Origin: Campylobacter sp. VBCF_01 NA2
GTDB taxonomy: Bacteria > Campylobacterota > Campylobacteria > Campylobacterales > Campylobacteraceae
Direction of reading: 5' to 3'
Length of the DNA stretch: 64,000 nt
NCBI RefSeq assembly: GCF_027797205.1
Contig: NZ_CP115607.1
Span: 806,001-870,000, forward strand
The position numbers and the translations under genes were made by a program. The notes beneath the pieces were generated by a model, which was not told the origin of the DNA, ran no database searches, and saw nothing but the letters and a program-made list of their open reading frames with translations. Below, piece after piece: positions 1 through 64,000 of the stretch (position 1 is the stretch's first letter; each line of letters starts with the position of its first letter).

Positions 1-419
1 GCGTCCTCATACACGCTTCCCTCGCCAAAACACTCTACGCCGAATTGGTGAAATTCGCGTAGTCTGCCTCGTTGTGGGCGCTCGTAGCGAAACATCGAGC
101 CGGTGTAGTAAAATTTGCGCACGCCACCAGCTTTGTCGAATTTGTTCTCGATAAATGAGCGAACGACCCCAGCCGTGCCCTCTGGGCGCAGGCAGACGCT
201 ATCGCCACTTTTATCGCTAAACTCATACATTTCCTTGCCGACTATATCGCTACTCTCGCCCACGCTTCGGCGAAATAGGGCGGTTTGTTCGAGTTTTGGG
301 GTTTCGATTAGCTCAAATCCATAATTCCTCGCCACGCTTTCACAAACTCGCACGATTTTTGCGAAAAGTTCGGCTTCATAGCCCATTAGGTCGTTCATAC
401 CACGCAGTGCTTTAATCAT
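1..419 (-). CDS. hisS: Histidine--tRNA ligase, N-terminal part (cut by window edge)
   Basis: This encodes the first 139 residues of histidyl-tRNA synthetase, which charges tRNA-His in the cytoplasm. The translation starts MIKALRGMNDLM and continues through class II motif 2 material (FRYERPQRGRQREFHQ), both characteristic of HisRS. The ATG at 419 overlaps the last codons of tmk (ATGATTAA), so the two are co-transcribed and probably translationally coupled. The rest of the gene lies to the left of the window. The family assignment is firm. Nothing unusual is visible in the part present. Confidence 0.93.
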   Translation of the reverse strand, partial: MIKALRGMNDLMGYEAELFAKIVRVCESVARNYGFELIETPKLEQTALFRRSVGESSDIVGKEMYEFSDKSGDSVCLRPEGTAGVVRSFIENKFDKAGGVRKFYYTGSMFRYERPQRGRLREFHQFGVECFGEGSVYED

Positions 420-1044
420 CTATAAATTCCTTTATTTTTTTTGTTATTTTATCAATATCATCGTTTGCATTGACGATTAAAAAATTTAATTTTAGCTTTT
501 GTAAGGTAAATTTTATCTTTTCTTGCACCCTAATCAGATACTCCACGCCACGAAGCTCGATTTTATCGTATCCCGCGCGAGTATTTAGCCTAGAAATCAA
601 ATCATCTTTGCTAATCTCAAAAAATACAAATTTACCATAAATTTCACCACCAAGCGCGATTTTATTTAGCATTACAAGCTCGTCAAATTTAGCGTTTTCA
701 TCGTTGGCTAGGGCGTAGGCGATACCTGAGATGAAGCTTCTATCGCTTAGGATTAGATTGTGCGAATTTGGCAAAACAACCTTCTCGTGGTGCTCAGCGC
801 GATCAGCTAAAAACAAAAACATCTCAGCCGTTTTTGAGATACTTCCGCAAATTTGACCTAAATTTATGTGGTTGTCGCCGTTAAATTTGAAATTTTCGTT
901 TAAAATTATACTACGCAAAATTTCGCCAAACCTCGTAGCACCCGGTTCTTTGGTAACTATCGCGCCAGGATAAATTTCTGCTAGGCGCGATATTTGCGTG
1001 CTTTTGCCAACTCCGTCAATCCCCTCAAAGGCTACAAACATCAA
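412..1044 (-). CDS. tmk: Thymidylate kinase
   Basis: dTMP kinase converts dTMP to dTDP for DNA synthesis. The P-loop is at residues 6-16 (FEGIDGVGKST), and a DRS motif near residue 101 sits where the family has its DR(Y/S/H) substrate-binding motif. The 210-residue length is normal. The start overlaps the coaD stop by 4 nt (ATGA), and the end overlaps the hisS start, so ubiX-coaD-tmk-hisS forms one compact operon on the minus strand. The same order is familiar from Campylobacter genomes. Confidence 0.95.
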   Translation of the reverse strand: MMFVAFEGIDGVGKSTQISRLAEIYPGAIVTKEPGATRFGEILRSIILNENFKFNGDNHINLGQICGSISKTAEMFLFLADRAEHHEKVVLPNSHNLILSDRSFISGIAYALANDENAKFDELVMLNKIALGGEIYGKFVFFEISKDDLISRLNTRAGYDKIELRGVEYLIRVQEKIKFTLQKLKLNFLIVNANDDIDKITKKIKEFIDD

Positions 1045-1514
1045 TTTTCCTTTTTAAGCAGTGGCAAAATTTGCTTTGGCACAAACTGCGAAACATCGCC
1101 GTCGTGGCGCAGTATCGTGCGAACCATAGAGCTCGAAATAAAGGCATTTTTCAGGCTTGGCATCAAAAACACACTCTCAAATTTATTCCATAACGATGTG
1201 TTTGTGTAGCTAAGCTGTAATTCGTATTCGAAATCGCTCACCGCGCGCAGTCCCCTAATGCAAAAATTCGTGCCGTGTGATTTAGCGAAATCGACTAGCA
1301 GGTTCGAAAACGGCTCAACTTTGACATTTTTTAGATCGCTAAGGGCAAGCCTTGTCATCTCTAAGCGCTTTTCTAGCGAAAAACAAGGGCTTTTGCTCTC
1401 GCTAAGTGCGATTGCGACGACGACCTCGTCAAAAAGCCCAAGGGCGCGTTTGATTACATCTAAATGACCATTTGTGATAGGATCAAAAGTACCGGGATAG
1501 ATACATTTTCTCAT
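1041..1514 (-). CDS. coaD: Phosphopantetheine adenylyltransferase
   Basis: CoaD joins ATP and 4'-phosphopantetheine to give dephospho-CoA, the penultimate step of coenzyme A synthesis. The nucleotidyltransferase signature YPGTFDPITNGH is close to the N-terminus, and the SSxxVR motif near the C-terminus (SSSMVRTILRHDGDVSQFVP) is present. I place the start at the ATG at 1514, which overlaps the ubiX stop as ATGA and follows AAGGTGG at good spacing. A GTG three codons upstream is possible but less likely. The product is 157 residues, as expected. Confidence 0.94.
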   Translation of the reverse strand: MRKCIYPGTFDPITNGHLDVIKRALGLFDEVVVAIALSESKSPCFSLEKRLEMTRLALSDLKNVKVEPFSNLLVDFAKSHGTNFCIRGLRAVSDFEYELQLSYTNTSLWNKFESVFLMPSLKNAFISSSMVRTILRHDGDVSQFVPKQILPLLKKEN

Positions 1515-2071
1515 TTTTGCCACCTTTTAAAGAGATTGTTTGCCACGCCCATGGCGTCGCACCATTTGCCGATTATGAAATTTTGCATATCTTCTAAATT
1601 TTTCGCACCGCTATAACCGCCGATAATGGGCGGAGCGATGATGACGCCGAGATTTGCTAACTCGCTCATTGAACGAAGCGAAATAGGCGATAATGGCATT
1701 TCGCGCACGCCAAGGATTAGTTTTTTGCGCTCTTTTAGCGCGACGGCTGCTGCGCGAATGCTAAGAGTATCGGCGATACCTGCGTGAATTTTCGCTAGTG
1801 AATTGATAGAGCAGGGGGCAAAAATCGTAGCGTCTATACCAAACGAACCAGACGCCACACTCGCGCTAATATCGCTATCATCGAAGAATTTTACAGCTTG
1901 ATTTTCGCTAATGAAATTTGCAAAATTTATATTATTTTCGGATTTTAAGACGATTTTTGCATTTTCGCTTATGATTGCGTAAATTTCGTTTGGTGTGGTC
2001 GATAAAAATTTGATTAATTTTAACCCAATTTCGCAAAAACTAGCACCGCTTACACAAACTAGGATTTTCAT
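1511..2071 (-). CDS. ubiX: UbiX-type flavin prenyltransferase
   Basis: UbiX attaches dimethylallyl phosphate to FMN, making the prenylated FMN cofactor used by UbiD-type decarboxylases. In this lineage that probably serves quinone synthesis. The start MKILVCVSGAS is the flavin-binding opening of the family, and the conserved ALKERKKLILGVREMPLS stretch, with its R-E-x-P-L motif, is near residue 125. The ATG at 2071 is preferred over a TTG two codons upstream. The 186-residue length is normal. It is the first gene of the ubiX-coaD-tmk-hisS operon and lies just downstream of tRNA-Gly. Confidence 0.9.
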   Translation of the reverse strand: MKILVCVSGASFCEIGLKLIKFLSTTPNEIYAIISENAKIVLKSENNINFANFISENQAVKFFDDSDISASVASGSFGIDATIFAPCSINSLAKIHAGIADTLSIRAAAVALKERKKLILGVREMPLSPISLRSMSELANLGVIIAPPIIGGYSGAKNLEDMQNFIIGKWCDAMGVANNLFKRWQK

Positions 2072-2102
2072 AAGCAAACTTTTTGATTTGGATTTAAAAA
2101 AG

Positions 2103-2177
2103 TGGAGCGGGAAACGAGAGTCGAACTCGCGACATCAACCATGGCAAGGTTGCGCTCTACCACTGAGCTATTCCCGC
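2103..2177 (-). tRNA. tRNA-Gly (anticodon GCC)
   Basis: The minus strand folds into a standard 75-nt cloverleaf: acceptor GCGGGAA paired with TTCCCGC, D-arm containing AGTGGTAG, anticodon loop TTGCCAT giving GCC, and T-arm GCGAG-TTCGACT-CTCGT. The 3' CCA is encoded. It lies between moeA and ubiX in the same direction. Its T-arm is nearly identical to the T-arm-like hairpin at 42571-42587. Confidence 0.97.
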
Positions 2178-2238
2178 ACGAAGTAAAAAAGAACTTGGAT
2201 TTTATCTTAAAATTTCTCATTTGTCAATACCATTTTGC

Positions 2239-3411
2239 TTAAATTTCATAAATTTTTACAATTTCGCCATTTTTTTGCTCGCATTGCTCAAATTTTGAGA
2301 GCATAAAATGCGTCGCCCCGCATAGTGGCTTAATCATAGCCGAGTTTGATTTTATCGGCGTAAAATAGCCGTTTTCATACACGCCTAGGCTTAAATTTAT
2401 GCGATTTGGGCGAAATTTTAGCTCACCATTAAATTTGGCTAAAATTTCACGCGCCTTAAAATTTTCACCAACCATTTTTTTAAGCACCGGCAAGATTATG
2501 ATTTTTGCTAGAATAAACGCTGCTAGCGGGTTTCCCGGCATTACAAAAACAAGCTTTTTGCCCGCATGGTAGCATTTAATCGGCTTTCCGGGCTTTATAT
2601 CGATATGCTCAAACACTGGGCTAAATCCAAGCTCGCACAAAATTTGCGCCATGAAATCAGCCTCACCCACGCTTGCCCCACCGCTTGTGATTATCACATC
2701 ATAGCTTTGCGCTGCGCTTTTTAGGGCTTCTCTCACTGCGTCCGCTTCGTCTTTGATGATTCCAAGATAGTTGTTTGCGAAATTTTCACTCTGCAAAAGC
2801 GCGCAAATTCCACTTGCGTTTGCGTTGTAAATTTCGCGCTCATTTGCGTTTTCCCACGGCTCTTTTAACTCATCGCCACTCGAAAGCACGGCGATTTTTG
2901 GCGTGGTGCGCACAGGGATTTCATTTATGCCTTGCGCTGCTAAAAGCATGATTTTAGCAGCATTTATCCGCTCTCCTGCGCTAAGTAGCACCTCGCCCTC
3001 ACGCACTTCCTCGCCCATTTTGCGAAGTCCATCGCCTGCTTTTGCGTTAGATGAAATTTGCAAAAACCCGTCCTTAATGCACGCATCCTCTATGCGAAGC
3101 ACGCTGTTTGCGCCCTTTGGCATAGGTGCGCCCGTCATTATTTTTTGCGCTTGATTTGGCAAAATTTCATAAAATTTTTGATTACCAGCAAAGATAGTTG
3201 GCTCTACGATTTGCAAACTCTCGCCGATTTTTTCGCTGTTATACGCATAGCCATCAAGTGCGCTATTATCGAAGCTTGGCACATTTTTTCGCGCTTTTAT
3301 ATCTTGCGCTAAAATAGCCCCAAGAGAGCGTGAAATTTCAATCTTTTTTTCGCCAAAAAAGCCTAAATTTTGCCTAAAAATCAATTCCAGCGCAGTGTTT
3401 ATATCAATCAT
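2239..3411 (-). CDS. moeA: Molybdopterin molybdenumtransferase
   Basis: MoeA inserts molybdate into adenylated molybdopterin, finishing the molybdenum cofactor for enzymes such as formate dehydrogenase and nitrate reductase. Family signatures in order are [13 protein letters not shown] (about residue 41), SSGDEL (about 200), [12 protein letters not shown] (about 243) and MPGNPLAAF (about 293). The 390-residue length is typical. The ATG at 3411 overlaps the murA stop codon (ATGA), so the two genes are coupled. The murA-moeA pairing is known from Campylobacter. Confidence 0.95.
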
Positions 3412-4676
3412 TCTTCTAGCCTTAGAATTTGCGCGCCTAGTGCGCTAAATTTCGCCTCCAAGCTCTCATATCCGCGGTCTAAGTGATATATGCGATGCAC
3501 GCGCGTAGTGCCACTTGCTGCAAGAGCCGCTAAAACAAGAGCTGAGCTAGCGCGCAAATCCGTCGCCATGACATCTGCGCCTGCGAGTTTGCCACCCTTG
3601 ATTGTAGCGATATTGCCATTTAGTTTGATATCTGCGCCCATGCGGTTTAGTTCGCTCACATGCATAAAGCGGTTTTCAAACAGTCTTTCCTCGACCGTGC
3701 TAGTGCCCTGCGCGACGCAGGTTAGCGCCATAAACTGCGCTTGCATATCGGTCGGAAAGCCTGGGTATTCGGTAGTGATGATTTTGGTCGCTTTGATTTC
3801 GTCTGCTGGCAAAATTGTGATTTTAGAGTCGTTACCACTGCTTGAAATTTCAAATTTAAATCCCATATCCTCAAATTTCGCTAGCACAGCGCCCAAATGT
3901 GCAGGATTTACGCTTGTAACGCTGATTTTAGAATTTGTTATCGCCCCGGCGCATAGATATGTCCCAGCCTCGATACGATCGGGGATTACGGTGATTTCAT
4001 TGATATTTAAAAGTTCGCCCGCTGTGCCTGTGATTTTAAGCTCGTCAGTGCCGATTCCTTCGATTTTGACGCCAGCACTAGCTAGGGCTTCGCACACAGC
4101 CACAACCTCTGGTTCTTTGGCAGCGTTGATTATGCAAGTCTCCCCATGCGCTAACGCAGCCGCCATTACGACATTTTCGGTGCCTGTAACAGTGATTTTA
4201 TCAAACGAAATATTCGCACCCTTTAATGCGCCCTCGCACACGACATAGCCTTCTTCGATTTTGACCTGCGCGCCCATTTTTTCGACTGCTTTTAGGTGCA
4301 AATCAATCGGCCTTGCCCCTATCGCACACCCGCCTGGCATGCTAACTTCTGCCTTGCCAAAACGCGCTAACAAGGGACCAAGAACTAAAATCGAAGCGCG
4401 CATTTTGCGCACGATGTCATAAACTGCCTTAGTTGAGTTTATCCCTCTTGGATCGATTATAGCGGTGTGAGCGTCCAAATACTCGCATTTTGCGCCTAAA
4501 TTTGCCAAAAGCTGGATTAGGGTTTTGATATCTGAAACATCTGGTAAATTTTTAATTGTAACTGAGTTTTTGGATAGTATAATTAGCGCAATTAGCGGTA
4601 GTGCCGCGTTTTTGGCGCCTGAGATTTTTATTTCGCCACTAAGCTTGGCTTCGCCTTTGATTTGTAAATAGTGCAT
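3408..4676 (-). CDS. murA: UDP-N-acetylglucosamine 1-carboxyvinyltransferase
   Basis: MurA transfers enolpyruvate from PEP to UDP-GlcNAc, the committed cytoplasmic step of peptidoglycan synthesis. At 422 residues it is full length. The catalytic loop [11 protein letters not shown] carries Cys117, equivalent to E. coli Cys115, so the enzyme should be the fosfomycin-sensitive type. That last point is inferred from the cysteine alone. A ribosome site (GGAG) lies 6 nt upstream of the start, and a -10 box (TATAAT on the minus strand) lies about 36 nt upstream. Confidence 0.96.
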
Positions 4677-4711
4677 TTTCTCTCCGTTTTGATTGCAAAA
4701 ATTTCGCCGTG

Positions 4712-4717
4712 ATTATA
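4712..4717 (-). promoter_or_regulatory. -10 box upstream of murA
   Basis: A perfect TATAAT on the minus strand stands about 36 nt before the murA ATG. No recognisable -35 hexamer is present, as is usual for vegetative Campylobacter promoters. Confidence 0.5.
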
Positions 4718-4798
4718 CATAAATTTGCTTTAAAATTACTATTTTATTACATTTGGTTGCTAAAATGAAAACACATTTTGTATTTTTTAAGGTAGTTT

Positions 4799-5452
4799 AT
4801 GAAAAAAATTTTTGCTTTATTTTTAGGGGCGTTTTTGATGAGTGGCTGCTCGTGGCTAGCTCCGTTTTCATCGCCTGCAAACCCCACTACGCAAGCAGAT
4901 TATGAAGTTTATGAGGATAACTCTGGCTCATCGCAAATCCCAGGAAATACCTACAACACAACGCTAATTTCATGGGTCGATAAATACACTGGAACCAAGG
5001 TAGGCGGGGATTGTAGCGGGTTTATCACAGCGCTAAATTCTAAAAACAAAGAGATTTTTTTCGACTCCAAAGAGCTGCCTAAGTATTTCACAAACGGCAG
5101 AAAATCACAAGCGATTTATAATTATTACAAAAAACGCGACCTAATCGCGCACAAAAACCCGCGAGTAGGGGATTTGATATTTTTCCAAAACACCCTTCAA
5201 TCAAACAAAAAACGCCTAAATAACGAAATCAGCCATATCGGCGTGATCCGCGAAATTTACGCAGACGGCAGGATAAAATTCGTGCATAATTCGCGCGGTA
5301 GAAACAAGGTCGATTTTGTAAATTTAAACAAAAAAAATACTCATAAAAACGGCAAAAAAATCGAAAATAGCTATATCGTGCGCTGCGGAAGTAACAAAGT
5401 TTCTTGCCTAGCTTCAAATCGCTTCGCAGGATATGGTCGCGTAAAACAATAA
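4799..5452 (+). CDS. NlpC/P60 family lipoprotein (putative peptidoglycan hydrolase)
   Basis: This is a 217-residue exported protein. A lipobox (LMSGC) places the lipidated cysteine at residue 17. The NlpC/P60 catalytic set is visible: Cys72 in GGDCSGF, His146 in ISHIGV and a third polar residue at His163. Such enzymes cut peptide stems of peptidoglycan in the periplasm. The domain is compact and no separate cell-wall-binding domain is seen. A -10-like TAAAAT lies at 4761-4766, and the rhomboid gene follows 14 nt downstream, so the two may share a transcript. The substrate bond is not deducible. Confidence 0.85.
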   Translation: MKKIFALFLGAFLMSGCSWLAPFSSPANPTTQADYEVYEDNSGSSQIPGNTYNTTLISWVDKYTGTKVGGDCSGFITALNSKNKEIFFDSKELPKYFTNGRKSQAIYNYYKKRDLIAHKNPRVGDLIFFQNTLQSNKKRLNNEISHIGVIREIYADGRIKFVHNSRGRNKVDFVNLNKKNTHKNGKKIENSYIVRCGSNKVSCLASNRFAGYGRVKQ

Positions 5453-5466
5453 ATTTTAGGAAATTT

Positions 5467-6048
5467 ATGCAAATGGCAAATTTCGGACAAAGGGCGAATT
5501 TCGGGCAGGCAGGCAAACTCACGCTAGCTATCATCATCGCAAACTGCGTGCTTTTCGTCCTAGCAAATTTAATCCCAAATTTGGGCGCGTATTTGGGGCT
5601 AAATTTGCTATTTTTTGACGGATTTTTTTGGCAAATTTTATCATCATTTTTCATGCACGCTGGAATTGCGCATTTGGCGATGAATATGGCTGTGTTGTAT
5701 CAATTCGGCTCTATTTTAGAGCGATTTTTCGGTAGCGTTAAATTTACGATTTTATATTTTGGGCTTGGAATTTTTACGAATTTAATCTGTCTAATTTACA
5801 TTTTTTGCGCTTACAAATTCATGGGACAAAATATAAATTTAATCGGCGCGAGTGGCGTAATCTGCGCACTTTTGGGCGTGATTTTGTGCTATGAGAGGCA
5901 AAATTTAAAAAGCGTTTTGGCTATGGTTGCACTTATTAGTTTTGCTCCACTTTTATTAGCTTCAAATGTGGCGTGGTATGCGCATTTGATAGGGTTTGGG
6001 GTAGGGTTTGGATTCGGCAAAATAGAGCAAAAATTTAAAATTTTGTAA
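5467..6048 (+). CDS. Rhomboid family intramembrane serine protease
   Basis: This is a 193-residue polytopic membrane protein with the rhomboid catalytic pair: Ser129 in GASG and His173 in AHLIGF. The HxxxN signature (His69, Asn73) lies in the second membrane segment. Rhomboids cleave substrates within the membrane. The start ATG at 5467 follows AGGA at good spacing, and a longer reading frame that begins inside the upstream gene is unlikely to be used. It is downstream of the NlpC/P60 lipoprotein gene. The substrate is unknown. Confidence 0.88.
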   Translation: MQMANFGQRANFGQAGKLTLAIIIANCVLFVLANLIPNLGAYLGLNLLFFDGFFWQILSSFFMHAGIAHLAMNMAVLYQFGSILERFFGSVKFTILYFGLGIFTNLICLIYIFCAYKFMGQNINLIGASGVICALLGVILCYERQNLKSVLAMVALISFAPLLLASNVAWYAHLIGFGVGFGFGKIEQKFKIL

Positions 6049-6081
6049 AATTTTGTGTAAAATTATACGAAAAGGAAATTT

Positions 6082-6570
6082 ATGAAACAAATTTATTTTA
6101 TCAGACACGCCAAAGCCGAGACTTTCGCACAGACAGATTTCGAGCGCAAACTAAGCCAAAAGGGCGAAGACGACGCAGGCAGGCTAGGGGAGCTTTTGGC
6201 AAAAGAGGGGATAGTGCCTGATATCATCATCGCTAGCCCTGCCAAACGCGCATTAAAAACCGCCAAAATCATAGCCAAAAATATTGGCGCCAAAGATATT
6301 TTAAAAGAAAAAAAAGAGCTTTACGACATTAGCGCGCGAGAGCTGGCGGAGTTTGTGCGCATGCTCGATGAAAAATACAAAGTGGTTTTCATAGTAGGCC
6401 ACAACCCCACAATCGGCGCAGTGTGCGAGTATTTCAGCAACTCAGTAATCGAAAAATTCCCAACTTGTGCGATTTTCGGACTAGAATTTGAAGCTGAAAA
6501 TTTCGCCGAGATTAGCGAGCATAGCGGGAGAGTTTTGGTTTTTGACTATCCAAATTTGCATTTACAATAG
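6082..6570 (+). CDS. SixA-like histidine phosphatase family protein
   Basis: This is a 162-residue cytoplasmic protein of the phosphoglycerate-mutase-like fold. The phospho-acceptor motif RHAKAE is at residues 8-13, with a second histidine in VGHNPT near residue 110. In E. coli, SixA removes phosphate from phosphohistidine on signalling or PTS proteins, but the substrate here cannot be read from the sequence. A good ribosome site (AAGGAAA) precedes the ATG. It is co-directional with the rhomboid gene, 33 nt downstream of it. Confidence 0.82.
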   Translation: MKQIYFIRHAKAETFAQTDFERKLSQKGEDDAGRLGELLAKEGIVPDIIIASPAKRALKTAKIIAKNIGAKDILKEKKELYDISARELAEFVRMLDEKYKVVFIVGHNPTIGAVCEYFSNSVIEKFPTCAIFGLEFEAENFAEISEHSGRVLVFDYPNLHLQ

Positions 6571-6657
6571 ATTTTGCAAGGGGAATTTTAAGGTATTTTG
6601 CAAAATTTAAACGCCAAAACGGCGTTTAAATTTATAAATTTTATCTCGCAACGCGGA

Positions 6658-7143
6658 TTATTCCGCTGCGCCGAGCGTTCGCTCTCTTTTGTCGATACTT
6701 ATCTGTCCGGCGTAGAGATTGCGGTATTGCGCGTGTAGGTTGTATCCGTCGAAATCGTCGTCCTTATAGACGGCCTTGTAAAGATCGATTGCCTTTTTTA
6801 TCCTGAAATGTAGGCTGTCGCGCGGATACTTGACATCTTTACTATACATTTTGTTAAAAATATAATTCAGCAAGATAAACGCCTCTTTTCGCGTTAAATT
6901 TTGCTTGTTTTTGAAAAATTCTTTTTCGTCGAAAATCAACACGAAACCATAGTTAGGATCGGTGCTTGTCTCGGTTTCGTTGTAGTCAAATTTGACATAA
7001 ATTTTCTCTTTGATTTGCACGAATTTCATTTCGTTAAAATCGAATTGAAAATAGTTCGGAACGCCCCTGAAATTCGAACGCCCACCAAATTGCTTTAAAT
7101 ATAAATTTTTGTTATCGCCGATTATTACAACATCGAAAAGCAT
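6658..7143 (-). CDS. Protein of unknown function, paralog of the next gene
   Basis: This 161-residue protein belongs to no family I recognise. It is a clear paralog of the product at 7240-7719. Both begin MLFD..(I/L)IGD.KNLYLK, share FGxRSN..GVP.Y..FDF, and carry KYPRDSLH.(R/K)IKK and HAQYRN near the C-terminus. No signal peptide or membrane segment is seen. The block of Tyr, Arg, Asp and His residues conserved between the copies (KYPRDSLH, HAQYRN) suggests constrained structure. The pair sits between sixA and a repeat-rich gap, which fits an accessory insertion. The short distance and shared orientation suggest tandem duplication. Confidence 0.7.
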   Translation of the reverse strand: MLFDVVIIGDNKNLYLKQFGGRSNFRGVPNYFQFDFNEMKFVQIKEKIYVKFDYNETETSTDPNYGFVLIFDEKEFFKNKQNLTRKEAFILLNYIFNKMYSKDVKYPRDSLHFRIKKAIDLYKAVYKDDDFDGYNLHAQYRNLYAGQISIDKRERTLGAAE

Positions 7144-7239
7144 ATCAAACCTTTATCATATATATAATTCGTAATTTTAATAAATTTGGGTAAAAACTCG
7201 GTAAATTTGTAAGCCAAATTTCAAAATTTTCAATGAAAT

Positions 7240-7719
7240 TTAAACTAAATTTTGCGCCAAATTTTCGCGATGATCGATACTCAAACACCCCACAAACACA
7301 TTGCGATACTGCGCGTGCATGTTGAATTTATGGTCTTTTTCTTTGGTGAAATTATAAATTTTGTTTAAAAATTCAATCGTTTTTTTTATTTTTGCGTGCA
7401 GGCTGTCGCGCGGGTATTTGACATTTTTGTCATAAATTTTATCAAAAAGATAGCTTAGCATATAAAAAATCTCTTTTTTAGAAAGGTGAGTTTTGTTGTT
7501 TATAAAAAATTTATTATCCTCGAAAACGAGGTAAAATCCATAGTCCAAATCAGATTTGCAACCTGTGGATTTGATAGAAAGTTTGTTGTTTAGCTTGACG
7601 AAAGACATCGCAGAAAAGTCGAATTTTAGGTAGTGCGGAACGCCGTTTAGGTTCGAGCGACCAAACCGCTTTAAATATAAATTTTTCGTATCGCCAATTA
7701 AACTGATATCAAAAAGCAT
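7240..7719 (-). CDS. Protein of unknown function, paralog of the previous gene
   Basis: A 159-residue protein related along its whole length to the neighbour at 6658-7143, which shares KYPRDSLHAKIKK, NMHAQYRN and the MLFDISLIGD opening. It is predicted soluble and no known domain is recognised. The copies diverge most in the middle, while the C-terminal motifs are almost fixed, indicating an old duplication under selection. The gap between the genes (96 nt) is AT-rich, and both genes probably come from one transcript starting near 7740. I assign no function. Confidence 0.7.
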   Translation of the reverse strand: MLFDISLIGDTKNLYLKRFGRSNLNGVPHYLKFDFSAMSFVKLNNKLSIKSTGCKSDLDYGFYLVFEDNKFFINNKTHLSKKEIFYMLSYLFDKIYDKNVKYPRDSLHAKIKKTIEFLNKIYNFTKEKDHKFNMHAQYRNVFVGCLSIDHRENLAQNLV

Positions 7720-7920
7720 GTCAAACCTTTCTCATCTGATTGGTTTGGGCATTATAGCGCAATAAATTTAATATAAAATTAGAAGCGTGATTACATTTTG
7801 GGTTTATGTATTTTTAAATTTTATTTTTAGTATTGAAAACTGCAATTTTCATTTTTACTTTTATATCCAATCCCATTTATTTTAAAGTTCATCTTTTTCA
7901 ATAATTGCTTGTAAAATCAT

Positions 7921-8210
7921 AGTCTGGATTGCTTCGTCGCCTTGCTCCTCGCAATGACACGGATTATAGCGTTAGGTTATTTTAGCTCGTAGATTGCCAC
8001 GCTCGTTACACTCGCTCGCAATGACACGGATTATAGCGTTTGGTTATTTTAGCTCGTAGATTGCCACGCTCGTTACACTCGCTCGCAATGACAAATCAGG
8101 GGAAATTTTCCGCTGTCGTTCGCTCGCAATGACAATGGAAAGCGTAAAATTTCAAATTTAAATCCACTTTGCCATGCGAGCATTGCTCGCTCGCGATGAC
8201 AAATAGCGAA
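7921..8210. repeat. Cluster of GTCATTGCGAG/GATTGC hairpin repeats
   Basis: About five copies occur in one orientation. Each runs roughly GATTGC...CTCGCAATGACA and can fold because GATTGC and GCAATGAC are complementary at the core. Related copies lie at 18776-19130, 20676-20818 and 27770-27856, always between genes. They behave like REP-type elements. I see no transposase in the window. Confidence 0.75.
7956..8089. repeat. 67-nt tandem duplication
   Basis: Two adjacent units, 7956-8022 and 8023-8089, start GACACGGATTATAGCGTT and end GCTCGCAAT. I count a single difference (A versus T at GTTAGG/GTTTGG). The near identity suggests a recent duplication. Confidence 0.85.
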
Positions 8211-8227
8211 AAATAACTAAATTTGGA

Positions 8228-8956
8228 TTATTTAAATTCAGCCGTGATTGTATCTGCGATGAATTTCGCGTGTTTTATGAAAAAAAAGTGATCCCCGTCA
8301 AGCGGGTAAAATTTGCTATTTTTGATGAGTGAGTGGATTTTCTCTCCGCTACTTAGAGCTGTGGCTGTATCGCTAATACCCCAAAAAATCAGCGTTTTTT
8401 CTGGTTTAATCTCGGCAAAAATCGGCTCGAAATCCTCGCGAATCACATTTTTTAGCGTCCCAAACATCTCTTCGCTCATACCAGAAGCGTCTTTGCTAGC
8501 AAAAAATCGCCAAAATTTTGCCAACCCAACATATTTTAGGCACTTAAAAACCGCGATTTTCGCCCTCACCTTCAAAGGCTTTGGCTCGATTATCCCAGCC
8601 GAGCTTAGCAAAATCAGCCTTTTTGGCGCAAGCAGAGTGGCGACCTTGCCACCAAAACTATGCCCCATAATGGCCTCTGGTGCGCCTCCAAGCGCAGTGA
8701 TAAACTCTCTTATTATCCCGGCATAATCCTCGCTTGTAAGCGCGAATTTTGGTTGCGAGCTAGCGCCAAATCCGGGCAAATCCACGAAAACTAGCCTATA
8801 ATTTGGGAAAAATTTCGCCTCGAAAACCCTCTGCATAAGCTCTTTTTTCGCGCCCCAGCCGTGCAAAACCAAAATATACGGCTCGACGCTTAAATTTTCG
8901 ATTTCATAGCTGATTTTGTATTCATTGCCACCAAATTTTATGGTTTTACTAGCCAT
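8228..8956 (-). CDS. Alpha/beta-fold hydrolase
   Basis: A 242-residue cytoplasmic hydrolase. The nucleophile elbow GHSFGG puts Ser at about residue 100. HGWG near residue 33 forms the oxyanion region, and DGDHFFF near the C-terminus supplies the catalytic histidine. I chose the ATG at 8956 because AAGGG precedes it at ideal spacing. It overlaps the end of the upstream antitoxin-like gene by 8 nt, so the two are coupled. In Campylobacter a hydrolase of this type sits near ddl and murF. The substrate is unknown. Confidence 0.85.
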   Translation of the reverse strand: MASKTIKFGGNEYKISYEIENLSVEPYILVLHGWGAKKELMQRVFEAKFFPNYRLVFVDLPGFGASSQPKFALTSEDYAGIIREFITALGGAPEAIMGHSFGGKVATLLAPKRLILLSSAGIIEPKPLKVRAKIAVFKCLKYVGLAKFWRFFASKDASGMSEEMFGTLKNVIREDFEPIFAEIKPEKTLIFWGISDTATALSSGEKIHSLIKNSKFYPLDGDHFFFIKHAKFIADTITAEFK

Positions 8957-9170
8957 CTTGACCCTTTTTACCATAAATCGCTTTGAGTAGCTCGACTGCC
9001 TTTTCTAGGCGCTCGTATTCGCTCATGCTAAGCATTACGGCCTCAAATTTATTATTTTTGACAATCATAGCCTTTTTAATCTCTTGGCTATTTAGTTTTT
9101 TTAAAATTGAGCTAAAATTTCTCGCCATTTCCGTCGCTGTGTAAATTTCGTCTTTATTTAACATAAACAA
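8949..9170 (-). CDS. Phd/YefM-like antitoxin protein without an adjacent toxin
   Basis: A 73-residue protein resembling Phd/YefM antitoxins: an N-terminal DNA-binding part (IYTATEMARNFSSILKKL) followed by the typical AVMLSMSEYERLE strand-helix. Such antitoxins usually repress their own operon and neutralise a Doc or YoeB-type toxin. No toxin lies next to it. It is flanked by the hydrolase, with which it overlaps, and by ddl. A conserved regulator role or a relic of a toxin-antitoxin pair are both possible. Confidence 0.72.
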   Translation of the reverse strand: MFMLNKDEIYTATEMARNFSSILKKLNSQEIKKAMIVKNNKFEAVMLSMSEYERLEKAVELLKAIYGKKGQDG

Positions 9171-9221
9171 TCCTTATGTAAAATTTTACGCAAAATTTAG
9201 CGTAAAATTTTTAAATTTAGC

Positions 9222-10259
9222 TTATTTATTCGCTGAAATTTTTGTTATCAAATCATACGAAATCGGAATTTCCTTAGCCGCCGGAAGCGAAGTAGCTAGC
9301 TTGCTCAAAACCTCTGCAAAGTCGCTAAATAGGTAGTTTGCCATACTTCCTGGATTTGGATTTATCTCGTTTAGATACACTTCGTTATTTTGCACGAAAA
9401 AATCACACCTAATCAGCGCCCCCTCAAATCCACCGACATTATAAAGCTTGGCAAACGCGTCTTTCATCTTATCCTCGACTGACATACCGATTTGCGCCTC
9501 TTCGACCACGCCAGTGCGCGAAAAGTCAAGGTATTTTCTACCAAAATCCAAATATCCCTCTTTTTTCGGCTCTTCGATGAAGGAATACTCAATTTTGCCG
9601 TCGATTTTAGCCCCTGCTAGGTTGTATTCTTTGATATTTTCCATATATGGCTCGACGATTGCGCTATCATCTAGCTCATAGACCTTATCCATGCAGTAGT
9701 CAAACTCTTTTTCTGATTTTGCTATGCCAATACCGATACTAGAACCCAAATGAGCGGGTTTGATGATGACTGGGAAGTTGAAATTCGGCAAGCTGTTGCG
9801 ATTGACGATTTCAAATGGCACGGTTTTTACACCTGCGATTTGCGCTAGGTATTTGGTTAAAATTTTGTTGTAGCTTAGCACGCTAGCCTCGATTCTAGGG
9901 CCGATATAAGGGATTGAGAAAAACTCAAAAAGGCTTGCGAATTTTCCATCCTCGCCGTCGCAACCATGGATCAAATTCACATAAACGCTCACTTCAAGCA
10001 TGCTTTTTTTGCCAAACATACCCCCGCTCATATAAAATCCGCCGTTTGAGATATTTAGCTCTTTTGATTTTGTGTATTCGCCGTTTTTGAAATACACTGC
10101 GCGCATATTTTTCTCTTCGATTAAGAAAAATCTCCTATCTTTGTCGCAAAAAACAAACGCCAAATTCTCGCCCTTTAACGCGTCTTTGACCGCGATTGCA
10201 GAGATTATACTAATCTCGTGTTCGTAACTTTGACCACCAAAAACTATACCGTATTTCAT
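9222..10259 (-). CDS. ddl: D-alanine--D-alanine ligase
   Basis: Ddl makes the D-Ala-D-Ala dipeptide for peptidoglycan precursors. The 345-residue protein starts with KYGIVFGGQSYEHEIS, carries the ATP-grasp core (FPVIIKPAHLGSSIGIG near residue 165) and ends its active site with YLNEINPNPGSM. Both are hallmark ligase motifs. It is co-directional with ruvA (24 nt upstream) and the Phd-like gene (51 nt downstream). Length and motifs are normal. Confidence 0.95.
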   Translation of the reverse strand: MKYGIVFGGQSYEHEISIISAIAVKDALKGENLAFVFCDKDRRFFLIEEKNMRAVYFKNGEYTKSKELNISNGGFYMSGGMFGKKSMLEVSVYVNLIHGCDGEDGKFASLFEFFSIPYIGPRIEASVLSYNKILTKYLAQIAGVKTVPFEIVNRNSLPNFNFPVIIKPAHLGSSIGIGIAKSEKEFDYCMDKVYELDDSAIVEPYMENIKEYNLAGAKIDGKIEYSFIEEPKKEGYLDFGRKYLDFSRTGVVEEAQIGMSVEDKMKDAFAKLYNVGGFEGALIRCDFFVQNNEVYLNEINPNPGSMANYLFSDFAEVLSKLATSLPAAKEIPISYDLITKISANK

Positions 10260-10283
10260 TATTTCTCCTTGTAAATTTTAAAT

Positions 10284-10838
10284 TTATGCTAGTTTTTTCA
10301 ATGCCTCTTTGATCAAATCAGCCGTATTTGTGCTGACGCAATCAAGCAAAATTTTACTGATTCTATCGCGTTTGAAGCCTAAACTTTCAAGCGCGCTCAT
10401 CGCCTCTGATTTATACACTTCGCTCTCGCCAAACTCCATTAATTTCGCGTCCCCTAGCTCGGCGATTATGCGCCTAGCTGTCTTTGGGCCGATTCCTGGC
10501 ACGCTCGTTAGTAGCGCGCTATCGCCTGTGATAATCGCGCGAGAAAAGCTCTCTGCGCTAAGCGATGAGCACACAGCCATTGCCGTGCTAGCCCCTATTC
10601 CGCTTAGCTTGATTAGCATTTCAAACATATTTTTCTCTTTTGGCTCCAAAAATCCATAGAGCAAATTTGCGTCCTCTCTGATAATCTGAGTTATCAAAAA
10701 TTCCACCTTCTCGCCCCGCTCTACCCTAGCGCCGCACCCTAGCGAAATCGCCACAGCATAACTTACACCACTAGCGCACTTTATCACGCATTTAGTGGGC
10801 TCTTTGTGCGTGATTATTCCTTCTAATCCTACTATCAT
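10284..10838 (-). CDS. ruvA: Holliday junction branch migration protein RuvA
   Basis: RuvA binds four-way DNA junctions and recruits the RuvB motor. The 184-residue protein has the OB-fold N-terminus (MIVGLEGIITHKEPTKCVI) and helix-hairpin-helix motifs (LSGIGASTAMAV and VPGIGPKTARRIIAELGD). The C-terminal domain that contacts RuvB follows. The ATG overlaps the stop of the upstream lipoprotein gene by 4 nt. Confidence 0.96.
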   Translation of the reverse strand: MIVGLEGIITHKEPTKCVIKCASGVSYAVAISLGCGARVERGEKVEFLITQIIREDANLLYGFLEPKEKNMFEMLIKLSGIGASTAMAVCSSLSAESFSRAIITGDSALLTSVPGIGPKTARRIIAELGDAKLMEFGESEVYKSEAMSALESLGFKRDRISKILLDCVSTNTADLIKEALKKLA

Positions 10839-11395
10839 TGAATTGCCTTTAAAATTTCATCAATTGCCAAATTTAACGCCGAATTTGTCGCGTTATAAAT
10901 GCTTTGCGAGCTTGGATCTGGCACGAAAACTCGCTTTGTAATCACGCCAGATTTTATGCTTTGCACAGCGTTTAAAAACTCGTATCCAATCGTGATTTTA
11001 GCGTTATCGCCATCGACTTGAAGCGTGATAAGCGTGGTTTTTAGCCGCAAATCTCTCTCTTGTGGCACAAAAATCGGATTTAGCGCGCATGTCGAAAATG
11101 CCGCGTCGATTAGGGCTTTATAAAGCATTTCGCTTGGCATTGTTATGTATTTGGCATCACTTGCGTATCTCGTGCGAGATTTCCAATCCACGATTAAGAT
11201 ATCGCGTCTATCGACCAAATTTGTCGCAGTTACACTCTCGATATAGATATTTTTGCGTGAATTTGACTTCGCGGCGCAGTGTTTTTGGTCGTATTTAAGC
11301 TCATAATAAGTATATGGCTTAGCACTCTTTGCCAAACAGCCTCCCAGTAAAGCTCCCGCCAAAACTGCGATAAATGCGCATAAAATTTTTCTCAT
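10835..11395 (-). CDS. ABC-transport auxiliary lipoprotein of an Mla-like system
   Basis: A 186-residue lipoprotein with signal peptide MRKILCAFIAVLAGALLGGC (lipidated Cys20), followed by a PqiC/ABC-auxiliary type domain. It is encoded 2 nt after the MCE protein gene in the order permease, ATPase, MCE protein, lipoprotein. It is probably the outer-membrane-side partner of this phospholipid transport system. The role is inferred from gene order and fold resemblance, not from a catalytic motif. Confidence 0.72.
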   Translation of the reverse strand: MRKILCAFIAVLAGALLGGCLAKSAKPYTYYELKYDQKHCAAKSNSRKNIYIESVTATNLVDRRDILIVDWKSRTRYASDAKYITMPSEMLYKALIDAAFSTCALNPIFVPQERDLRLKTTLITLQVDGDNAKITIGYEFLNAVQSIKSGVITKRVFVPDPSSQSIYNATNSALNLAIDEILKAIQ

Positions 11396-11397
11396 TT

Positions 11398-12303
11398 TCA
11401 GTCCTTTTTGGTATCTCTAAAAAAGAATTCATACGGATTTTCTTCTAGCCTAAACATCGCGCCTTGAAACTCTCTTAAAGCCTTGTTAAACTCGGTTAGT
11501 GTGGTTTTGGCCTCGTTTAGTGTAGGATCTAGTATGGCTTTGAGATTGTATTCGCCCCGCTCTACGCGCTTTGCCATAATCTGACTTGTTTTTTCGAGCG
11601 AATTTGAAAGGCGCGTCGCACTGCTGGCAAAAGCATTAAATTTATCCAAAATTTCGTCTAATTCGTGCTCTCTTTCGTTTAAATTCGTCATTAGGGTGTT
11701 GAAATTCGCCATTAATGCGTTTAGTTCGTTAAATTTCTTCTCATCGCTAAGTTCGGCGCTAAATTTATTAAGCGAAGTTAAAATTTCATCGACTTTTTTC
11801 ATATTATCTTGCGATAAAAGCGAGTTGATTTTAAATATCATCTGCCCTACACTATCTGTGATAACTTCTGCTTTGGAGCCGATTTTATCAAGCAAAGTTT
11901 TATCTAGCTCGATGATTGGCCTTTCTTCATTTTCGCTAAATAGCTCGCCACTTCCCTTTGTGATATTTAAAAACGAAATTCCACTAATGCCTTGCGTTTC
12001 GACCTTGGCGATACTATCTCGCGAGATAGGGAGTTTGCTTTTAAGCGATACTTCGATTTCGATTATTGCATTTTCGATATCGACAAAATCTATTTTTTTG
12101 ATGATTCCAGCATTTACGCCGATAAATTTGACATCTGAATTCTCGCGAATTCCAGTCGGAAGCTCTTTGGTGTGGATATAATACGATCTGTAAGTCTCCC
12201 TAGTATCGGTGCGAGTTAGCATCCACCACACAAAAGCTGTAAGCGCAAACACGCACGCCATAACAAATGCGCCCACGATTGTATATGAGGTTCTATTTTC
12301 CAA
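11398..12303 (-). CDS. MCE/MlaD-family lipid-transport protein
   Basis: A 301-residue protein with one N-terminal membrane anchor (about residues 9-30), then an MCE domain (about 40-120, with TGIRENSDVKFIGVNAGIIKKI). A long helical C-terminal region follows that may form a periplasmic channel or stalk. MCE proteins bind phospholipids between the membranes. It lies 9 nt downstream of the ATPase gene. It corresponds to MlaD by position and domain. Confidence 0.87.
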   Translation of the reverse strand: MENRTSYTIVGAFVMACVFALTAFVWWMLTRTDTRETYRSYYIHTKELPTGIRENSDVKFIGVNAGIIKKIDFVDIENAIIEIEVSLKSKLPISRDSIAKVETQGISGISFLNITKGSGELFSENEERPIIELDKTLLDKIGSKAEVITDSVGQMIFKINSLLSQDNMKKVDEILTSLNKFSAELSDEKKFNELNALMANFNTLMTNLNEREHELDEILDKFNAFASSATRLSNSLEKTSQIMAKRVERGEYNLKAILDPTLNEAKTTLTEFNKALREFQGAMFRLEENPYEFFFRDTKKD

Positions 12304-12312
12304 ATTTTGCTC

Positions 12313-13053
12313 CTATTTCGCTCTCATTTTAAATAGCTCTTCAAGCGGGTTGTTTTCTAGCTTTTCGATTTCGCTCAAAGCCCCTTCGAAGATGATTTTT
12401 TTATTATCGACTATCAAAAATCTATCAAGTATATCAAAAATACTATCCACATCGTGCGTTACCATTACTACGGTTACGCCAAGATTATCTCTTAGCTCGC
12501 ACACTAGCCTATCAAGGGCGCGTGAGCTAAGCGGATCGAGCCCCGAGTTTGGCTCGTCTAAAAATAAAATCTCAGGGCTTAATGCCAATGCCCTAGCGAG
12601 CGCAACACGCTTTTTCATACCGCCACTTAGCTCGTTTGGATTTAGCATTGCGCTCTCTTTTTTAAGGCCTACCTTTTGTATCCAAAACATAGCAAGCTCG
12701 TTAATCTCTTTGTCACTAAAATTTGAGTATTCGCGCAGTAGCACGCCTACATTTTCTAGCACATTCATCGAGCTATACAGCGCGCCGAATTGAAACATCA
12801 CACCGCATTTTAGGCGAATTTCATTGCGCCTATCCTCACCCGCGCTCCAAATATCCTCACCAAAAATTTTAATCTCGCCGCTTTTTGGCTGGTTTAGGTA
12901 AATTAGCGTCTTCATTAGAGTGGTTTTTCCGCTTCCACTTCCGCCCAAAAAGCCGTAAATTTCAGCCTTTTTCACGCTAAAACTCACATTATCGTGCATT
13001 ATGCGCGCACCATACGCTGTGGTTACATTTTTTGCGCTTATTATCTCGCTCAC
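12313..13053 (-). CDS. MlaF-type ABC transporter ATP-binding protein
   Basis: This is the cytoplasmic ATPase of the Mla-like system. It has Walker A GGSGSGKTT, signature LSGGMKKRVALARAL, Walker B EILFLDEPNSGLD and the switch His in VVMVTHD. The likely start is the GTG at 13053, which overlaps the permease stop codon (GTGA). An upstream extension inside the permease gene would add 18 unlikely residues. The product is 246 residues. Confidence 0.9.
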   Translation of the reverse strand: MSEIISAKNVTTAYGARIMHDNVSFSVKKAEIYGFLGGSGSGKTTLMKTLIYLNQPKSGEIKIFGEDIWSAGEDRRNEIRLKCGVMFQFGALYSSMNVLENVGVLLREYSNFSDKEINELAMFWIQKVGLKKESAMLNPNELSGGMKKRVALARALALSPEILFLDEPNSGLDPLSSRALDRLVCELRDNLGVTVVMVTHDVDSIFDILDRFLIVDNKKIIFEGALSEIEKLENNPLEELFKMRAK

Positions 13054-14174
13054 AGCCCAATCTCCGAGAAGAGTATCGCAAAAATCGCGTCTATGGCGAT
13101 GACCCAAAATATCGCATTTACCACGCTGATTGTGGTGTATTCGCCGATACTTTGGGTATTTCCCTTGACCTCAAAGCCTCTCATACAGCCGATTATAGCG
13201 ATAAATGCGCCAAAAAACGGAGCCTTTATCATACCGGCGAAAAAGTGGCGAATTTCGACATTTGATTTAAATCTATCCAAATAATCCAAAAATCCTATCT
13301 CCAAATACGCCTCGCAAACTATCATTTGAGCGAAAATACATATTGAATTTGCGATAAAAATAATAAATGGCATACAAATCACCATAGCCAAAATTCGTGG
13401 CATTGAGAGGAAATAAAACGGATCAAAGCCCATTGTTTTCATCGCGTCGATCTCTTCTGTGATTTTCATAACGCCAATTTGCGCTGTAAAGCTCGACGCA
13501 GAACGCCCAGCAATGACAATCGCTGCGATTAGCGGGGCAATCTCGCGCATGGTTAGAGCACCCATAATATCTATAATATAAATACTAGCCCCAAACTGCG
13601 ATAGCATGTCTGCGCCAATGTAAGCTAGCACCACGCCGATTAAAAACGCGGTCAAAGCCACGATAAAAAGCGAGTCAATGCCGTTGTCTTTGATAAAATT
13701 TACGGTCTCTTTGAGGCGAAATTTGCGCGGGTGCAAAAATAGCGAAAATACTTTGCAAAAAAACTCGCCCAAAAATGTAGCTAGATTTACAATCCCAGCC
13801 CAGCCTGCGCAAAAATACAGCCCTATTTGAGCCAAAATCCCCATACCATGCACTTTTGGCATAAAATTATGGTCTATGCTCTCATCGCTAATAAATTCAA
13901 AAATTTTTTCTATTTTTGGATTTTGGCTCCTAAATTCCACGCTTTTGCCACGCATTAAATTTTTAATGCTGTAAGCCATGAAATAATCCAGCTTTTCGAC
14001 ATTTGAAAAATCTGCTACGAAATTGTCTAAATTTGATAGTGTTTTTTTAAGTAAATCAAGCTGTTTTTTTCCGCTTCGATATGTCCAGCTACCCTCAAAT
14101 TTTAGGGTTTTGATGAAGTTTTGCGTATCGAGCGAAAATGGCAAATTTTGCAAAATATCCTCTTTCAAAATCAA
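13050..14174 (-). CDS. MlaE-type ABC permease with N-terminal STAS-like domain
   Basis: A 374-residue inner-membrane permease. Residues 1 to about 120 form a soluble STAS-like domain, and the rest is the MlaE fold with about five to six membrane segments and the conserved ALTMREIAPLIAAIVIAGRS region. In E. coli the STAS protein MlaB is separate; here it is fused to the permease. It is the first gene of the permease-ATPase-MCE-lipoprotein operon, divergent from murJ. Confidence 0.88.
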   Translation of the reverse strand: MILKEDILQNLPFSLDTQNFIKTLKFEGSWTYRSGKKQLDLLKKTLSNLDNFVADFSNVEKLDYFMAYSIKNLMRGKSVEFRSQNPKIEKIFEFISDESIDHNFMPKVHGMGILAQIGLYFCAGWAGIVNLATFLGEFFCKVFSLFLHPRKFRLKETVNFIKDNGIDSLFIVALTAFLIGVVLAYIGADMLSQFGASIYIIDIMGALTMREIAPLIAAIVIAGRSASSFTAQIGVMKITEEIDAMKTMGFDPFYFLSMPRILAMVICMPFIIFIANSICIFAQMIVCEAYLEIGFLDYLDRFKSNVEIRHFFAGMIKAPFFGAFIAIIGCMRGFEVKGNTQSIGEYTTISVVNAIFWVIAIDAIFAILFSEIGL

Positions 14175-14193
14175 AAAATAGGCGAAATTATAT

Positions 14194-14199
14194 TATAAT
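14194..14199 (+). promoter_or_regulatory. -10 box upstream of murJ
   Basis: TATAAT on the plus strand stands 36 nt before the murJ ATG in the AT-rich 60-nt gap between the divergent mlaE-type permease and murJ. Confidence 0.5.
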
Positions 14200-14234
14200 C
14201 TATCTTTTTATTTTATAAAATTTAACGAGGAATT

Positions 14235-15632
14235 ATGTTTAGAGGGTTTTTTACAAACAGCGTCGGAACGCTCGCTTCTCGCATTTTGGGCTTTGTGCGC
14301 GATTTGCTGACGGCTTCAATTTTGGGTGCTGGTGTGTATAGCGATATATTTTTCGTGGCGTTTAAACTGCCAAATTTATTTAGACGACTTTTTGGTGAGG
14401 GTGCCTTTACGCAGGCGTTTTTGCCAAATTTTACCGCTTCGAAAAAAAAGGGGATTTTCGCAGCTTCCGTGCTGATTAGATTTTTTCTTTTTATTTTGTT
14501 TTTAACTGCGGTTGTATGGGTGTTTGCGCCGTTTTTTACTAAAATTTTAGCTTATGGTTTTTCGGACGAGCAAATCACCTTGGCAACGCCATTTGTGCGC
14601 ATAAATTTCATATATCTAGCTTTTATTTTTATCGTTACGCTTTTTGCTTCGATGCTGCAATACCGCGATCATTTCGCCACTACGGCATTTTCTACCGCTT
14701 TATTAAATTTAGCTATGATTACTGCCTTGCTTTTGGCTCGCGGTAAAGATGAGCGAAGTATCGTTTTGTATCTATCTTGTGGCGTCGTAGCGGGCGGGTT
14801 TTTGCAGTTTTTGGTGCATGTGTATGCGCTGAAATTTACCGGAATGCTTAGAGTGCTATTGGGTGGATTTGCTAGGCTCAAAAACGGAGCCAAAGCGCAA
14901 ACCAAAGGCTTTTATAACAACTTTTTTGCCGGGGTTGTAGGGGCTAGCGCTTTGCAACTTAGCTCATTTATAGATACATTTTTTGCTAGCTTTTTAGCCA
15001 GCGGAAGTATCAGCTATCTATACTACGCAAACCGCATTTTTCAGCTTCCGCTCGCACTTTTTGCGATCGCGCTTAGCACGGCGATTTTCCCGCGACTAAC
15101 CAAACAAATCAAAACAAACAACCAAAAAGAGGCGCTAAATTTAATCGAGCGCGGATTTTACATGCTTTTGGCACTTTTGGCACTCTCCACAATCGGCGGA
15201 ATCATGCTCTCGCACGAGATTACCAAAATTTTATTTGAGCGCGGAAATTTCACCGCCACTAACACAGCCCAATGCGCGGCTGTTTTGGCAGCGTATATGG
15301 TGGGACTGCTGCCGTTTGGGCTCTCGCGCATTTTTTCGCACTGGCTGTATGCGCACATGAAACAGAAGCTAAGTGCTAAAATTTCGCTTTGGTGCGTGTT
15401 TATAAATGTAGTTTTGTGTGCTATATTTTTTAAACCATTTGGGGCTGTGGGTTTGGCGCTTGCTAGCTCGATTACAGGGGGATTTTTGTTTGTTTTCAAT
15501 CTCTATTTTTTTGGATTTAATAACTTTTTGGCTATAATCAAGGCTAAAAAAATCCTTCTAATTCTAGGGCTTTGCGCGCTTGAAATAGGAATTTTATATG
15601 TTTTAAAAGGTTTATATTATGGTAATTTATGA
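14235..15632 (+). CDS. murJ: Lipid II flippase MurJ
   Basis: A 465-residue polytopic membrane protein of the MVF superfamily that moves lipid II to the periplasmic face. The start ([20 protein letters not shown]) and the [20 protein letters not shown] segment are diagnostic. About 12-14 membrane segments are apparent. Its 3' end overlaps cysS by 14 nt, so the two are co-translated. The ribosome site is CGAGGA. Confidence 0.94.
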
Positions 15633-17022
15633 TACTGCAAGTAAAAAAAAGGTTGAATTTATCCCGCTTAACGAAGATGAGATTAAAATTTATGTCTGCG
15701 GGCCGACTGTGTATGATGACGCGCATTTGGGGCATGCTAAAAGCGCGATTAGCTTTGATTTGCTTAGGCGCGCGCTAGAAGCGCAGGGCAAAAATGTAAA
15801 ATTTGCTAGAAATTTCACCGATATCGACGACAAAATTTTAAAAAAAATGAGCGAGAGTGGAAAAACTCTAAGCGAGATTACAGAATTTTACACCAAGCGA
15901 TATTTGGACGATATGGGTGCGCTAAATGTCCGTGACGCCGACATTTCGCCCAAAGCGACCGAAAATATTAATGAAATTTGCGCCCTTGTTTCAAATTTGC
16001 TAAATTTGGGCTATGCGTATGAAATACCAGGCGATGGGATTTACTTTGATACCACCAAAGATAGCGATTATTTAAGCCTTAGTGGCAAAAAAGCAGAGGA
16101 TCAAAACAGCGAGTTTGCGCGCGTGGTTTCAAACGAGCAGAAAAAAAATGAAAAAGATTTCGCGCTGTGGAAATTCGACGAGGCGTGGTTTGAGGCGCCA
16201 TTTGGGCGTGGCAGACCGGGCTGGCATAGCGAGTGTGTGGCGATGATTTTAGCCCATTTAGATAGCCATGATGCCGAATTTTGCATTGATATCCACGCTG
16301 GCGGGGCTGATTTGCTCTTCCCGCACCACGAAAACGAGGCCGCGCAGTGCAGATGTAGCGAGCATAGAGCCTTAGCTAAATACTGGATGCACAATGGCTT
16401 CGTGCAGGTAAATAACGAAAAAATGAGCAAAAGTCTAGGCAATAGCTTTTTTGTCAAAGACGCCCTAGCTCTGGTGCCTGGCGAGGCTTTGAGGTTTTAT
16501 TTGATGAGTTCGCATTATAGGGCAAATTTCAACTACACAATCGATGATTTGCTCGCCTGCAAAAAACGCCTTGATAAAATTTACCGCCTTAAAAAAAGGG
16601 TAAATATGGCGCAAAATTTGCCTTGCGAGCAAGCCAAATTTAGGGGCAAAATTTTAGAGTTTTTAAATGATGATCTAAACACATCTGGCGCGCTTGCCTG
16701 TGTCGATGAAATGGTGTCTTGCGCAAATGAAGCACTCGATAAAAACCCAAAAGATAAGGCTTTAAAAGCGCAAATTTTAGCAAATTTAGAATTTGTCAAA
16801 AACACCCTTGGCGTGCTTTATATGGACGAGGTTAGCTATTTTCAATTTGGCGTAAGCGATGATGAAAGAGCTGAAATTTTGCGTCTAATCGAGCAAAGAA
16901 GCGAAGCTAAAAAGCAGAAAAATTTCGCCCTAGCCGATGAAATTCGCGCCAAACTTACAGCGATGAAAATCGAGATTATGGATACGCCAAATGGCACGAT
17001 TTGGGAAAAAAGCGCGCAATAA
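15619..17022 (+). CDS. cysS: Cysteine--tRNA ligase
   Basis: CysRS, 467 residues, class I. The HIGH-type motif is HLGH in [14 protein letters not shown], and KMSKS is intact (EKMSKSLGN). Zinc-ligand cysteines are present, including Cys28 of the YVCGPT motif, Cys209 in WHSECVAM and HHENE nearby. The gene begins inside the 3' end of murJ and is followed 19 nt later by the MsbA-type exporter. Confidence 0.96.
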
Positions 17023-17041
17023 GTAAATTTAAGGAAGAGTT

Positions 17042-18757
17042 TTGAACGATTTTAAGACAATTTTAAAAAGATTTAAACCATTTTTGATTGATTATAAAAT
17101 CCAGTTTGCGCTAGCGTTTTTGGGTATGATTATGACCTCGCTTGCGACATCTGCGAGCGCGTATTTGGTAAAACCGGTGCTTGATTATATCTTTGTCGAG
17201 AAAAACACCCTCTATCTCTACCCGCTTGCGTTTGCGATTATAGCGGTGTTTGCGATGAAAAGTGCCGGCACATTTATCCAGACATACTACACTTCATTTA
17301 TCGGGCAAGATACCGTGCGCAGACTGCGCGATTTGCTCGTATCAAAGCTAATTAGGCTAGATTTGAAATTTTTCAACACTCACAGCACTGGCGAGCTGAT
17401 TTCTAGGACGATGAACGATATCGAGCGAATCCGCACGGTGGTTTCAAACATGATACCTGATTTTGTGACGCAAATCATCACTATTTTTGGGCTTCTTGGC
17501 GTGGTGATTTACAATAGCCCTAAGCTTTCGTTTTTTGCGCTCGTGGTCTTTCCGGCTGCGATTTATCCGCTATCGCGCCTAGCCAAACGCATGAAAAAGG
17601 TCTCGCGCCAGTCCCTTGAAAAGACCTCCGATATCACATCGGCTCTAAATCAAATTTTTACAAATATCGAAATCGTAAAGGCCAGCAACGCCCAAAATTT
17701 CGAGGTAAAACACTTCGAGGAAGAAAACTCAAAATTTTTCAAGCTAAATTTAAAGGCAATAATTACAAACTCACTCGTAAGCCCCGTAATGGAAATGCTT
17801 GGCGCACTTGGCGTGGCTGTGGTTATCATCGTAGGTGGCAAAGAGGTCATCGAAGGCAAGATGAGCATAGGAAGCTTTTTTAGCTTTTTAACCGCGCTTT
17901 TTATGGTCTATACGCCGATAAAAAAGGTCTCATCACTGCATAATAAAATGCAAGACGCCACGGCTGCTACTGAGCGGACTTTCGAGTTAATTGATTTAGA
18001 GCCAGCCATAATCGGCGGAAGCCTAAAAATGGGCGATATATCCACGCTCTCTTTCGAAAATGTCTCGCTTAGCTATGATGAAAAAATCGCGCTAAAAGAT
18101 ATAAATTTTAGCGTAAAAAAGGGGCAAATTTTAGCCCTTGTGGGAAATAGCGGCGGTGGCAAAAGCTCGGTGGTAAATCTCATAATGCGCTACTACGACG
18201 CCAAAAGCGGAAATATACTTTTTGACGGCAACGAGATTAGCGAATTTGACATCGCAAGCCTGAGGGATAATATCGGCTTTGTGAGCCAGCGAATTTATAT
18301 TTTTAACGATACAATCGCTGCAAATGTCAGCTACGGTGCCGAATTTGACGAAGAGCGCGTCATAAATGCCCTGCGCCTTGCCAATGCTTATGAATTTGTC
18401 GCCAAGATGGAAGATGGCATAAACACGCTTTTAAGCGAGTTTGGCGCGAATCTCTCAGGCGGACAGCGCCAGCGCATAGCGATTGCGCGCGCGCTGTATA
18501 AAAACCCGCAAATTCTCATTTTCGACGAAGCCACGAGCGCGCTAGATAACGCCAGCGAAAAGGAAATCTCATCTGTCATAGAAAAGATAAAGGCCGATAA
18601 AATCGTAATTGTCATCGCTCACCGCTTATCCACTATCAAAAACGCCAGCCAAATCGCCGTGGTCAAAAACGGCGAGATTATCGCAATGGGCGATGATGAA
18701 ACACTAAGCGCGAATTGCGATGAATACAGGATTTTAAAAGGTCTAGTGAAGGATTAA
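17042..18757 (+). CDS. MsbA-type ABC exporter (lipid A/lipid flippase family)
   Basis: A 571-residue half transporter: six membrane segments in residues 1 to about 310, then an ATPase domain with Walker A GNSGGGKSS, signature LSGGQRQRIAIARAL, Walker B ILIFDEATSALD and the H-loop IAHRLST. Homodimeric members such as MsbA flip lipid A core. In Campylobacter, relatives also include PglK-type flippases, so the cargo is not certain. The start is TTG at 17042 behind an AAGGAAGA ribosome site. It follows cysS in the same operon. Confidence 0.87.
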   Translation: MNDFKTILKRFKPFLIDYKIQFALAFLGMIMTSLATSASAYLVKPVLDYIFVEKNTLYLYPLAFAIIAVFAMKSAGTFIQTYYTSFIGQDTVRRLRDLLVSKLIRLDLKFFNTHSTGELISRTMNDIERIRTVVSNMIPDFVTQIITIFGLLGVVIYNSPKLSFFALVVFPAAIYPLSRLAKRMKKVSRQSLEKTSDITSALNQIFTNIEIVKASNAQNFEVKHFEEENSKFFKLNLKAIITNSLVSPVMEMLGALGVAVVIIVGGKEVIEGKMSIGSFFSFLTALFMVYTPIKKVSSLHNKMQDATAATERTFELIDLEPAIIGGSLKMGDISTLSFENVSLSYDEKIALKDINFSVKKGQILALVGNSGGGKSSVVNLIMRYYDAKSGNILFDGNEISEFDIASLRDNIGFVSQRIYIFNDTIAANVSYGAEFDEERVINALRLANAYEFVAKMEDGINTLLSEFGANLSGGQRQRIAIARALYKNPQILIFDEATSALDNASEKEISSVIEKIKADKIVIVIAHRLSTIKNASQIAVVKNGEIIAMGDDETLSANCDEYRILKGLVKD

Positions 18758-18775
18758 ATTTCGCAAAATTTGCTG

Positions 18776-19130
18776 TCATTGCGAGAATTTTGCGCCCAAT
18801 TTGTCATTGCGAGCTTTCGTAGAAAGCGAAGTAATCTACGAGCCAAAATTACCAAACGCTAAATTCGCTGTCATTGCAAGAATTTTGCGTTAGCAAAATT
18901 CGTGGCAATCTATGACTTTAAAATTTAAGGTCAGTATTTTTGTAAATTTATCGTTTATAAATTTCAAAACTCGTAGATTGCTTCGAATTTGCTATACAAA
19001 TTCTCGCAATGACAGATTATGCAAATTTTGCTCACTATTGTCATTGCGAGCTTTCACAGAAAGCGAAGCAATCTACGAGTTGCTAAATTCGCTGTCATTG
19101 CGAGAAAACGAAGTTTTCGAAGCAATCCAG
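18776..19130. repeat. Six dispersed GTCATTGCGAG repeats
   Basis: Copies begin near 18776, 18805, 18871, 19040 and 19092 in plus orientation, and one near 18980-19014 in reverse. A typical copy reads TCATTGCGAG, a short variable hairpin such as CTTTCxxAGAAAG, then CGAAGCAATCTACGAG. This is the same family as at 7921-8210. Confidence 0.78.
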
Positions 19131-19206
19131 AAAAATGTAGAGCAAAATTCTACTTAAATTTAGCATTGAACGATTTTTTGAATTTAACCTGTGCCGTGAA
19201 ATTCTC

Positions 19207-19316
19207 TGTAAGGGGGAAGGAGGCCCCAATTACTCTGCTTCGCTTCGCTCGCAAGAAATGCCGGCTGTCGCCATCGCTACGCTCATTTTGCGAGGTCGCT
19301 CCCCTTCCTCCTTACA
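19207..19316. repeat. Imperfect inverted repeat of a purine-rich GTAAGG block
   Basis: GTAAGGGGGAAGGAGG at the left faces the complement of GTAAGGAGGAAGGGG at the right (CCCCTTCCTCCTTAC), separated by about 80 nt. The patch is clearly richer in G and C than its surroundings. No protein is recognised inside. It resembles the ends of a small non-autonomous element, but this is only inferred. Confidence 0.5.
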
Positions 19317-19349
19317 AACCCCCAACCCCCGACGACGCTTTTAAGGTGG

Positions 19350-19378
19350 CTAAATTTAAAGCTTCGCTTTAAATTTAG
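19350..19378. repeat. 13-bp perfect hairpin
   Basis: CTAAATTTAAAGC and its exact complement flank a TTC loop. It lies 130 nt before the MFS gene. It may act as a transcription stop for read-through, though no long T-run follows directly. Confidence 0.55.
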
Positions 19379-19512
19379 CTGATTTGATTTTTCGTTACGG
19401 CTTGCGCCGTTTCTTGCTACGCTAAAAACAATCGCAAATTTTGCAAATTTAACCTTGAATTTTTCAAATTTCGAGTAAAATACCAGCTTGAATTTCAATT
19501 TTTAGGATATTT

Positions 19513-20664
19513 ATGTTTAAAAGCCTGCGTGCGGCAAGGACGCTAAGTGCGCTATTTCTAGCGATTTTTTTTATGTTTATCGGGGACGCGCTAGCCCTAT
19601 CATCAGCCGGCGTCATACTCAAAATGCGAGGCCAAAGCGACCTAATCATCGGCATTATCTCATCGTTTTTCTTCCTGGGCGCCATTTCTAGCGTGTTTTT
19701 CACGCCTACGATCATCGGCCGCTTCGCCCATGTGCGCTCGTATTATATTTTTAGCGTGGTTTTCGCGCTGTGTGCCCTAGCCCACGATATCAGCGCAAAT
19801 TTGGCGTTTTGGGCGATACTTCGCTTCGGGCTTGGGTTTTGCTACTACGCACTTTTGATGATAATCGAAAGCTGGATCAACTCCAAAATCACAAACTCTA
19901 TCCGCTCACGCGTCCTAGCCGTGTATGAGATCGTATTTTACGGCGCATTTACCGTGGGCGTGGGGATAATCGCGCTAAATTTAAGCGCAAATTTAATCTT
20001 TTTTCTAAGCGGATTTTTCATACTTTTTGGGCTAGTGCCTTTGAAATTTATGCGTTTTAACCCGCCCGCAAAAGCGCAAAAAGCCACAATCTGCATGCCA
20101 AAAATCTCGGTTCTACCGCCACTTGCGCTTGCGACGGCAGTTTGTGGCGGGGTTTTGATAAACGGATTTTTTTCAATGGCGAGCGTGTATGTGCTAAGCA
20201 GTGGAAATGTCAGCCAAGTGGGCTGGTTTATGGGGCTAGCCATGGTCGGAGGCTTCATTTCGCAGATTTTTGCTAGCCCTGTGTCTGATTTTTTCGGCAG
20301 GCGCAAGGCGATAATGCTAGTGTGCGCAATCGGCGCGTGCTCGGCGCTGGGGCTGTTTGCCACCGGGAATTTCGAGGTCAAATGCGCCCTAGCCTTTTTG
20401 CTAGGTTTTGGCGTTTTTCCGCTATACTCGCTCGCAATCGCGCGCGCGAACGATTCCTTTACAAACAGCTCCTCAATCTCGCGCGTGCAAATCTCGGCCT
20501 CGCTTTTGTTTTCGTATTCGCTCTCATCGTTTTTCTCGCCCATAATCATAGGCGGGGCGATGAGAGTTTTCGGTGCAGAGGGGTTTAGCGCGGTGTTTTT
20601 TGTAGTAATGGCATTTTTGCTCGTTTTCGCATACTTCCGCCCCGAAATCGCCCCTAAAATTTAA
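19513..20664 (+). CDS. MFS transporter
   Basis: A 383-residue polytopic protein of the major facilitator superfamily. The GDALALSSAG helix, the cytoplasmic loop PVSDFFGRRKAIM after segment 6 (MFS motif A-like) and about 12 hydrophobic segments support this. It resembles YcaD/UMF-like permeases. The ATG follows AGGA. It is a single-gene unit bordered by dispersed repeats on both sides. The substrate cannot be deduced. Confidence 0.85.
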   Translation: MFKSLRAARTLSALFLAIFFMFIGDALALSSAGVILKMRGQSDLIIGIISSFFFLGAISSVFFTPTIIGRFAHVRSYYIFSVVFALCALAHDISANLAFWAILRFGLGFCYYALLMIIESWINSKITNSIRSRVLAVYEIVFYGAFTVGVGIIALNLSANLIFFLSGFFILFGLVPLKFMRFNPPAKAQKATICMPKISVLPPLALATAVCGGVLINGFFSMASVYVLSSGNVSQVGWFMGLAMVGGFISQIFASPVSDFFGRRKAIMLVCAIGACSALGLFATGNFEVKCALAFLLGFGVFPLYSLAIARANDSFTNSSSISRVQISASLLFSYSLSSFFSPIIIGGAMRVFGAEGFSAVFFVVMAFLLVFAYFRPEIAPKI

Positions 20665-20675
20665 AATTTGTTAGA

Positions 20676-20818
20676 TTTGTCATTGCGAGAATTTTGCGTA
20701 GCAAAAATCGTGGCAATCTACGACTTCAAAATTTAAGGTCAGTATTTTTACAAAATTAGCGTAAGAATTTTAAAACTCGTAGATTGCTTCGCCGTGCAAG
20801 CACAGCTCGCAATGATAA
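20676..20818. repeat. Two facing GTCATTGCGAG repeats
   Basis: One plus-oriented copy near 20678 (TCATTGCGAGAATTTTGCGTAG) and one reversed copy near 20776-20814 (GTAGATTGCTTCG...CTCGCAATGA) face each other between two convergent MFS genes. The pair could fold into a long hairpin and serve as a bidirectional stop. Confidence 0.72.
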
Positions 20819-20842
20819 ATTAGGCAAATTTTACGCTAAACC

Positions 20843-22045
20843 TCACTCCTTGCTTAGATACCTATCATATACGATAAATTTATAATACACCGCAGCGATT
20901 ATAAACATAAATCCCATTAGAAATGTTATCTGCCACAGCGCCAGCCCTAGCGAATACAGCGCACCGATAGCCGCTGAGGTCAGAGTTGCGACGATGAAAT
21001 ACGCCATATCGTTATACGCGATCACCCGCCCGAAAAACTCCCTATCGACATGGCTTTGGAGTTGCGTGAAAGAATACGACCACACCGTCGTGATAAAAAA
21101 TCCAGCCATTACGATACCGATAAACGAAAGCCAGTAATTAAACTCCAACGCCGCCCAGAGCATGATTCCACCGCCCTGCCCTAGCAAAATCCAAAAATAC
21201 CGCTTCAAATTTACAATTCGCGTCAGCCACATCTGCCCAAAAAACGCCGCGGCTGAACGCGCCATATTCATTAGCCCAATCACCAGCGACGCGCTTAGGA
21301 TTTCCTTGTATTCAAATTTCGCTAGTAGCGCGATAAGATTATCATAAGTCGTAACCGCCACAAAGGCGTGAATTACGATTAAATGCACCACCAAAGGGCG
21401 CGAGCGTATGTAAGTAAAGCCCTCTTTTAGCATTTTTATCGCACCTTGCGTGCTACTTCCTGTAATATCTTTAAAATTTAGGCGAATTAGGATAAAAAAC
21501 GAAAAAACATACAAACAAAAATCCAAAATAAACGCCGCCCTAACCCCAAAATAGTGTATAAACACCCCAGCTAACGCCATACCAAGGGTATAAGTAATCG
21601 TCCAGCTAATGCTAGTTAGCTCGTTTGCTAGCTTTAAATACGGCTTTGGTAGAAATTTCGGCAGGGTCGAAGACTCGGTTTGATAAAAGAGCGTCCCAGC
21701 CACGCTTCGCACCACGACAATGCCCAAAAGTAGCCACAAATACGCCAAATCATTGATAAAAATCAGCATGAAAATCGTCACAATCTCTATGGCGAACATG
21801 CTCACCATTAGGGGCTTTGGGCGAAATTTATCCACGATAATGCCGTTAATCGGAGCTAAAAATATATTTGGTATAAACGACACCACGCCCACAGCGGTGA
21901 TCGCCCACACGGGCGCGCCCAGCTCGATCAGTAGCGTAGCGATACCCACTATCGAAAACCACACGCCAAACATGCAGATAAATCCCGCGCTAAATAGCAA
22001 GCGATAGTTGCGAAAATTGCGAAGTAAAATATAATATCTAACCAT
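20843..22045 (-). CDS. MFS transporter (MdtG/ENTS-like)
   Basis: A 400-residue membrane protein of the major facilitator superfamily with about 12 segments. Features include the loop PINGIIVDKFRPKPLM after segment 2 and SRPLVVHLIV at the start of the second half. It is convergent with the preceding MFS gene but only distantly similar to it, so this is not a recent duplication. Export of drugs or small metabolites is plausible. The substrate is unknown. Confidence 0.84.
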   Translation of the reverse strand: MVRYYILLRNFRNYRLLFSAGFICMFGVWFSIVGIATLLIELGAPVWAITAVGVVSFIPNIFLAPINGIIVDKFRPKPLMVSMFAIEIVTIFMLIFINDLAYLWLLLGIVVVRSVAGTLFYQTESSTLPKFLPKPYLKLANELTSISWTITYTLGMALAGVFIHYFGVRAAFILDFCLYVFSFFILIRLNFKDITGSSTQGAIKMLKEGFTYIRSRPLVVHLIVIHAFVAVTTYDNLIALLAKFEYKEILSASLVIGLMNMARSAAAFFGQMWLTRIVNLKRYFWILLGQGGGIMLWAALEFNYWLSFIGIVMAGFFITTVWSYSFTQLQSHVDREFFGRVIAYNDMAYFIVATLTSAAIGALYSLGLALWQITFLMGFMFIIAAVYYKFIVYDRYLSKE

Positions 22046-22158
22046 TTTTGCCTTTCAAAAAACCTCGCATTTTAGCCAAATTTGGCTTAATTATGTGTTT
22101 TGGATTTGTTAAATAAAACTACCAAAAATCTTAAATTTAGTATTAAACATTAACTTGC

Positions 22159-22164
22159 TATAAT
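22159..22164 (+). promoter_or_regulatory. -10 box upstream of the SPFH gene
   Basis: A TATAAT on the plus strand stands 37 nt before the ATG of the SPFH gene, followed by the ribosome site AGGAG. Confidence 0.5.
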
Positions 22165-22200
22165 CGTCAGATTTAAATTTTAGAAATTTTAGGAGAAAAA

Positions 22201-23136
22201 ATGGAAGGTTTCGCAGCTACCGTTGTGGTGATTTGTGCGCTAATCGCGCTGGTTTTGAAGCTTGGTGTCAAAATCGTATCGCAATCTGAGATTATGATTA
22301 TCGAACGACTTGGTAAATTTCACAAGGTTTTAGACGGCGGATTTCATGTAATTGTGCCGTTTTTTGACAGCGTGCGCGCTAAAATGAGCGTTCGCGAACA
22401 GCTAGTAGATATCACAAAACAGCAAGTCATCACCAAAGACAATGTCAATATCATGGTCGATGGAATCGTATTTTTGAAAATCGTAAATGGCAAAATGGCG
22501 CTTTATAATGTCGAGGATTATCGCAAAGCTATTTCAAATCTCGCTATGACTACACTTCGTTCAGCAATCGGCGAAATGAGCCTAGATCAGACCCTATCAA
22601 GCCGCGATCAGCTAAACTCAAAACTCCAAGTCGCCCTTGGCGATGCAGCCGATAACTGGGGCGTAAAAATCATGCGTGTTGAAATTTCAGAAATTTCAGT
22701 CCCAAAAGGCATAGAGGACGCTATGAATATGCAAATGAAAGCCGAGCGCGAAAAACGGGCAATCGAGCTAAAAGCCGAAGCCGAAAAAGCTGCTCTTATT
22801 CGCACAGCCGAAGCGCAAAAACAAGAAAAAGTTCTCGAAGCTGAGGCAATCGAGCGCATGGCGGACGCGAAAAAATACGAGCAAATCGCCCTAGCTGTGG
22901 GTCAAAAACACGCTATGGATAATATCAATATGGCTATGGCGGCGTCGAAATTCGCCGCTGAATACCTGCTCGCGCAAAGTCGCGTAAATGCTTTCAACGA
23001 GCTAGCAAAAAGCGCAAGCAAGGACAAGGTCATCATACCGTATGAAACCAGCGAAATCATCGGCTCGCTCTCTGTGCTAAGCGAATTTTTAGGCAAGGCT
23101 GGGGATAAAAATTTAATCACGGAAAACAATCAATGA
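22201..23136 (+). CDS. SPFH/Band 7 (stomatin-like, QmcA-type) membrane protein
   Basis: A 311-residue protein with an N-terminal membrane anchor (about residues 4-24). It has a Band 7 domain beginning IVSQSEIMIIERLGKFHKVLDGG and a long Ala/Glu/Lys-rich coiled coil (about 180-230). Such proteins assemble into ring-like membrane scaffolds that modulate proteases. Its 3' end overlaps the NfeD gene by 4 nt. This pairing is the classic stomatin-NfeD operon. Confidence 0.9.
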   Translation: MEGFAATVVVICALIALVLKLGVKIVSQSEIMIIERLGKFHKVLDGGFHVIVPFFDSVRAKMSVREQLVDITKQQVITKDNVNIMVDGIVFLKIVNGKMALYNVEDYRKAISNLAMTTLRSAIGEMSLDQTLSSRDQLNSKLQVALGDAADNWGVKIMRVEISEISVPKGIEDAMNMQMKAEREKRAIELKAEAEKAALIRTAEAQKQEKVLEAEAIERMADAKKYEQIALAVGQKHAMDNINMAMAASKFAAEYLLAQSRVNAFNELAKSASKDKVIIPYETSEIIGSLSVLSEFLGKAGDKNLITENNQ

Positions 23137-23531
23137 GCCCACTTATTTTTATCATAATTGGCGTTATTTTGGTGATTATCGAGCTTTTGGTGCTTGATTT
23201 TACCTTTGTATTTTTCGGGGCTGGATTTTTGATCGTGGGGCTATTTAGCTTCGCGCTTCCGCTATCATGGGAGGTGCAAATCCTAGCCTCTTTCGTGCTA
23301 TCTTTCGCACTTTTGCTCGCCCTAAAAAAGCCACTGAAATCCAAATTTTTCAAGCCAACCGAAGAGATTAAAGACAATTTCTTAGACGAGAGTGGCGAGG
23401 GCTATGTCAAAGAGGGCATGGTCTATTTCAAGGGCACGCTATGGCAAAGCAATGAGGTAAAAAACATGGCAGAAGGCACAAAAGTGCGCGTGCGTGGCGT
23501 CAAAGACGGACAAATCATACTAGAAAAATAA
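23133..23531 (+). CDS. NfeD-family membrane protein (short form)
   Basis: A 132-residue protein with two to three membrane segments in the first 70 residues, then a C-terminal OB-fold (EGMVYFKGTLWQS ... GTKVRVRGVKDGQIILEK). This is the short NfeD1b form without a ClpP-like protease domain. It is coupled by an ATGA overlap to the stomatin-like partner and probably stabilises its assembly. Confidence 0.88.
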   Translation: MSPLIFIIIGVILVIIELLVLDFTFVFFGAGFLIVGLFSFALPLSWEVQILASFVLSFALLLALKKPLKSKFFKPTEEIKDNFLDESGEGYVKEGMVYFKGTLWQSNEVKNMAEGTKVRVRGVKDGQIILEK

Positions 23532-23551
23532 ATCAAAAAAGAAGGTTAAAT

Positions 23552-24601
23552 TTGAGTAGAATTACTAAATCACAGGCATTAAATTTGATAAAAAACGCCC
23601 CGCTTCACGAGCTTGGAGCTATGGCGTATGAAAAAAAATTAGAGCTTCATCCAGATAAAATCACGACTTTTGTAGTCGATCGCAACATAAACTACACAAA
23701 TATCTGCTTTGTGGATTGCAAATTTTGCGCGTTTTGTCGTAAAATCAATGAAAAAGACGCCTATATTTTGAGCTTTGATGAGATTGATGCGAAAATCGAC
23801 GAACTAATCGCAATCGGCGGGACGCAAATCCTTTTTCAAGGCGGCGTTCATCCGAAACTAAAAATTGATTGGTATGAAAATTTAGTCGCTCACATAGCGC
23901 AAAAATACCCGCAAATCACGATTCATGGCTTCTCTGCAATCGAGATTGATTATATCGCTAAGATTTCGAATTTAACGCACAAAGAAGTTTTATCTAGGCT
24001 TCAAGCAAAGGGACTTTACTCAATTCCCGGAGCTGGGGCTGAGATTTTAAGCGATAGAGTTAGAGATATAATCTCGCCTAAAAAAATCGGCGCAGATACT
24101 TGGCTAGGCATACATAAAGCCGCCCACGAAATCGGTATGAAAACGACTGCAACGATGATGTTTGGCACGGTTGAGAGCGATGAAGAGATTATCGAGCACT
24201 GGGAAAAACTGCGAAATCTGCAAGATATTACGGGCGGATTTCGCGCTTTTATCTCGTGGAGCTTTCAGTCTGCAAACACAAAACTCATCGCCGAACACCC
24301 AGAAATCAAAAAAACAAGCTCAAATCGCTATTTAAGGCTATTAGCCGTAGCAAGGCTATTTTTGGATAATTTTAAAAATATCCAAAGCTCGTGGGTTACT
24401 CAAGGAAGCTACATAGGGCAACTCGCACTAAAATTTGGCGCAAATGATTTGGGTTCAACGATGATGGAAGAAAATGTCGTAAAAGCCGCCGGTGCGAGTT
24501 TTCGCATGAGCGCAGATGAAATGATAAGCTTAATCAAAGACATCGGCGAAATCCCAGCCAAACGCAACACAAACTATGATATTTTGGAGATTTATAAATG
24601 A
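23552..24601 (+). CDS. mqnC: Cyclic dehypoxanthinyl futalosine synthase
   Basis: A 349-residue radical SAM enzyme of the futalosine route to menaquinone. The Fe-S cluster motif is CxxxCxxC (CFVDCKFC, about residue 51), followed by the family's GGTQILFQGGVHP. The start is TTG at 23552 behind AGAAGG. The gene overlaps the M16-family gene by 4 nt. MqnE is the close homolog to exclude; the FAIL-type substrate segments favour MqnC. Confidence 0.88.
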   Translation: MSRITKSQALNLIKNAPLHELGAMAYEKKLELHPDKITTFVVDRNINYTNICFVDCKFCAFCRKINEKDAYILSFDEIDAKIDELIAIGGTQILFQGGVHPKLKIDWYENLVAHIAQKYPQITIHGFSAIEIDYIAKISNLTHKEVLSRLQAKGLYSIPGAGAEILSDRVRDIISPKKIGADTWLGIHKAAHEIGMKTTATMMFGTVESDEEIIEHWEKLRNLQDITGGFRAFISWSFQSANTKLIAEHPEIKKTSSNRYLRLLAVARLFLDNFKNIQSSWVTQGSYIGQLALKFGANDLGSTMMEENVVKAAGASFRMSADEMISLIKDIGEIPAKRNTNYDILEIYK

Positions 24602-25860
24602 TAAAAAGCGAAATTTTAGCAAAAAACACCAAAGTAGATTTTCTCACACAAATCGAAAATTCCCTGCCGGTGGCGAGTTTCAAACTCGTTTTCAAAGCCA
24701 GTGGCGCAGTGAGCGAAAAGATAAATGGCCTAGCCAAACTCACCGCAAAAATGCTAAATGAGGGCACAAAGAGCCTAGGGGTAAATAAATTTTACGAAAA
24801 ACTCGATATCTATGCGATAAATTTCGATATCGACGCAGGGTTTGAGACCTTCGTAATCGAGGTAAATTCGCTCAAAGAGCACTTCGAATTTGCCCTAGAA
24901 ATGCTGGATAATCTGCTAAAAGAGCCAAATTTCACAGATGAAATTTTAGCTAAAATCAAAACCCAAATTTTAGGCGAAATTGATATTTTAAAGAGCGAAT
25001 TTGACTACATCGCAAACCAAGGCTTGCAAAACTGCCTTTATTCGGGCACCAAACTAGCCTCCCCGCTAATCGGCGATGAGGATAGTATCGCGCAAATCAG
25101 CCTTGAAAATGTCAAGGAATTTTTCGCCTCGCTAGATCTTGCAAACGCCTATGTCCTCGTAGTGGGCGACGCGCAGGGCGCAAGCGATGAGGCTAGCCTT
25201 TTGCGCAAAAACATAACCAAAATTTTAGAGAATTTCACCGTCACAAACGCGCGCGAACTACCCGTTTTTGCGACAAATTCTACACCCAAATCTCAAATCA
25301 TCGCCCAAAAAAGCGAGCAAGCCTATATCTATTTTGGCGCGCCATTTTTCGCCGAAATCGCAGAAAAATATATCGCAAATGTGGCGCTTTTTATCCTTGG
25401 TTCGAGCGGATTTGGCTCACGCCTCATGGAAAACATCCGCGTCAAACACGGACTTGCATACTCTGTGTATGCCAGAGCGAATTTCGACCTGTCTAAGCGC
25501 GATTTTTGGGGATTTTTGCAGACCAAAAACGAAAATTTAGCCAAAGCCTACGAGCTAATCAAATCCGAAATCGCAAATTTCGTCCAAAACGGCGTTACGC
25601 AAAGCGAGCTAGAAAGTGCGAAAAAATTTATCCTAGGAAGCGCGGTTTTGCAAAAAGAGACTATGTTTAAGCGCGCAAATATCAGCGCCAACGAATATTA
25701 TCAAGGCTTCGAATTTGGCGAGTTTGAGCGAAATTTAGAGCGCACGAAAAACCTAGATTTGCGCACGCTAAATGAATTTATCGCCTCGCACGCTGAAATT
25801 TTAAATTTAAGCTTTTGCGTGGTTTGCTCAGAAGTCGCAAAGTCAAATTTTAAATTATGA
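24598..25860 (+). CDS. M16-family protein lacking the zinc motif
   Basis: A 420-residue protein with the two-domain M16 (insulinase/processing peptidase) fold. Recognisable features are the C-terminal SSGFGSRLMENIRVKHGLAY block and NILKE-type helices. Where active members have HxxEH, this protein reads LAKLTAKMLNEGT, with no His pair. It therefore resembles the inactive partner subunits of M16 heterodimers. No active partner is in the window. It overlaps mqnC and recG by 4 nt each. Confidence 0.8.
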   Translation: MIKSEILAKNTKVDFLTQIENSLPVASFKLVFKASGAVSEKINGLAKLTAKMLNEGTKSLGVNKFYEKLDIYAINFDIDAGFETFVIEVNSLKEHFEFALEMLDNLLKEPNFTDEILAKIKTQILGEIDILKSEFDYIANQGLQNCLYSGTKLASPLIGDEDSIAQISLENVKEFFASLDLANAYVLVVGDAQGASDEASLLRKNITKILENFTVTNARELPVFATNSTPKSQIIAQKSEQAYIYFGAPFFAEIAEKYIANVALFILGSSGFGSRLMENIRVKHGLAYSVYARANFDLSKRDFWGFLQTKNENLAKAYELIKSEIANFVQNGVTQSELESAKKFILGSAVLQKETMFKRANISANEYYQGFEFGEFERNLERTKNLDLRTLNEFIASHAEILNLSFCVVCSEVAKSNFKL

Positions 25861-27695
25861 AATTTAGCCCCAAAGACAGCGCAACGCTCGCTAAAATCGG
25901 CGTTTTTTCACTGCTTGATTTAGCCTTGGCACTTCCAAAAAGCTATGATGATTTAAGCGTCAAAGATGAGCCAAACACCGGCGAAAACACGGTTTTGATC
26001 GAGTGCAAAACAGCAAGCCGTCGCGCCAATGGTATGCTTATCATCAGCGCATTTTGCCTAAGCTGGGAGTGCGAGATCAAAATCGTCATCTTCAACGCCA
26101 AAAGCTGGCACCACAGCGTCTTTAAAATCGGCAAGCAGATGTTTATCCACGGCAAAAGCGACAACGCTTACGGCGCGTGGCAGTTCGTAAATCCCAAAAT
26201 CGTCACCAAAGTAGGCGAAATTATCCCTAAATACAAAAACGCCCTCACGGACGCCGCGACGCAAAAGCTCATTTCAAGCTACATTTCCAAGCAGGCCTTG
26301 CTTGATGAGGGGCTTGGTGAAAATGAGGCTGAATTTTTAATGCAAATTCATCAAAACGACCAAAACAGCGTGCGTTTGGTGCAAAATTTAGAAGAAAACG
26401 AAAACGGGCTTGAAATTTTAAAATTCGTTGAAATTTATAATTATTTAAGAAAACTAAAAGCCAAAAAAATGGATTTTAAGGCGCAAATTTACCCTCTAAA
26501 CGACATTTCCTCGTGGCTTAGCACCCTGCCTTTTGCTCCCACAAACGACCAAATAAAGGCACTTGATGATATCAAAGCCGACCTATCTAGCCCGCTTGCA
26601 AGGCGCAGAGTGGTAATGGGCGATGTGGGTTCGGGCAAGACGCTAATAATCCTTGGCGCAGCCTTGCTAAACTATCCGCGCACTAGCTATTTAATGGTGC
26701 CAACCTCGATTTTAGCCGATCAAATTTACACAGAAGCGGTGCGACTTTTGCCAGAGTTTATGAATATTTTGGAGGTCAAAGGTGGCGAAAAATCGCTAAA
26801 TTTAGAGGGTGCGCACCTAGTCATCGGCACGCACGCCCTGCTCTATCATGACTTGACGCCCTCAAATCTCATCATGGTCGATGAACAGCACCGCTTCGGC
26901 TCAAATCAGCGCGAAAAAATCAACGCCCTCACCCAGTGTGGCGAGTATCGCGCGCACTTCGTGCAATTTAGCGCCACACCGATCCCGCGCACACTCTCGC
27001 TAATCCAATCCGAGCTTGTGAATTTTAGCTTTTTAAAGCAAATGCCTTTCGAAAAACATATCCACACTCTAATCTTGCAAAACGCCGGATTTGAGGGCTT
27101 TATGAGCCATTTAAAGCGCGAAATCGACAAAGGAAATCAAGCAATCATCGTCTATCCGCTCGTCGAACAATCCGAAAAGTTGATTTACCAAAGCGTCGAG
27201 GAAGCCGCGCCGTTTTGGCAGGCGAAATTCTCTGGCGTGTATGTTACGCACGGGCGCGACAAGGAAAAAGAGGAAATTTTGCTGAAATTCCGCGATAATG
27301 GCTCGCTGCTAATCACCACAACCGTCGTGGAAGTGGGCATTTCGCTACCAAGACTTAGCATAATCTTAATCGTCGGAGCCGAGCGCATGGGGCTAGCCTC
27401 GCTTCACCAATTGCGCGGTCGCGTGGGGCGAAACGGCGGCGAGGGCTGGTGCTATCTCTACACGAAATTAAAGCAAGCGCCAGAAAGGCTAAAAGAATTC
27501 GCGCAAACACTAGATGGATTTAAGGTCGCAGGAATTGATCTGAAAAACCGCCAAGGCGGGGATTTGCTCGATGGCTCGGTTCAGCATGGAGCGACATTTT
27601 CGTGGTATGATTATGAAGAGGATATAACCGAACGAGCCAAAAGCAGAGCGCAAAATTTCGCCGATACGCAAACAAGTAGCGAGATTAAATTTTAA
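25857..27695 (+). CDS. recG: ATP-dependent DNA helicase RecG
   Basis: RecG remodels stalled forks and junctions. At 612 residues it is shorter than E. coli RecG (693) but usual for this group. It has Walker A MGDVGSGKT, the DEQHRFG box (about residue 341), helicase motif III FSATPIPRTL and motif VI QLRGRVGRNG. The N-terminal wedge domain is reduced. It is the last gene of the mqnC-M16-recG operon. Confidence 0.93.
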   Translation: MKFSPKDSATLAKIGVFSLLDLALALPKSYDDLSVKDEPNTGENTVLIECKTASRRANGMLIISAFCLSWECEIKIVIFNAKSWHHSVFKIGKQMFIHGKSDNAYGAWQFVNPKIVTKVGEIIPKYKNALTDAATQKLISSYISKQALLDEGLGENEAEFLMQIHQNDQNSVRLVQNLEENENGLEILKFVEIYNYLRKLKAKKMDFKAQIYPLNDISSWLSTLPFAPTNDQIKALDDIKADLSSPLARRRVVMGDVGSGKTLIILGAALLNYPRTSYLMVPTSILADQIYTEAVRLLPEFMNILEVKGGEKSLNLEGAHLVIGTHALLYHDLTPSNLIMVDEQHRFGSNQREKINALTQCGEYRAHFVQFSATPIPRTLSLIQSELVNFSFLKQMPFEKHIHTLILQNAGFEGFMSHLKREIDKGNQAIIVYPLVEQSEKLIYQSVEEAAPFWQAKFSGVYVTHGRDKEKEEILLKFRDNGSLLITTTVVEVGISLPRLSIILIVGAERMGLASLHQLRGRVGRNGGEGWCYLYTKLKQAPERLKEFAQTLDGFKVAGIDLKNRQGGDLLDGSVQHGATFSWYDYEEDITERAKSRAQNFADTQTSSEIKF

Positions 27696-27700
27696 AATCG

Positions 27701-27760
27701 CCATAAATTTTACTAAATTGCCATAAATTTTACTAAATTGCCATAAATTTTACTAAATTG
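27701..27760. repeat. Three tandem 20-nt repeats
   Basis: The unit CCATAAATTTTACTAAATTG is repeated three times exactly, beginning 5 nt after the recG stop codon. Dispersed GCAATGACA repeats follow immediately at 27770-27856. Copy number is likely to vary between strains. Confidence 0.85.
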
Positions 27761-27769
27761 CCACGGCGA

Positions 27770-27856
27770 CTGCGTCGCCTCGCAATGACAAATTAGAGAT
27801 TAAAGAATTTTACTGAATTGCCTCAAAACTTAGTTTTATCACAATGACAGATTAAG
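27770..27856. repeat. Two dispersed GCAATGACA repeats
   Basis: Copies CTCGCAATGACAAATT and ATCACAATGACAGATT, each preceded by an ATTGCC half, belong to the family seen at 7921-8210. They lie between convergent genes. Confidence 0.65.
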
Positions 27857-27876
27857 CAAATAAAATTTTCAGCCAT

Positions 27877-27903
27877 AAAAAAAGGCGCCTTAAAAAAGGC
27901 GCC
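27877..27903 (-). terminator. Intrinsic terminator of the binding-protein gene
   Basis: On the minus strand an 8-bp stem GGCGCCTT/AAGGCGCC with a 4-nt loop is followed by a run of seven T, 26 nt after the stop codon of the gene at 27929-28744. Confidence 0.85.
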
Positions 27904-27928
27904 CAAGTATAGTATTAAAAAGCACTAA

Positions 27929-28744
27929 TTATAGTAATGCTTCATAAATATCATCTAGAACGAACATTTTCTCTTCTAGCTCACCACGATAGAATAGCTC
28001 GAAAGTTTGCTCATACATATCTGCAAAGAAGCCTTCTTGTGATAGAGATAGGATTTTGCTATCTACGATTTCCATTAGATCGCGGTTGCCTTTTTGAGTG
28101 CCTACGCAGTTGAAAGCGATAGCTCCTATGCGTTTGATAGCAAGCTCAAATCTATCATCAACAAAAGGAATAGTAGCGATTGCTGTGATTTTTCTAGCAT
28201 AGCCGTCAGCTTCGCCAGCTCTTAGCTTATCCAAGCACTCTTTTGATGTAGAGCAAGGGACTTGTTGGATTTGTGGTTCTTTATTAAGAGCAGTTTCAGC
28301 TGATGTGCCTGGGACAACTAGAACTCTTCTACCTCTTAAATCGCCGATTCTTTGGACACCTAAATCTTTTTTAGTAACAACAGCATCCATTGTTGAAAGA
28401 TAAGGCATAGAAAAGTCCATTGATTTCTCGCGCTCAGGTGTTCTTGAATAATTGTGGATTAGCAAATCAACTCTGTTTTGAGTTACTGCGTCCATACGCT
28501 CAGCATCTTTAACAGCGACAAATTCTACCTTACCGCCGTCACCTAAAATGGCTTTTGCTAGTTCTTTTGCTAACTCAATTTCAAAACCTTGGAATTTGCC
28601 ACTTTTTGAAATAGAACTCATTGGAGCATCGTGCTCACCTACACCAATTCTTAGCGTATTGCTCGCTTTGATTTGTTCTAGTGTGTTAGCACCAGAAAAA
28701 GTCACTGCGCCTGCTAATGCCAAAAGACCTAAAAACTTTTTCAT
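27929..28744 (-). CDS. Periplasmic amino-acid-binding protein (family 3)
   Basis: A 271-residue extracytoplasmic solute-binding protein. Its signal peptide (MKKFLGLLALAGAVTFSGA) lacks a lipobox and is followed by a family 3 domain: LRIGVGEHDAPMS, GFEIELAKELAK and DLLIHNYSRTPEREKSMDFS. It resembles PEB1a/CjaC-type amino-acid binders of Campylobacter. No permease or ATPase gene is adjacent, so it either works with a distant transporter or acts as an orphan. Its own strong terminator follows. Confidence 0.85.
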   Translation of the reverse strand: MKKFLGLLALAGAVTFSGANTLEQIKASNTLRIGVGEHDAPMSSISKSGKFQGFEIELAKELAKAILGDGGKVEFVAVKDAERMDAVTQNRVDLLIHNYSRTPEREKSMDFSMPYLSTMDAVVTKKDLGVQRIGDLRGRRVLVVPGTSAETALNKEPQIQQVPCSTSKECLDKLRAGEADGYARKITAIATIPFVDDRFELAIKRIGAIAFNCVGTQKGNRDLMEIVDSKILSLSQEGFFADMYEQTFELFYRGELEEKMFVLDDIYEALL

Positions 28745-28934
28745 TTTAACTCCTTAAAAATAAAACCGAAAAATACCTAAAAAAAGTAAATAGAAAGATA
28801 ACGCGCGCCCATTTACCATAAATTTTAGATAAATTTGCAAATTTCACTTCAAAAATTTCAAGCAATTTTAATCTAAAAAAACTTAAATTTTAAGAAAAAA
28901 AATCAAAATTTGCATATTTCAAAAAAAAATTAAA

Positions 28935-30038
28935 TTACACATTAAACCTAAAATGCATTACATCGCCATCATTTACTACATAATCCTTGCCTTCTAGGCG
29001 CATTTTTCCTGCCTCTTTTGCCCTACTTTCGCCTCCATGCGCCACGAAATCATCGTAGCTAATGACCTCTGCACGGATAAAGCCACGCTCGAAATCATTA
29101 TGTATCACGCTAGCCGCCTTTGGCGCTTTCCAGCCTTTGGTTATCGTCCATGCGCGCACTTCCATAACCCCAGCGGTAAAATAGCTTATCAAATTTAGCT
29201 TCGCAAAAGATCTTCTGATGATATTATCTAGTCCGCTTTCTTCTGCGCCTAGGCTTTGAAGCATTTCGTGCGCTTCATCATCACCTAGACCGATTAGCTC
29301 CTCTTCGATTTTAGCGCAAAGCTTGATAACTTCGGCATTTCGCGCATTTGCATACTCTTTTACAGCTTTTACATACTCATTATCCTGCGCTATGCCGTCC
29401 TCATCGACATTTGCGCCATAAATCACCTCTTTTGCAGAAAGCAGGCGCAACTCTTTGTTTAAGCTCGCAAACACTTCGCTGTCTTTATCTGCGAAATTTG
29501 AAGCAGGTTTGCCTAAATTTAAGTGTTCTAAAAGCTCATTTGCGAGTGCCAAGGCCTCTTTGGCGCCTTTGGCGTTTGCTTTGGCCTCTTTGTTTAGCCG
29601 CTCGATTTTTCTGCCTAGCTGCTCGATATCGGCTAAAACAAGCTCGGTTTCGATGATTTCGATATCGCGGATTGGATCGATACTGCCCTCGACATGCGTG
29701 ATATTGCCGTCTTCGAAGCAACGCACGATATGCAAAATAATTTCGGCTTCACGGATATTTGAGAGAAATTTATTTCCCAAACCCTCGCCCTTGCTAGCAC
29801 CCTTTACAAGTCCAGCGATATCGACAAATTCGATTGTCGAGTGCATAATGCGCTCAGGATTAACAATCTTAGCTAATTCTTCCAAGCGTTTATCAGGCAC
29901 CGGCACGATAGCCTTGTTTGGCTCGATTGTGCAAAATGGATAGTTTTGCGCTTGGGCATTTTGCGCCTTTGTTAGCGCATTAAAAGTGGTAGATTTGCCC
30001 ACATTTGGCAAACCTACGATTCCAACAGAAAGCCCCAT
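28935..30038 (-). CDS. ychF: Redox-regulated ATPase/GTPase YchF
   Basis: A 367-residue Obg-family P-loop protein. Its G1 is GLPNVGKSTTFNALT, followed by NYPFCTIEPN and the C-terminal TGS domain (EVRAWTITKGWKAPKAASVIH). YchF/OLA1 proteins hydrolyse ATP and act on ribosome-linked stress control. It is the last gene in a compact eight-gene run on the minus strand. Its ATG shares one base with the pepA stop codon (TAATG). Confidence 0.95.
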   Translation of the reverse strand: MGLSVGIVGLPNVGKSTTFNALTKAQNAQAQNYPFCTIEPNKAIVPVPDKRLEELAKIVNPERIMHSTIEFVDIAGLVKGASKGEGLGNKFLSNIREAEIILHIVRCFEDGNITHVEGSIDPIRDIEIIETELVLADIEQLGRKIERLNKEAKANAKGAKEALALANELLEHLNLGKPASNFADKDSEVFASLNKELRLLSAKEVIYGANVDEDGIAQDNEYVKAVKEYANARNAEVIKLCAKIEEELIGLGDDEAHEMLQSLGAEESGLDNIIRRSFAKLNLISYFTAGVMEVRAWTITKGWKAPKAASVIHNDFERGFIRAEVISYDDFVAHGGESRAKEAGKMRLEGKDYVVNDGDVMHFRFNV

Positions 30039-31501
30039 TAGCCCCTCTTTTCTAGCTCTTTTTGCAGAGCCATTAGGTAGTATAGATTTGCTCTAACTGC
30101 CGCACCTGTCGCGCCGAATTGGTTATATCCCCACGCTTTTTCGACATAGGCTGGGCCTGCGATATCGAGGTGAAGCCATTTGTCTTTGAATTCAGGTTTG
30201 ATAAATTTATCAAGAAAAAGTCCCGCTGTGGTCGTGCCACCGTATCTGCTAGACGCTGTATTTGAGACATCTGCGATATTTGATTTGATAAGTTCTCGCA
30301 AATAATCATTAAATTCTAAAATCGTAAAAAGCTCACCACTAGGTTTTGTTAAATTTTTGAATTTTAATTTTAGCTCTTCATTATTTCCTAAAAGTCCGCT
30401 TGTGTATTCGCCAAGCCCCACTACGCAAGCCCCTGTAAGTGTCGCCATATCAATTAGCAAATCAGGGTTTAAATCCTGAGCGTAGCTTAGACAATCAGCC
30501 AGCACTAGCCTGCCCTCTGCGTCTGTGTTTCGCACCTCGATACTCACGCCAGAACGAGAGATTAGCACATCGTCTGGTTTGTAGGCGTTGCCACCTATCA
30601 TGTTTTCGGTAGCGCCGATGATAGCGTGTATTTCAAAAGGCAAATCAAGCTCAGCAGCGCCTTTGATAATCGCCATAGCTGCAAGCGCGCCACTTTTGTC
30701 GGCTTTCATTGTCAGCATATAATCGCTCGGTTTTAGGCTAAGTCCGCCACTATCATAGGTCAAACCCTTGCCCACGAAAACGACCTTTTGAAGGCATTTT
30801 TCAGGTTTGTAGGTAAGGTGGATTAGGCGTGGGCGATGAGCTGAGGCGCGATTGACAGCCAAAAACGCGTTCATTTTCTCTTCTTCCAAAAATCTCTCAT
30901 CATACACAGCTACGCTGACATCATCGTAGTTTGAAGCCAAAATTTCAGCCTCGTCTGCCATTTTGTGCGGAGTGTAAATTTCAGGGATTTCATTGACGCC
31001 GTTTTTGGCGAAATTCGCCGCGTCCGCCATAATAGTGCCAAATTTCACGCCACGACCAGCTTTATCGGCTTCTAGCGTAGAGCCTGTGTATGTGTCGCTA
31101 GCGATAAAAATTTCATTTAGAGTGTAGGATTTTTTTTCGCTTTTGTATTTGTTAAACTCATACGCGCCTAGCACTGCGCCCTCGGCCATAGCCATTGCGC
31201 TTTTTTTCGTGCAACCGCAATCATAAAATGCGATTTTAAAATTTGAAATTTTAAGATTTTTTAGCGTGTTGTATGCCTGCGCTACGCCCACTCTCACACG
31301 GTCATATTCTAGGGCTTTTATGCCTATATATAGCCTTTTTTGCTCGCTTAAAAGCAAATTTCCCTCGCCTTTGTAATCAAAAAAATCAAATTTATCGCCG
31401 TCTTTGACAAAGCGGTGAGCTGTGTCGCCACCGACGATAAAAATCAATTCAAAATCCGCATTTATCGCGTCAAAATTTTGATTCAATAATGTTACCTTCA
31501 T
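30038..31501 (-). CDS. pepA: Leucyl aminopeptidase (M17)
   Basis: A 487-residue cytosolic aminopeptidase. The M17 signature NTDAEGRLVLAD (about residue 334) and the metal-site segment VGKGLTYDSGGLSLKP (about 245) are intact. It releases N-terminal residues from peptides. Its start overlaps the 3' end of the DedA gene by about 30 nt. Full length. Confidence 0.94.
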   Translation of the reverse strand: MKVTLLNQNFDAINADFELIFIVGGDTAHRFVKDGDKFDFFDYKGEGNLLLSEQKRLYIGIKALEYDRVRVGVAQAYNTLKNLKISNFKIAFYDCGCTKKSAMAMAEGAVLGAYEFNKYKSEKKSYTLNEIFIASDTYTGSTLEADKAGRGVKFGTIMADAANFAKNGVNEIPEIYTPHKMADEAEILASNYDDVSVAVYDERFLEEEKMNAFLAVNRASAHRPRLIHLTYKPEKCLQKVVFVGKGLTYDSGGLSLKPSDYMLTMKADKSGALAAMAIIKGAAELDLPFEIHAIIGATENMIGGNAYKPDDVLISRSGVSIEVRNTDAEGRLVLADCLSYAQDLNPDLLIDMATLTGACVVGLGEYTSGLLGNNEELKLKFKNLTKPSGELFTILEFNDYLRELIKSNIADVSNTASSRYGGTTTAGLFLDKFIKPEFKDKWLHLDIAGPAYVEKAWGYNQFGATGAAVRANLYYLMALQKELEKRG

Positions 31502-32093
31502 CTCTATCCTTTCTTAAATTTATAAAATGATTTTCTAATCTTGCAAAAATTTTATAAAACCCAAAGACAATTCCGGCAATCAGCGGTATTGCAAAATACC
31601 AGTATTGCTCGATCAAATTTATCGCTTGCCAAATTTGCTTGCCGAAATACCACGCAGGTATCATCGTCATACTCGCCCACGCAACCGCGCTTATAAAATT
31701 TATAAATGCAAATTTTTTGGCACTATAACGAGTAATGCCGATACTCATCGGAATAATCATACGAAGCCCATACATATATCGCTGGATAAATATCAAAATC
31801 CAGCCCCAACGCTGTAAAAGCAGGTGCGCGATAGCAAATTTGCGCCGTTGGGTGGCTAATTTTTTGCTAATGTAATTTTTATTATACCTGCCGATATAAA
31901 AATAAAATTGATCGCCCGCAAACGCCCCACACGCCGCGACAAAAATACCAAGTGGTAAATTTATATGCCCCTCGTGCGCCAAAATCCCGCCCAAAACTAG
32001 CGCGATTTCGCCCTCTAATGCGCACCACGCAAAAAGCACGATATAAGCGTATTGATGATACTGGGTTAGAATTTCTTTGAGCGTTTCTTCCAA
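31470..32093 (-). CDS. DedA-family membrane protein
   Basis: A 207-residue inner-membrane protein with the DedA/SNARE-associated fold. Features are EGEIALVLGGILAHEG, the GDQFYFYIGRY loop and RYMYGLRMIIPMSIGITR, with the conserved arginines used in lipid transport. DedA proteins are thought to recycle undecaprenyl phosphate or other lipids. It lies between apt (1 nt gap) and pepA (overlap). Confidence 0.88.
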   Translation of the reverse strand: MEETLKEILTQYHQYAYIVLFAWCALEGEIALVLGGILAHEGHINLPLGIFVAACGAFAGDQFYFYIGRYNKNYISKKLATQRRKFAIAHLLLQRWGWILIFIQRYMYGLRMIIPMSIGITRYSAKKFAFINFISAVAWASMTMIPAWYFGKQIWQAINLIEQYWYFAIPLIAGIVFGFYKIFARLENHFINLRKDRDEGNIIESKF

Positions 32094-32094
32094 A

Positions 32095-32658
32095 CTAAGC
32101 CTCTAAAACACAATAAACTTTCGTTCTTGCTTCAAATTCGCCCAGATCGTTTAATGCGCGCAAATTTAGCAAAAAGCATGCTTCCACGCAATCGGCGTTT
32201 GTTTGCGCGATCAAATCAAGCGCGGCTTTGGCAGTGCCACCAGTAGCGATTAAATCGTCGATTAAAAGCACTCTGGCTTTGCGGTTTTGCGCGTTTGCAA
32301 CTGCATCAAAAGCATCGACATGCATTTCGACCTGATCGAAGCCGTATTCGAGAGAGTATTTTTGCGAAATGGTGATATATGGAAGTTTTTTTGGTTTGCG
32401 AATCGGCACGAAAGCCAAATTTAGCCTAGCCGCAAGTGCCGCACCAAAGATAAATCCCCTGCTCTCAATCCCTACGATATAATCAAGCTCGTAATCCTTG
32501 TAGCGATCTACGAGATGATCTAGCAAAAAGCTAAATGCCTTTTTATCGCCCAAAAGTGTCGTTACATCGTAAAACAAAATCCCGGGTTTAGGGAAATCCT
32601 CGATAGTCCTTAATGATTTAAAAAGATAAGCTTTATCATCATTGCTTAAAGTTTTCAT
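32095..32658 (-). CDS. apt: Adenine phosphoribosyltransferase
   Basis: Apt salvages adenine to AMP using PRPP. The 187-residue protein carries the PRPP-binding loop VLLIDDLIATGGTAKAAL (about residue 129), and the N-terminal DFPKPGILFYDVTTLL matches the family well. The ATG overlaps the stop of the upstream coiled-coil gene by 4 nt. Confidence 0.95.
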   Translation of the reverse strand: MKTLSNDDKAYLFKSLRTIEDFPKPGILFYDVTTLLGDKKAFSFLLDHLVDRYKDYELDYIVGIESRGFIFGAALAARLNLAFVPIRKPKKLPYITISQKYSLEYGFDQVEMHVDAFDAVANAQNRKARVLLIDDLIATGGTAKAALDLIAQTNADCVEACFLLNLRALNDLGEFEARTKVYCVLEA

Positions 32659-32897
32659 CCTCTATCCTTTAATAATTTTGCATTTTGCAATCTTAAATTT
32701 AACTTTTCTGCTTCGTCGCTTTGCAAGGCCTGTATGCTAAGCTCCAACGCAGATTTTAGCTTTTCTTGATTTTCTTTTAATTTTGAAATTTCGTCTTCAC
32801 ATTTTGCCAATTTATCGTAAATTTTCATATTTTTACGGATCGAAAGCACCAACAATACAGCCAAAACAAAGCTTAAAATTTCAAAAACCACTATCAT
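32655..32897 (-). CDS. Small membrane-anchored coiled-coil protein
   Basis: An 80-residue protein with one N-terminal membrane segment (about residues 3-20, FEILSFVLAVLLVLSI) and then a charged helical stretch likely to form a coiled coil. No known family is recognised. It sits between rpiB and apt with a 4-nt overlap to apt, so it is surely co-transcribed. A structural or scaffolding role is possible but not shown. Confidence 0.68.
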   Translation of the reverse strand: MIVVFEILSFVLAVLLVLSIRKNMKIYDKLAKCEDEISKLKENQEKLKSALELSIQALQSDEAEKLNLRLQNAKLLKDRG

Positions 32898-32905
32898 ATC
32901 TCGCC

Positions 32906-33430
32906 CTATTTTGCGCTCATATCGCAGGCAATCACGCCTAGCTTATTCACGCGTCTTTCGTGTCTGCCGCCGCTAAAATTTGTGCTAAAAAATGTCTTTA
33001 TCATATCCTCAATCTCTGCGATTCCTAGCACTCTTGCGCCAAATGCAAGCACATTTGCGTTATTATGCTCCCTGCAAAGCCTAGCAGTTAAGCTATCGTG
33101 GCAAAGCGCGCAACGAATATGTGTGTGGCGATTTGCCGCAATCGAAATCCCAATGCCTGTGCCACAAATTAAAATTCCATAAATTCCAAATTTTGTGCTA
33201 TCTATAATTTCGCCATTTTGCTCGCCGTTTGCGCTAGCTAAATTTTTGCTTTCAACCAAAATTTTATCAGCCAAAATTTTCGCGAAATCAGGATAATCCA
33301 CGCTGATATTTTCGTCATTTGTGCCCAAATCTTCGAACTCATAGCCCAAATTTGCGATTATTTTTTTGACCTCTTCCTTCACAGCCGGAGAAGCGTGATC
33401 GCCCGCAATAAAAACCTTTTTTACCTGCAT
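32906..33430 (-). CDS. rpiB: Ribose-5-phosphate isomerase B
   Basis: RpiB interconverts ribose-5-phosphate and ribulose-5-phosphate. The 174-residue protein starts VFIAGDHASPAVKEEV and has the catalytic cysteine loop ILICGTGIGISIAANR (about residue 83). A small insertion around residues 62-80 (NLASANGEQNGEII) makes it a little longer than the usual 145-150 residues. It is in the ychF-folD run. Confidence 0.93.
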   Translation of the reverse strand: MQVKKVFIAGDHASPAVKEEVKKIIANLGYEFEDLGTNDENISVDYPDFAKILADKILVESKNLASANGEQNGEIIDSTKFGIYGILICGTGIGISIAANRHTHIRCALCHDSLTARLCREHNNANVLAFGARVLGIAEIEDMIKTFFSTNFSGGRHERRVNKLGVIACDMSAK

Positions 33431-33439
33431 ATTTTCCCT

Positions 33440-34285
33440 TTATTTTTGCTCATAAATCAAGCTCTCATCGCTTTGAAGCGTGTCGATGAAACGCCCTATT
33501 CTCTCCCAGCGGATTTTTTTATCCGGGTCGATACTAAAATAAGTAAACCACGGCTTGCCTACGATTAGGCGATACGGCACGGTGCCCCAATACCTGCTAT
33601 CACCTGAGTTGTTGCGGTTATCGCCAATCATAAAAAACTCATCTTGCGGAACTTTGATATAAAATGCGTTAAATTTCACACTGTCATATTCATAGACCTT
33701 CTCGCTCTCAGCCACCATTATAGGGCGCATTGCTAGGCTTTTGCGCTCTAAATTTCCAAGCATGCTTGCCCGCATAGCGTTTCTAAAATGCGGATTGTAG
33801 TTTATGCCTTTGAATTTATACGGCTCTTTGACATATTTTTGTCCGTTTAAGATGACAATATCGCTTTTATCGTAGTTTTGCTCTATAAATTCATCGCCCT
33901 CGTTTGGTCTGAGGTAGAAATTATCTAAATCAAAAATCACTTCATCTCCACCAACGGCGAAATTTCGCTTGACATAGTGAATTTTCTCATCTTTTGGATA
34001 GCGAAATACTACGATATCACCACGCTGTGGGCGTTTGCCTTGGATTAAATGTCCGTCTCCGTCGTTATCTGGGGCTACTGGAACCTCGATAAATGGGATA
34101 TGAGGAGTTGGTATTCCGTAGCTAAATTTTTTCACAAACAAAAAATCGCCCTCCAAAAGCGTAACTCTCATCGATCCGCTTGGAATCACAAAAGCTTGCG
34201 CCACAAAAAGTATGATAAAAAGCACAATGCAAATCGTGCCAACCCAGCTAGATGAAAAGCGATAAAGCGAATCCAAAGATTTCAT
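33440..34285 (-). CDS. lepB: Signal peptidase I
   Basis: The enzyme removes signal peptides of exported proteins at the periplasmic face. The 281-residue protein has an N-terminal anchor, the catalytic serine in PSGSMRVTLLEGDF (about residue 36), the general-base lysine region in HYVKRNFAVGGDE and box E GDNRNNSGDSRYWG. It starts on the base next to the folD stop codon and is followed by rpiB after 9 nt. Confidence 0.95.
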   Translation of the reverse strand: MKSLDSLYRFSSSWVGTICIVLFIILFVAQAFVIPSGSMRVTLLEGDFLFVKKFSYGIPTPHIPFIEVPVAPDNDGDGHLIQGKRPQRGDIVVFRYPKDEKIHYVKRNFAVGGDEVIFDLDNFYLRPNEGDEFIEQNYDKSDIVILNGQKYVKEPYKFKGINYNPHFRNAMRASMLGNLERKSLAMRPIMVAESEKVYEYDSVKFNAFYIKVPQDEFFMIGDNRNNSGDSRYWGTVPYRLIVGKPWFTYFSIDPDKKIRWERIGRFIDTLQSDESLIYEQK

Positions 34286-35140
34286 TTATTTGCTTCTTTT
34301 TAGGCGGTTGCGCGCCGATGTGATTGTGTTTTGAAGTAGCATTGCGATTGTCATAGGACCTACGCCACCAGGAACTGGCGTGATAAATGAGCATTTAGGC
34401 GCGACTGCGTCGAAATCCACATCGCCGGTTAGTTTGCCGTTTTCTAGGCGGTTTATGCCTACATCAATGACCACCGCGCCATCTTTTACCATGTCAGGGT
34501 TTACGAAATTTGGCTTTCCAATCGCTGCGACTAAGATATCAGCCTGCGAGCAAATTTCGGCTAAATTTTTGGTGCGAGAGTGTGTGATAGTAACGGTAGA
34601 ATTCGCGTTTAAAAGCAAATTTGCCATAGGTTTGCCGACTATATTGCTTCTGCCAATTACCACAGCGTTTGCGCCGTTTGTTTCTATGCCGTATTCAGCC
34701 AAAAGTCGCATAATGCCAAGTGGCGTGCATGGCACAAAAGCCTCTAATCCGCTAACTAGCCTGCCGACATTTACAGCGTGAAATCCATCGACATCTTTGC
34801 TAGGATCGATTTTTTCTAAAATTTTATTTGTATCAATGTGTTTTGGAAGCGGAAGTTGGACAAGTATGCCATCGACATTTTCATCAGCATTAAGCTCATC
34901 AATTAGCTCTAATAGCGCAGTTTCGGTAGTTTGCGCGCTTAGATGATATGGGTAAGAATTTATCCCGCATGCTACGCACGCCTTTTCTTTGCTAGCCACA
35001 TAAGTAGCACTAGCCTTGTCCTCGCCCACCAAAATCACCGCAAGCCCCGGAGTTACGCCCTTCGCACTAAGCCCTGCGGCTGCGATTTTTACCTCTTCTT
35101 TGACCTTTGCGCTTATCGCTTTTCCGTCGATTAAAGTCAT
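34286..35140 (-). CDS. folD: Bifunctional methylene-THF dehydrogenase/cyclohydrolase
   Basis: FolD interconverts methylene-, methenyl- and formyl-tetrahydrofolate. The 284-residue protein has [14 protein letters not shown] with the catalytic lysine, [10 protein letters not shown], the NADP-binding [17 protein letters not shown] and the C-terminal [14 protein letters not shown] signature. It is the first gene of the minus-strand run that ends with ychF. Confidence 0.96.
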
Positions 35141-35236
35141 AAAAAACCTTTAAATAAAAATTTAAGCTTCAATTTTACCTTAAATTTAATAAAAATCAGA
35201 TTTATTTTTGGGCTAAATTTTGGAATTTTAAGTGGA

Positions 35237-35260
35237 AATGGTAGTTAAAAAACTACCATT
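35237..35260 (-). terminator. Hairpin after the small lipoprotein gene
   Basis: A 10-bp stem AATGGTAGTT/AACTACCATT with a 4-nt loop starts 6 nt after the lipoprotein stop codon. No T-run follows on the minus strand, so termination may be partial or the hairpin may protect the mRNA end. Confidence 0.55.
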
Positions 35261-35265
35261 GAAAT

Positions 35266-35469
35266 TTATCGTTTTATATTTTTGTTTGCTTCTTGGGCTT
35301 TGATTACAGCGTCCATGCAGCCTGTGGTGCAACCAGCGCTATTTTGGTTGAAATTTGGCTCGATTTTTTTCTGCTCGATTGGCGCGCTCTCGCTCACGCC
35401 CGGCTCTTTCGTGCCAGCACAACCGATAAAAAACCCAGCCACTAGGGCGCATAAAATTAACTTTTTCAT
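35266..35469 (-). CDS. Small lipoprotein
   Basis: A 67-residue secreted lipoprotein: MKKLILCALVAGFFIGC with the lipidated cysteine at residue 17, then a short polar tail with a CTTGC pair (about residue 47) that could form a disulfide or bind a metal. It is preceded by a good ribosome site (AGGAG). It sits between the LolC/E-type gene and folD with its own hairpin. No known family is recognised. Confidence 0.75.
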   Translation of the reverse strand: MKKLILCALVAGFFIGCAGTKEPGVSESAPIEQKKIEPNFNQNSAGCTTGCMDAVIKAQEANKNIKR

Positions 35470-35493
35470 AAATTCTCCTTTATTAAATTTAAA

Positions 35494-36684
35494 TTATTCA
35501 TTACGCAAAGTTTGCAAAACATCGACTTCGGTGGCCTTTTTGGCTGGATACCACGATGAGAGCGCTACTATTATCACAGCTCCTACCACGGTAGAAATCA
35601 AATCGCTAAATGATAGCTCCATAGGCAGTTTGCTGCTTCCATAAACATCAGCTGGCAGGTCGATGATATCGAAGTTTCCAAGCAACCAAACCCCAAAAAG
35701 CCCCAAAATAAGGCCAAAGATTATTCCGCTTCCGCCAATCGTCGCCCCAAGCGAGAAAAATGTCTTTTTCACCTCTTTTTTGCTCGCCCCAAGGCTAAGC
35801 AAAAGCGCGATTTCTTGGCGACGATTCATCACTGTCATCAAAAGCGAACTAACGATATTTAAGCTAGCAACTAAGATTATTAGCAAAAGCACCAAAAAAA
35901 GCGCCCGTTTTTCAAGCGCAAGGGCTGAGAAAAAGTTGCCGTTTTGTTGCCACCAGCCAACAGCGCGCGCGCTCGGCGGGAGATTTTCTTTAATGATTTC
36001 TAAGTCCTTAAATGGATCGTCTGAGAAAACATGCACCCCGTCATATCGCCCCTCGTCATAGCCCAAAATTTTCGCCAAATCGCCCACGCTAGCGTAAGAA
36101 TACGCCTTATCATAAGCAATCAAACCAGAATCAAAGCTAGCGCGCACCTCAAATCGCTTCATTTTTGGAATCAGCGCAAATCCACCTGGGTCGTTTTTGG
36201 TAAAAATCATTGTGATTTTATCGCCCATATCCAGCATAAATTCGTCCTTTATGCCCTTACCGACCATAATGCCAAATTCGCTCAAATTCGCGTCTTTCGC
36301 CCCCTGTGCGACGACTGAGTTTATTTGAATTTCATCAGCCAAATTTACGCCAAAGATTATTCCACCCTCTAATCTATCGCCGTTTTTGGCGATGACTTGC
36401 GAGCTGATATATGGGCTAAATTTTAAATTTGGGAAATCACCCTTTAAAATTTCGACATCATCGTTTGTGATACCACCGCGAAACTGGCTGTGTATCGTAA
36501 TAGGATAGTTCATCGTAAAGAGTTTGCGTTGAAATTCTTTATCGAAACCGTTCATTATCGCCATTGCGATGATTAGCACCATTAGTCCGATACTCACGCC
36601 CAAAAACGCCAAAATCGCAGAAAGCGTTATAAATGGCTGAGATTTGTCGAAACGCAAATATTTAAAAAGTAGATATTTTATCAA
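35494..36684 (-). CDS. LolC/LolE-type lipoprotein-releasing permease
   Basis: A 396-residue FtsX/MacB-fold permease: one N-terminal membrane segment, a large periplasmic domain (about 50-260) and three C-terminal segments. It ends with the conserved SSWYPAKKATEVDVLQTLR. LolCDE-type complexes extract lipoproteins from the inner membrane and hand them to LolA. lolA is encoded across secA at 39511, which supports the role. A single hybrid LolF-like subunit is likely in this group. No LolD ATPase is nearby. Confidence 0.86.
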   Translation of the reverse strand: MIKYLLFKYLRFDKSQPFITLSAILAFLGVSIGLMVLIIAMAIMNGFDKEFQRKLFTMNYPITIHSQFRGGITNDDVEILKGDFPNLKFSPYISSQVIAKNGDRLEGGIIFGVNLADEIQINSVVAQGAKDANLSEFGIMVGKGIKDEFMLDMGDKITMIFTKNDPGGFALIPKMKRFEVRASFDSGLIAYDKAYSYASVGDLAKILGYDEGRYDGVHVFSDDPFKDLEIIKENLPPSARAVGWWQQNGNFFSALALEKRALFLVLLLIILVASLNIVSSLLMTVMNRRQEIALLLSLGASKKEVKKTFFSLGATIGGSGIIFGLILGLFGVWLLGNFDIIDLPADVYGSSKLPMELSFSDLISTVVGAVIIVALSSWYPAKKATEVDVLQTLRNE

Positions 36685-36722
36685 AGTCTGCCCTGTAAAT
36701 TTTAAATTTAGGCGTTTGCAAG

Positions 36723-39389
36723 TTACCTTGCAAAACCGCCTTTTTTAGGGCCACCTTTACCGTGGCAATCTTTGTATTTTTTACCGCTTCCGCATGGACA
36801 TGGGTCGTTTCGTTTAGGTTTTTTCGCGCCTAGCGAAAATTCGCTATTTTCTGCGGTTTGATTTTCACTCGAATTTAAATTTTCGCTTGAATTTGAAATT
36901 TCGTCCTCGTTTGTATTGGCTTCGTTTATTTCGTCCTGCGCTTCGCTACGCATTTGCTCTTGCATAGCCTCTCTTTCAGCGTCGATTTCTTCTTGGGTTT
37001 TGAAGCGAATTAGTTGCAAGGTGCGGATACTATCGCTTTTTAGGCGCAAAACAAGCTCCATAAAGAGATTGTAGCTTTCTTTTTTATACTCGGTTAGCGG
37101 GTCTTTGTGATTGTATCCCCTTAGTCCAATGCCTGTTTTTAGGGTATCCATTTGGTATAAATGCTCACGCCAGTCGCGATCAACGATTTGCAGATAAAGC
37201 ATTTTTTCAATCTCTTTGCGCTGAGCCTGATCGATTTGGCTCATTTTTTCCTCGTAAGAGCTTTGAAGTTGCTCTACAATCACGCTTTTTAGCTCGCCGT
37301 AATCATTAGCGTTTTTCAAATTTGCTTCATCTAGCGTTTCGCCAGTATCATTTAAAATGCGGTTTATTATCGCCTCATAATCGAATTTTTCCTTCTCATC
37401 TCCGTCGAAAATCTCCAAATCATCTAGCACGCTTGCGATATACTCTTCGCGGTTTTGCAAAATTTTGTCTTTTAGATCAAATTCTTTATCCAAAAGCTCG
37501 TTTCGGTATTTGTAAATCGTCTTTCTCTGCTCGTTTGCGACATCGTCGTATTCTAGGATATGTTTTCTGGCCTCGAAATGCAGGCTCTCGACCTTTTTTT
37601 GCGCATTTTCTACGGCACGAGAGACCATTTTCGACTCGATATGTTCGCCGTCTTGCAAACCCAAACGCTCCATAATATTTTTAATCTTATCGCTACCAAA
37701 AATTCGAAGCAAATTATCCTCTAAACTCAGATAAAATCTACTCTCGCCCGGATCTCCCTGACGGCCTGAGCGACCGCGGAGCTGGTTGTCGATACGGCGG
37801 CTTTCGTGGCGTTCTGTGCCTAGGATATAAAGCCCACCAAGCTCCCTGACTTCATCATTTATGCGGATATCTACACCACGACCCGCCATATTTGTGGCGA
37901 TTGTTACAGCGCCCTTTGCACCGGCTTCGGCGATGATTTGTGCCTCTTTTTCGTGGTTTTTGGCATTTAGCACAGAGTGAGCGATTTTTTCTTTAACCAA
38001 AAGTTCGTGAAGTAACTCTGATTTTTCGATCGATGCGGTGCCGACTAAGACTGGCTGACCTTTTTTGTTTAGCCTTTTTACTTCCTCGATTACGGCGTTA
38101 AATTTCTCGCGCTCTGTTTTGTAAATCAAATCATTTTGATCTAGTCTTTGCACTGGGATATTTGTAGGGATTGAAACGACCTCTAATTTATAAATTTGAG
38201 AAAACTCAGTCGCCTCAGTTTGGGCTGTACCAGTCATGCCTGCTAGTTTTTCATACATTCTAAAATAGTTTTGAAATGTAATATCAGCTAGGGTTTGGCT
38301 CTCTTCTTGGATTTGCACACCCTCTTTGGCTTCTAGGGCTTGGTGCAAGCCCTCGCTAAAACGACGCCCCTCGCTTAGTCTGCCTGTAAATTCATCTACG
38401 ATGATTATCTGTCCGTCACGCACGACATAATTGACATCTTTTTTAAATATATAATTTGCTTTTAATGCTTGGTCTAAATAGTGGCTCAAAACGGCGTTTT
38501 CAAGCTTGTATAGGTTATCTACGCCAAAAAGTTTTTCAGCCTTTGCGATACCTGCTTCGGTAATTAGCACGCTTTTATTTTTTTCATCTAAGATAAAATC
38601 GCCGGTTGGCTTCTCTTTTGGATCATCTGGCGCCTGGCCTTGCACCATTTGTTTGGCTACTTCATTTGCTTTGACATAGCCATCAAGTGTGCGGTTTGTA
38701 GGGCCTGAAATGATTAGTGGAGTTCTAGCCTCGTCGATTAAAATACTATCGACTTCATCGACGATTACGAAATGATGACCTCTTTGCACTTTGTCTTCGC
38801 TGCTAAATTTCATATTATCACGCAAATAATCAAAGCCAAATTCGTTGTTTGTGCCGTAAGTTATGTCGCAAGCGTAAGCCTCTTTGCGCTTAGTATCGTT
38901 ATACTCGCCACCGACTACTACACCAACGCTAAGTCCTAAGAAATTATACAAAACGCCCATTTGCTCGGCGTCGCGTTTGGCTAGGTAGTCATTGACCGTC
39001 ACGACATGCACGCCCTTGCCACTCATAGCGTTTAAAACCACAGGCAAAGTTGCGACCAGCGTCTTTCCCTCGCCTGTTTTCATCTCAGCTATCGCGCCGT
39101 CGTTTAAAACCATACCGCCGATTAGCTGGACATCGAAATGGCGCATATTTAGCACCCTTTTTGAAGCCTCTCTAACGATAGCAAAAACATCATATAAAAT
39201 TTTATCAGTTGTCGTTTCGCCCTTTTGAATTTGCTCTTTAAGCGCGTTAAATTCAGCCTTTAACGCCTCGTCATCGAGTGCTTCGTATTTTTTTTCTAGC
39301 GCGTTTATCTCTTTTGCGCGTTTTGCGTATTGTTTGACCACACGATTGTTTTTCGTGCCAAAAATCCCTCTAACTACTCTTTTAAACAT
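36723..39389 (-). CDS. secA: Protein translocase ATPase SecA
   Basis: The 888-residue motor of the Sec pathway. Features are Walker [12 protein letters not shown] (about residue 101), [19 protein letters not shown], the helicase-like GRGVDI and [11 protein letters not shown] boxes, and a C-terminal zinc-binding SEC-C motif [14 protein letters not shown]. An Asn/Ser/Glu-rich linker precedes the zinc motif. It is divergent from lolA, and the 39-nt gap to the LolC/E-type gene suggests one operon. Confidence 0.97.
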
Positions 39390-39470
39390 TTCAAACCTTC
39401 ATTTTAAAATTTTAACCGAACATATTACCATATTTTTAGTTTTTATTTAATTAAACTTAATAAAAACAGC

Positions 39471-39476
39471 TATAAT
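39471..39476 (+). promoter_or_regulatory. -10 box upstream of lolA
   Basis: A plus-strand TATAAT (in CTATAATAACGC) stands 35 nt before the lolA ATG in the gap between the divergent secA and lolA genes. Confidence 0.5.
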
Positions 39477-39510
39477 AACGCAAAATTTTAAATTTAAAGA
39501 GGTTTGAGAT

Positions 39511-40023
39511 ATGAAAAAATCTGTTTTTGCATTGGCGTTTTGTGCTACCTTTTCGCTCGCAAATCCGCTCGAATTCGACACTCTAAGCGCAAATTTCACC
39601 CAAAGCGTCCAAAGCGAAGACGCCAAAATCAACTACACAGGCGATTTTAGCGCGACCAAAGAGCATGCCGTGTGGCACTACACAAGCCCTACGAAAAAAA
39701 ATATATTTTTTAGCTTCACAAAGGTTACGGTCATCGAGCCTGATTTGGAGCAAGCTATCATCACAAATATCAAAGAAACGCCAAATTTAGTGGCGATTTT
39801 ATCTGGCGCAAAACAAAACAAATCTGGCGCTTACGAAGCCGAGCTTGACGGCGTGAAATACTTCATCACTACCCAAAACGACGCCCCTAGCCAGATCTCA
39901 TACACCGACAAACTCGATAACAAGGTCGTGATAAATCTGCAAAGCGTGCGCAAAAACGAGAAAATAGACGAGAAAATTTTCGCGCCAAATATCCCCAATC
40001 ACTACGACATAATCACGCAATAA
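39511..40023 (+). CDS. lolA: Periplasmic lipoprotein carrier LolA
   Basis: A 170-residue secreted protein: signal peptide MKKSVFALAFCATFSLA, then the LolA fold (FDTLSANFTQSV, then PTKKNIFFSF). LolA ferries lipoproteins across the periplasm. Divergence is high, as usual for the epsilon lineage, but the LSANFTQ start, the length and the position beside secA fit. It begins a plus-strand group with the phosphatase, FxsA and hemC. Confidence 0.85.
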   Translation: MKKSVFALAFCATFSLANPLEFDTLSANFTQSVQSEDAKINYTGDFSATKEHAVWHYTSPTKKNIFFSFTKVTVIEPDLEQAIITNIKETPNLVAILSGAKQNKSGAYEAELDGVKYFITTQNDAPSQISYTDKLDNKVVINLQSVRKNEKIDEKIFAPNIPNHYDIITQ

Positions 40024-40032
40024 AGGGCAGAA

Positions 40033-40509
40033 ATGAGAATTTTATTCGTTTGTCACGGAAATATTTGTCGCTCGCCAATGGCGCAGGCCGTCATGGAAAA
40101 TTTAGTAAAAATTCGCGGTTTGCAGGATAAAATTCATTGCGATTCCAAAGCCACGCACACCGATGAAATCGGCTCTGCGCCATACTACGAAACCAAGCGA
40201 GTATTACGCGAAAAGGCCGTGCCTCTCATGGCTCACACCGCCACGCAAATCACAAAAGCTGATCTTGAAAAATTTGATTTGATTTTGTGTATGGACGAAG
40301 AAAACATGCGCGCTCTTGCCCGAATTTTTGGGCTAAATTCGCCAAAAGTAAAATTCTTGCTCGAATTTGCGGTAGGCCAAAACGCACCAAAATCGCAAAA
40401 AATCATCGCAGATCCATACTACACACGCGATTTTGAGAACTGTTATGACGATATCGCCAAATCGTGCGAGGCGCTAATGCAAAAAATAGAAAATTTAGAA
40501 AGCTTTTGA
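40033..40509 (+). CDS. Low-molecular-weight protein tyrosine phosphatase
   Basis: A 158-residue phosphatase with the P-loop VCHGNICRSPMA (nucleophile Cys7, Arg13) and the general-acid loop DPYYTRDF. The substrate may be a tyrosine-phosphorylated protein or arginine phosphate, and the sequence does not decide. It lies 9 nt after lolA. Confidence 0.9.
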   Translation: MRILFVCHGNICRSPMAQAVMENLVKIRGLQDKIHCDSKATHTDEIGSAPYYETKRVLREKAVPLMAHTATQITKADLEKFDLILCMDEENMRALARIFGLNSPKVKFLLEFAVGQNAPKSQKIIADPYYTRDFENCYDDIAKSCEALMQKIENLESF

Positions 40510-40544
40510 TAAAATTGGCGCTTTAAATTTCAGCAAGGATAGAA

Positions 40545-40985
40545 ATGTTTAGGTTTTTGATACTTCCGTATTTGGTGCTAGAAATGATAATCACATACCA
40601 TTTTTTGCACGCAAACGGATTTGTGATTTTTGTCATCGAAGTCCTTGCCAGCACGATTTTGGGGCTATTTTTGATGACAAAACGCCCAATGGTAAATTTG
40701 GCAAATTTCGCTCGTATCACGCCAAAATATATTTTGAGTGAATTTGGCTTTGTCGCGGCTGGTTTTGCGCTATGTGTGCCACTCATACTTAGCGATATTT
40801 TGGGCGTTTGCTTGCTCGTAGTAGCGGTGATTTTATACCTAAAAAACCCCGCTTCCAAAAACGACACATTTTATCGAAACAGCAGCGATTATAGCGCGCA
40901 AAACAGCACCCATTACAGACCCAAAAACCACGCAAACGACGATATAATCGACGCTGAAATCATCGAAGAGAAAAAAGGAGAATAA
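40545..40985 (+). CDS. FxsA-family membrane protein
   Basis: A 146-residue membrane protein with about four hydrophobic segments in residues 1-105 and a polar, Asn/His-rich C-terminal tail. The hydrophobic core resembles FxsA, an E. coli membrane protein that relieves phage T7 exclusion. The hemC ATG begins on the next base, so the two are co-translated. Confidence 0.75.
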   Translation: MFRFLILPYLVLEMIITYHFLHANGFVIFVIEVLASTILGLFLMTKRPMVNLANFARITPKYILSEFGFVAAGFALCVPLILSDILGVCLLVVAVILYLKNPASKNDTFYRNSSDYSAQNSTHYRPKNHANDDIIDAEIIEEKKGE

Positions 40986-41927
40986 ATGCAAAATCTAATC
41001 ATAGCCACCCGCGGAAGCGTGCTAGCTCTGTGGCAAAGCGAACACATAAAATCGCTAATCGAGCAAAAACACGGCGTTAAGGTCGAGCTAAAAAGCATGA
41101 AAACCAAGGGCGATAAAATTTTAGACACACCGCTTGCAAAAATCGGTGGCAAGGGGCTATTTACCAAAGAGCTAGAAGAGTGTATGCTCCGAGGCGAAGC
41201 CCACCTAGCCGTGCATAGCCTAAAAGATGTGCCAGTTGTGTTTCCCGAGGGTCTAGTTTTGGCTGCAATCGGCGCTAGGGAGGACGAAAGGGACGCGATG
41301 ATTAGCGAAAAATACGCTAAATTTAGCGACCTACCAAATGGCGCTAAAATCGGCACCACGAGCCTTCGCCGTAAAATGCAACTTCTAAAAATGCGCCCTG
41401 ATTTAGAGATTATTTCGCTTCGCGGAAATGTCCAAACACGCCTCAAAAAGCTAAAAGACGGCGAATTTGACGCGATAATTTTAGCAATGGCTGGGATAAA
41501 TAGGCTAAATTTAAGAGCCGAAGTGGCGCATGTTTATACCTTCGAGCTCGATGAAATGGTGCCTGCAATGGGTCAAGGCGCACTTGGGATTGAGTGTGCC
41601 GACAAAAAAGAGTTGCTAGAAATTTTAAATTTTATAAACGACGAAAACAGCGTGCTTGCGACAAATTTAGAAAGGGCGTTTGTGGCGAGATTGGAGGGCG
41701 GTTGCCAGGTGCCAATCGGCGTAAATGCGCAAATCTCAGATGATAGCGTGATCGTGCGCGCGGTCGTGGGACTGCCTGATGGAAGCGAGTTTATCGAGGA
41801 TAAACTCTGCCTTGCACGCGCAGGAATCGATGCGAAAATGGCGCAAAAAATCGGCGCAAATTTTGCTGATAAATTTATCGCCAAAGGGGCAAAAGAGCTT
41901 CTAGCCCGCGCCGAAGCTATGGCGTAA
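40986..41927 (+). CDS. hemC: Hydroxymethylbilane synthase
   Basis: HemC joins four porphobilinogens in haem synthesis. The 313-residue protein has ATRGSVLALWQSEHIK, KGLFTKELEE, HSLKDVP, SLRGNVQTRL and the dipyrromethane-cofactor cysteine in EGGCQVPIG. It starts directly after the FxsA stop and is followed by a strong hairpin. Confidence 0.96.
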   Translation: MQNLIIATRGSVLALWQSEHIKSLIEQKHGVKVELKSMKTKGDKILDTPLAKIGGKGLFTKELEECMLRGEAHLAVHSLKDVPVVFPEGLVLAAIGAREDERDAMISEKYAKFSDLPNGAKIGTTSLRRKMQLLKMRPDLEIISLRGNVQTRLKKLKDGEFDAIILAMAGINRLNLRAEVAHVYTFELDEMVPAMGQGALGIECADKKELLEILNFINDENSVLATNLERAFVARLEGGCQVPIGVNAQISDDSVIVRAVVGLPDGSEFIEDKLCLARAGIDAKMAQKIGANFADKFIAKGAKELLARAEAMA

Positions 41928-41935
41928 ATTTGCCT

Positions 41936-41978
41936 TTTATGCCTTGCGTGGCGAAAATTCGCCATTGTAAGGCATAAA
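41936..41978. terminator. Long hairpin after hemC
   Basis: A 10-bp stem TTTATGCCTT/AAGGCATAAA encloses a second 7-bp stem TGGCGAA/TTCGCCA. It begins 9 nt after the hemC stop, between hemC and the convergent small membrane protein gene, so it may stop transcription from both sides. Confidence 0.7.
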
Positions 41979-42086
41979 TCTACAAAATTTTAAAATTTCA
42001 AATTCCACGAAACGCTAAGCTTGAATTTTATTTTTGGATAATTTGCGCTTATTTCAAAGAACTCATCGAAAGGCTAAAACAAGTTT

Positions 42087-42227
42087 TTACTCGCTGCAAC
42101 CGCCCAAAAGAGCCAAAAAGCCTAAAATCGACCAGCCAGTCGGCAAATCAAAAAACCTTTTTCCCACCCATGAAATTAAGCCGATTATGATAAACACATA
42201 TAAAAGTCCTAGCGCGACATTTTCCAT
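42087..42227 (-). CDS. 46-residue membrane protein
   Basis: A small reading frame, MENVALGLLYVFIIIGLISW then VGKRFFDLPTGW and a second hydrophobic run ending GGCSE. It gives two short membrane segments joined by a Lys-Arg-Phe-Phe-Asp-Leu-Pro turn. A ribosome site (AAAGG) lies at suitable distance, and a minus-strand TATAAT is at 42290-42295. No family is recognised. It is convergent with hemC and lies downstream of the tRNA-like RNA cluster on the same strand. Confidence 0.65.
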   Translation of the reverse strand: MENVALGLLYVFIIIGLISWVGKRFFDLPTGWSILGFLALLGGCSE

Positions 42228-42289
42228 AAATTTGCCTTTGTATGATGAATTTGCTCTGCTTTGGCTACGCCTTTGCTTTGCTTATTTAG

Positions 42290-42295
42290 ATTATA
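42290..42295 (-). promoter_or_regulatory. -10 box for the 46-residue protein gene
   Basis: A minus-strand TATAAT lies just outside unit A of the RNA cluster and about 63 nt before the start codon. The leader between them is about 55 nt. Confidence 0.45.
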
Positions 42296-42303
42296 TAAAA
42301 TTT

Positions 42304-42405
42304 AAATCTAAGAGCGGTAGGACTCGCACCTACAATACGCAATCTTATCCTGCTTTTAAAGGGATTGCCCGGACTACTATGTTACCGCCATCAACTCTTA
42401 GATTT
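42304..42405 (-). ncRNA. tRNA-like structured RNA, unit A
   Basis: A 102-nt minus-strand unit closed by a 12-bp stem (AAATCTAAGAGT with GCTCTTAGATTT, one G-U pair). Inside, 42317-42333 forms a T-arm (GTAGG-TGCGAGT-CCTAC). A D-arm-like ATG-GCGGTAA-CAT lies at 42379-42391. An arm GCAATC/GATTGC encloses an 18-nt loop with CCTTTAAAAG, and a 5-nt variable-like GTATT precedes the T-arm. The order recalls a tRNA, but the 10-nt linker before the arm and the large loop do not fit. I could not fit a standard or selenocysteine tRNA. Confidence 0.5.
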
Positions 42406-42431
42406 TAAAAGAGCTAGCCAAGCTCTTGGCA

Positions 42432-42536
42432 TTTATGTTTGCGGTAAAGACTTATACCCGCGACCCTAACAAAAGGGCTGAACTTACCCAAAGTGGCTAC
42501 TTTTGGGTGGCAATCGCAGTCTTAATTCAACATAAA
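42432..42536 (-). ncRNA. Structured RNA, unit B (degenerate)
   Basis: A 105-nt minus-strand unit closed by TTTATGTT/AACATAAA, with an inner 6-bp pairing (AAGACT/AGTCTT), a 7-bp hairpin ACCCAAA/TTTGGGT and a small CCCT/AGGG hairpin. A segment near its 3' side (GGTATAAGTCTTTACCGC) aligns with the T-arm region of unit A (GGTGCGAGTCCTACCGC), but its T-stem is not conserved. It may be a decayed relative or an independent structured RNA. Confidence 0.4.
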
Positions 42537-42557
42537 GCTTTAATAAAAATTTCAAAG

Positions 42558-42643
42558 GTAATAAATGGTGACGAGAGTTGAACTCGCGATGGCACTATTT
42601 AAACGGCGCAACACGACCACATGGTATATCTGCCACTTATTAC
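42558..42643 (-). ncRNA. tRNA-like structured RNA, unit C
   Basis: An 86-nt minus-strand unit closed by an 11-bp stem (GTAATAAGTGG with CCATTTATTAC, one G-U pair). The hairpin at 42571-42587 (GCGAG-TTCAACT-CTCGT) matches the T-arm of tRNA-Gly in this window at 16 of 17 positions. The remaining 45 nt contain a GCGC/GTGC arm with TTTAAA in its loop. The acceptor is too long for a tRNA and no standard anticodon arm forms. It starts 7 nt after a TACAAT -10 box. Confidence 0.5.
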
Positions 42644-42649
42644 GCTTAT

Positions 42650-42655
42650 ATTGTA
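42650..42655 (-). promoter_or_regulatory. -10 box for the tRNA-like RNA cluster
   Basis: A minus-strand TACAAT behind a T-rich stretch (CTTTTTTGA) places a likely start near 42643, exactly at the first base of unit C. This supports transcription of units C, B and A as one RNA. Confidence 0.45.
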
Positions 42656-42901
42656 TCAAAAAAGTGAAATTTTACCAAAATAATAAATTTTAAAACAACT
42701 CACGAGAGCGAGAGCTTAACGCATAGTATGATTAAAAGTCTGTATCATACTCGCCACCAAAAATGGCTAAAAAAATTAAATTCTTTTTGATAATTAATAT
42801 AAAATTTTTTTAAGTAAATTTAGTATATAAATACCTATATATGGTTATTTTATCAAAATTTATCTATTTTGACTTTTATATTTTTTTAAATAAATTTCGA
42901 A

Positions 42902-42907
42902 TATAAT
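42902..42907 (+). promoter_or_regulatory. -10 box of the tandem-GNAT gene
   Basis: A plus-strand TATAAT lies 31 nt before the ATG, downstream of very AT-rich DNA (42650-42900). The ribosome site is AGGAGCAGGA. Confidence 0.5.
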
Positions 42908-42938
42908 TCTCAATATTTTTCTTATCAGGAGCAGGATT

Positions 42939-43847
42939 ATGAAATTAGAAAATTTAGAAATTTTAGAAAATTCGACAGATTACGATGCTAACGATACGGA
43001 CGAGATTATGCTTAGTATCGGCTGGATGAGCGATGAGCTTTATAAACAAAGGCAAGGGCGAGATTGGGCGTGGTCGCATTGGGATGTCGATAGAAGCTAT
43101 GATTATACGGCTATTGCGAAACTTGACGGCAAAGTTATAGGCTCATTACAAGCTATGTGCGATAGAGATAATTTTGATAAAAGTTTTCTATATTCTATTA
43201 TTGTTCATAAAGATTTTCAAAGAAAAGGTGTAGCAAAAGCGCTAATGAAGGCATTTGATAGCAAATTTTCTCACACAAAAGTTTTTACGATAGCTCCCGT
43301 TAAAAACGGCAAAATTGAGGCAGAGAAATTCCTAAATTTTTGTGGATTTAAACAAGAAAAAGAGAAGAAAATTTGTGCCAAATTTAAAGATTACAAATAT
43401 GATAAAACAAGCGAAAATAAAGAAAGCAAAATTGCAAATTTAGAAATTTTGGAAAATTGTGCAAATTTTAATCTAAATGATATAAAAGAAATTCGTGCAT
43501 CAATCGGTGCAAAATCGCAAAATATCGCACTTTTAGACGAACTTAGAAATGTGGATTATTACGCAGTGGCAAAAATTGGTGAGAAAGCAGTTGGCATTTT
43601 AACGGCATTTTGCGATAGAGATAGGGCATTTACTGGCTATCTTCATAGCGTTGAAGTTCATAAGGATTATCAAAGACAAGGCATAGGACGAGCTTTGATG
43701 AGAGCTTATAATCGCTATTTTGGCGATAAAATTATGACTTTTGCAGCCGTGCCTACAAAAAACGGCGATGAAAATATAAAATTTTTATCAAATTTCGGTT
43801 TTGTAGAAAGAGCAGAATTTTTCGCACCTTTTTGCAGAGAAAAATAG
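42939..43847 (+). CDS. Protein with two GNAT N-acetyltransferase domains
   Basis: A 302-residue protein made of two related halves. Both begin NLEILEN and contain an acetyl-CoA motif: KDFQRKGVAKALM (about residue 93) and KDYQRQGIGRALM (about 246). CDRD and V(H)KD blocks repeat too, so this is an internal duplication. GNAT proteins acetylate amines in small molecules, proteins or aminoacyl-tRNA. The target is unknown. It is divergent from the tRNA-like RNA cluster and its codon use is more AT-rich than its neighbours, suggesting acquisition. Confidence 0.82.
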   Translation: MKLENLEILENSTDYDANDTDEIMLSIGWMSDELYKQRQGRDWAWSHWDVDRSYDYTAIAKLDGKVIGSLQAMCDRDNFDKSFLYSIIVHKDFQRKGVAKALMKAFDSKFSHTKVFTIAPVKNGKIEAEKFLNFCGFKQEKEKKICAKFKDYKYDKTSENKESKIANLEILENCANFNLNDIKEIRASIGAKSQNIALLDELRNVDYYAVAKIGEKAVGILTAFCDRDRAFTGYLHSVEVHKDYQRQGIGRALMRAYNRYFGDKIMTFAAVPTKNGDENIKFLSNFGFVERAEFFAPFCREK

Positions 43848-43858
43848 ATTAATTTTTT

Positions 43859-43889
43859 GCAAATTTGGCGTTAAATTCGCTAAATTTGC
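43859..43889. terminator. Hairpin between convergent GNAT and rarA genes
   Basis: A 12-bp stem GCAAATTTGGCG/CGCTAAATTTGC with one G-U pair and a 7-nt loop. No clear T-run follows on either strand, so this is a weak candidate. Confidence 0.4.
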
Positions 43890-43942
43890 AACATTTATAA
43901 TGCATAAATTTGTAAAATTCTACGCTAAATTTTGCGTAAAAT

Positions 43943-45127
43943 TCAAATTTCACCCTTTATCTTTTTAAGCCACTCATCTAGCGTTTTTTCAAATCCGATT
44001 TGTTTGCTGTGGTAAAATTTCACTTTCGCACTAGTGTATTCTTGCTCCACCCAGCCACCGAAATCATGCGGATAAAGGTAGTTTGCGATCTCTTTGTCCG
44101 AGTTTATCAAATGCCTTGGCGTAGGCAAAATTTCGCCCTCTCGCACGAATTTCAAAGCCTCGTTTATGGCGTTGTAAGCAGAGTTTGATTTGGGCGAGTG
44201 TGCCAAATACACCGCGCATTGTCCCAGTATTATGCGAGCTTCTGGGTAGCCGATTTTGCTGACTGCCAAAAGCGTATTAACCGCCATATTTAGGGCATTT
44301 GGATTGGCGTTGCCAATATCTTCGCTAGCTAGAATTACCATGCGCCTAGCGATGAAATCCGCACTCTCGCCAGCCTCGATTAGGCGCGCCACATAGTATA
44401 GTGCGGCGTCCGCGTCGCTTCCACGCAGGCTTTTTATCATCGCGCTTGCTAGCTCGTAGTGCGTATCGTCCGAGCTTACCCCCTGTGCTACGGCACTCGC
44501 GCGCAGTGTTTTTAGCGTATCGAGAGAGATTTTACTATCAGCCAAAATCGCAAATTCGAGCAAATTTAAAAGACTTCGCCCGTCCCCTGCGCTAGTGTGT
44601 ATGAGATACTCTCTGGCATCATCATCGCACGCGAAGCCCAGCTCGCCCTGCACCCGCTCAAAAAGCTCGCTCATTTCCTGCGCCCCCAAAGGCTCAAACT
44701 CGAAAATCATCGAGCGAGAGCGAATCCCAGAGCTTATGACAAACTGCGGATTTTCCGTGGTCGCGCCGATTATTATCGCTTCGTAATTTTCCATTGGGAT
44801 TAGCAAAACCTCTTGCTGGGTTTTGCTTAGGCGGTGGATTTCGTCGATGAAAATCAGCGGTTTGGCTAGCACGCCAGAGTGCGTAGATAGGATTTTGCGG
44901 ATATCTTCGACTTTTAGGCTCGTGGCGTCAAGCTCGTAAAAATCGTAGTTCAGCTCGCTTGCGAGCACGCGCGCCATAGTGGTTTTGCCACACCCTGCCG
45001 CGCCGAAAAATATACTATGCGGAATTTTGCCAGAGGCGATAAATTTTTTAAAAAGCTCCACGATTTTTTTCTGACCTAGAATTTCATTTAAGCTTTTGGG
45101 ACGAAATTTTAGCGCTAGACTTTGCAT
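43943..45127 (-). CDS. rarA: Replication-associated recombination protein RarA (MgsA)
   Basis: A 394-residue AAA+ ATPase acting at stalled forks. Walker A is GAAGCGKTTMARVLA, Walker B is FIDEIHRLSK, sensor 1 is GATTENP, and the C-terminal DDTHYELASAMIKSLRGSDADAALYY block is diagnostic of the family. The ATG at 45127 (MQSLALKFRPK) follows AAAGG and is the right start; an upstream extension of 27 residues lacks support. Confidence 0.93.
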   Translation of the reverse strand: MQSLALKFRPKSLNEILGQKKIVELFKKFIASGKIPHSIFFGAAGCGKTTMARVLASELNYDFYELDATSLKVEDIRKILSTHSGVLAKPLIFIDEIHRLSKTQQEVLLIPMENYEAIIIGATTENPQFVISSGIRSRSMIFEFEPLGAQEMSELFERVQGELGFACDDDAREYLIHTSAGDGRSLLNLLEFAILADSKISLDTLKTLRASAVAQGVSSDDTHYELASAMIKSLRGSDADAALYYVARLIEAGESADFIARRMVILASEDIGNANPNALNMAVNTLLAVSKIGYPEARIILGQCAVYLAHSPKSNSAYNAINEALKFVREGEILPTPRHLINSDKEIANYLYPHDFGGWVEQEYTSAKVKFYHSKQIGFEKTLDEWLKKIKGEI

Positions 45128-45195
45128 GATTAACCTTTGAAATTTAATGCGTGATTGTAGCGAAGTAAGGATAAATTTTAAGTTACACGCCAAAT

Positions 45196-45219
45196 TTACG
45201 AAGCGCAAAGGCTTCGTAA
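45196..45219 (-). terminator. Hairpin after the DUF1328 gene
   Basis: A 9-bp stem TTACGAAGC/GCTTCGTAA with a 6-nt loop starts 1 nt after the stop codon. There is no strong T-run. Confidence 0.45.
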
Positions 45220-45220
45220 G

Positions 45221-45382
45221 CTAGCGTTTGATGAGCTTAAAAATAAATGAAATTGCAAAAAGCACAAGAAATACAAAAAACAGGATTTTCGCAATTCCTG
45301 CGCTTGTGCCAGCAATCCCGCCAAAGCCGAAAATTCCAGCCACGATTGCGATGATTAGGAAGATTATGGCGTATCTTAGCAT
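45221..45382 (-). CDS. DUF1328 (YtjA-type) small membrane protein
   Basis: A 53-residue protein beginning [20 protein letters not shown], with [18 protein letters not shown], the typical DUF1328/UPF0391 pattern of two membrane segments. The ATG at 45382 follows GGAGG, so the nine residues upstream are not used. Function is unknown. Members are often stress-induced. Confidence 0.85.
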
Positions 45383-45495
45383 TTTAGCCTCCATTAAAAA
45401 TTTCGCCAAAGCGATTGGGGAAATTTTAACTCTATTTGGTAATGAAATGATAAATTTTTGTGAAATTTTGAGCTACGAGCCAAATTTTGGCAAAT

Positions 45496-45530
45496 AAAAA
45501 GGGAATTTAGCAAATTTGCCAAATTCCCTT
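45496..45530 (-). terminator. Intrinsic terminator of the autotransporter gene
   Basis: On the minus strand, a 10-bp stem AAGGGAATTT/AAATTCCCTT (with further inner pairing) runs into TTTTT, about 40 nt after the autotransporter stop codon. Confidence 0.8.
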
Positions 45531-45571
45531 GCTGGCTAAATTTTATGAAATTTAACCATTAAATTTCAAAT

Positions 45572-48500
45572 TTAAAACCTAAATGTCAATCCGACATTTC
45601 CGCTATATCCGCGCTCTTTGCCAGTATAACCTTTCGCGCCGACTTCGAATTTAAGCTTTCCACTATCATAGACATAGCCGATTTCGCCGATACCTGTTGA
45701 GCCTTTTAGTTTAGGACTTGCGATGTCTGCACTTCCAAAGGTTGGTAAGCTTAGAGTTCCTTTTGCTTCGCCGTCAAATTCATATTGATATGTTGCACCT
45801 ACATAAAGTTTGCTTGTGTCGCTAAATTTGATATTATCTTTAACACCAACTTGCGCTCTAAGCGAAGTTACGCTATCAAAGTGCGTATTTACGCCATTTA
45901 GAACAAGGTCATTTCCTGCTGTTTTAGCCCAAATTCCACGAGCAAAAATATCAAGGTCATTTGAATTCGATAATGCAATTTCTTTGCCAAGCCCCAAATG
46001 AGCGCCATAGTAAGTGTTGCTTATATCAAATTCTTTATAAGCAGCTGTTGTTTCGTATTCGGTTTTTACTTGACCTACTCTACCGCTTACTTCTGTGTAG
46101 AAGTTATTTAAAGTAGTAAATCTAGCAAAAGCGCCACCGCCAATGAACTCAGTCTTACCGCTTCCTTTTGTGCCGTCATCTAAAAAGCTATCATACTCTC
46201 CTTTGCCGTATTCTACAAATAGACCTGTTGTTAAATTTCCGCTACTGAAATAATCATTTCCTGCGATACCTGCGTTTGCATTAAAGCCTTTTATGTCTAT
46301 GTGTGAGCCTGTTGTCATCTCTTTGTCATATCCGCTTACAAAGGCAAATGCTACTGCTTTTCCTGTTTGGGTATCGTTATTTAATGAATTTGCATTACTT
46401 GCACTGCTAGAATTTGCATTGTTTGCAGCATTTGCAACGCTACCTAAATTTGATACAAGTAAATTTGCTCCTTCATTTACCGCTGTGCTTTGAGATAGTT
46501 TGGTTTCTAGTAGGATTTTTGCACCGGCATTGTTTGCAGTGATATTGCCTATACCGCTACCACCGCCAGAGCCTGTTCCTGTGCCTGAACCGCCTGTACC
46601 TGTTCCACTACCACTACCACCAGTGCCTGAACCACCAGTGCCTGAACCACCAGTGCCTGAACCGCCAGTGCCTGAACCGCCAGTGCCTGAACCACCGCCA
46701 GTGCCTGAACCACCGCCAGTGCCTGAACCACCGCCAGTGCCTGAACCACCGCCAGTGCCTGAACCACCGCCAGTGCCTGAACCACCGCCAGTGCCTGAAC
46801 CACCTGTATCAGGGTCGCCGCTAAATGATAGGTCTAAATTTTTGCTGGTGCTATCAACGGCGATTTTACCTGCTATATTTATAAGTCCTGCGATATTAAC
46901 ATTTGTTAAATTTGCTTTGCCGTTTGCTTCTGCAAAGCCTGTTATGCTTCCGGCTGTTTGGATAAGATGAATTTTATCATCTTTGCTTGTTATGCCTGTG
47001 GCGTCTTTTAGGTAGGCATTTACTTTTGTGCCACTCAAATCAACAGAATTTGCGACTTTCAAGGCAGTTTCATCTTTGGCGACATTGCTTGGCAGATAGA
47101 AATTTATCTCTTTTGCCTTTAAAGCAGAAATATCATAAATGTCCATTACCATAGCATCGCTACTATCGCCGAAATTTGCGGTTTTTACATCTATACTAGC
47201 TCCCTTATCAAATGTCGAACCGCCTTTTATGTCTAGGGTTGAACCACTACTTATCACGCTTCCGACATTATGAGCGTTTGTTAGATTTATGGTTGCAGAA
47301 TTTGCGATATTTATGTTAAGTTTAGCATAGTTGCTATTTGCTAAATTTACAGTTATGCCGTCTTTTATACCTGCTTCGTCATCGCCGAAAGTATCGCCTG
47401 TGATAGTTTCGACCGAATTTGCCGTGCTAGTAATATATAGGTCTTTTTTGTCGCTACTTTGGAAAATTCCGCCTTTGGCGACATTATACTGGGTCTCTCC
47501 AATTACATTAAAGACATTGCCGAAGCTTTGAGTGGCTAAAAGCCATGTGTTATCTACGCTTATTTCACCGCCACTTTTTAGTAGATAGTATTTGTTTCCT
47601 GTGCCGTCAATGTATGAGCTAAGGTTATCTACGGTTATATTTGTTTTTGCTAGGTCGGTTGGGTCTGAGCCAGTTAGAGTTAGCGCAACTTCATTGGCAC
47701 TTAAATCTGAGTAGAAGTTTAAGTTATCGAAATTTATGATATTTCCAGCTTTAAGATTTTTTGCCTTTGTTGTGCTACTGCCTATGTTTAGGGTGTTGCC
47801 TTTACTTGCAGATGATCCGCCATCAAAGCCAACTATCATAGCAGTCGATGTATCTCCGCCTAGAAGCGTTACGGTGTTGTCACTTACTTCGCCATAACCG
47901 CTAGTATCTCCGGCAAAAATACCGTCATATACGGTACCGCCGTTTATGATGATTTCATTACCGCTGACTTTTCCTGTGTCGCTAGTCAAACCGCCCACAA
48001 CTGTATTTATCTCTCCGCCGTTTATAAAGACTTTATTACCGCTTACTTCGCCATAACCGCTAGTACCACCGTATATCAAAGGAACAAATCCTTTGTTAAG
48101 ATTTACCGTATTACCGCTAACATCTTCATCGATGCCATAACCTCCACCGCCAGGGATACCAAAAAAAAATGGTTTTGCACCTACTAAATCGATATTTACG
48201 ATATTTCCGCTATATGATACAGCAGTAGTTCCGCCTGTGCCATTACTTGAAGTAGCGTCTGTGATAGTTACTAGCTCGTCGCTACCAAATCCACCCGTGA
48301 TAGCAAATTCTTGCTCTACTTCGTTGCCTTTGTCATCTACCATAGTGCGAGTAAATTTATTTGCGTCTGTGATAGTAAAGATTTTATCCTTAGATGACCA
48401 AATCGCAGTCGGTGTCGGCGGTGTTGCACTAAAATACAAATCCAAATTCTTGCTATCATCTGCTAGTTTGACATAGCCTTTGAGATCTAATAAACCTGCT

Positions 48501-51289
48501 ATATTTACATTTGTTTGCTCTGCGTTGTTGTTTGCAGGTGCGCTTAGAGTTCCAGCTGTTTGTATTAGATGAACTACGCTGTCAGCCTTTAAATTTGAAG
48601 CATTTTTTAGATACGCATTTACAGTTGTTTTACTTAAATCAGTTTCGCCTGTATCAGACAAGCTTAGAGCGATTGCTTTATCAGCTATACCGCTATGCAA
48701 ATAGAAATTTATTTTATCGAATTTATAAATTTGTTTTGCTTGTAGTGTTTTTCCTACTGCAAGTGGATTTGATAAGCTTTCGCCTATGTTTAGGGTGTTG
48801 CCGCTTGCAGTACGAGCACTTTCATAGCCGTATATCCTAGCTCCTGATAGGTCACCGTCTAGAAGTGTTACTATGTTGTTATTTGATTCGGAATGTGTGC
48901 TATGACCGCCAACAATTGAACTGCCATCTTTAAAGATTCCACCTTTTATAACGACTTTATTATCACTAACTATTCCTGCTGTTCCCGAGCCATTAGACCA
49001 ACCACCATAAACATAATCTAACCGTCCACCGTTTATGATAACTGAGTTACCGCTAACTTCGTTACCTCCACTAAAACCACCTTGCGCACCTCTAATATAT
49101 GTTCCGCTATTTACATTTACTGTGTTTCCACTAACTTTTTCATTAGTGTTATAATCTCCGCCACCTAATATAGAATAATCTCGAACGAAATTTGTTCCTA
49201 AATCTACATTTACGGTATTTCCGCTATATGATGCAGTAGTAGTTCCCCCTGCGCCATCGCTTGAAGTAGCGTCTGTGATAGTTACTAGCTCGTCTTTGCT
49301 ATCAAATCCACCCGTGATAGCAAATTCTTGCTCTACTTCGTTGCCTTTGTCATCTACCATAGTGCGAGTAAATTTATCAAATGCTGTGATATTAAAGATT
49401 TTATCCTTAGATGACCACTTCACAGGGTCGCCGCTAAATGATAGGTCTAAGTATTGAGCCGTGCTATCAACGGCGATTTTACCTGTTACATTGATAAGAC
49501 CTGCGATATTAACATTAGTTAAATTTGCATTGCCGTTGGCTTCGTCAAAGCCTGTTAGAGAACCTTTTGTTTGGATTAGATGAATTTTATCATCTTTGCT
49601 TGTTAAGCCTGTGGCGTCACTTAGATAAGCATTTACTTTTGTGCCTGCTAGGTTTTTCGTGCCGGTATTTTGCAGACTTAGAGCAACATTTCCGTTAGAA
49701 ACATCGCTTGGCAAATAGAAATTTAGCTCTTTTGCTATTATATCGCCTACTATAATCGAACCTAATCTCATAGCGTTTTTACTATCGCCGAAATTTATAG
49801 CCTTATTTGTAGCTACCGTTCCACCGATATAAGCCCCGGCGGCTGAGAAGTTGATATTGCCTTGGGCTGAGTTTAAACCGCCTATTATCGATAAAGGTGC
49901 ATTTGCCGTTATATCATTTGTAGCATAAAAACTACCGGTAGCGGTTATCGTCCCTGTGCCTAATAAATTTAGGCTCTTGCCATGCACTAATTCTCCTGTA
50001 AATGACGAAGAATTTATATTTATATCACTATTTAAAGCCACTACATTTCCGACATTTGTAGCTTTATTAAAATTTATCGTAGCTTGTCTAGACGGAGATA
50101 AATTTATTTTTAGATTACTATAAGAATTATCTGCTAAATTTATAGTTATGCCGTCTTTATCGGTTCCTGCTTCGTTATCGCCGAAAGTATCGCCGATGAT
50201 AGTTTCGACCGAATTTGCCGTGCCTGTAATATATAGGTCTTTTTTGTCGCTACTTTGGAAAATTCCGCCTTTGTCGACATTATACTCTGTTTTTGAAGTT
50301 ACATTAAAGATTTTTCCCGTAACTCTTTGAGTGCTTTTTAACCAAGTATCATTTACCTTTATAGTTCCTGTGCCTGTGTTTTTTAGCAAGTAGTATTTAT
50401 TTCCTGTGCCGTCAATGTATGAGCTAAGGTTATCTACGGTTATGGTTGTGTTTGTTAGGTTTGTTGTATCTGCGCCTGTTAATCTTAGGGCAACTTCGTT
50501 GGCATTTAAATCTGAGTAGAAGTTTAAGTTATCGAAATTTATGATATTTCCGGCTTTAAGATTTTTTGCCTTTGTTGTGCTGCTGCCTATGTTTAGGGTG
50601 TTATTTTTATTTGCAGCATTATTACTACTATAAAAGCCAACTATCTTAGCAGTCGATGTATTTCCGCTTAGAAGTGTTACGGTATTGTTGCTGACTTCGT
50701 CACTATTGCTATCTCCGGCATAAATACCGATATTTACGGTACCGCCGTTTATGATGATTTCATTACCGCTGACTTTTCCTGTGTGTTTAGTCCAACCGCC
50801 ATAAACAAGTTCTAACTGTCCACCGTTTATAAAGACTTTATTACCGCTTACTTCGCCATAACCGCTAGTATCACCGTTTATCAACCTAACAAATCCTTTG
50901 TTAAGATTTACCGTATTACCGCTAACTTTTTCATTAGTAGTATAATCTCCGCCGCCAAATATATCGTAGTAATTAGACGAATTTGTTCCTAAATCTACAT
51001 TTACGGTATTTCCGCTAAATGAGTTAGCAAAAGTTCCCCCTGTGCCATCACTTGAAGTAGCACCCGTGATAGTTACTAGCTCGCCACTATCAAAAGTACC
51101 CGTGACAGCAAATTCTTGCTTTTTTTTATTGCCTTTATCATCTACCATAGTGCGAGTGAATTTATCACTAGCTGTGATATTAAAGGTTTTATCATCAGAT
51201 GACCAAGTCTCAGCCGATAATGATAAATTTGGAGTAACCGCCATGAGCGTAGCTGCTGCTACGACGCTAAATTTGAGTGGATTTTTCAT
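45572..51289 (-). CDS. Large autotransporter adhesin-like protein
   Basis: A 1905-residue type V secreted protein. Residues 1-26 form a signal peptide. The passenger has three related modules, each starting near W-S-S-(D/K)-D-K-(T/I)-F, at about residues 28, 625 and 964. All contain KFTRTMVDDKGN and repeated SGNTVNV/SGNKVFINGG strands typical of a beta-helix. A Gly/Thr/Ser-rich linker of GGGSGT and GGSGT units lies at about 1497-1558. A beta-barrel of about 270 residues ends in GLTFRF. AAGGGGA precedes the start. It is probably surface-exposed; the ligand is unknown. Confidence 0.9.
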   Translation of the reverse strand: MKNPLKFSVVAAATLMAVTPNLSLSAETWSSDDKTFNITASDKFTRTMVDDKGNKKKQEFAVTGTFDSGELVTITGATSSDGTGGTFANSFSGNTVNVDLGTNSSNYYDIFGGGDYTTNEKVSGNTVNLNKGFVRLINGDTSGYGEVSGNKVFINGGQLELVYGGWTKHTGKVSGNEIIINGGTVNIGIYAGDSNSDEVSNNTVTLLSGNTSTAKIVGFYSSNNAANKNNTLNIGSSTTKAKNLKAGNIINFDNLNFYSDLNANEVALRLTGADTTNLTNTTITVDNLSSYIDGTGNKYYLLKNTGTGTIKVNDTWLKSTQRVTGKIFNVTSKTEYNVDKGGIFQSSDKKDLYITGTANSVETIIGDTFGDNEAGTDKDGITINLADNSYSNLKINLSPSRQATINFNKATNVGNVVALNSDININSSSFTGELVHGKSLNLLGTGTITATGSFYATNDITANAPLSIIGGLNSAQGNINFSAAGAYIGGTVATNKAINFGDSKNAMRLGSIIVGDIIAKELNFYLPSDVSNGNVALSLQNTGTKNLAGTKVNAYLSDATGLTSKDDKIHLIQTKGSLTGFDEANGNANLTNVNIAGLINVTGKIAVDSTAQYLDLSFSGDPVKWSSKDKIFNITAFDKFTRTMVDDKGNEVEQEFAITGGFDSKDELVTITDATSSDGAGGTTTASYSGNTVNVDLGTNFVRDYSILGGGDYNTNEKVSGNTVNVNSGTYIRGAQGGFSGGNEVSGNSVIINGGRLDYVYGGWSNGSGTAGIVSDNKVVIKGGIFKDGSSIVGGHSTHSESNNNIVTLLDGDLSGARIYGYESARTASGNTLNIGESLSNPLAVGKTLQAKQIYKFDKINFYLHSGIADKAIALSLSDTGETDLSKTTVNAYLKNASNLKADSVVHLIQTAGTLSAPANNNAEQTNVNIAGLLDLKGYVKLADDSKNLDLYFSATPPTPTAIWSSKDKIFTITDANKFTRTMVDDKGNEVEQEFAITGGFGSDELVTITDATSSNGTGGTTAVSYSGNIVNIDLVGAKPFFFGIPGGGGYGIDEDVSGNTVNLNKGFVPLIYGGTSGYGEVSGNKVFINGGEINTVVGGLTSDTGKVSGNEIIINGGTVYDGIFAGDTSGYGEVSDNTVTLLGGDTSTAMIVGFDGGSSASKGNTLNIGSSTTKAKNLKAGNIINFDNLNFYSDLSANEVALTLTGSDPTDLAKTNITVDNLSSYIDGTGNKYYLLKSGGEISVDNTWLLATQSFGNVFNVIGETQYNVAKGGIFQSSDKKDLYITSTANSVETITGDTFGDDEAGIKDGITVNLANSNYAKLNINIANSATINLTNAHNVGSVISSGSTLDIKGGSTFDKGASIDVKTANFGDSSDAMVMDIYDISALKAKEINFYLPSNVAKDETALKVANSVDLSGTKVNAYLKDATGITSKDDKIHLIQTAGSITGFAEANGKANLTNVNIAGLINIAGKIAVDSTSKNLDLSFSGDPDTGGSGTGGGSGTGGGSGTGGGSGTGGGSGTGGGSGTGGGSGTGGSGTGGSGTGGSGTGGSGTGGSGSGTGTGGSGTGTGSGGGSGIGNITANNAGAKILLETKLSQSTAVNEGANLLVSNLGSVANAANNANSSSASNANSLNNDTQTGKAVAFAFVSGYDKEMTTGSHIDIKGFNANAGIAGNDYFSSGNLTTGLFVEYGKGEYDSFLDDGTKGSGKTEFIGGGAFARFTTLNNFYTEVSGRVGQVKTEYETTAAYKEFDISNTYYGAHLGLGKEIALSNSNDLDIFARGIWAKTAGNDLVLNGVNTHFDSVTSLRAQVGVKDNIKFSDTSKLYVGATYQYEFDGEAKGTLSLPTFGSADIASPKLKGSTGIGEIGYVYDSGKLKFEVGAKGYTGKERGYSGNVGLTFRF
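46617..46799 (-). repeat. Coding minisatellite in the autotransporter linker
   Basis: Five 15-nt units (46617-46691, CC(A/G)CCAGTGCCTGAA) are followed by six identical 18-nt units (46692-46799, CCACCGCCAGTGCCTGAA). Both unit sizes are multiples of three, so copy changes keep the frame and only alter linker length. Confidence 0.9.
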
Positions 51290-51574
51290 ATTATCCCCTT
51301 TATTAAAAGTGTTTTGAATTTGCTAAATCTGTAAAATTCGCCAAAATTTGGCAAAAAACTAAATTTTAAAAACCTGTGCATTTGTAAAATTTGAGATTTT
51401 TCACCTCCGATAAAAAATGGTTGTATTGTGCAATTTGTGATTAAATTTATTGCTGGATTGTAAAATTTGGAAATTTGATAAAATTTGCGTTTCGCTGATA
51501 CTTGCGAAGTAGCCCAAAGACAGGCTGTGGCTTTTAGTTCGCCCCCCCCCGCAACGATTTGGTAGAAGTTTCAT
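51286..51574 (-). other. Leader frame with a G9 tract upstream of the autotransporter
   Basis: An ATG at 51574 (MKLLPNRC) follows AGGGG. A run of nine G (minus strand) lies at 51542-51550. In the present frame translation stops at 51401. With eight G the frame stays open for 84 more codons and ends TGA at 51286, overlapping the autotransporter ATG (ATGA). With ten G it stops at once. This looks like a phase-variable leader controlling translational coupling. The peptide itself resembles no known protein. Confidence 0.5.
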
Positions 51575-51797
51575 CATTTCCCCTAAAATATAAAATTTCG
51601 GGGTATTGTATTTAAATTTCATTAAATTTTGGCTTATTTTTTTAAATTTTGATTAAAGAATACAGCTAAATTTGGAAATTTTAGAAAATTTAGCGAAATT
51701 TAAAAACGCTACCGCAAGCGAGGCAGTATTTCGGGCTTGCGGCAGCGTGGAATTTCAAGTAAATTTCGTAAAATTTTGCGCTAAATTTTACGCAAAA
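51290..51797. other. 508-nt gap between autotransporter and OB-fold gene
   Basis: It contains the poly-G leader described at 51286-51574, very AT-rich DNA at 51590-51700 that probably holds the autotransporter promoter, and the terminator at 51702-51747. No other gene is supported. Confidence 0.65.
51702..51747 (-). terminator. Intrinsic terminator of the OB-fold gene
   Basis: On the minus strand a stem CGCTGCCGCAAGC/GCTTGCGGTAGCG (one mismatch) with a 15-nt loop is followed by TTTTT, about 50 nt after the stop codon. Confidence 0.8.
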
Positions 51798-52181
51798 TTA
51801 TTTTACAGGCAAGACATCATCGACATCTATTTCTACGCCGACTAAATCCTTATCCACCTCGCCTACTATGCGGATTTTGGTATCAGGGCTCACGACTAGG
51901 CCGTTCCAGTCATCATCGTCGATATCTACCGTGATAGAGGCGCCACTTTTATCCACGAATAGATATTTATCGTCGTTATTTAGGCGTTTTTTGATATTTC
52001 CCACTAGGGTTACCTTCGTATCATCGCGCAAATCTTTCGCCTCTTTGACGCTAACTACGCGGTATGATTTGGCGCCGTATTCGACGAACTCGCCCTTGCT
52101 GCTGCCATCATTTCCGACAAAACCACCCTTTGCCAAGGCAAATGCGCAAACTGCGCTAAGGATTAGAAATTTTTTTACCAT
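51798..52181 (-). CDS. YgiW/YdeI-family periplasmic OB-fold protein
   Basis: A 127-residue exported protein: signal peptide MVKKFLILSAVCAFALA, then an OB-fold (BOF) domain with KDLRDDTKVTLVGNI, YLFVDKSGASITVDID and TKIRIVGEVDKD. E. coli relatives support stress tolerance. The ligand is unknown. A strong terminator follows, so it forms a single-gene unit. Confidence 0.88.
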   Translation of the reverse strand: MVKKFLILSAVCAFALAKGGFVGNDGSSKGEFVEYGAKSYRVVSVKEAKDLRDDTKVTLVGNIKKRLNNDDKYLFVDKSGASITVDIDDDDWNGLVVSPDTKIRIVGEVDKDLVGVEIDVDDVLPVK

Positions 52182-52241
52182 AATTCGCTCCTTTTAAGAA
52201 ATTTTTTGTGTGATTTTACAATATTTGAATTAAATCTAAAT

Positions 52242-52664
52242 TTAACGAATTTTTTTAATTTTAAAATTTGAAATTTTATACATTTTCGACGCAGTGCGCT
52301 CGCTAAATTTCTCATCTACGATGACATCTGCGATTTCGCGCGCATAATCCTCGTCGAATTTCTCGCCGTGCAAATTCGCCGAGCTCGAATACATCGCGCC
52401 AAATTGTCGCAGAAATTTCGCATGCTCGCAGCCTTGCACATAGCGAAGTGAAATTTGATTTGGGTAGATGAAGGTCGATTTTTTCGCCCTTCGCACGAGA
52501 TTTTTAAATTTTTCTGGCACGCGCGCTAGGGTTTTTAGCTCGTTTAAATTCGCCGTGGTTAGCACACAGGGAGTGTTTTTGGGGCGCATTTTCGCGCGGT
52601 TAATCTGCGTAAAGTCCTTGCTTAAAAATCCGGCTGTGGTGTCTGTCTGGGCTAGGTAAATCAT
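52242..52664 (-). CDS. Sua5/YciO/YrdC-family protein (short form)
   Basis: A 140-residue protein with MIYLAQTDTTAGFLS (the family's TDT.G start), a KxR-like RAKKSTFIYP stretch and the Ser-rich YSSSANLHGE motif. Full YrdC proteins that make threonylcarbamoyl-AMP for tRNA t6A are about 190 residues, so this is a reduced version as seen in epsilon-proteobacteria. Whether it is the active t6A enzyme is uncertain. Confidence 0.78.
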   Translation of the reverse strand: MIYLAQTDTTAGFLSKDFTQINRAKMRPKNTPCVLTTANLNELKTLARVPEKFKNLVRRAKKSTFIYPNQISLRYVQGCEHAKFLRQFGAMYSSSANLHGEKFDEDYAREIADVIVDEKFSERTASKMYKISNFKIKKIR

Positions 52665-52703
52665 AGCGGAAGTGAAATTTCGCCCAAAATTTGGGCGAAA
52701 TTA

Positions 52704-53222
52704 TTATTTGTAGTTTGCGATTGCGCGAGATAGGATTGCCTCAGCCTTGCTAGCGTCCTCGAAATCCTTGACCTTCACCCATTTACCAGGCTCCAACGCC
52801 TTGTAAGTTTCAAAGAAATTTTTGATTCTATCAAGCGTGATTTTTGGCAAATCGCTTAGAGATTTGATATTGTCATATCTAGGGTCGATTTTGCTAACCG
52901 GCACGGCTAGAAGTTTTTCATCCATTCCGCTTTCATCTTCCATAACCAAAACGCCGATTAAGCGGCATGGGATAACTGAGCCTGCTTGAAGCGGGTATTC
53001 ATTTAGCACCAAAATGTCGGCAGGATCGCCATCATCTGCTAGTGTATTTGGCACAAAGCCGTAGTTTGCAGGGTAAAACATCGCCGAATACATAACGCGA
53101 TCGACGCACACAGCACCGCTTTCTTTGTCGATTTCATATTTTATGTTTGAGCCGTAAGGGATTTCGATTACAGCGTTGATTTTATCAGGGTTTGAACCTA
53201 CTTTGATTTTAGAAATATCCAT
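52704..53222 (-). CDS. ppa: Inorganic pyrophosphatase (family I)
   Basis: A 172-residue hexameric-type soluble pyrophosphatase. The metal-binding signature [10 protein letters not shown] is at about residue 65, with [12 protein letters not shown] before it. It removes pyrophosphate made in biosynthesis. ATP-derived nucleotide enzymes (adk) are encoded nearby on the same strand. Confidence 0.95.
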
Positions 53223-53249
53223 TTTTTATCCTTTATTTAAATTTTAAAT

Positions 53250-53414
53250 TTACCACGCACTTATAGAAAATCCCGTGAAAACTCCGCCACCGCCGCTGTT
53301 TCCTGCCACGCTCACGGATTTTTTGGCCTCACAACCAGCGCAAAAAACCAAAACAGCAAAAACAGCGCAAATTTTAAGACTAAATTTCATGCCAAATTTG
53401 GGGCTAAATTTCAC
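53250..53414 (-). CDS. Small lipoprotein
   Basis: A short frame that encodes MKFSLKICAVFAVLVFCAGC with the lipidated cysteine, then EAKKSVSVAGNSGGGG and a short hydrophobic end. The ATG is at 53390, but an in-frame GTG at 53414 follows AGGGA at better spacing and is preferred, giving 54 residues. No family is recognised. It lies between adk and ppa in the same direction. Confidence 0.6.
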   Translation of the reverse strand: MKFSPKFGMKFSLKICAVFAVLVFCAGCEAKKSVSVAGNSGGGGVFTGFSISAW

Positions 53415-53436
53415 AAGAATTCCCTAAATTTCACTC

Positions 53437-54012
53437 TTAGCCGATGATTTTTTTCGCGATTATATCGTTGATATCTTCGACGATTTCTTCGATTGTGCGT
53501 TCGCCATCAACTGAGTAAAAAATCTCTTTTTTGCCGTAAAATTCGCGGATTGCGCCGATTGGTTCGTTGAAGACTTTCATGCGGTTATAAAAGACTTGCT
53601 CGTTATCATCAGCTCCCCTTGCACGACCCAAAACGCGCTCTTTGGCTGTGTTTTCGCTAACTGCAACTTCGATTACTGCGCTAAGCTCGATCTCATCGTC
53701 GCTTTTTAAAACTTCGTCGAGTTTTGTCATTTGCTCCACGCTTCGTGGGTAGCCGTCGATGATGATAAAATCTTTTGGCGAGCTTTTAATCGCAGAAGTT
53801 ATCGTGCCTACAACCACTTCAAGCGGGACTAAATTTCCAGCTGAGATAAAGCTGTCGATTGTTTTGCCTAGTTCGCTACCGCTTGCTACCTCTGCGCGAA
53901 GCAAATCGCCAGTAGAGTAGTGAGCGATACTCTCGTTGTTTTGCGCAATCAAGCTAGCGTCTGTGGTTTTGCCACTGCCTGGTGCGCCGATGATTAAAAA
54001 TAGATTTTTCAT
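53437..54012 (-). CDS. adk: Adenylate kinase
   Basis: A 191-residue nucleoside monophosphate kinase. The P-loop is [11 protein letters not shown] (about residue 9), with [22 protein letters not shown] and [14 protein letters not shown]. It has the short lid without a zinc site. It interconverts ATP, AMP and ADP. Its ATG overlaps the aspS stop by 4 nt. Confidence 0.94.
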
Positions 54013-55763
54013 TTTTTATCCTTTAAATTTATTCTAAGTCCTAATTCTTGGAGCTGTTCGCTACTAACCTCGCTTGGAGCCTTTGTCATAGGGCATTGCG
54101 CTCTTTGAGTTTTAGGGAAGGCGATGACATCTCTAATGCTACTTGATTTGGTAACTAACATCATAAGTCTGTCAAAACCAATCGCGATACCGCCGTGTGG
54201 TGGCGCACCAAAGCTAAGCGCGTCAAGCAAGAAACCAAATTTTTCTCTTTGCTCGTCTGGCTCGATTTTAAGTAGTTTGAAAACCTTTTCTTGGATATCG
54301 GCTTTGTGGATTCTGATACTTCCACCACCAAGCTCGACGCCATTTAGCACGACATCGTAAGCGATAGAGGTGATTTCTTCCATATCTGGCTCATCGACAT
54401 TGTTTGGCATAGTAAATGGGTGGTGCATAGCCGAGTAGCTTCCGTCGTCGTTTTGCTCGAACATTGGAAAATTTACAACCCACAAAAATTCGAGTTTGTT
54501 CTCGTCGATAATGCCAAGCTCGTTTGCAAGGAAAAGTCTAAATCTACCCATATAATCAAGCACGATTTTTTTCTTTCCAGCACCGAAAAATACGACATCG
54601 CCGACTTTTAGGTTACAGCGTTTGACTAGCTTGGCCACATCTGCTTCATCGAAAAATTTAACCAAAGGTCCTTTAAGGCCATCTTCTTTGACTTGGATAA
54701 ATGCTAGGCCTTGTGCGCCAAATTTGCGCACATATTCTTCGAATCTTTGCATTTGGCGTTTGCTAAATTTCAAATCTCCACCCTCGACGACAAGGGCTTT
54801 TACGCGGTTTTTCTTAGTATCTTTTGCAATATTAGCGAAAATTTCATTATTTGAACGCGCGAAAATATCAGCCACATCGATAAATGGCATACCAAAGCGA
54901 AGATCTGGTTTATCGCTACCGTAATTCTCCATAGCGTCTTTATACTCCATTACGCGAAATGGCGTAGGAATATCGTGTCCGCAAGAGGCAAAAATATCTT
55001 TTAAAAATGTTTCAGCGACCTTCATTACATCATTTTGATCGCAAAAGCTCATCTCAACATCTATTTGGGTAAATTCTGGCTGACGATCTGCGCGCAAATC
55101 CTCATCGCGGAAGCATTTGGCTACTTGGAAATATCTATCAAATCCAGAGCACATTAAAAGCTGTTTAAAAAGCTGTGGGCTTTGCGGAAGCGCATAAAAG
55201 CTACCCGGATAAACGCGACTAGGCACCAAATAATCCCTCGCACCCTCTGGCGTAGCGCGAGTTAGCACAGGGGTTTCAACCTCGACAAAACCAAGTCTAT
55301 CAAGCGCATTTCGTGCCGCAATGGCCGCTTTTGAACGCATTGCAAAGCGCTCAAATTTATCATTTGTCCTTAAATCCAAAAATCTGTATTTTAGGCGAAT
55401 TTCCTCATTTACGCTCTCATCTCCGATGACAAATGGCAATGCACGGCTTGGATTTTCGATGATTAGCTCATCGACTACGATTTCAATCTCTCCGGTTTTT
55501 AAATTTGGATTTTCCAAACCCTCGCCTCTGGCGCGCACTTTTCCGTTTGCGCGCAAAACATATTCGTTTCTGACATCGTTTGCTATTTCGTAAGCACTTT
55601 TGCTATCTTTTGGATCGCATACTAGCTGTAAAAGTCCGCTTCTATCGCGCAAATCGATGAAAATAACGCCACCATGGTCGCGGTAAGAATTCACCCAACC
55701 ACAAACGCTAACGTTTTCGCCGATATTTGCTTTGCTTAGATCGGTGCAATAATGACTTCGCAA
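54009..55763 (-). CDS. aspS: Aspartate--tRNA ligase
   Basis: A 584-residue class IIb synthetase starting (M)[15 protein letters not shown] with an OB-fold anticodon domain, motif 2 [18 protein letters not shown], a GAD insertion domain and motif 3 [12 protein letters not shown]. The start is TTG at 55763, behind AAGGAG at ideal spacing; upstream codons lack support. In this lineage AspRS is often nondiscriminating and also charges tRNA-Asn, which is not decided here. Confidence 0.93.
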
Positions 55764-55798
55764 TGTGTTCTCCTTAAAAAAAATAATTAAAACCAATG

Positions 55799-55804
55799 AT
55801 TATA
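55799..55804 (-). promoter_or_regulatory. -10 box upstream of aspS
   Basis: A minus-strand TATAAT lies 36 nt before the aspS TTG start, in the gap between divergent aspS and nadK. Confidence 0.5.
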
Positions 55805-55849
55805 GTTAAATTTTGCTTTTACAAAGCTAATTTTTTATAAAATCGCGCC

Positions 55850-56731
55850 ATGGAAAATTTAATCGCATTACAAAAAAATTTAAAATTTGTCGGAATCATC
55901 GCCAAAACAGAGGCGGGAATTTTGCCTATTATGGAGGAAATTTCTAAAATTTTGCGCTTGGGGAGCATTGAAATTTTATGCGAAAAAACCTGCGCGCAGT
56001 ATTTTGGCAAAACTGGATTTAGCATAGATGAGATTTTATCTCGCACCAAAGTTTTAATCAGCCTTGGAGGGGACGGCACGCTAATTGGCGTGGCTAGAAG
56101 CGTGCTAAAAAAAGGCGCATATATAATAGGTGTAAATGCTGGCACGCTTGGCTTTTTAACAGACATTAAAAATAGCGAATTTAACGCATTTTGGCGTGAA
56201 TTTATGGCTGGGAAATTTAGGCTAGATAAACTGCCAGTTTTGAGCGTAAGCTTGGAGCGCAAAAACGGCGAGAAACTCGAAATCAGCGCATTTAACGATA
56301 TGGTTATCACGCGCTCTCATATCTCGTCAATGGCGAAAATCGACGCGTTTTTGGACGATACGCATTTTAACACATACTATGGAGACGGCGTCATAATCAG
56401 CTCGCCAGCGGGCTCGACGGCGTATAATATGAGCGCAAATGGCGCGATAATCTACCCGCTTTGCGAAGTTTTCGCTATAACGCCGATTTGCTCTCACAGC
56501 CTGACCCAACGCCCACTAATTTTGCCAAAAAGATACAAACTAGGCTTCAAAAATAGCGGAAATTCCGAGCTTTGCGTAGTCATCGACGGACAAAATTTTT
56601 ACAATATGGACGAATTCAAAAGCGTGGAAGTAAAAATTTCAAAACACAAATCCCAAATAATCCGCGCTAGCTCATACGATTATTTCGCGGTTTTGAAGGA
56701 AAAATTGCGCTGGGGACATGCTGGATGTTAG
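55850..56731 (+). CDS. nadK: NAD kinase
   Basis: A 293-residue kinase that makes NADP from NAD. Signatures are LISLGGDGTLIGVAR (GGDG at about 75), NAGTLGFLTD and DGVIISSPAGSTAYNMSANG. Full length. Its 3' end overlaps recN by 7 nt, so the pair is co-translated, as in many bacteria where nadK and recN are neighbours. Confidence 0.94.
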   Translation: MENLIALQKNLKFVGIIAKTEAGILPIMEEISKILRLGSIEILCEKTCAQYFGKTGFSIDEILSRTKVLISLGGDGTLIGVARSVLKKGAYIIGVNAGTLGFLTDIKNSEFNAFWREFMAGKFRLDKLPVLSVSLERKNGEKLEISAFNDMVITRSHISSMAKIDAFLDDTHFNTYYGDGVIISSPAGSTAYNMSANGAIIYPLCEVFAITPICSHSLTQRPLILPKRYKLGFKNSGNSELCVVIDGQNFYNMDEFKSVEVKISKHKSQIIRASSYDYFAVLKEKLRWGHAGC

Positions 56732-58245
56732 AGAGAGTGTATATCAAAAATCACCTTAGCTTCAACGAAATCGAGCTAAATTTCGCCCCAGGGCTTAGCG
56801 TATTTACTGGTGTGAGCGGTGCTGGAAAATCTGTGCTAATGAACGCAATTTTGGCTGTGTTTGGGCTAAGGGAAGCAGAAGCAAAGATCATCGAAGCCGA
56901 CATTAGCCACAAATTTGGGCTTGATGAGTTTGGCATAGAAAACGAAACGCCGAATAATTTCCGCATTTTGCGGGATAAATCCGTGCGGTATTTCATAAAC
57001 TCGCAACTAATTTCAAAGAAAAATTTGACCAAAATCGCGGGCGAATATGTGAAATTTCTAGGCGCAAAAAATGCCGATGAAATAAACTCTGCCTCGCTTT
57101 TGGAGTTGCTTGATTTTATGATTTGTAAAAACGATAGCGCTCATGGCGCAAATTTGGCGAATTTTAGGGCTAAATTTAGCGAATTTTTAAGAGTGCAAAA
57201 AGAGCTTAAAAAAATCGAAGAAGAAGAAAATAAAATCGAAGAACTTAAAGAATTTGCCAAATTTGAAATCGAAAAAATCGAGCAAATTTCGCCTAAAATC
57301 GGCGAATACGAAGAGCTTTTAGCAGTCAAAAAAAAGCTTAGCAAAAAGGATAAAATCGAAGAACTTTGGGCGAGAGCTGAGGGGATTTTCGAATTTGAGC
57401 GAAGCGTGATAGAAGCGCTAAATCTAAGTGAAATGGATAGCGCGTTTTTCGAGGATAGCATGAACGAACTGCGCGTAAAAATGGAAAGCTTAAACCTAGA
57501 CGAACTAGGTGAAATCGATATCGAGGCAGTGTTAAACAGACTAGAAGCGCTTTCAGGCCTAAACAAACGCTACGGCGACATTGCCGGCGCGCTTGACACG
57601 CTTGAAAGGCGCAAAATAGAGCTTGCGCACTACGAGCAAATCAGCTTCGAAAAAAGGGATTTAAGCGCGAAATTTGGCGCGCTAAATTTGGAAATTTCAA
57701 ATTTAGCTACTCTTATCAGCGCGAAACGAAAAGCAAGTAAAAACGCGCTAGAAAGCCTGATAAATCGCTATTTGGGCGATTTGTATATGCCTAGCGTGAG
57801 GCTGGAATTTTTAGAGCAGAGCTTGGAAGCAAACGGCAGCGACGAAGTGCGCGTAATGCTAAATAATACCGAATTTAAAAATTTAAGCTCAGGCGAGACA
57901 AACCGCCTGCGCCTCGCCTTCATCGGGGCAAATTTGGAGATTACAAATCAAGGAAGCGGGATTTTAATCTTAGATGAGATTGATTCGAATTTAAGCGGAA
58001 AAGAGGCGATGAGTATTGCAACCGTGCTAGAAAAAATCTCGAAATTTTACCAAATTTTCGCTATCTCGCACCAGCCGCAACTCAGCTCCAAAGCTCACTC
58101 GCACTTTTTAATCACCAAAAATGGCGAAATTTCGAGCGTAAAACTGCTAAATGAAAGCGAAAAAATCACAGAACTAGCCAGAATGATTAGCGGAGAGACG
58201 ATAAGCAAGGAAGCATTAGAATTCGCCAAAAAGCTAAAAAATTAG
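56725..58245 (+). CDS. recN: DNA repair protein RecN
   Basis: A 506-residue SMC-like ATPase for double-strand break repair. Walker A is GVSGAGKSVLMNAI (about residue 31), the central part is a long coiled coil (about 150-360), and the C-terminal lobe has LSSGETNRLRLAF and ILILDEIDSNLSGKEA. Slightly shorter than E. coli RecN (553), mostly in the coiled coil. Confidence 0.94.
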   Translation: MLERVYIKNHLSFNEIELNFAPGLSVFTGVSGAGKSVLMNAILAVFGLREAEAKIIEADISHKFGLDEFGIENETPNNFRILRDKSVRYFINSQLISKKNLTKIAGEYVKFLGAKNADEINSASLLELLDFMICKNDSAHGANLANFRAKFSEFLRVQKELKKIEEEENKIEELKEFAKFEIEKIEQISPKIGEYEELLAVKKKLSKKDKIEELWARAEGIFEFERSVIEALNLSEMDSAFFEDSMNELRVKMESLNLDELGEIDIEAVLNRLEALSGLNKRYGDIAGALDTLERRKIELAHYEQISFEKRDLSAKFGALNLEISNLATLISAKRKASKNALESLINRYLGDLYMPSVRLEFLEQSLEANGSDEVRVMLNNTEFKNLSSGETNRLRLAFIGANLEITNQGSGILILDEIDSNLSGKEAMSIATVLEKISKFYQIFAISHQPQLSSKAHSHFLITKNGEISSVKLLNESEKITELARMISGETISKEALEFAKKLKN

Positions 58246-58355
58246 CTAAATTTAAGCCAAAAATGAAACTAGTTTGGTATATTTAATCTTTGTTTAATTT
58301 TAATTTGGCTATTTTGGCGTAAAATGTTTTGTTTATAAATTTTTAAGTGAGTTTT

Positions 58356-59147
58356 ATGATTATTGATACACATTGCCATTTAGATGATAGTAGCTATTTT
58401 AGCGACCTTGACGCCGTAGTTCAAAGAGCAGGCGAGCACGATGTCGGCACTATCGTCATCCCTGGTGCTAGTATGTCGGATTTAGCGCGCGCTAGGGAGA
58501 TTTCTCACACTTATGCAAATGTATTCTTCGCTGTGGGCGTGCATCCTTATGAAATAGATGAATTTGACATTAATACGCTAAAAGAGTTCGCAAACGACTC
58601 AAAATGCGTGGGTGTGGGCGAGTGCGGTTTGGATTATTATCGCTTAAATGGCCTTAGCGACGAGGAAAAATCTAGCGAAAAAGCACGCCAAAAAGAGATT
58701 TTTTTGGCACAAATTGAGCTTGCCAAAGAGCTAAATTTACCACTAATCGTGCATATTAGAGATGCAAACGAAGATGCTTATCGAATTTTAAAAACTCACG
58801 CAAATGGGCTAAATGGCGGTGTTTTGCACTGCTACAATGCAAGCCCACTACTCGCAAATTTAAGCGAATTTGGATTTTATTTTGGAATCGGCGGTGTTTT
58901 GACATTTAAAAACGCAAAAAATTTAGTCGAAATTTTACCAAAACTTCCACTTGATAAAATCGTCGTCGAAACAGACGCGCCATATCTTACTCCGCACCCT
59001 CACAGAGGCGAGCGCAACGAGCCAGCCTTCACGAGCCTTGTCGTAGATAAGATAGCCGAAATTTTGGATAAAGATGTAGAATTGATTAAAAGTATCACTA
59101 CGCAAAATGCTTACAGACTTTTTGCAAATCAAATTAAAGGAGATTAA
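58356..59147 (+). CDS. TatD-family metal-dependent deoxyribonuclease
   Basis: A 263-residue TIM-barrel hydrolase starting MIIDTHCHLDD, with GVHPYEID, GECGLDYYR, HIRDANEDA and ETDAPYLTPHPHRG metal ligands. The ATG at 58356 is preferred over a GTG three codons upstream (AAGTGAG precedes it). It overlaps the transglycosylase start (TAATG). The DNA or RNA substrate is inferred from the family only. Confidence 0.9.
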   Translation: MIIDTHCHLDDSSYFSDLDAVVQRAGEHDVGTIVIPGASMSDLARAREISHTYANVFFAVGVHPYEIDEFDINTLKEFANDSKCVGVGECGLDYYRLNGLSDEEKSSEKARQKEIFLAQIELAKELNLPLIVHIRDANEDAYRILKTHANGLNGGVLHCYNASPLLANLSEFGFYFGIGGVLTFKNAKNLVEILPKLPLDKIVVETDAPYLTPHPHRGERNEPAFTSLVVDKIAEILDKDVELIKSITTQNAYRLFANQIKGD

Positions 59148-60199
59148 TGAGAGTCATTAAAATCATTTTTTTGATGCTAATTTTCGCAGGTTTTGCGCAC
59201 GCTAGCCAGTCAAAAATTTCACGGGTAAATCACGACTACATTATGAACGAATTTGGCATAGAAAACAACCTTTCAAGCCAAAAAGTCGTCGCTGACATTT
59301 ACCGCTCTATCGATTCTTCGGATAAAAAATTATTCAAAGACATCATCACTTCACAAGCTCACAATGCCTTTTTGGTAAAAACCGAAATCGAAAGCATTGA
59401 AGCGCCTGAGTTTTTGCTCTACCTTGCTATGGTAGAATCTCACCTCAAAAACACCGTTACTTCGCACGCCAAAGCAGGCGGTATGTGGCAACTCATGCCC
59501 ACAACTGCCAAAAATTTCGGCCTGCGCATAGATACGCATGTAGATGAGCGTAGAGATCCCGCAGCCTCGACGGACGCTGCGTTTTCGTATATTTTGCATT
59601 TAAGACAAAATTTCGGCAAATGGTACACTGCTCTCATGGCATATAATTGTGGCGAAGGCTGTATGAACAGAGCCATAAAAGCGGCTGGAAACGATGATTT
59701 AGGCACCCTACTTTCTAGCAATGCAGTGCCAAAAGAGACCAAAAATTTCATCAAACGCATTATCAAATTCGCCTACATCGCCCAAAGCGATAGTATGCAA
59801 AAGGTGCTAAGATTTGAAAACGAGCCATGGGCGTTAAAACGCATTGCCGTAGCCCCAGGCACGAAGCTAAGCGCAATCGCCAAACAAATCGGCATTTCGC
59901 AAACCCAAATGAATAGCTACAATGCACACATTACAAACGGCGTATCGCCTAGCAACGGCAAGTATTTTTTCTATATCCCAGAGAGCAAATATACAGAATT
60001 TGTCCTAAGTAGAGGCGATTTTCAGGCGTATGAACCAAACCTTATCAAAAATCGTCCAAAGCTAAGTTTTGCGAAATTTAAGCCTCAGCATGAGCATATG
60101 ATCAAGATCGAACAGATCGAAAAAACCACTCCGACATTTGCCTCTAAAACTGACGAAAAAATCCGCACAGTCGCAATGGCGTTTGATCTCAAATTTTAA
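59147..60199 (+). CDS. Lytic transglycosylase (MltD-like, SLT domain)
   Basis: A 350-residue exported cell-wall enzyme: signal peptide MRVIKIIFLMLIFAGFAHA, then an SLT domain with the catalytic Glu in LAMVESHL, AKAGGMWQLMPTTAKNFGL and MAYNCGEG. A LysM-like segment, GTKLSAIAKQIGISQTQMN, lies at about 250. It cuts glycan strands. It is followed by rlpA, another glycan-cutting protein. Confidence 0.9.
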   Translation: MRVIKIIFLMLIFAGFAHASQSKISRVNHDYIMNEFGIENNLSSQKVVADIYRSIDSSDKKLFKDIITSQAHNAFLVKTEIESIEAPEFLLYLAMVESHLKNTVTSHAKAGGMWQLMPTTAKNFGLRIDTHVDERRDPAASTDAAFSYILHLRQNFGKWYTALMAYNCGEGCMNRAIKAAGNDDLGTLLSSNAVPKETKNFIKRIIKFAYIAQSDSMQKVLRFENEPWALKRIAVAPGTKLSAIAKQIGISQTQMNSYNAHITNGVSPSNGKYFFYIPESKYTEFVLSRGDFQAYEPNLIKNRPKLSFAKFKPQHEHMIKIEQIEKTTPTFASKTDEKIRTVAMAFDLKF

Positions 60200-60213
60200 A
60201 TTCGGAGTAAATT

Positions 60214-60972
60214 TTGCATTTTAAAAAATCAATAATTTTTAGCGCGCTTGTCGCGCTAATTTTTGCTGGGTGTTTTTCATCACACAGAAATTATCCGTCA
60301 TCTAGTTCAGGCTCAAAAGCCCCTAAAATCGGCAAAAACTCGCCTGCAACCATGCGCCCTTACAAGATAAATGGCAAAACCTACTATCCCGAGCAGGTTA
60401 GTATCGGCGATACACAAAGTGGTATTGCTAGCTGGTATGGACCGGGCTTTAACGGCAAAAAGACAAGCAATGGCGAGATTTACGATATGAACGCCATGAC
60501 CGCCGCGCACAAAACCTACCCAATGAACACCATGGTCAAGGTCACCAACCGCGACACTGGCGCAAGCACGACCGTGCGCATAAACGACCGCGGGCCATTT
60601 GTGAGCGGGCGCGTAATCGACCTTAGCAAAAGCGCAGCTAATAAAGTCGGCGTCTTCGCCAAAGGCACAGCTCCTGTGAAGCTCGAAGTCGTGGGATTTT
60701 ATGGTCAAACTATCAAAAAAGGCGCGCCAAATGCGACAATCGTGGGCGGAAATTTTATGGTGCAAATCGGAGCGTTTAGAAACCAAGCTGGCGCAGCACG
60801 CTTCACGCGAGAAAATGATGCTCTGCACGGATATCCTAGCGTAATGCGCGAGTTCGACCTAGACGGCGCGCCGATTTATAGGGTATTTTTAAGCGGATTT
60901 AAAAGCGAGAGCGAGGCGCGCGATTTCATCGCCAGTGGCTCACTTCAAAACGCATTTTTTGTGCGTGAATAA
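60214..60972 (+). CDS. rlpA: RlpA-like septal lipoprotein with SPOR domain
   Basis: A 252-residue lipoprotein: lipobox FAGC at about residue 19, a double-psi barrel (GIASWYGPGFNGKKTSNGE, then RINDRGPFVSGRVIDLS), and a C-terminal SPOR domain (FMVQIGAFRNQAGAARF). RlpA cuts naked glycans at the septum. The start is TTG at 60214 behind GGAG. It lies directly after the SLT transglycosylase. Confidence 0.92.
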   Translation: MHFKKSIIFSALVALIFAGCFSSHRNYPSSSSGSKAPKIGKNSPATMRPYKINGKTYYPEQVSIGDTQSGIASWYGPGFNGKKTSNGEIYDMNAMTAAHKTYPMNTMVKVTNRDTGASTTVRINDRGPFVSGRVIDLSKSAANKVGVFAKGTAPVKLEVVGFYGQTIKKGAPNATIVGGNFMVQIGAFRNQAGAARFTRENDALHGYPSVMREFDLDGAPIYRVFLSGFKSESEARDFIASGSLQNAFFVRE

Positions 60973-60983
60973 AATTTATGGCT

Positions 60984-61011
60984 AAATTTAGGCGAAATTT
61001 CGCCTAAATTT
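60984..61011. terminator. Perfect palindrome after rlpA
   Basis: A 28-nt perfect palindrome (AAATTTAGGCGAAA and its complement) starts 12 nt after the rlpA stop, between convergent genes. It can form a hairpin in either transcript, but no clear T-run follows. Confidence 0.5.
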
Positions 61012-61064
61012 GGTTAAATTTATCCAAATTTTTGATTTCATTTTTTCACACGCTAACGCAACTT

Positions 61065-61119
61065 CAAAACACTGCCCCGAAAACAATCTATAAATTTAAA
61101 ATTTCGGCACAGTGTTTTG
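61065..61119. repeat. Imperfect inverted repeat between rlpA and the MFS gene
   Basis: CAAAACACTG and CAGTGTTTTG are exact complements 35 nt apart, with further partial pairing inside (CGAAA/TTTCG). No gene lies inside. It is possibly a stop for the minus-strand transporter gene. Confidence 0.5.
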
Positions 61120-61153
61120 GCAAAATTTCATAAAATTTTAAAATTCTGCGAAT

Positions 61154-62392
61154 TTAGCTAAATTTGCGCTTTAAATTTTTAGTGAATTTTTTATTCGCGC
61201 ACAGATATACGCCGTATCCTAGGAAAATGCAAATCGCCATTACCACAGCTAGCGAAAATGGGTGATTTGCACCGGCAGCTCCCACGATTGCGGCGATTAG
61301 TCCAGCTACCGCCATTTGCACCGCGCCTAGCACGGCTGAGGCAGAGCCTGATTTGCCCTTAAAGCGCGCCATGGCAAGCACCACGGCATTTGGGATTATG
61401 AGCCCCTTCATACCCAGCGTGAAAAAAAGGCAAACCTCAAATGCCCAAAATCCAAGCCCCAAAAGCCCGCACCCAAGCAAGCACAAAGCCCCCACAATCA
61501 TTGCTAAAAAGGCAAATTGCAAAATCACAAAAGGCGAGATTTTTTGCACGATTTTGGCATTTATCGCCGAAAAAATCGTCATCGACAGCGCATTTACGCC
61601 AAAAATCAGCCCAAATTCCTTGCTACTTAGCCCAAAATGCTCCTTAAAAACAAACGCAGAGCCCGTGATATAGGCAAACATCGCAGCCATTGTAAGCGCA
61701 GACGAAAGCGTAAAAATGAAAAATTTGCGATTTTGTAAAATTCTAGCGTAGTTTATAAAAACGGGCTTGAAGCCCAGTTTTAGGCTCTTGTCGATAATCG
61801 CGCTCTCCCTAAGCCCTAAAAATATCATACAAAATAAAATTATTCCAAGCACAAAAAGCGTGCCAAATATTACTCTCCACCCGCCAAAATCTAGTATAAA
61901 TGCCCCAAATGTGGGCGCTAGCATAGGCGCTATGGAGCCTACTATCATCATCAGCGCCAAAACCGACGCGCCCTGAGCGGTGTCAAATTTATCATTTATC
62001 ACAGCGCGCGCAATCACCACGCCAGCGCACCCGCCAAGGGCTTGAACAAATCTAAAAAATATAAAAGCGTAGATATTTTGGGTATTAGCGCATAAAATAC
62101 TCGCCACGATAAATAGCGCAACGCCCGCTAGCAGGGGTTTTCTGCGACCATAAATGTCGCTTAGTGGGCCATAGATTAGCTGACCTAGCGCAAATGCCAC
62201 AAAAAACGCGCTGATTGAGAGCTGAGTGTAAAATTCACTCGTCTCAAAGCTGGTTTGGACATTTTTGAGCGCTGGCAGATACATATCCGTCGAAAGTGGC
62301 GCCACAGCCGACATATAGGCTAAAACTATGATTAAATATGGTTTTGCGATTTTGGGTGAATTTAAAAATTCGCCGATTTTTTCAAACATCAA
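61154..62392 (-). CDS. Bcr/CflA-type MFS exporter
   Basis: A 412-residue, 12-segment major facilitator of the drug-resistance group. Features are STDMYLPALKNVQ in segment 1, GPLSDIYGRRKPLLAG (motif A) and RFVQALGGCAGVVIARAV (motif B/C region), all typical of Bcr/CflA. Substrates of relatives include bicyclomycin and sulfonamides. It is 36 nt from dnaB in the same direction. Confidence 0.9.
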   Translation of the reverse strand: MMFEKIGEFLNSPKIAKPYLIIVLAYMSAVAPLSTDMYLPALKNVQTSFETSEFYTQLSISAFFVAFALGQLIYGPLSDIYGRRKPLLAGVALFIVASILCANTQNIYAFIFFRFVQALGGCAGVVIARAVINDKFDTAQGASVLALMMIVGSIAPMLAPTFGAFILDFGGWRVIFGTLFVLGIILFCMIFLGLRESAIIDKSLKLGFKPVFINYARILQNRKFFIFTLSSALTMAAMFAYITGSAFVFKEHFGLSSKEFGLIFGVNALSMTIFSAINAKIVQKISPFVILQFAFLAMIVGALCLLGCGLLGLGFWAFEVCLFFTLGMKGLIIPNAVVLAMARFKGKSGSASAVLGAVQMAVAGLIAAIVGAAGANHPFSLAVVMAICIFLGYGVYLCANKKFTKNLKRKFS

Positions 62393-62428
62393 ATTCCTTA
62401 AATTTCAAAATTTAGCTAAATTTTGCCC

Positions 62429-64000
62429 CTAAATATCCACAGGGTTTTCGTCGTTTTCGCTCGCATTTTCATCGCCAAAAAGCTCTTCGCCTTGACTTTG
62501 ATTTTGCGTATATGCGCCCTGTTTTAGGACATTTGCCATATTTGTATCAGGGATTGCGAAGCTTTCGATATCTACGCTTTGGCTTGGCACATCTACGCTT
62601 TGCATAATCTCATCTGCCCCAGTTTCGATAAATTCCCCGCTTTCGCTTTCTTGCGCAAAATTTGACGCACTATCTCCCACGCCCTGAGGCGCAAAATTTG
62701 GCGCAAATTCGGGCGCAGTATTTGGCGCACCTGCCCCATTTTCTAGCGAAATTTCGCCCACCATTGGCATTGCTTCGGCAAAATCTGGCGTCATATCAGG
62801 CGTCATTTCAAACTCGCTACTCTCCATTGGCGCACCACCGAAGCTCACCAAATCCACAAAACGCGTATAAGGCCCCTGAAATGCGACCTCTATCGTGCGC
62901 CCTGCTTCGCCTGAGCGGTTTTTACCAATGATGATTTCAGCCTTTTCTTCTAGCTCATTTCGCTTAAATTCCTCGATCTCGCTCGGATCTTTGCCTGCCA
63001 TTTCCAGCGCAGCTCTTTTCTCACGATACGCCCTTTCTTTATAGACCTCATCGCGATAAACAAAAAGTATAATATCCGCGTCCTGCTCGATCGCCCCACT
63101 CTCGCGCAAATCCGCCATTTGCGGGCGTTTATCCGATCTAAGCTCCACGCCACGATTGAGCTGAGAAAGCGCGATAATCGGTATGTTTAGCTCGCGCGCA
63201 AGTAGCTTTAATCCGCGCGAAATTTCGGCGATTTGCAAATGCCTTTCGCTAAAATTGCTCGTGCTAGTCATCAAACCTATATAATCCACCACGCAAAGCT
63301 CGATATTTTCGTGCGCGGCTTTGAGTTTGCGCATTTGGGTGCGCACCTGCTGGATATTGACATGACCGCTATCATAGACGAAAAGTGGCAAATCCATCAT
63401 ACGCTCACACTCGGCATTAAACCTGCTCCAATCATCATCGCTTAGCGTCGCGCTTAAAATCGAATTTAGTGGCACAGAGCTTCCGATACTTAGCATTCTA
63501 TACATAATCTGCACGGCTGGCATTTCCAGCGAGAAAAACACCACGCCCTTGCCCTTTTCGAGCGTTTTTAGCATGGAGTTTAGCACGAAGGCTGTCTTTC
63601 CCATACCTGGGCGCGCAGCGATGATGATAAGCTCGCCTGGTTTGTAGCCTTTGGTAAATTTATTAAGGTATGTAAAGCCCGTGTCAAGCCCCACTAGCTC
63701 AGAGCCTGCTTGTTCTTTTTGTTTGCGTAGCTCGCTGACGACTTCGGTGATGATTTCGGGGCTGGTTTTGACCCCGCCGTGCTTTTCCTCGTCGATTAGT
63801 TTGTAGATTTCTGCGCTGATTTTATCGGCGGCTTCTTTGGCTTTTTGGGTTTCATTTACGATAGTAGGCGTCCTGTGCGCGATAGAATTTAGCCCGCGTT
63901 TGATAGATTTTTCTTTTAGTTCGTTTGCGTATTTTCGCGCGTCGATTAGTCCGCTCGTGGCTAAAATTTCGGCGAAAATTTGCTCGTTATACCTGCCTTC
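62429..64000 (-). CDS. dnaB: Replicative DNA helicase DnaB, C-terminal part with long tail (cut by window edge)
   Basis: The frame runs unbroken from the right edge of the window. It begins EGRYNEQIFAEILATSGLID (N-terminal domain), then the linker and the RecA-like core with Walker A ARPGMGKTAF, FSLEMPAVQIMYRM and QLNRGVELR. After FVDLV the normal end of DnaB is exceeded by about 138 residues (62432-62845). This extra part is low in complexity, rich in Asp, Glu, Ala, Pro and Ser with FAP repeats. The first N-terminal residues are outside the window. Confidence 0.94.
   Translation of the reverse strand, partial: EGRYNEQIFAEILATSGLIDARKYANELKEKSIKRGLNSIAHRTPTIVNETQKAKEAADKISAEIYKLIDEEKHGGVKTSPEIITEVVSELRKQKEQAGSELVGLDTGFTYLNKFTKGYKPGELIIIAARPGMGKTAFVLNSMLKTLEKGKGVVFFSLEMPAVQIMYRMLSIGSSVPLNSILSATLSDDDWSRFNAECERMMDLPLFVYDSGHVNIQQVRTQMRKLKAAHENIELCVVDYIGLMTSTSNFSERHLQIAEISRGLKLLARELNIPIIALSQLNRGVELRSDKRPQMADLRESGAIEQDADIILFVYRDEVYKERAYREKRAALEMAGKDPSEIEEFKRNELEEKAEIIIGKNRSGEAGRTIEVAFQGPYTRFVDLVSFGGAPMESSEFEMTPDMTPDFAEAMPMVGEISLENGAGAPNTAPEFAPNFAPQGVGDSASNFAQESESGEFIETGADEIMQSVDVPSQSVDIESFAIPDTNMANVLKQGAYTQNQSQGEELFGDENASENDENPVDI

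What the first reader, a model, noticed from the sequence alone, without database searches (positions are those of the whole stretch)
42304..42643. Cluster of three tRNA-like structured RNAs that are not ordinary tRNAs
Seen directly: on the minus strand, units C (42558-42643) and A (42304-42405) are closed by stems of 11 and 12 bp and carry T-arm hairpins close to the 3' closing strand. Unit C's T-arm matches that of tRNA-Gly at 2103-2177 at 16 of 17 positions. Unit A also has a D-arm-like hairpin. Both contain a CC(C/G)TTTAAA(A/T) loop. Unit B aligns to A around the T-arm region but is degenerate. A TACAAT box sits 7 nt before unit C. I could not fit a standard, selenocysteine or transfer-messenger RNA. 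Inference: these may be tRNA mimics, allo-tRNA-like molecules or processing substrates for RNase P/Z.
Basis: partly seen in the sequence, partly recalled or inferred. Interest (0 to 1): 0.75.

Follow-up and report, generated by a model that had tools for sequence, protein, structure and literature searches.

The report
Orphan array of phage-toxin-linked tRNA-mimic RNAs
This Campylobacter chromosome carries a small island of tRNA look-alike RNAs whose relatives in Mu-like phages sit, on the opposite strand, at the end of a predicted RNA-cutting toxin gene of the virion and change whenever that toxin changes, so they are probably RNA antidotes to the toxin.

Summary
A (42302-42406, minus) and C (42558-42643, minus) are cloverleaf-like RNAs with 5-bp T-arms and 11-13 bp closing stems. 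B is a different, conserved ~140-nt RNA. ARAGORN and Rfam call none of them.

A-type RNAs show strong covariation (16 of 21 pairs changed on both sides; 0/500 shuffles). Across 153 family genomes, 21 of 26 model matches have the toxin-like C-terminal domain (CT) of a Mu-like minor head protein (MuF) nearby, always on the opposite strand and mostly within 10 nt of its end; a 22nd has a decayed remnant. Similar RNAs occupy the same place in Helicobacter and Geobacter MuF loci. The CT belongs to the PBECR/MuF_C clade of predicted RNases. RNA sequence tracks the CT (rho 0.51, p 0.0002), not the MuF core (rho -0.11). Displaced CT remnants keep their own RNA. The window's genome has no MuF match; a conspecific genome has a clean empty site.

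Best explanation: tRNA-mimic RNA immunity factors for a capsid-delivered nuclease, kept here as an orphan immunity array. The RNA family, its position and its coupling to the CT are shown; toxicity, inhibition and expression are inferred.

The parts
42045..42685 (.). Variable island holding C, B and A; absent from a conspecific genome (G060), with AATTT at both edges
   Evidence: G060 matches the window up to 42044 (96%) and again from 42686 (90%), with the two matches adjoining in G060
42558..42643 (-). Unit C: tRNA-mimic RNA, 11-bp closing stem, T-arm 42571-42587
   Evidence: counterpart in G012
42650..42678 (-). Putative promoter of unit C (TTGGTA, 17 nt, TACAAT)
   Evidence: perfect TATAAT 3-9 nt before the closing stem in 12 of 24 related loci tested and 5 of 6 matches in 9 more
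42401..42540 (-). Unit B: distinct ~140-nt structured RNA, found only here and in G012
42417..42430 (-). Terminator-like hairpin at the end of unit B
   Evidence: a hairpin at the same place in G012
42302..42406 (-). Unit A: tRNA-mimic RNA of the A class (closing stem 42394-42405 with 42304-42315, D-arm-like hairpin about 42370-42388, T-arm 42317-42333)
   Evidence: (R1 E = 1e-19)

Best explanation
A and C are orphan members of a new family of tRNA-mimic RNAs. In Mu-like (pro)phages these RNAs lie behind their own promoter-like box, convergent with the minor-head gene muF, whose protein ends in a nuclease-type domain (CT) of the PBECR/MuF_C clade. SHOWN by sequence: the RNA structure; its position opposite the muF stop; its co-exchange with the CT against a constant MuF core; survival of old toxin-end plus RNA pairs after replacement; RNA-only arrays in genomes without a MuF match. 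INFERRED: MuF carries the nuclease into the cell with the phage DNA; the nuclease attacks tRNA or another RNA recognised through a tRNA-like elbow; the RNA presents the same elbow on an over-long cloverleaf and sequesters the enzyme, protecting the lysogen and its kin. The window array (C, B, A) would then be a polyimmunity island that protects its host without carrying the phage. B is assigned to this function only by its place in the array.
For: Covariation: 16 of 21 pairs with two-sided changes, score 0.636 against 0.261 shuffled and at most 0.187 slid, in the A class; 13 of 20 in a second class F. Position: 26 R1 matches in 153 family genomes, 21 with CT coding within about 0.6 kb, opposite strand in 20 of 20 measured and CT end 4-9 nt from the RNA edge in 11; same place in viral contigs and named genomes. 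Partner: CT profile links to PBECR3/MuF_C members, viral fold matches named MuF C-terminal domain or Nuclease, conserved His and C-terminal Thr as in PMC5512222. Coupling: RNA~CT rho 0.51 p 0.0002, RNA~core rho -0.11. Displaced CT remnants next to RNAs of the matching class in G005, G009, G001; intact RNA beside decayed CT in G119, G140, G142. No immunity-protein ORF in the gap. MuF toxins characterised so far have immunity factors encoded next to the toxin. Mu, whose PBECR is said to be inactive, has no gap for an RNA.
Against: No expression, toxicity or binding data. No PDB fold match for the CT and most individual CTs miss the Pfam cut-offs. Pairing of CT and RNA is not strict: L062 and L063 have similar CTs but different RNAs. 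Pseudomonas phage JBD67, with a related CT, has overlapping genes and no RNA. The window array has no toxin remnant, so its role rests on homology. B has no relative at any MuF locus.
Confidence: 0.67

Rival explanations
1. The RNA is a cofactor of MuF (assembly chaperone, packaged ligand that keeps the PBECR domain inactive in the virion, or activator) and not an antidote acting in the lysogen.
For: Same position and co-exchange data; PMC5512222 suggests RNA binding for the inactive PBECR of Mu.
Against: RNA-only arrays in G000, G011 and G012 and RNAs kept beside dead toxins have no use for a virion cofactor; MuF without such RNA exists.
Confidence: 0.15
2. The tRNA mimic is a decoy for a host tRNA-targeting defence (for example an anticodon nuclease) and only happens to sit beside muF.
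For: tRNA-like shape; prophage location.
Against: RNA tracks the CT and not the rest of MuF; position always at the CT end.
Confidence: 0.08
3. It is only a convergent terminator or antisense regulator of muF and gpG.
For: The RNA end overlaps or touches the muF stop and the closing stem is followed by T-rich sequence.
Against: D-arm and T-arm with conserved loops and covariation in every arm are not needed for a terminator; orphan arrays lack muF.
Confidence: 0.06
4. Degenerate tRNA genes or unusual translating (suppressor, allo-) tRNAs.
For: T-arm of C nearly identical to tRNA-Gly.
Against: No ARAGORN or Rfam call; no CCA; anticodon-like loops not conserved; compensatory evolution excludes simple decay.
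Confidence: 0.03

Closest known systems
MuF polymorphic toxins of temperate phages (PMC5576092; Bxa and Apk2 in PMC11699363)
   Same: MuF N-terminal domain fused to a variable C-terminal toxin, exchangeable, with a candidate immunity factor encoded right after it; polyimmunity loci without toxin are known for other polymorphic toxins
   Different: The described immunity factors are proteins; here the slot holds a structured RNA on the opposite strand and no immunity ORF
PBECR nucleases of polyvalent and MuF proteins (PMC5512222)
   Same: The CT belongs to this clade
   Different: No RNA partner is described in the passages read
Type III toxin-antitoxin systems (ToxIN type; from general knowledge)
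   Same: An RNA would neutralise an RNase
   Different: Those antitoxins are repeated pseudoknots in one operon with the toxin; here cloverleaf-like RNAs, opposite strand, linked to a virion protein
Y RNA-like (YrlA) RNAs and allo-tRNAs (from general knowledge)
   Same: Unusual or non-coding RNAs with tRNA-like modules
   Different: No Ro60 gene in this genome, no Rfam match; not 8/4 or 9/3 cloverleaves

Membership tests
Canonical tRNA | Detected by tRNA models | tested here: not met
   ARAGORN and Rfam
Canonical tRNA | 7-bp acceptor, 5-bp T-stem, 7-nt anticodon loop, CCA | tested here: not met
   Closing stems 9-13 bp, variable middle arm, no CCA
Canonical tRNA | T-arm with a T-loop of the TNCRANY kind | tested here: met
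A-class MuF-linked RNA family defined here | Covarying closing stem, D-arm-like hairpin and T-arm with invariant loop residues | tested here: met
   window A is a row of A7; R1 E = 1e-19, but A was also one of R1's seeds
A-class MuF-linked RNA family defined here | Adjacent MuF-CT gene on the opposite strand | tested here: not met
   No MuF match in G000, no CT remnant: window A is an orphan
PBECR/MuF_C nuclease (the phage CT) | N-terminal His and C-terminal Thr/Ser signature, profile or fold match | tested here: met
   most single sequences miss Pfam cut-offs
Polymorphic toxin-immunity cassette | Immunity factor exchanged together with the toxin domain; displaced old cassettes | tested here: met
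Polymorphic toxin-immunity cassette | Immunity factor neutralises the toxin | not testable with these tools
   Needs experiment
Type III toxin-antitoxin | Tandem-repeat pseudoknot RNA upstream of and co-transcribed with the toxin | tested here: not met
   RNA lies on the opposite strand, at the 3' end of the toxin
Y RNA / YrlA | Ro60 (TROVE) gene in the genome; Rfam match | tested here: not met

The most novel reading that the evidence does not exclude
RNA, not protein, is the immunity factor of a family of virion-delivered polymorphic nuclease toxins, through tRNA mimicry, and bacteria collect such RNAs into orphan RNA immunity islands. The same logic may extend to the other structured antisense RNAs seen at the stop of other MuF-nuclease genes in several phyla.
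Probability: 0.6. Interest if true: 0.93.

Novelty: categorically new. Interest (0 to 1): 0.86.

Why it matters
In the papers read here, immunity to MuF polymorphic toxins is protein-based. A tRNA-mimic RNA partner for the PBECR domain would explain how lysogens of Mu-like phages survive a virion-borne nuclease, would give that domain a candidate ligand and target, and would show a way for bacteria to gain protection from about 100 nt of non-coding DNA that gene finders miss. It makes the open question of what PBECR domains cut directly testable.

Tried and rejected
Ro60/Y RNA: no TROVE gene. tRNA and Rfam models: nothing. DNA similarity found only G012; the other hits, including 85% matches in another genus, were AT-rich chance. 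AF2 on five full MuF sequences was poor (pLDDT 51) and its fold search meaningless; 23 CTs gave pLDDT 88. PDB by sequence and by fold: nothing significant. Unit B at MuF loci: nothing. Phage records similar to the array DNA: none. CT remnants beside the window, G011 and G012 arrays: none credible. PADLOC: nothing. A closing-stem scan of the muF 3' region is convincing for the Campylobacterota loci and only a few others; most other MuF loci are at shuffle level. Published dRNA-seq of C. jejuni (PMC3656092) reports many prophage start sites in RM1221 but names no such RNA in the passages found. One Mantel run lost loci through a name clash and was repeated. MAFFT could not align the C class well, so covariation was not counted for C.

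Full report
WHAT IS THERE. The window is 806001-870000 of a 1.61-Mb single-contig genome of a Campylobacter-type bacterium, in the same genus bin as G009, whose contig length equals that of a C. portucalensis contig. Between hemC (ends 41927) and a double GNAT gene (starts 42939; gene names from the translations) the minus strand holds three structured units, C, B and A. ARAGORN and Rfam see only tRNA-Gly at 2103-2177. A structure-only descriptor returns exactly A and C in the 64 kb; over 975 kb it gives 29 hits against 2.5 in shuffled sequence.

HOMOLOGS. A DNA search of 60 relatives found one homologous array, in G012: a C counterpart, B, and two tandem A units. A covariance model, R1, built from the three A units then found strong matches in further same-genus genomes that sequence search had not separated from noise. 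Most lie in Mu-like prophages, between muF (PF04233) and gpG (PF05069), on the opposite strand.

STRUCTURE IS UNDER SELECTION. Twelve A-class RNAs show two-sided changes at 16 of 21 pairs and a covariation score of 0.636, against 0.261 in shuffles and at most 0.187 when slid. Invariant unpaired residues are AA...AGTA in the D-loop-like loop and most of the T-loop. A second class, F, covaries as strongly: 13 of 20 pairs, 0.667 against 0.270. Caveats: related sequences can inflate such scores, and several A-class members were found with a model that already contained the stems; the position-blind descriptor does not depend on that model.

POSITION. Over 80 viral contigs with MuF relatives, nearly all of the best R1 matches sit opposite the MuF stop, and the descriptor adds L093 and L113 in the same place. 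In a search of 153 family genomes by RNA alone, R1 has 26 matches in 21 genomes. Of these, 21 have CT-coding sequence within about 0.6 kb, on the opposite strand in 20 of 20 measured cases, with the CT end 4-9 nt from the RNA edge in 11. One more, in G119, has a decayed CT remnant, and G140 and G142 keep short CT remnants beside intact RNAs. Only G000 (this window), G011 and G012 have A-class RNAs with no CT trace, and their genomes have no MuF match. Named hosts include C. concisus, C. jejuni 414, C. volucris, C. gastrosuis, Helicobacter apodemus and Campylobacter phage CAM-P21; outside the phylum an uncultured Geobacter and a termite-associated proteobacterial MAG, and with a looser T-loop a Desulfurobacterium.

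THE PROTEIN PARTNER. The CT is about 190 residues. Aligned CTs keep a His, a Lys, an Asp and a C-terminal Asn...Thr. Iyer et al. [quoted passage not shown] The Campylobacterota CT profile matches a profile of other MuF CTs at 99.2% probability, E 6e-20; a member of that second profile exceeds the PBECR3 cut-off, and Mu gpF matches MuF_C below its cut-off. The AF2 model (pLDDT 88) matches viral models named 'Phage MuF C-terminal domain' and 'Nuclease', but nothing in the PDB. In Mu the muF and G genes overlap and leave no room for an RNA.

COUPLING. For 19 Campylobacterota loci, RNA distance correlates with CT distance (rho 0.51, p 0.0002) and not with the MuF core (rho -0.11, p 0.84); 13 dereplicated loci give the same. 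Two natural swaps show it directly: L060/L059 and L212/L066 have nearly identical cores and quite different CTs and RNAs. Old cassettes persist: in G005, G009 and G001 a further RNA sits beside the 3' end of a displaced CT, and G009 also keeps a duplicated gpG start. This is the pattern expected of toxin-immunity cassettes. Exceptions exist: L062 and L063 share a CT type but not the RNA.

NO PROTEIN IMMUNITY GENE. The 105 nt after muF contain no complete ORF longer than 31 codons in the 19 loci and no frame is open in most of them. Characterised MuF toxins (Apk2, Bxa) have protein immunity encoded next to the toxin (PMC11699363). The RNA occupies that place.

THE WINDOW ARRAY. In conspecific G060, positions 42045-42685 are missing, with AATTT at both edges. 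The island holds C, B, A and one 46-codon ORF found nowhere else in the family. B is found only in G000 and G012. No toxin, no MuF and no CT remnant lies beside these RNAs.

MECHANISM. Shown: RNA family, position, co-exchange, orphan arrays, membership of the CT in the nuclease clade. Inferred: delivery of the nuclease with the DNA, a tRNA or tRNA-like target, inhibition by mimicry, protection of the carrier. The stacked closing helix and T-stem (15-18 bp rather than 12) should make the RNA unsuitable for translation while still presenting a tRNA-like elbow; this is inference from general tRNA knowledge.

NOVELTY. Nothing in Rfam 15 matches and nothing in the searched open literature describes these RNAs; subscription papers and preprints were not searchable.

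Noticed in passing
window 42090-42227 (-): 46-codon ORF for a hydrophobic peptide downstream of unit A, inside the variable island; no relative in 153 family genomes.
   Followed up: partly
window 42939-43847 (+): Double GNAT gene next to the island; the G060 contig passes from the hemC side to the gene at 43943-45208 without it, so it also seems variable.
   Followed up: partly
L069, L070, L073; L074, L147; L149, L150, L153; L098, L157: Other structured-looking sequences opposite the 3' end of muF with other CTs; L074 and L147 appear to replace the D-loop/T-loop contact by pairing (CTCCC/GGGAG versus CTCTC/GAGAG).
   Followed up: partly
L145: C. gastrosuis muF is followed by three tandem tRNA-mimic RNAs.
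   Followed up: no
L050 7040-7580: G011 has a four-unit orphan array with A-class, F-class and one unclassified unit.
   Followed up: partly
window 45572-51289 (-): 1905-aa autotransporter-like ORF with a long Gly-Ser-Gly-Thr repeat tract near its C-terminal barrel.
   Followed up: no
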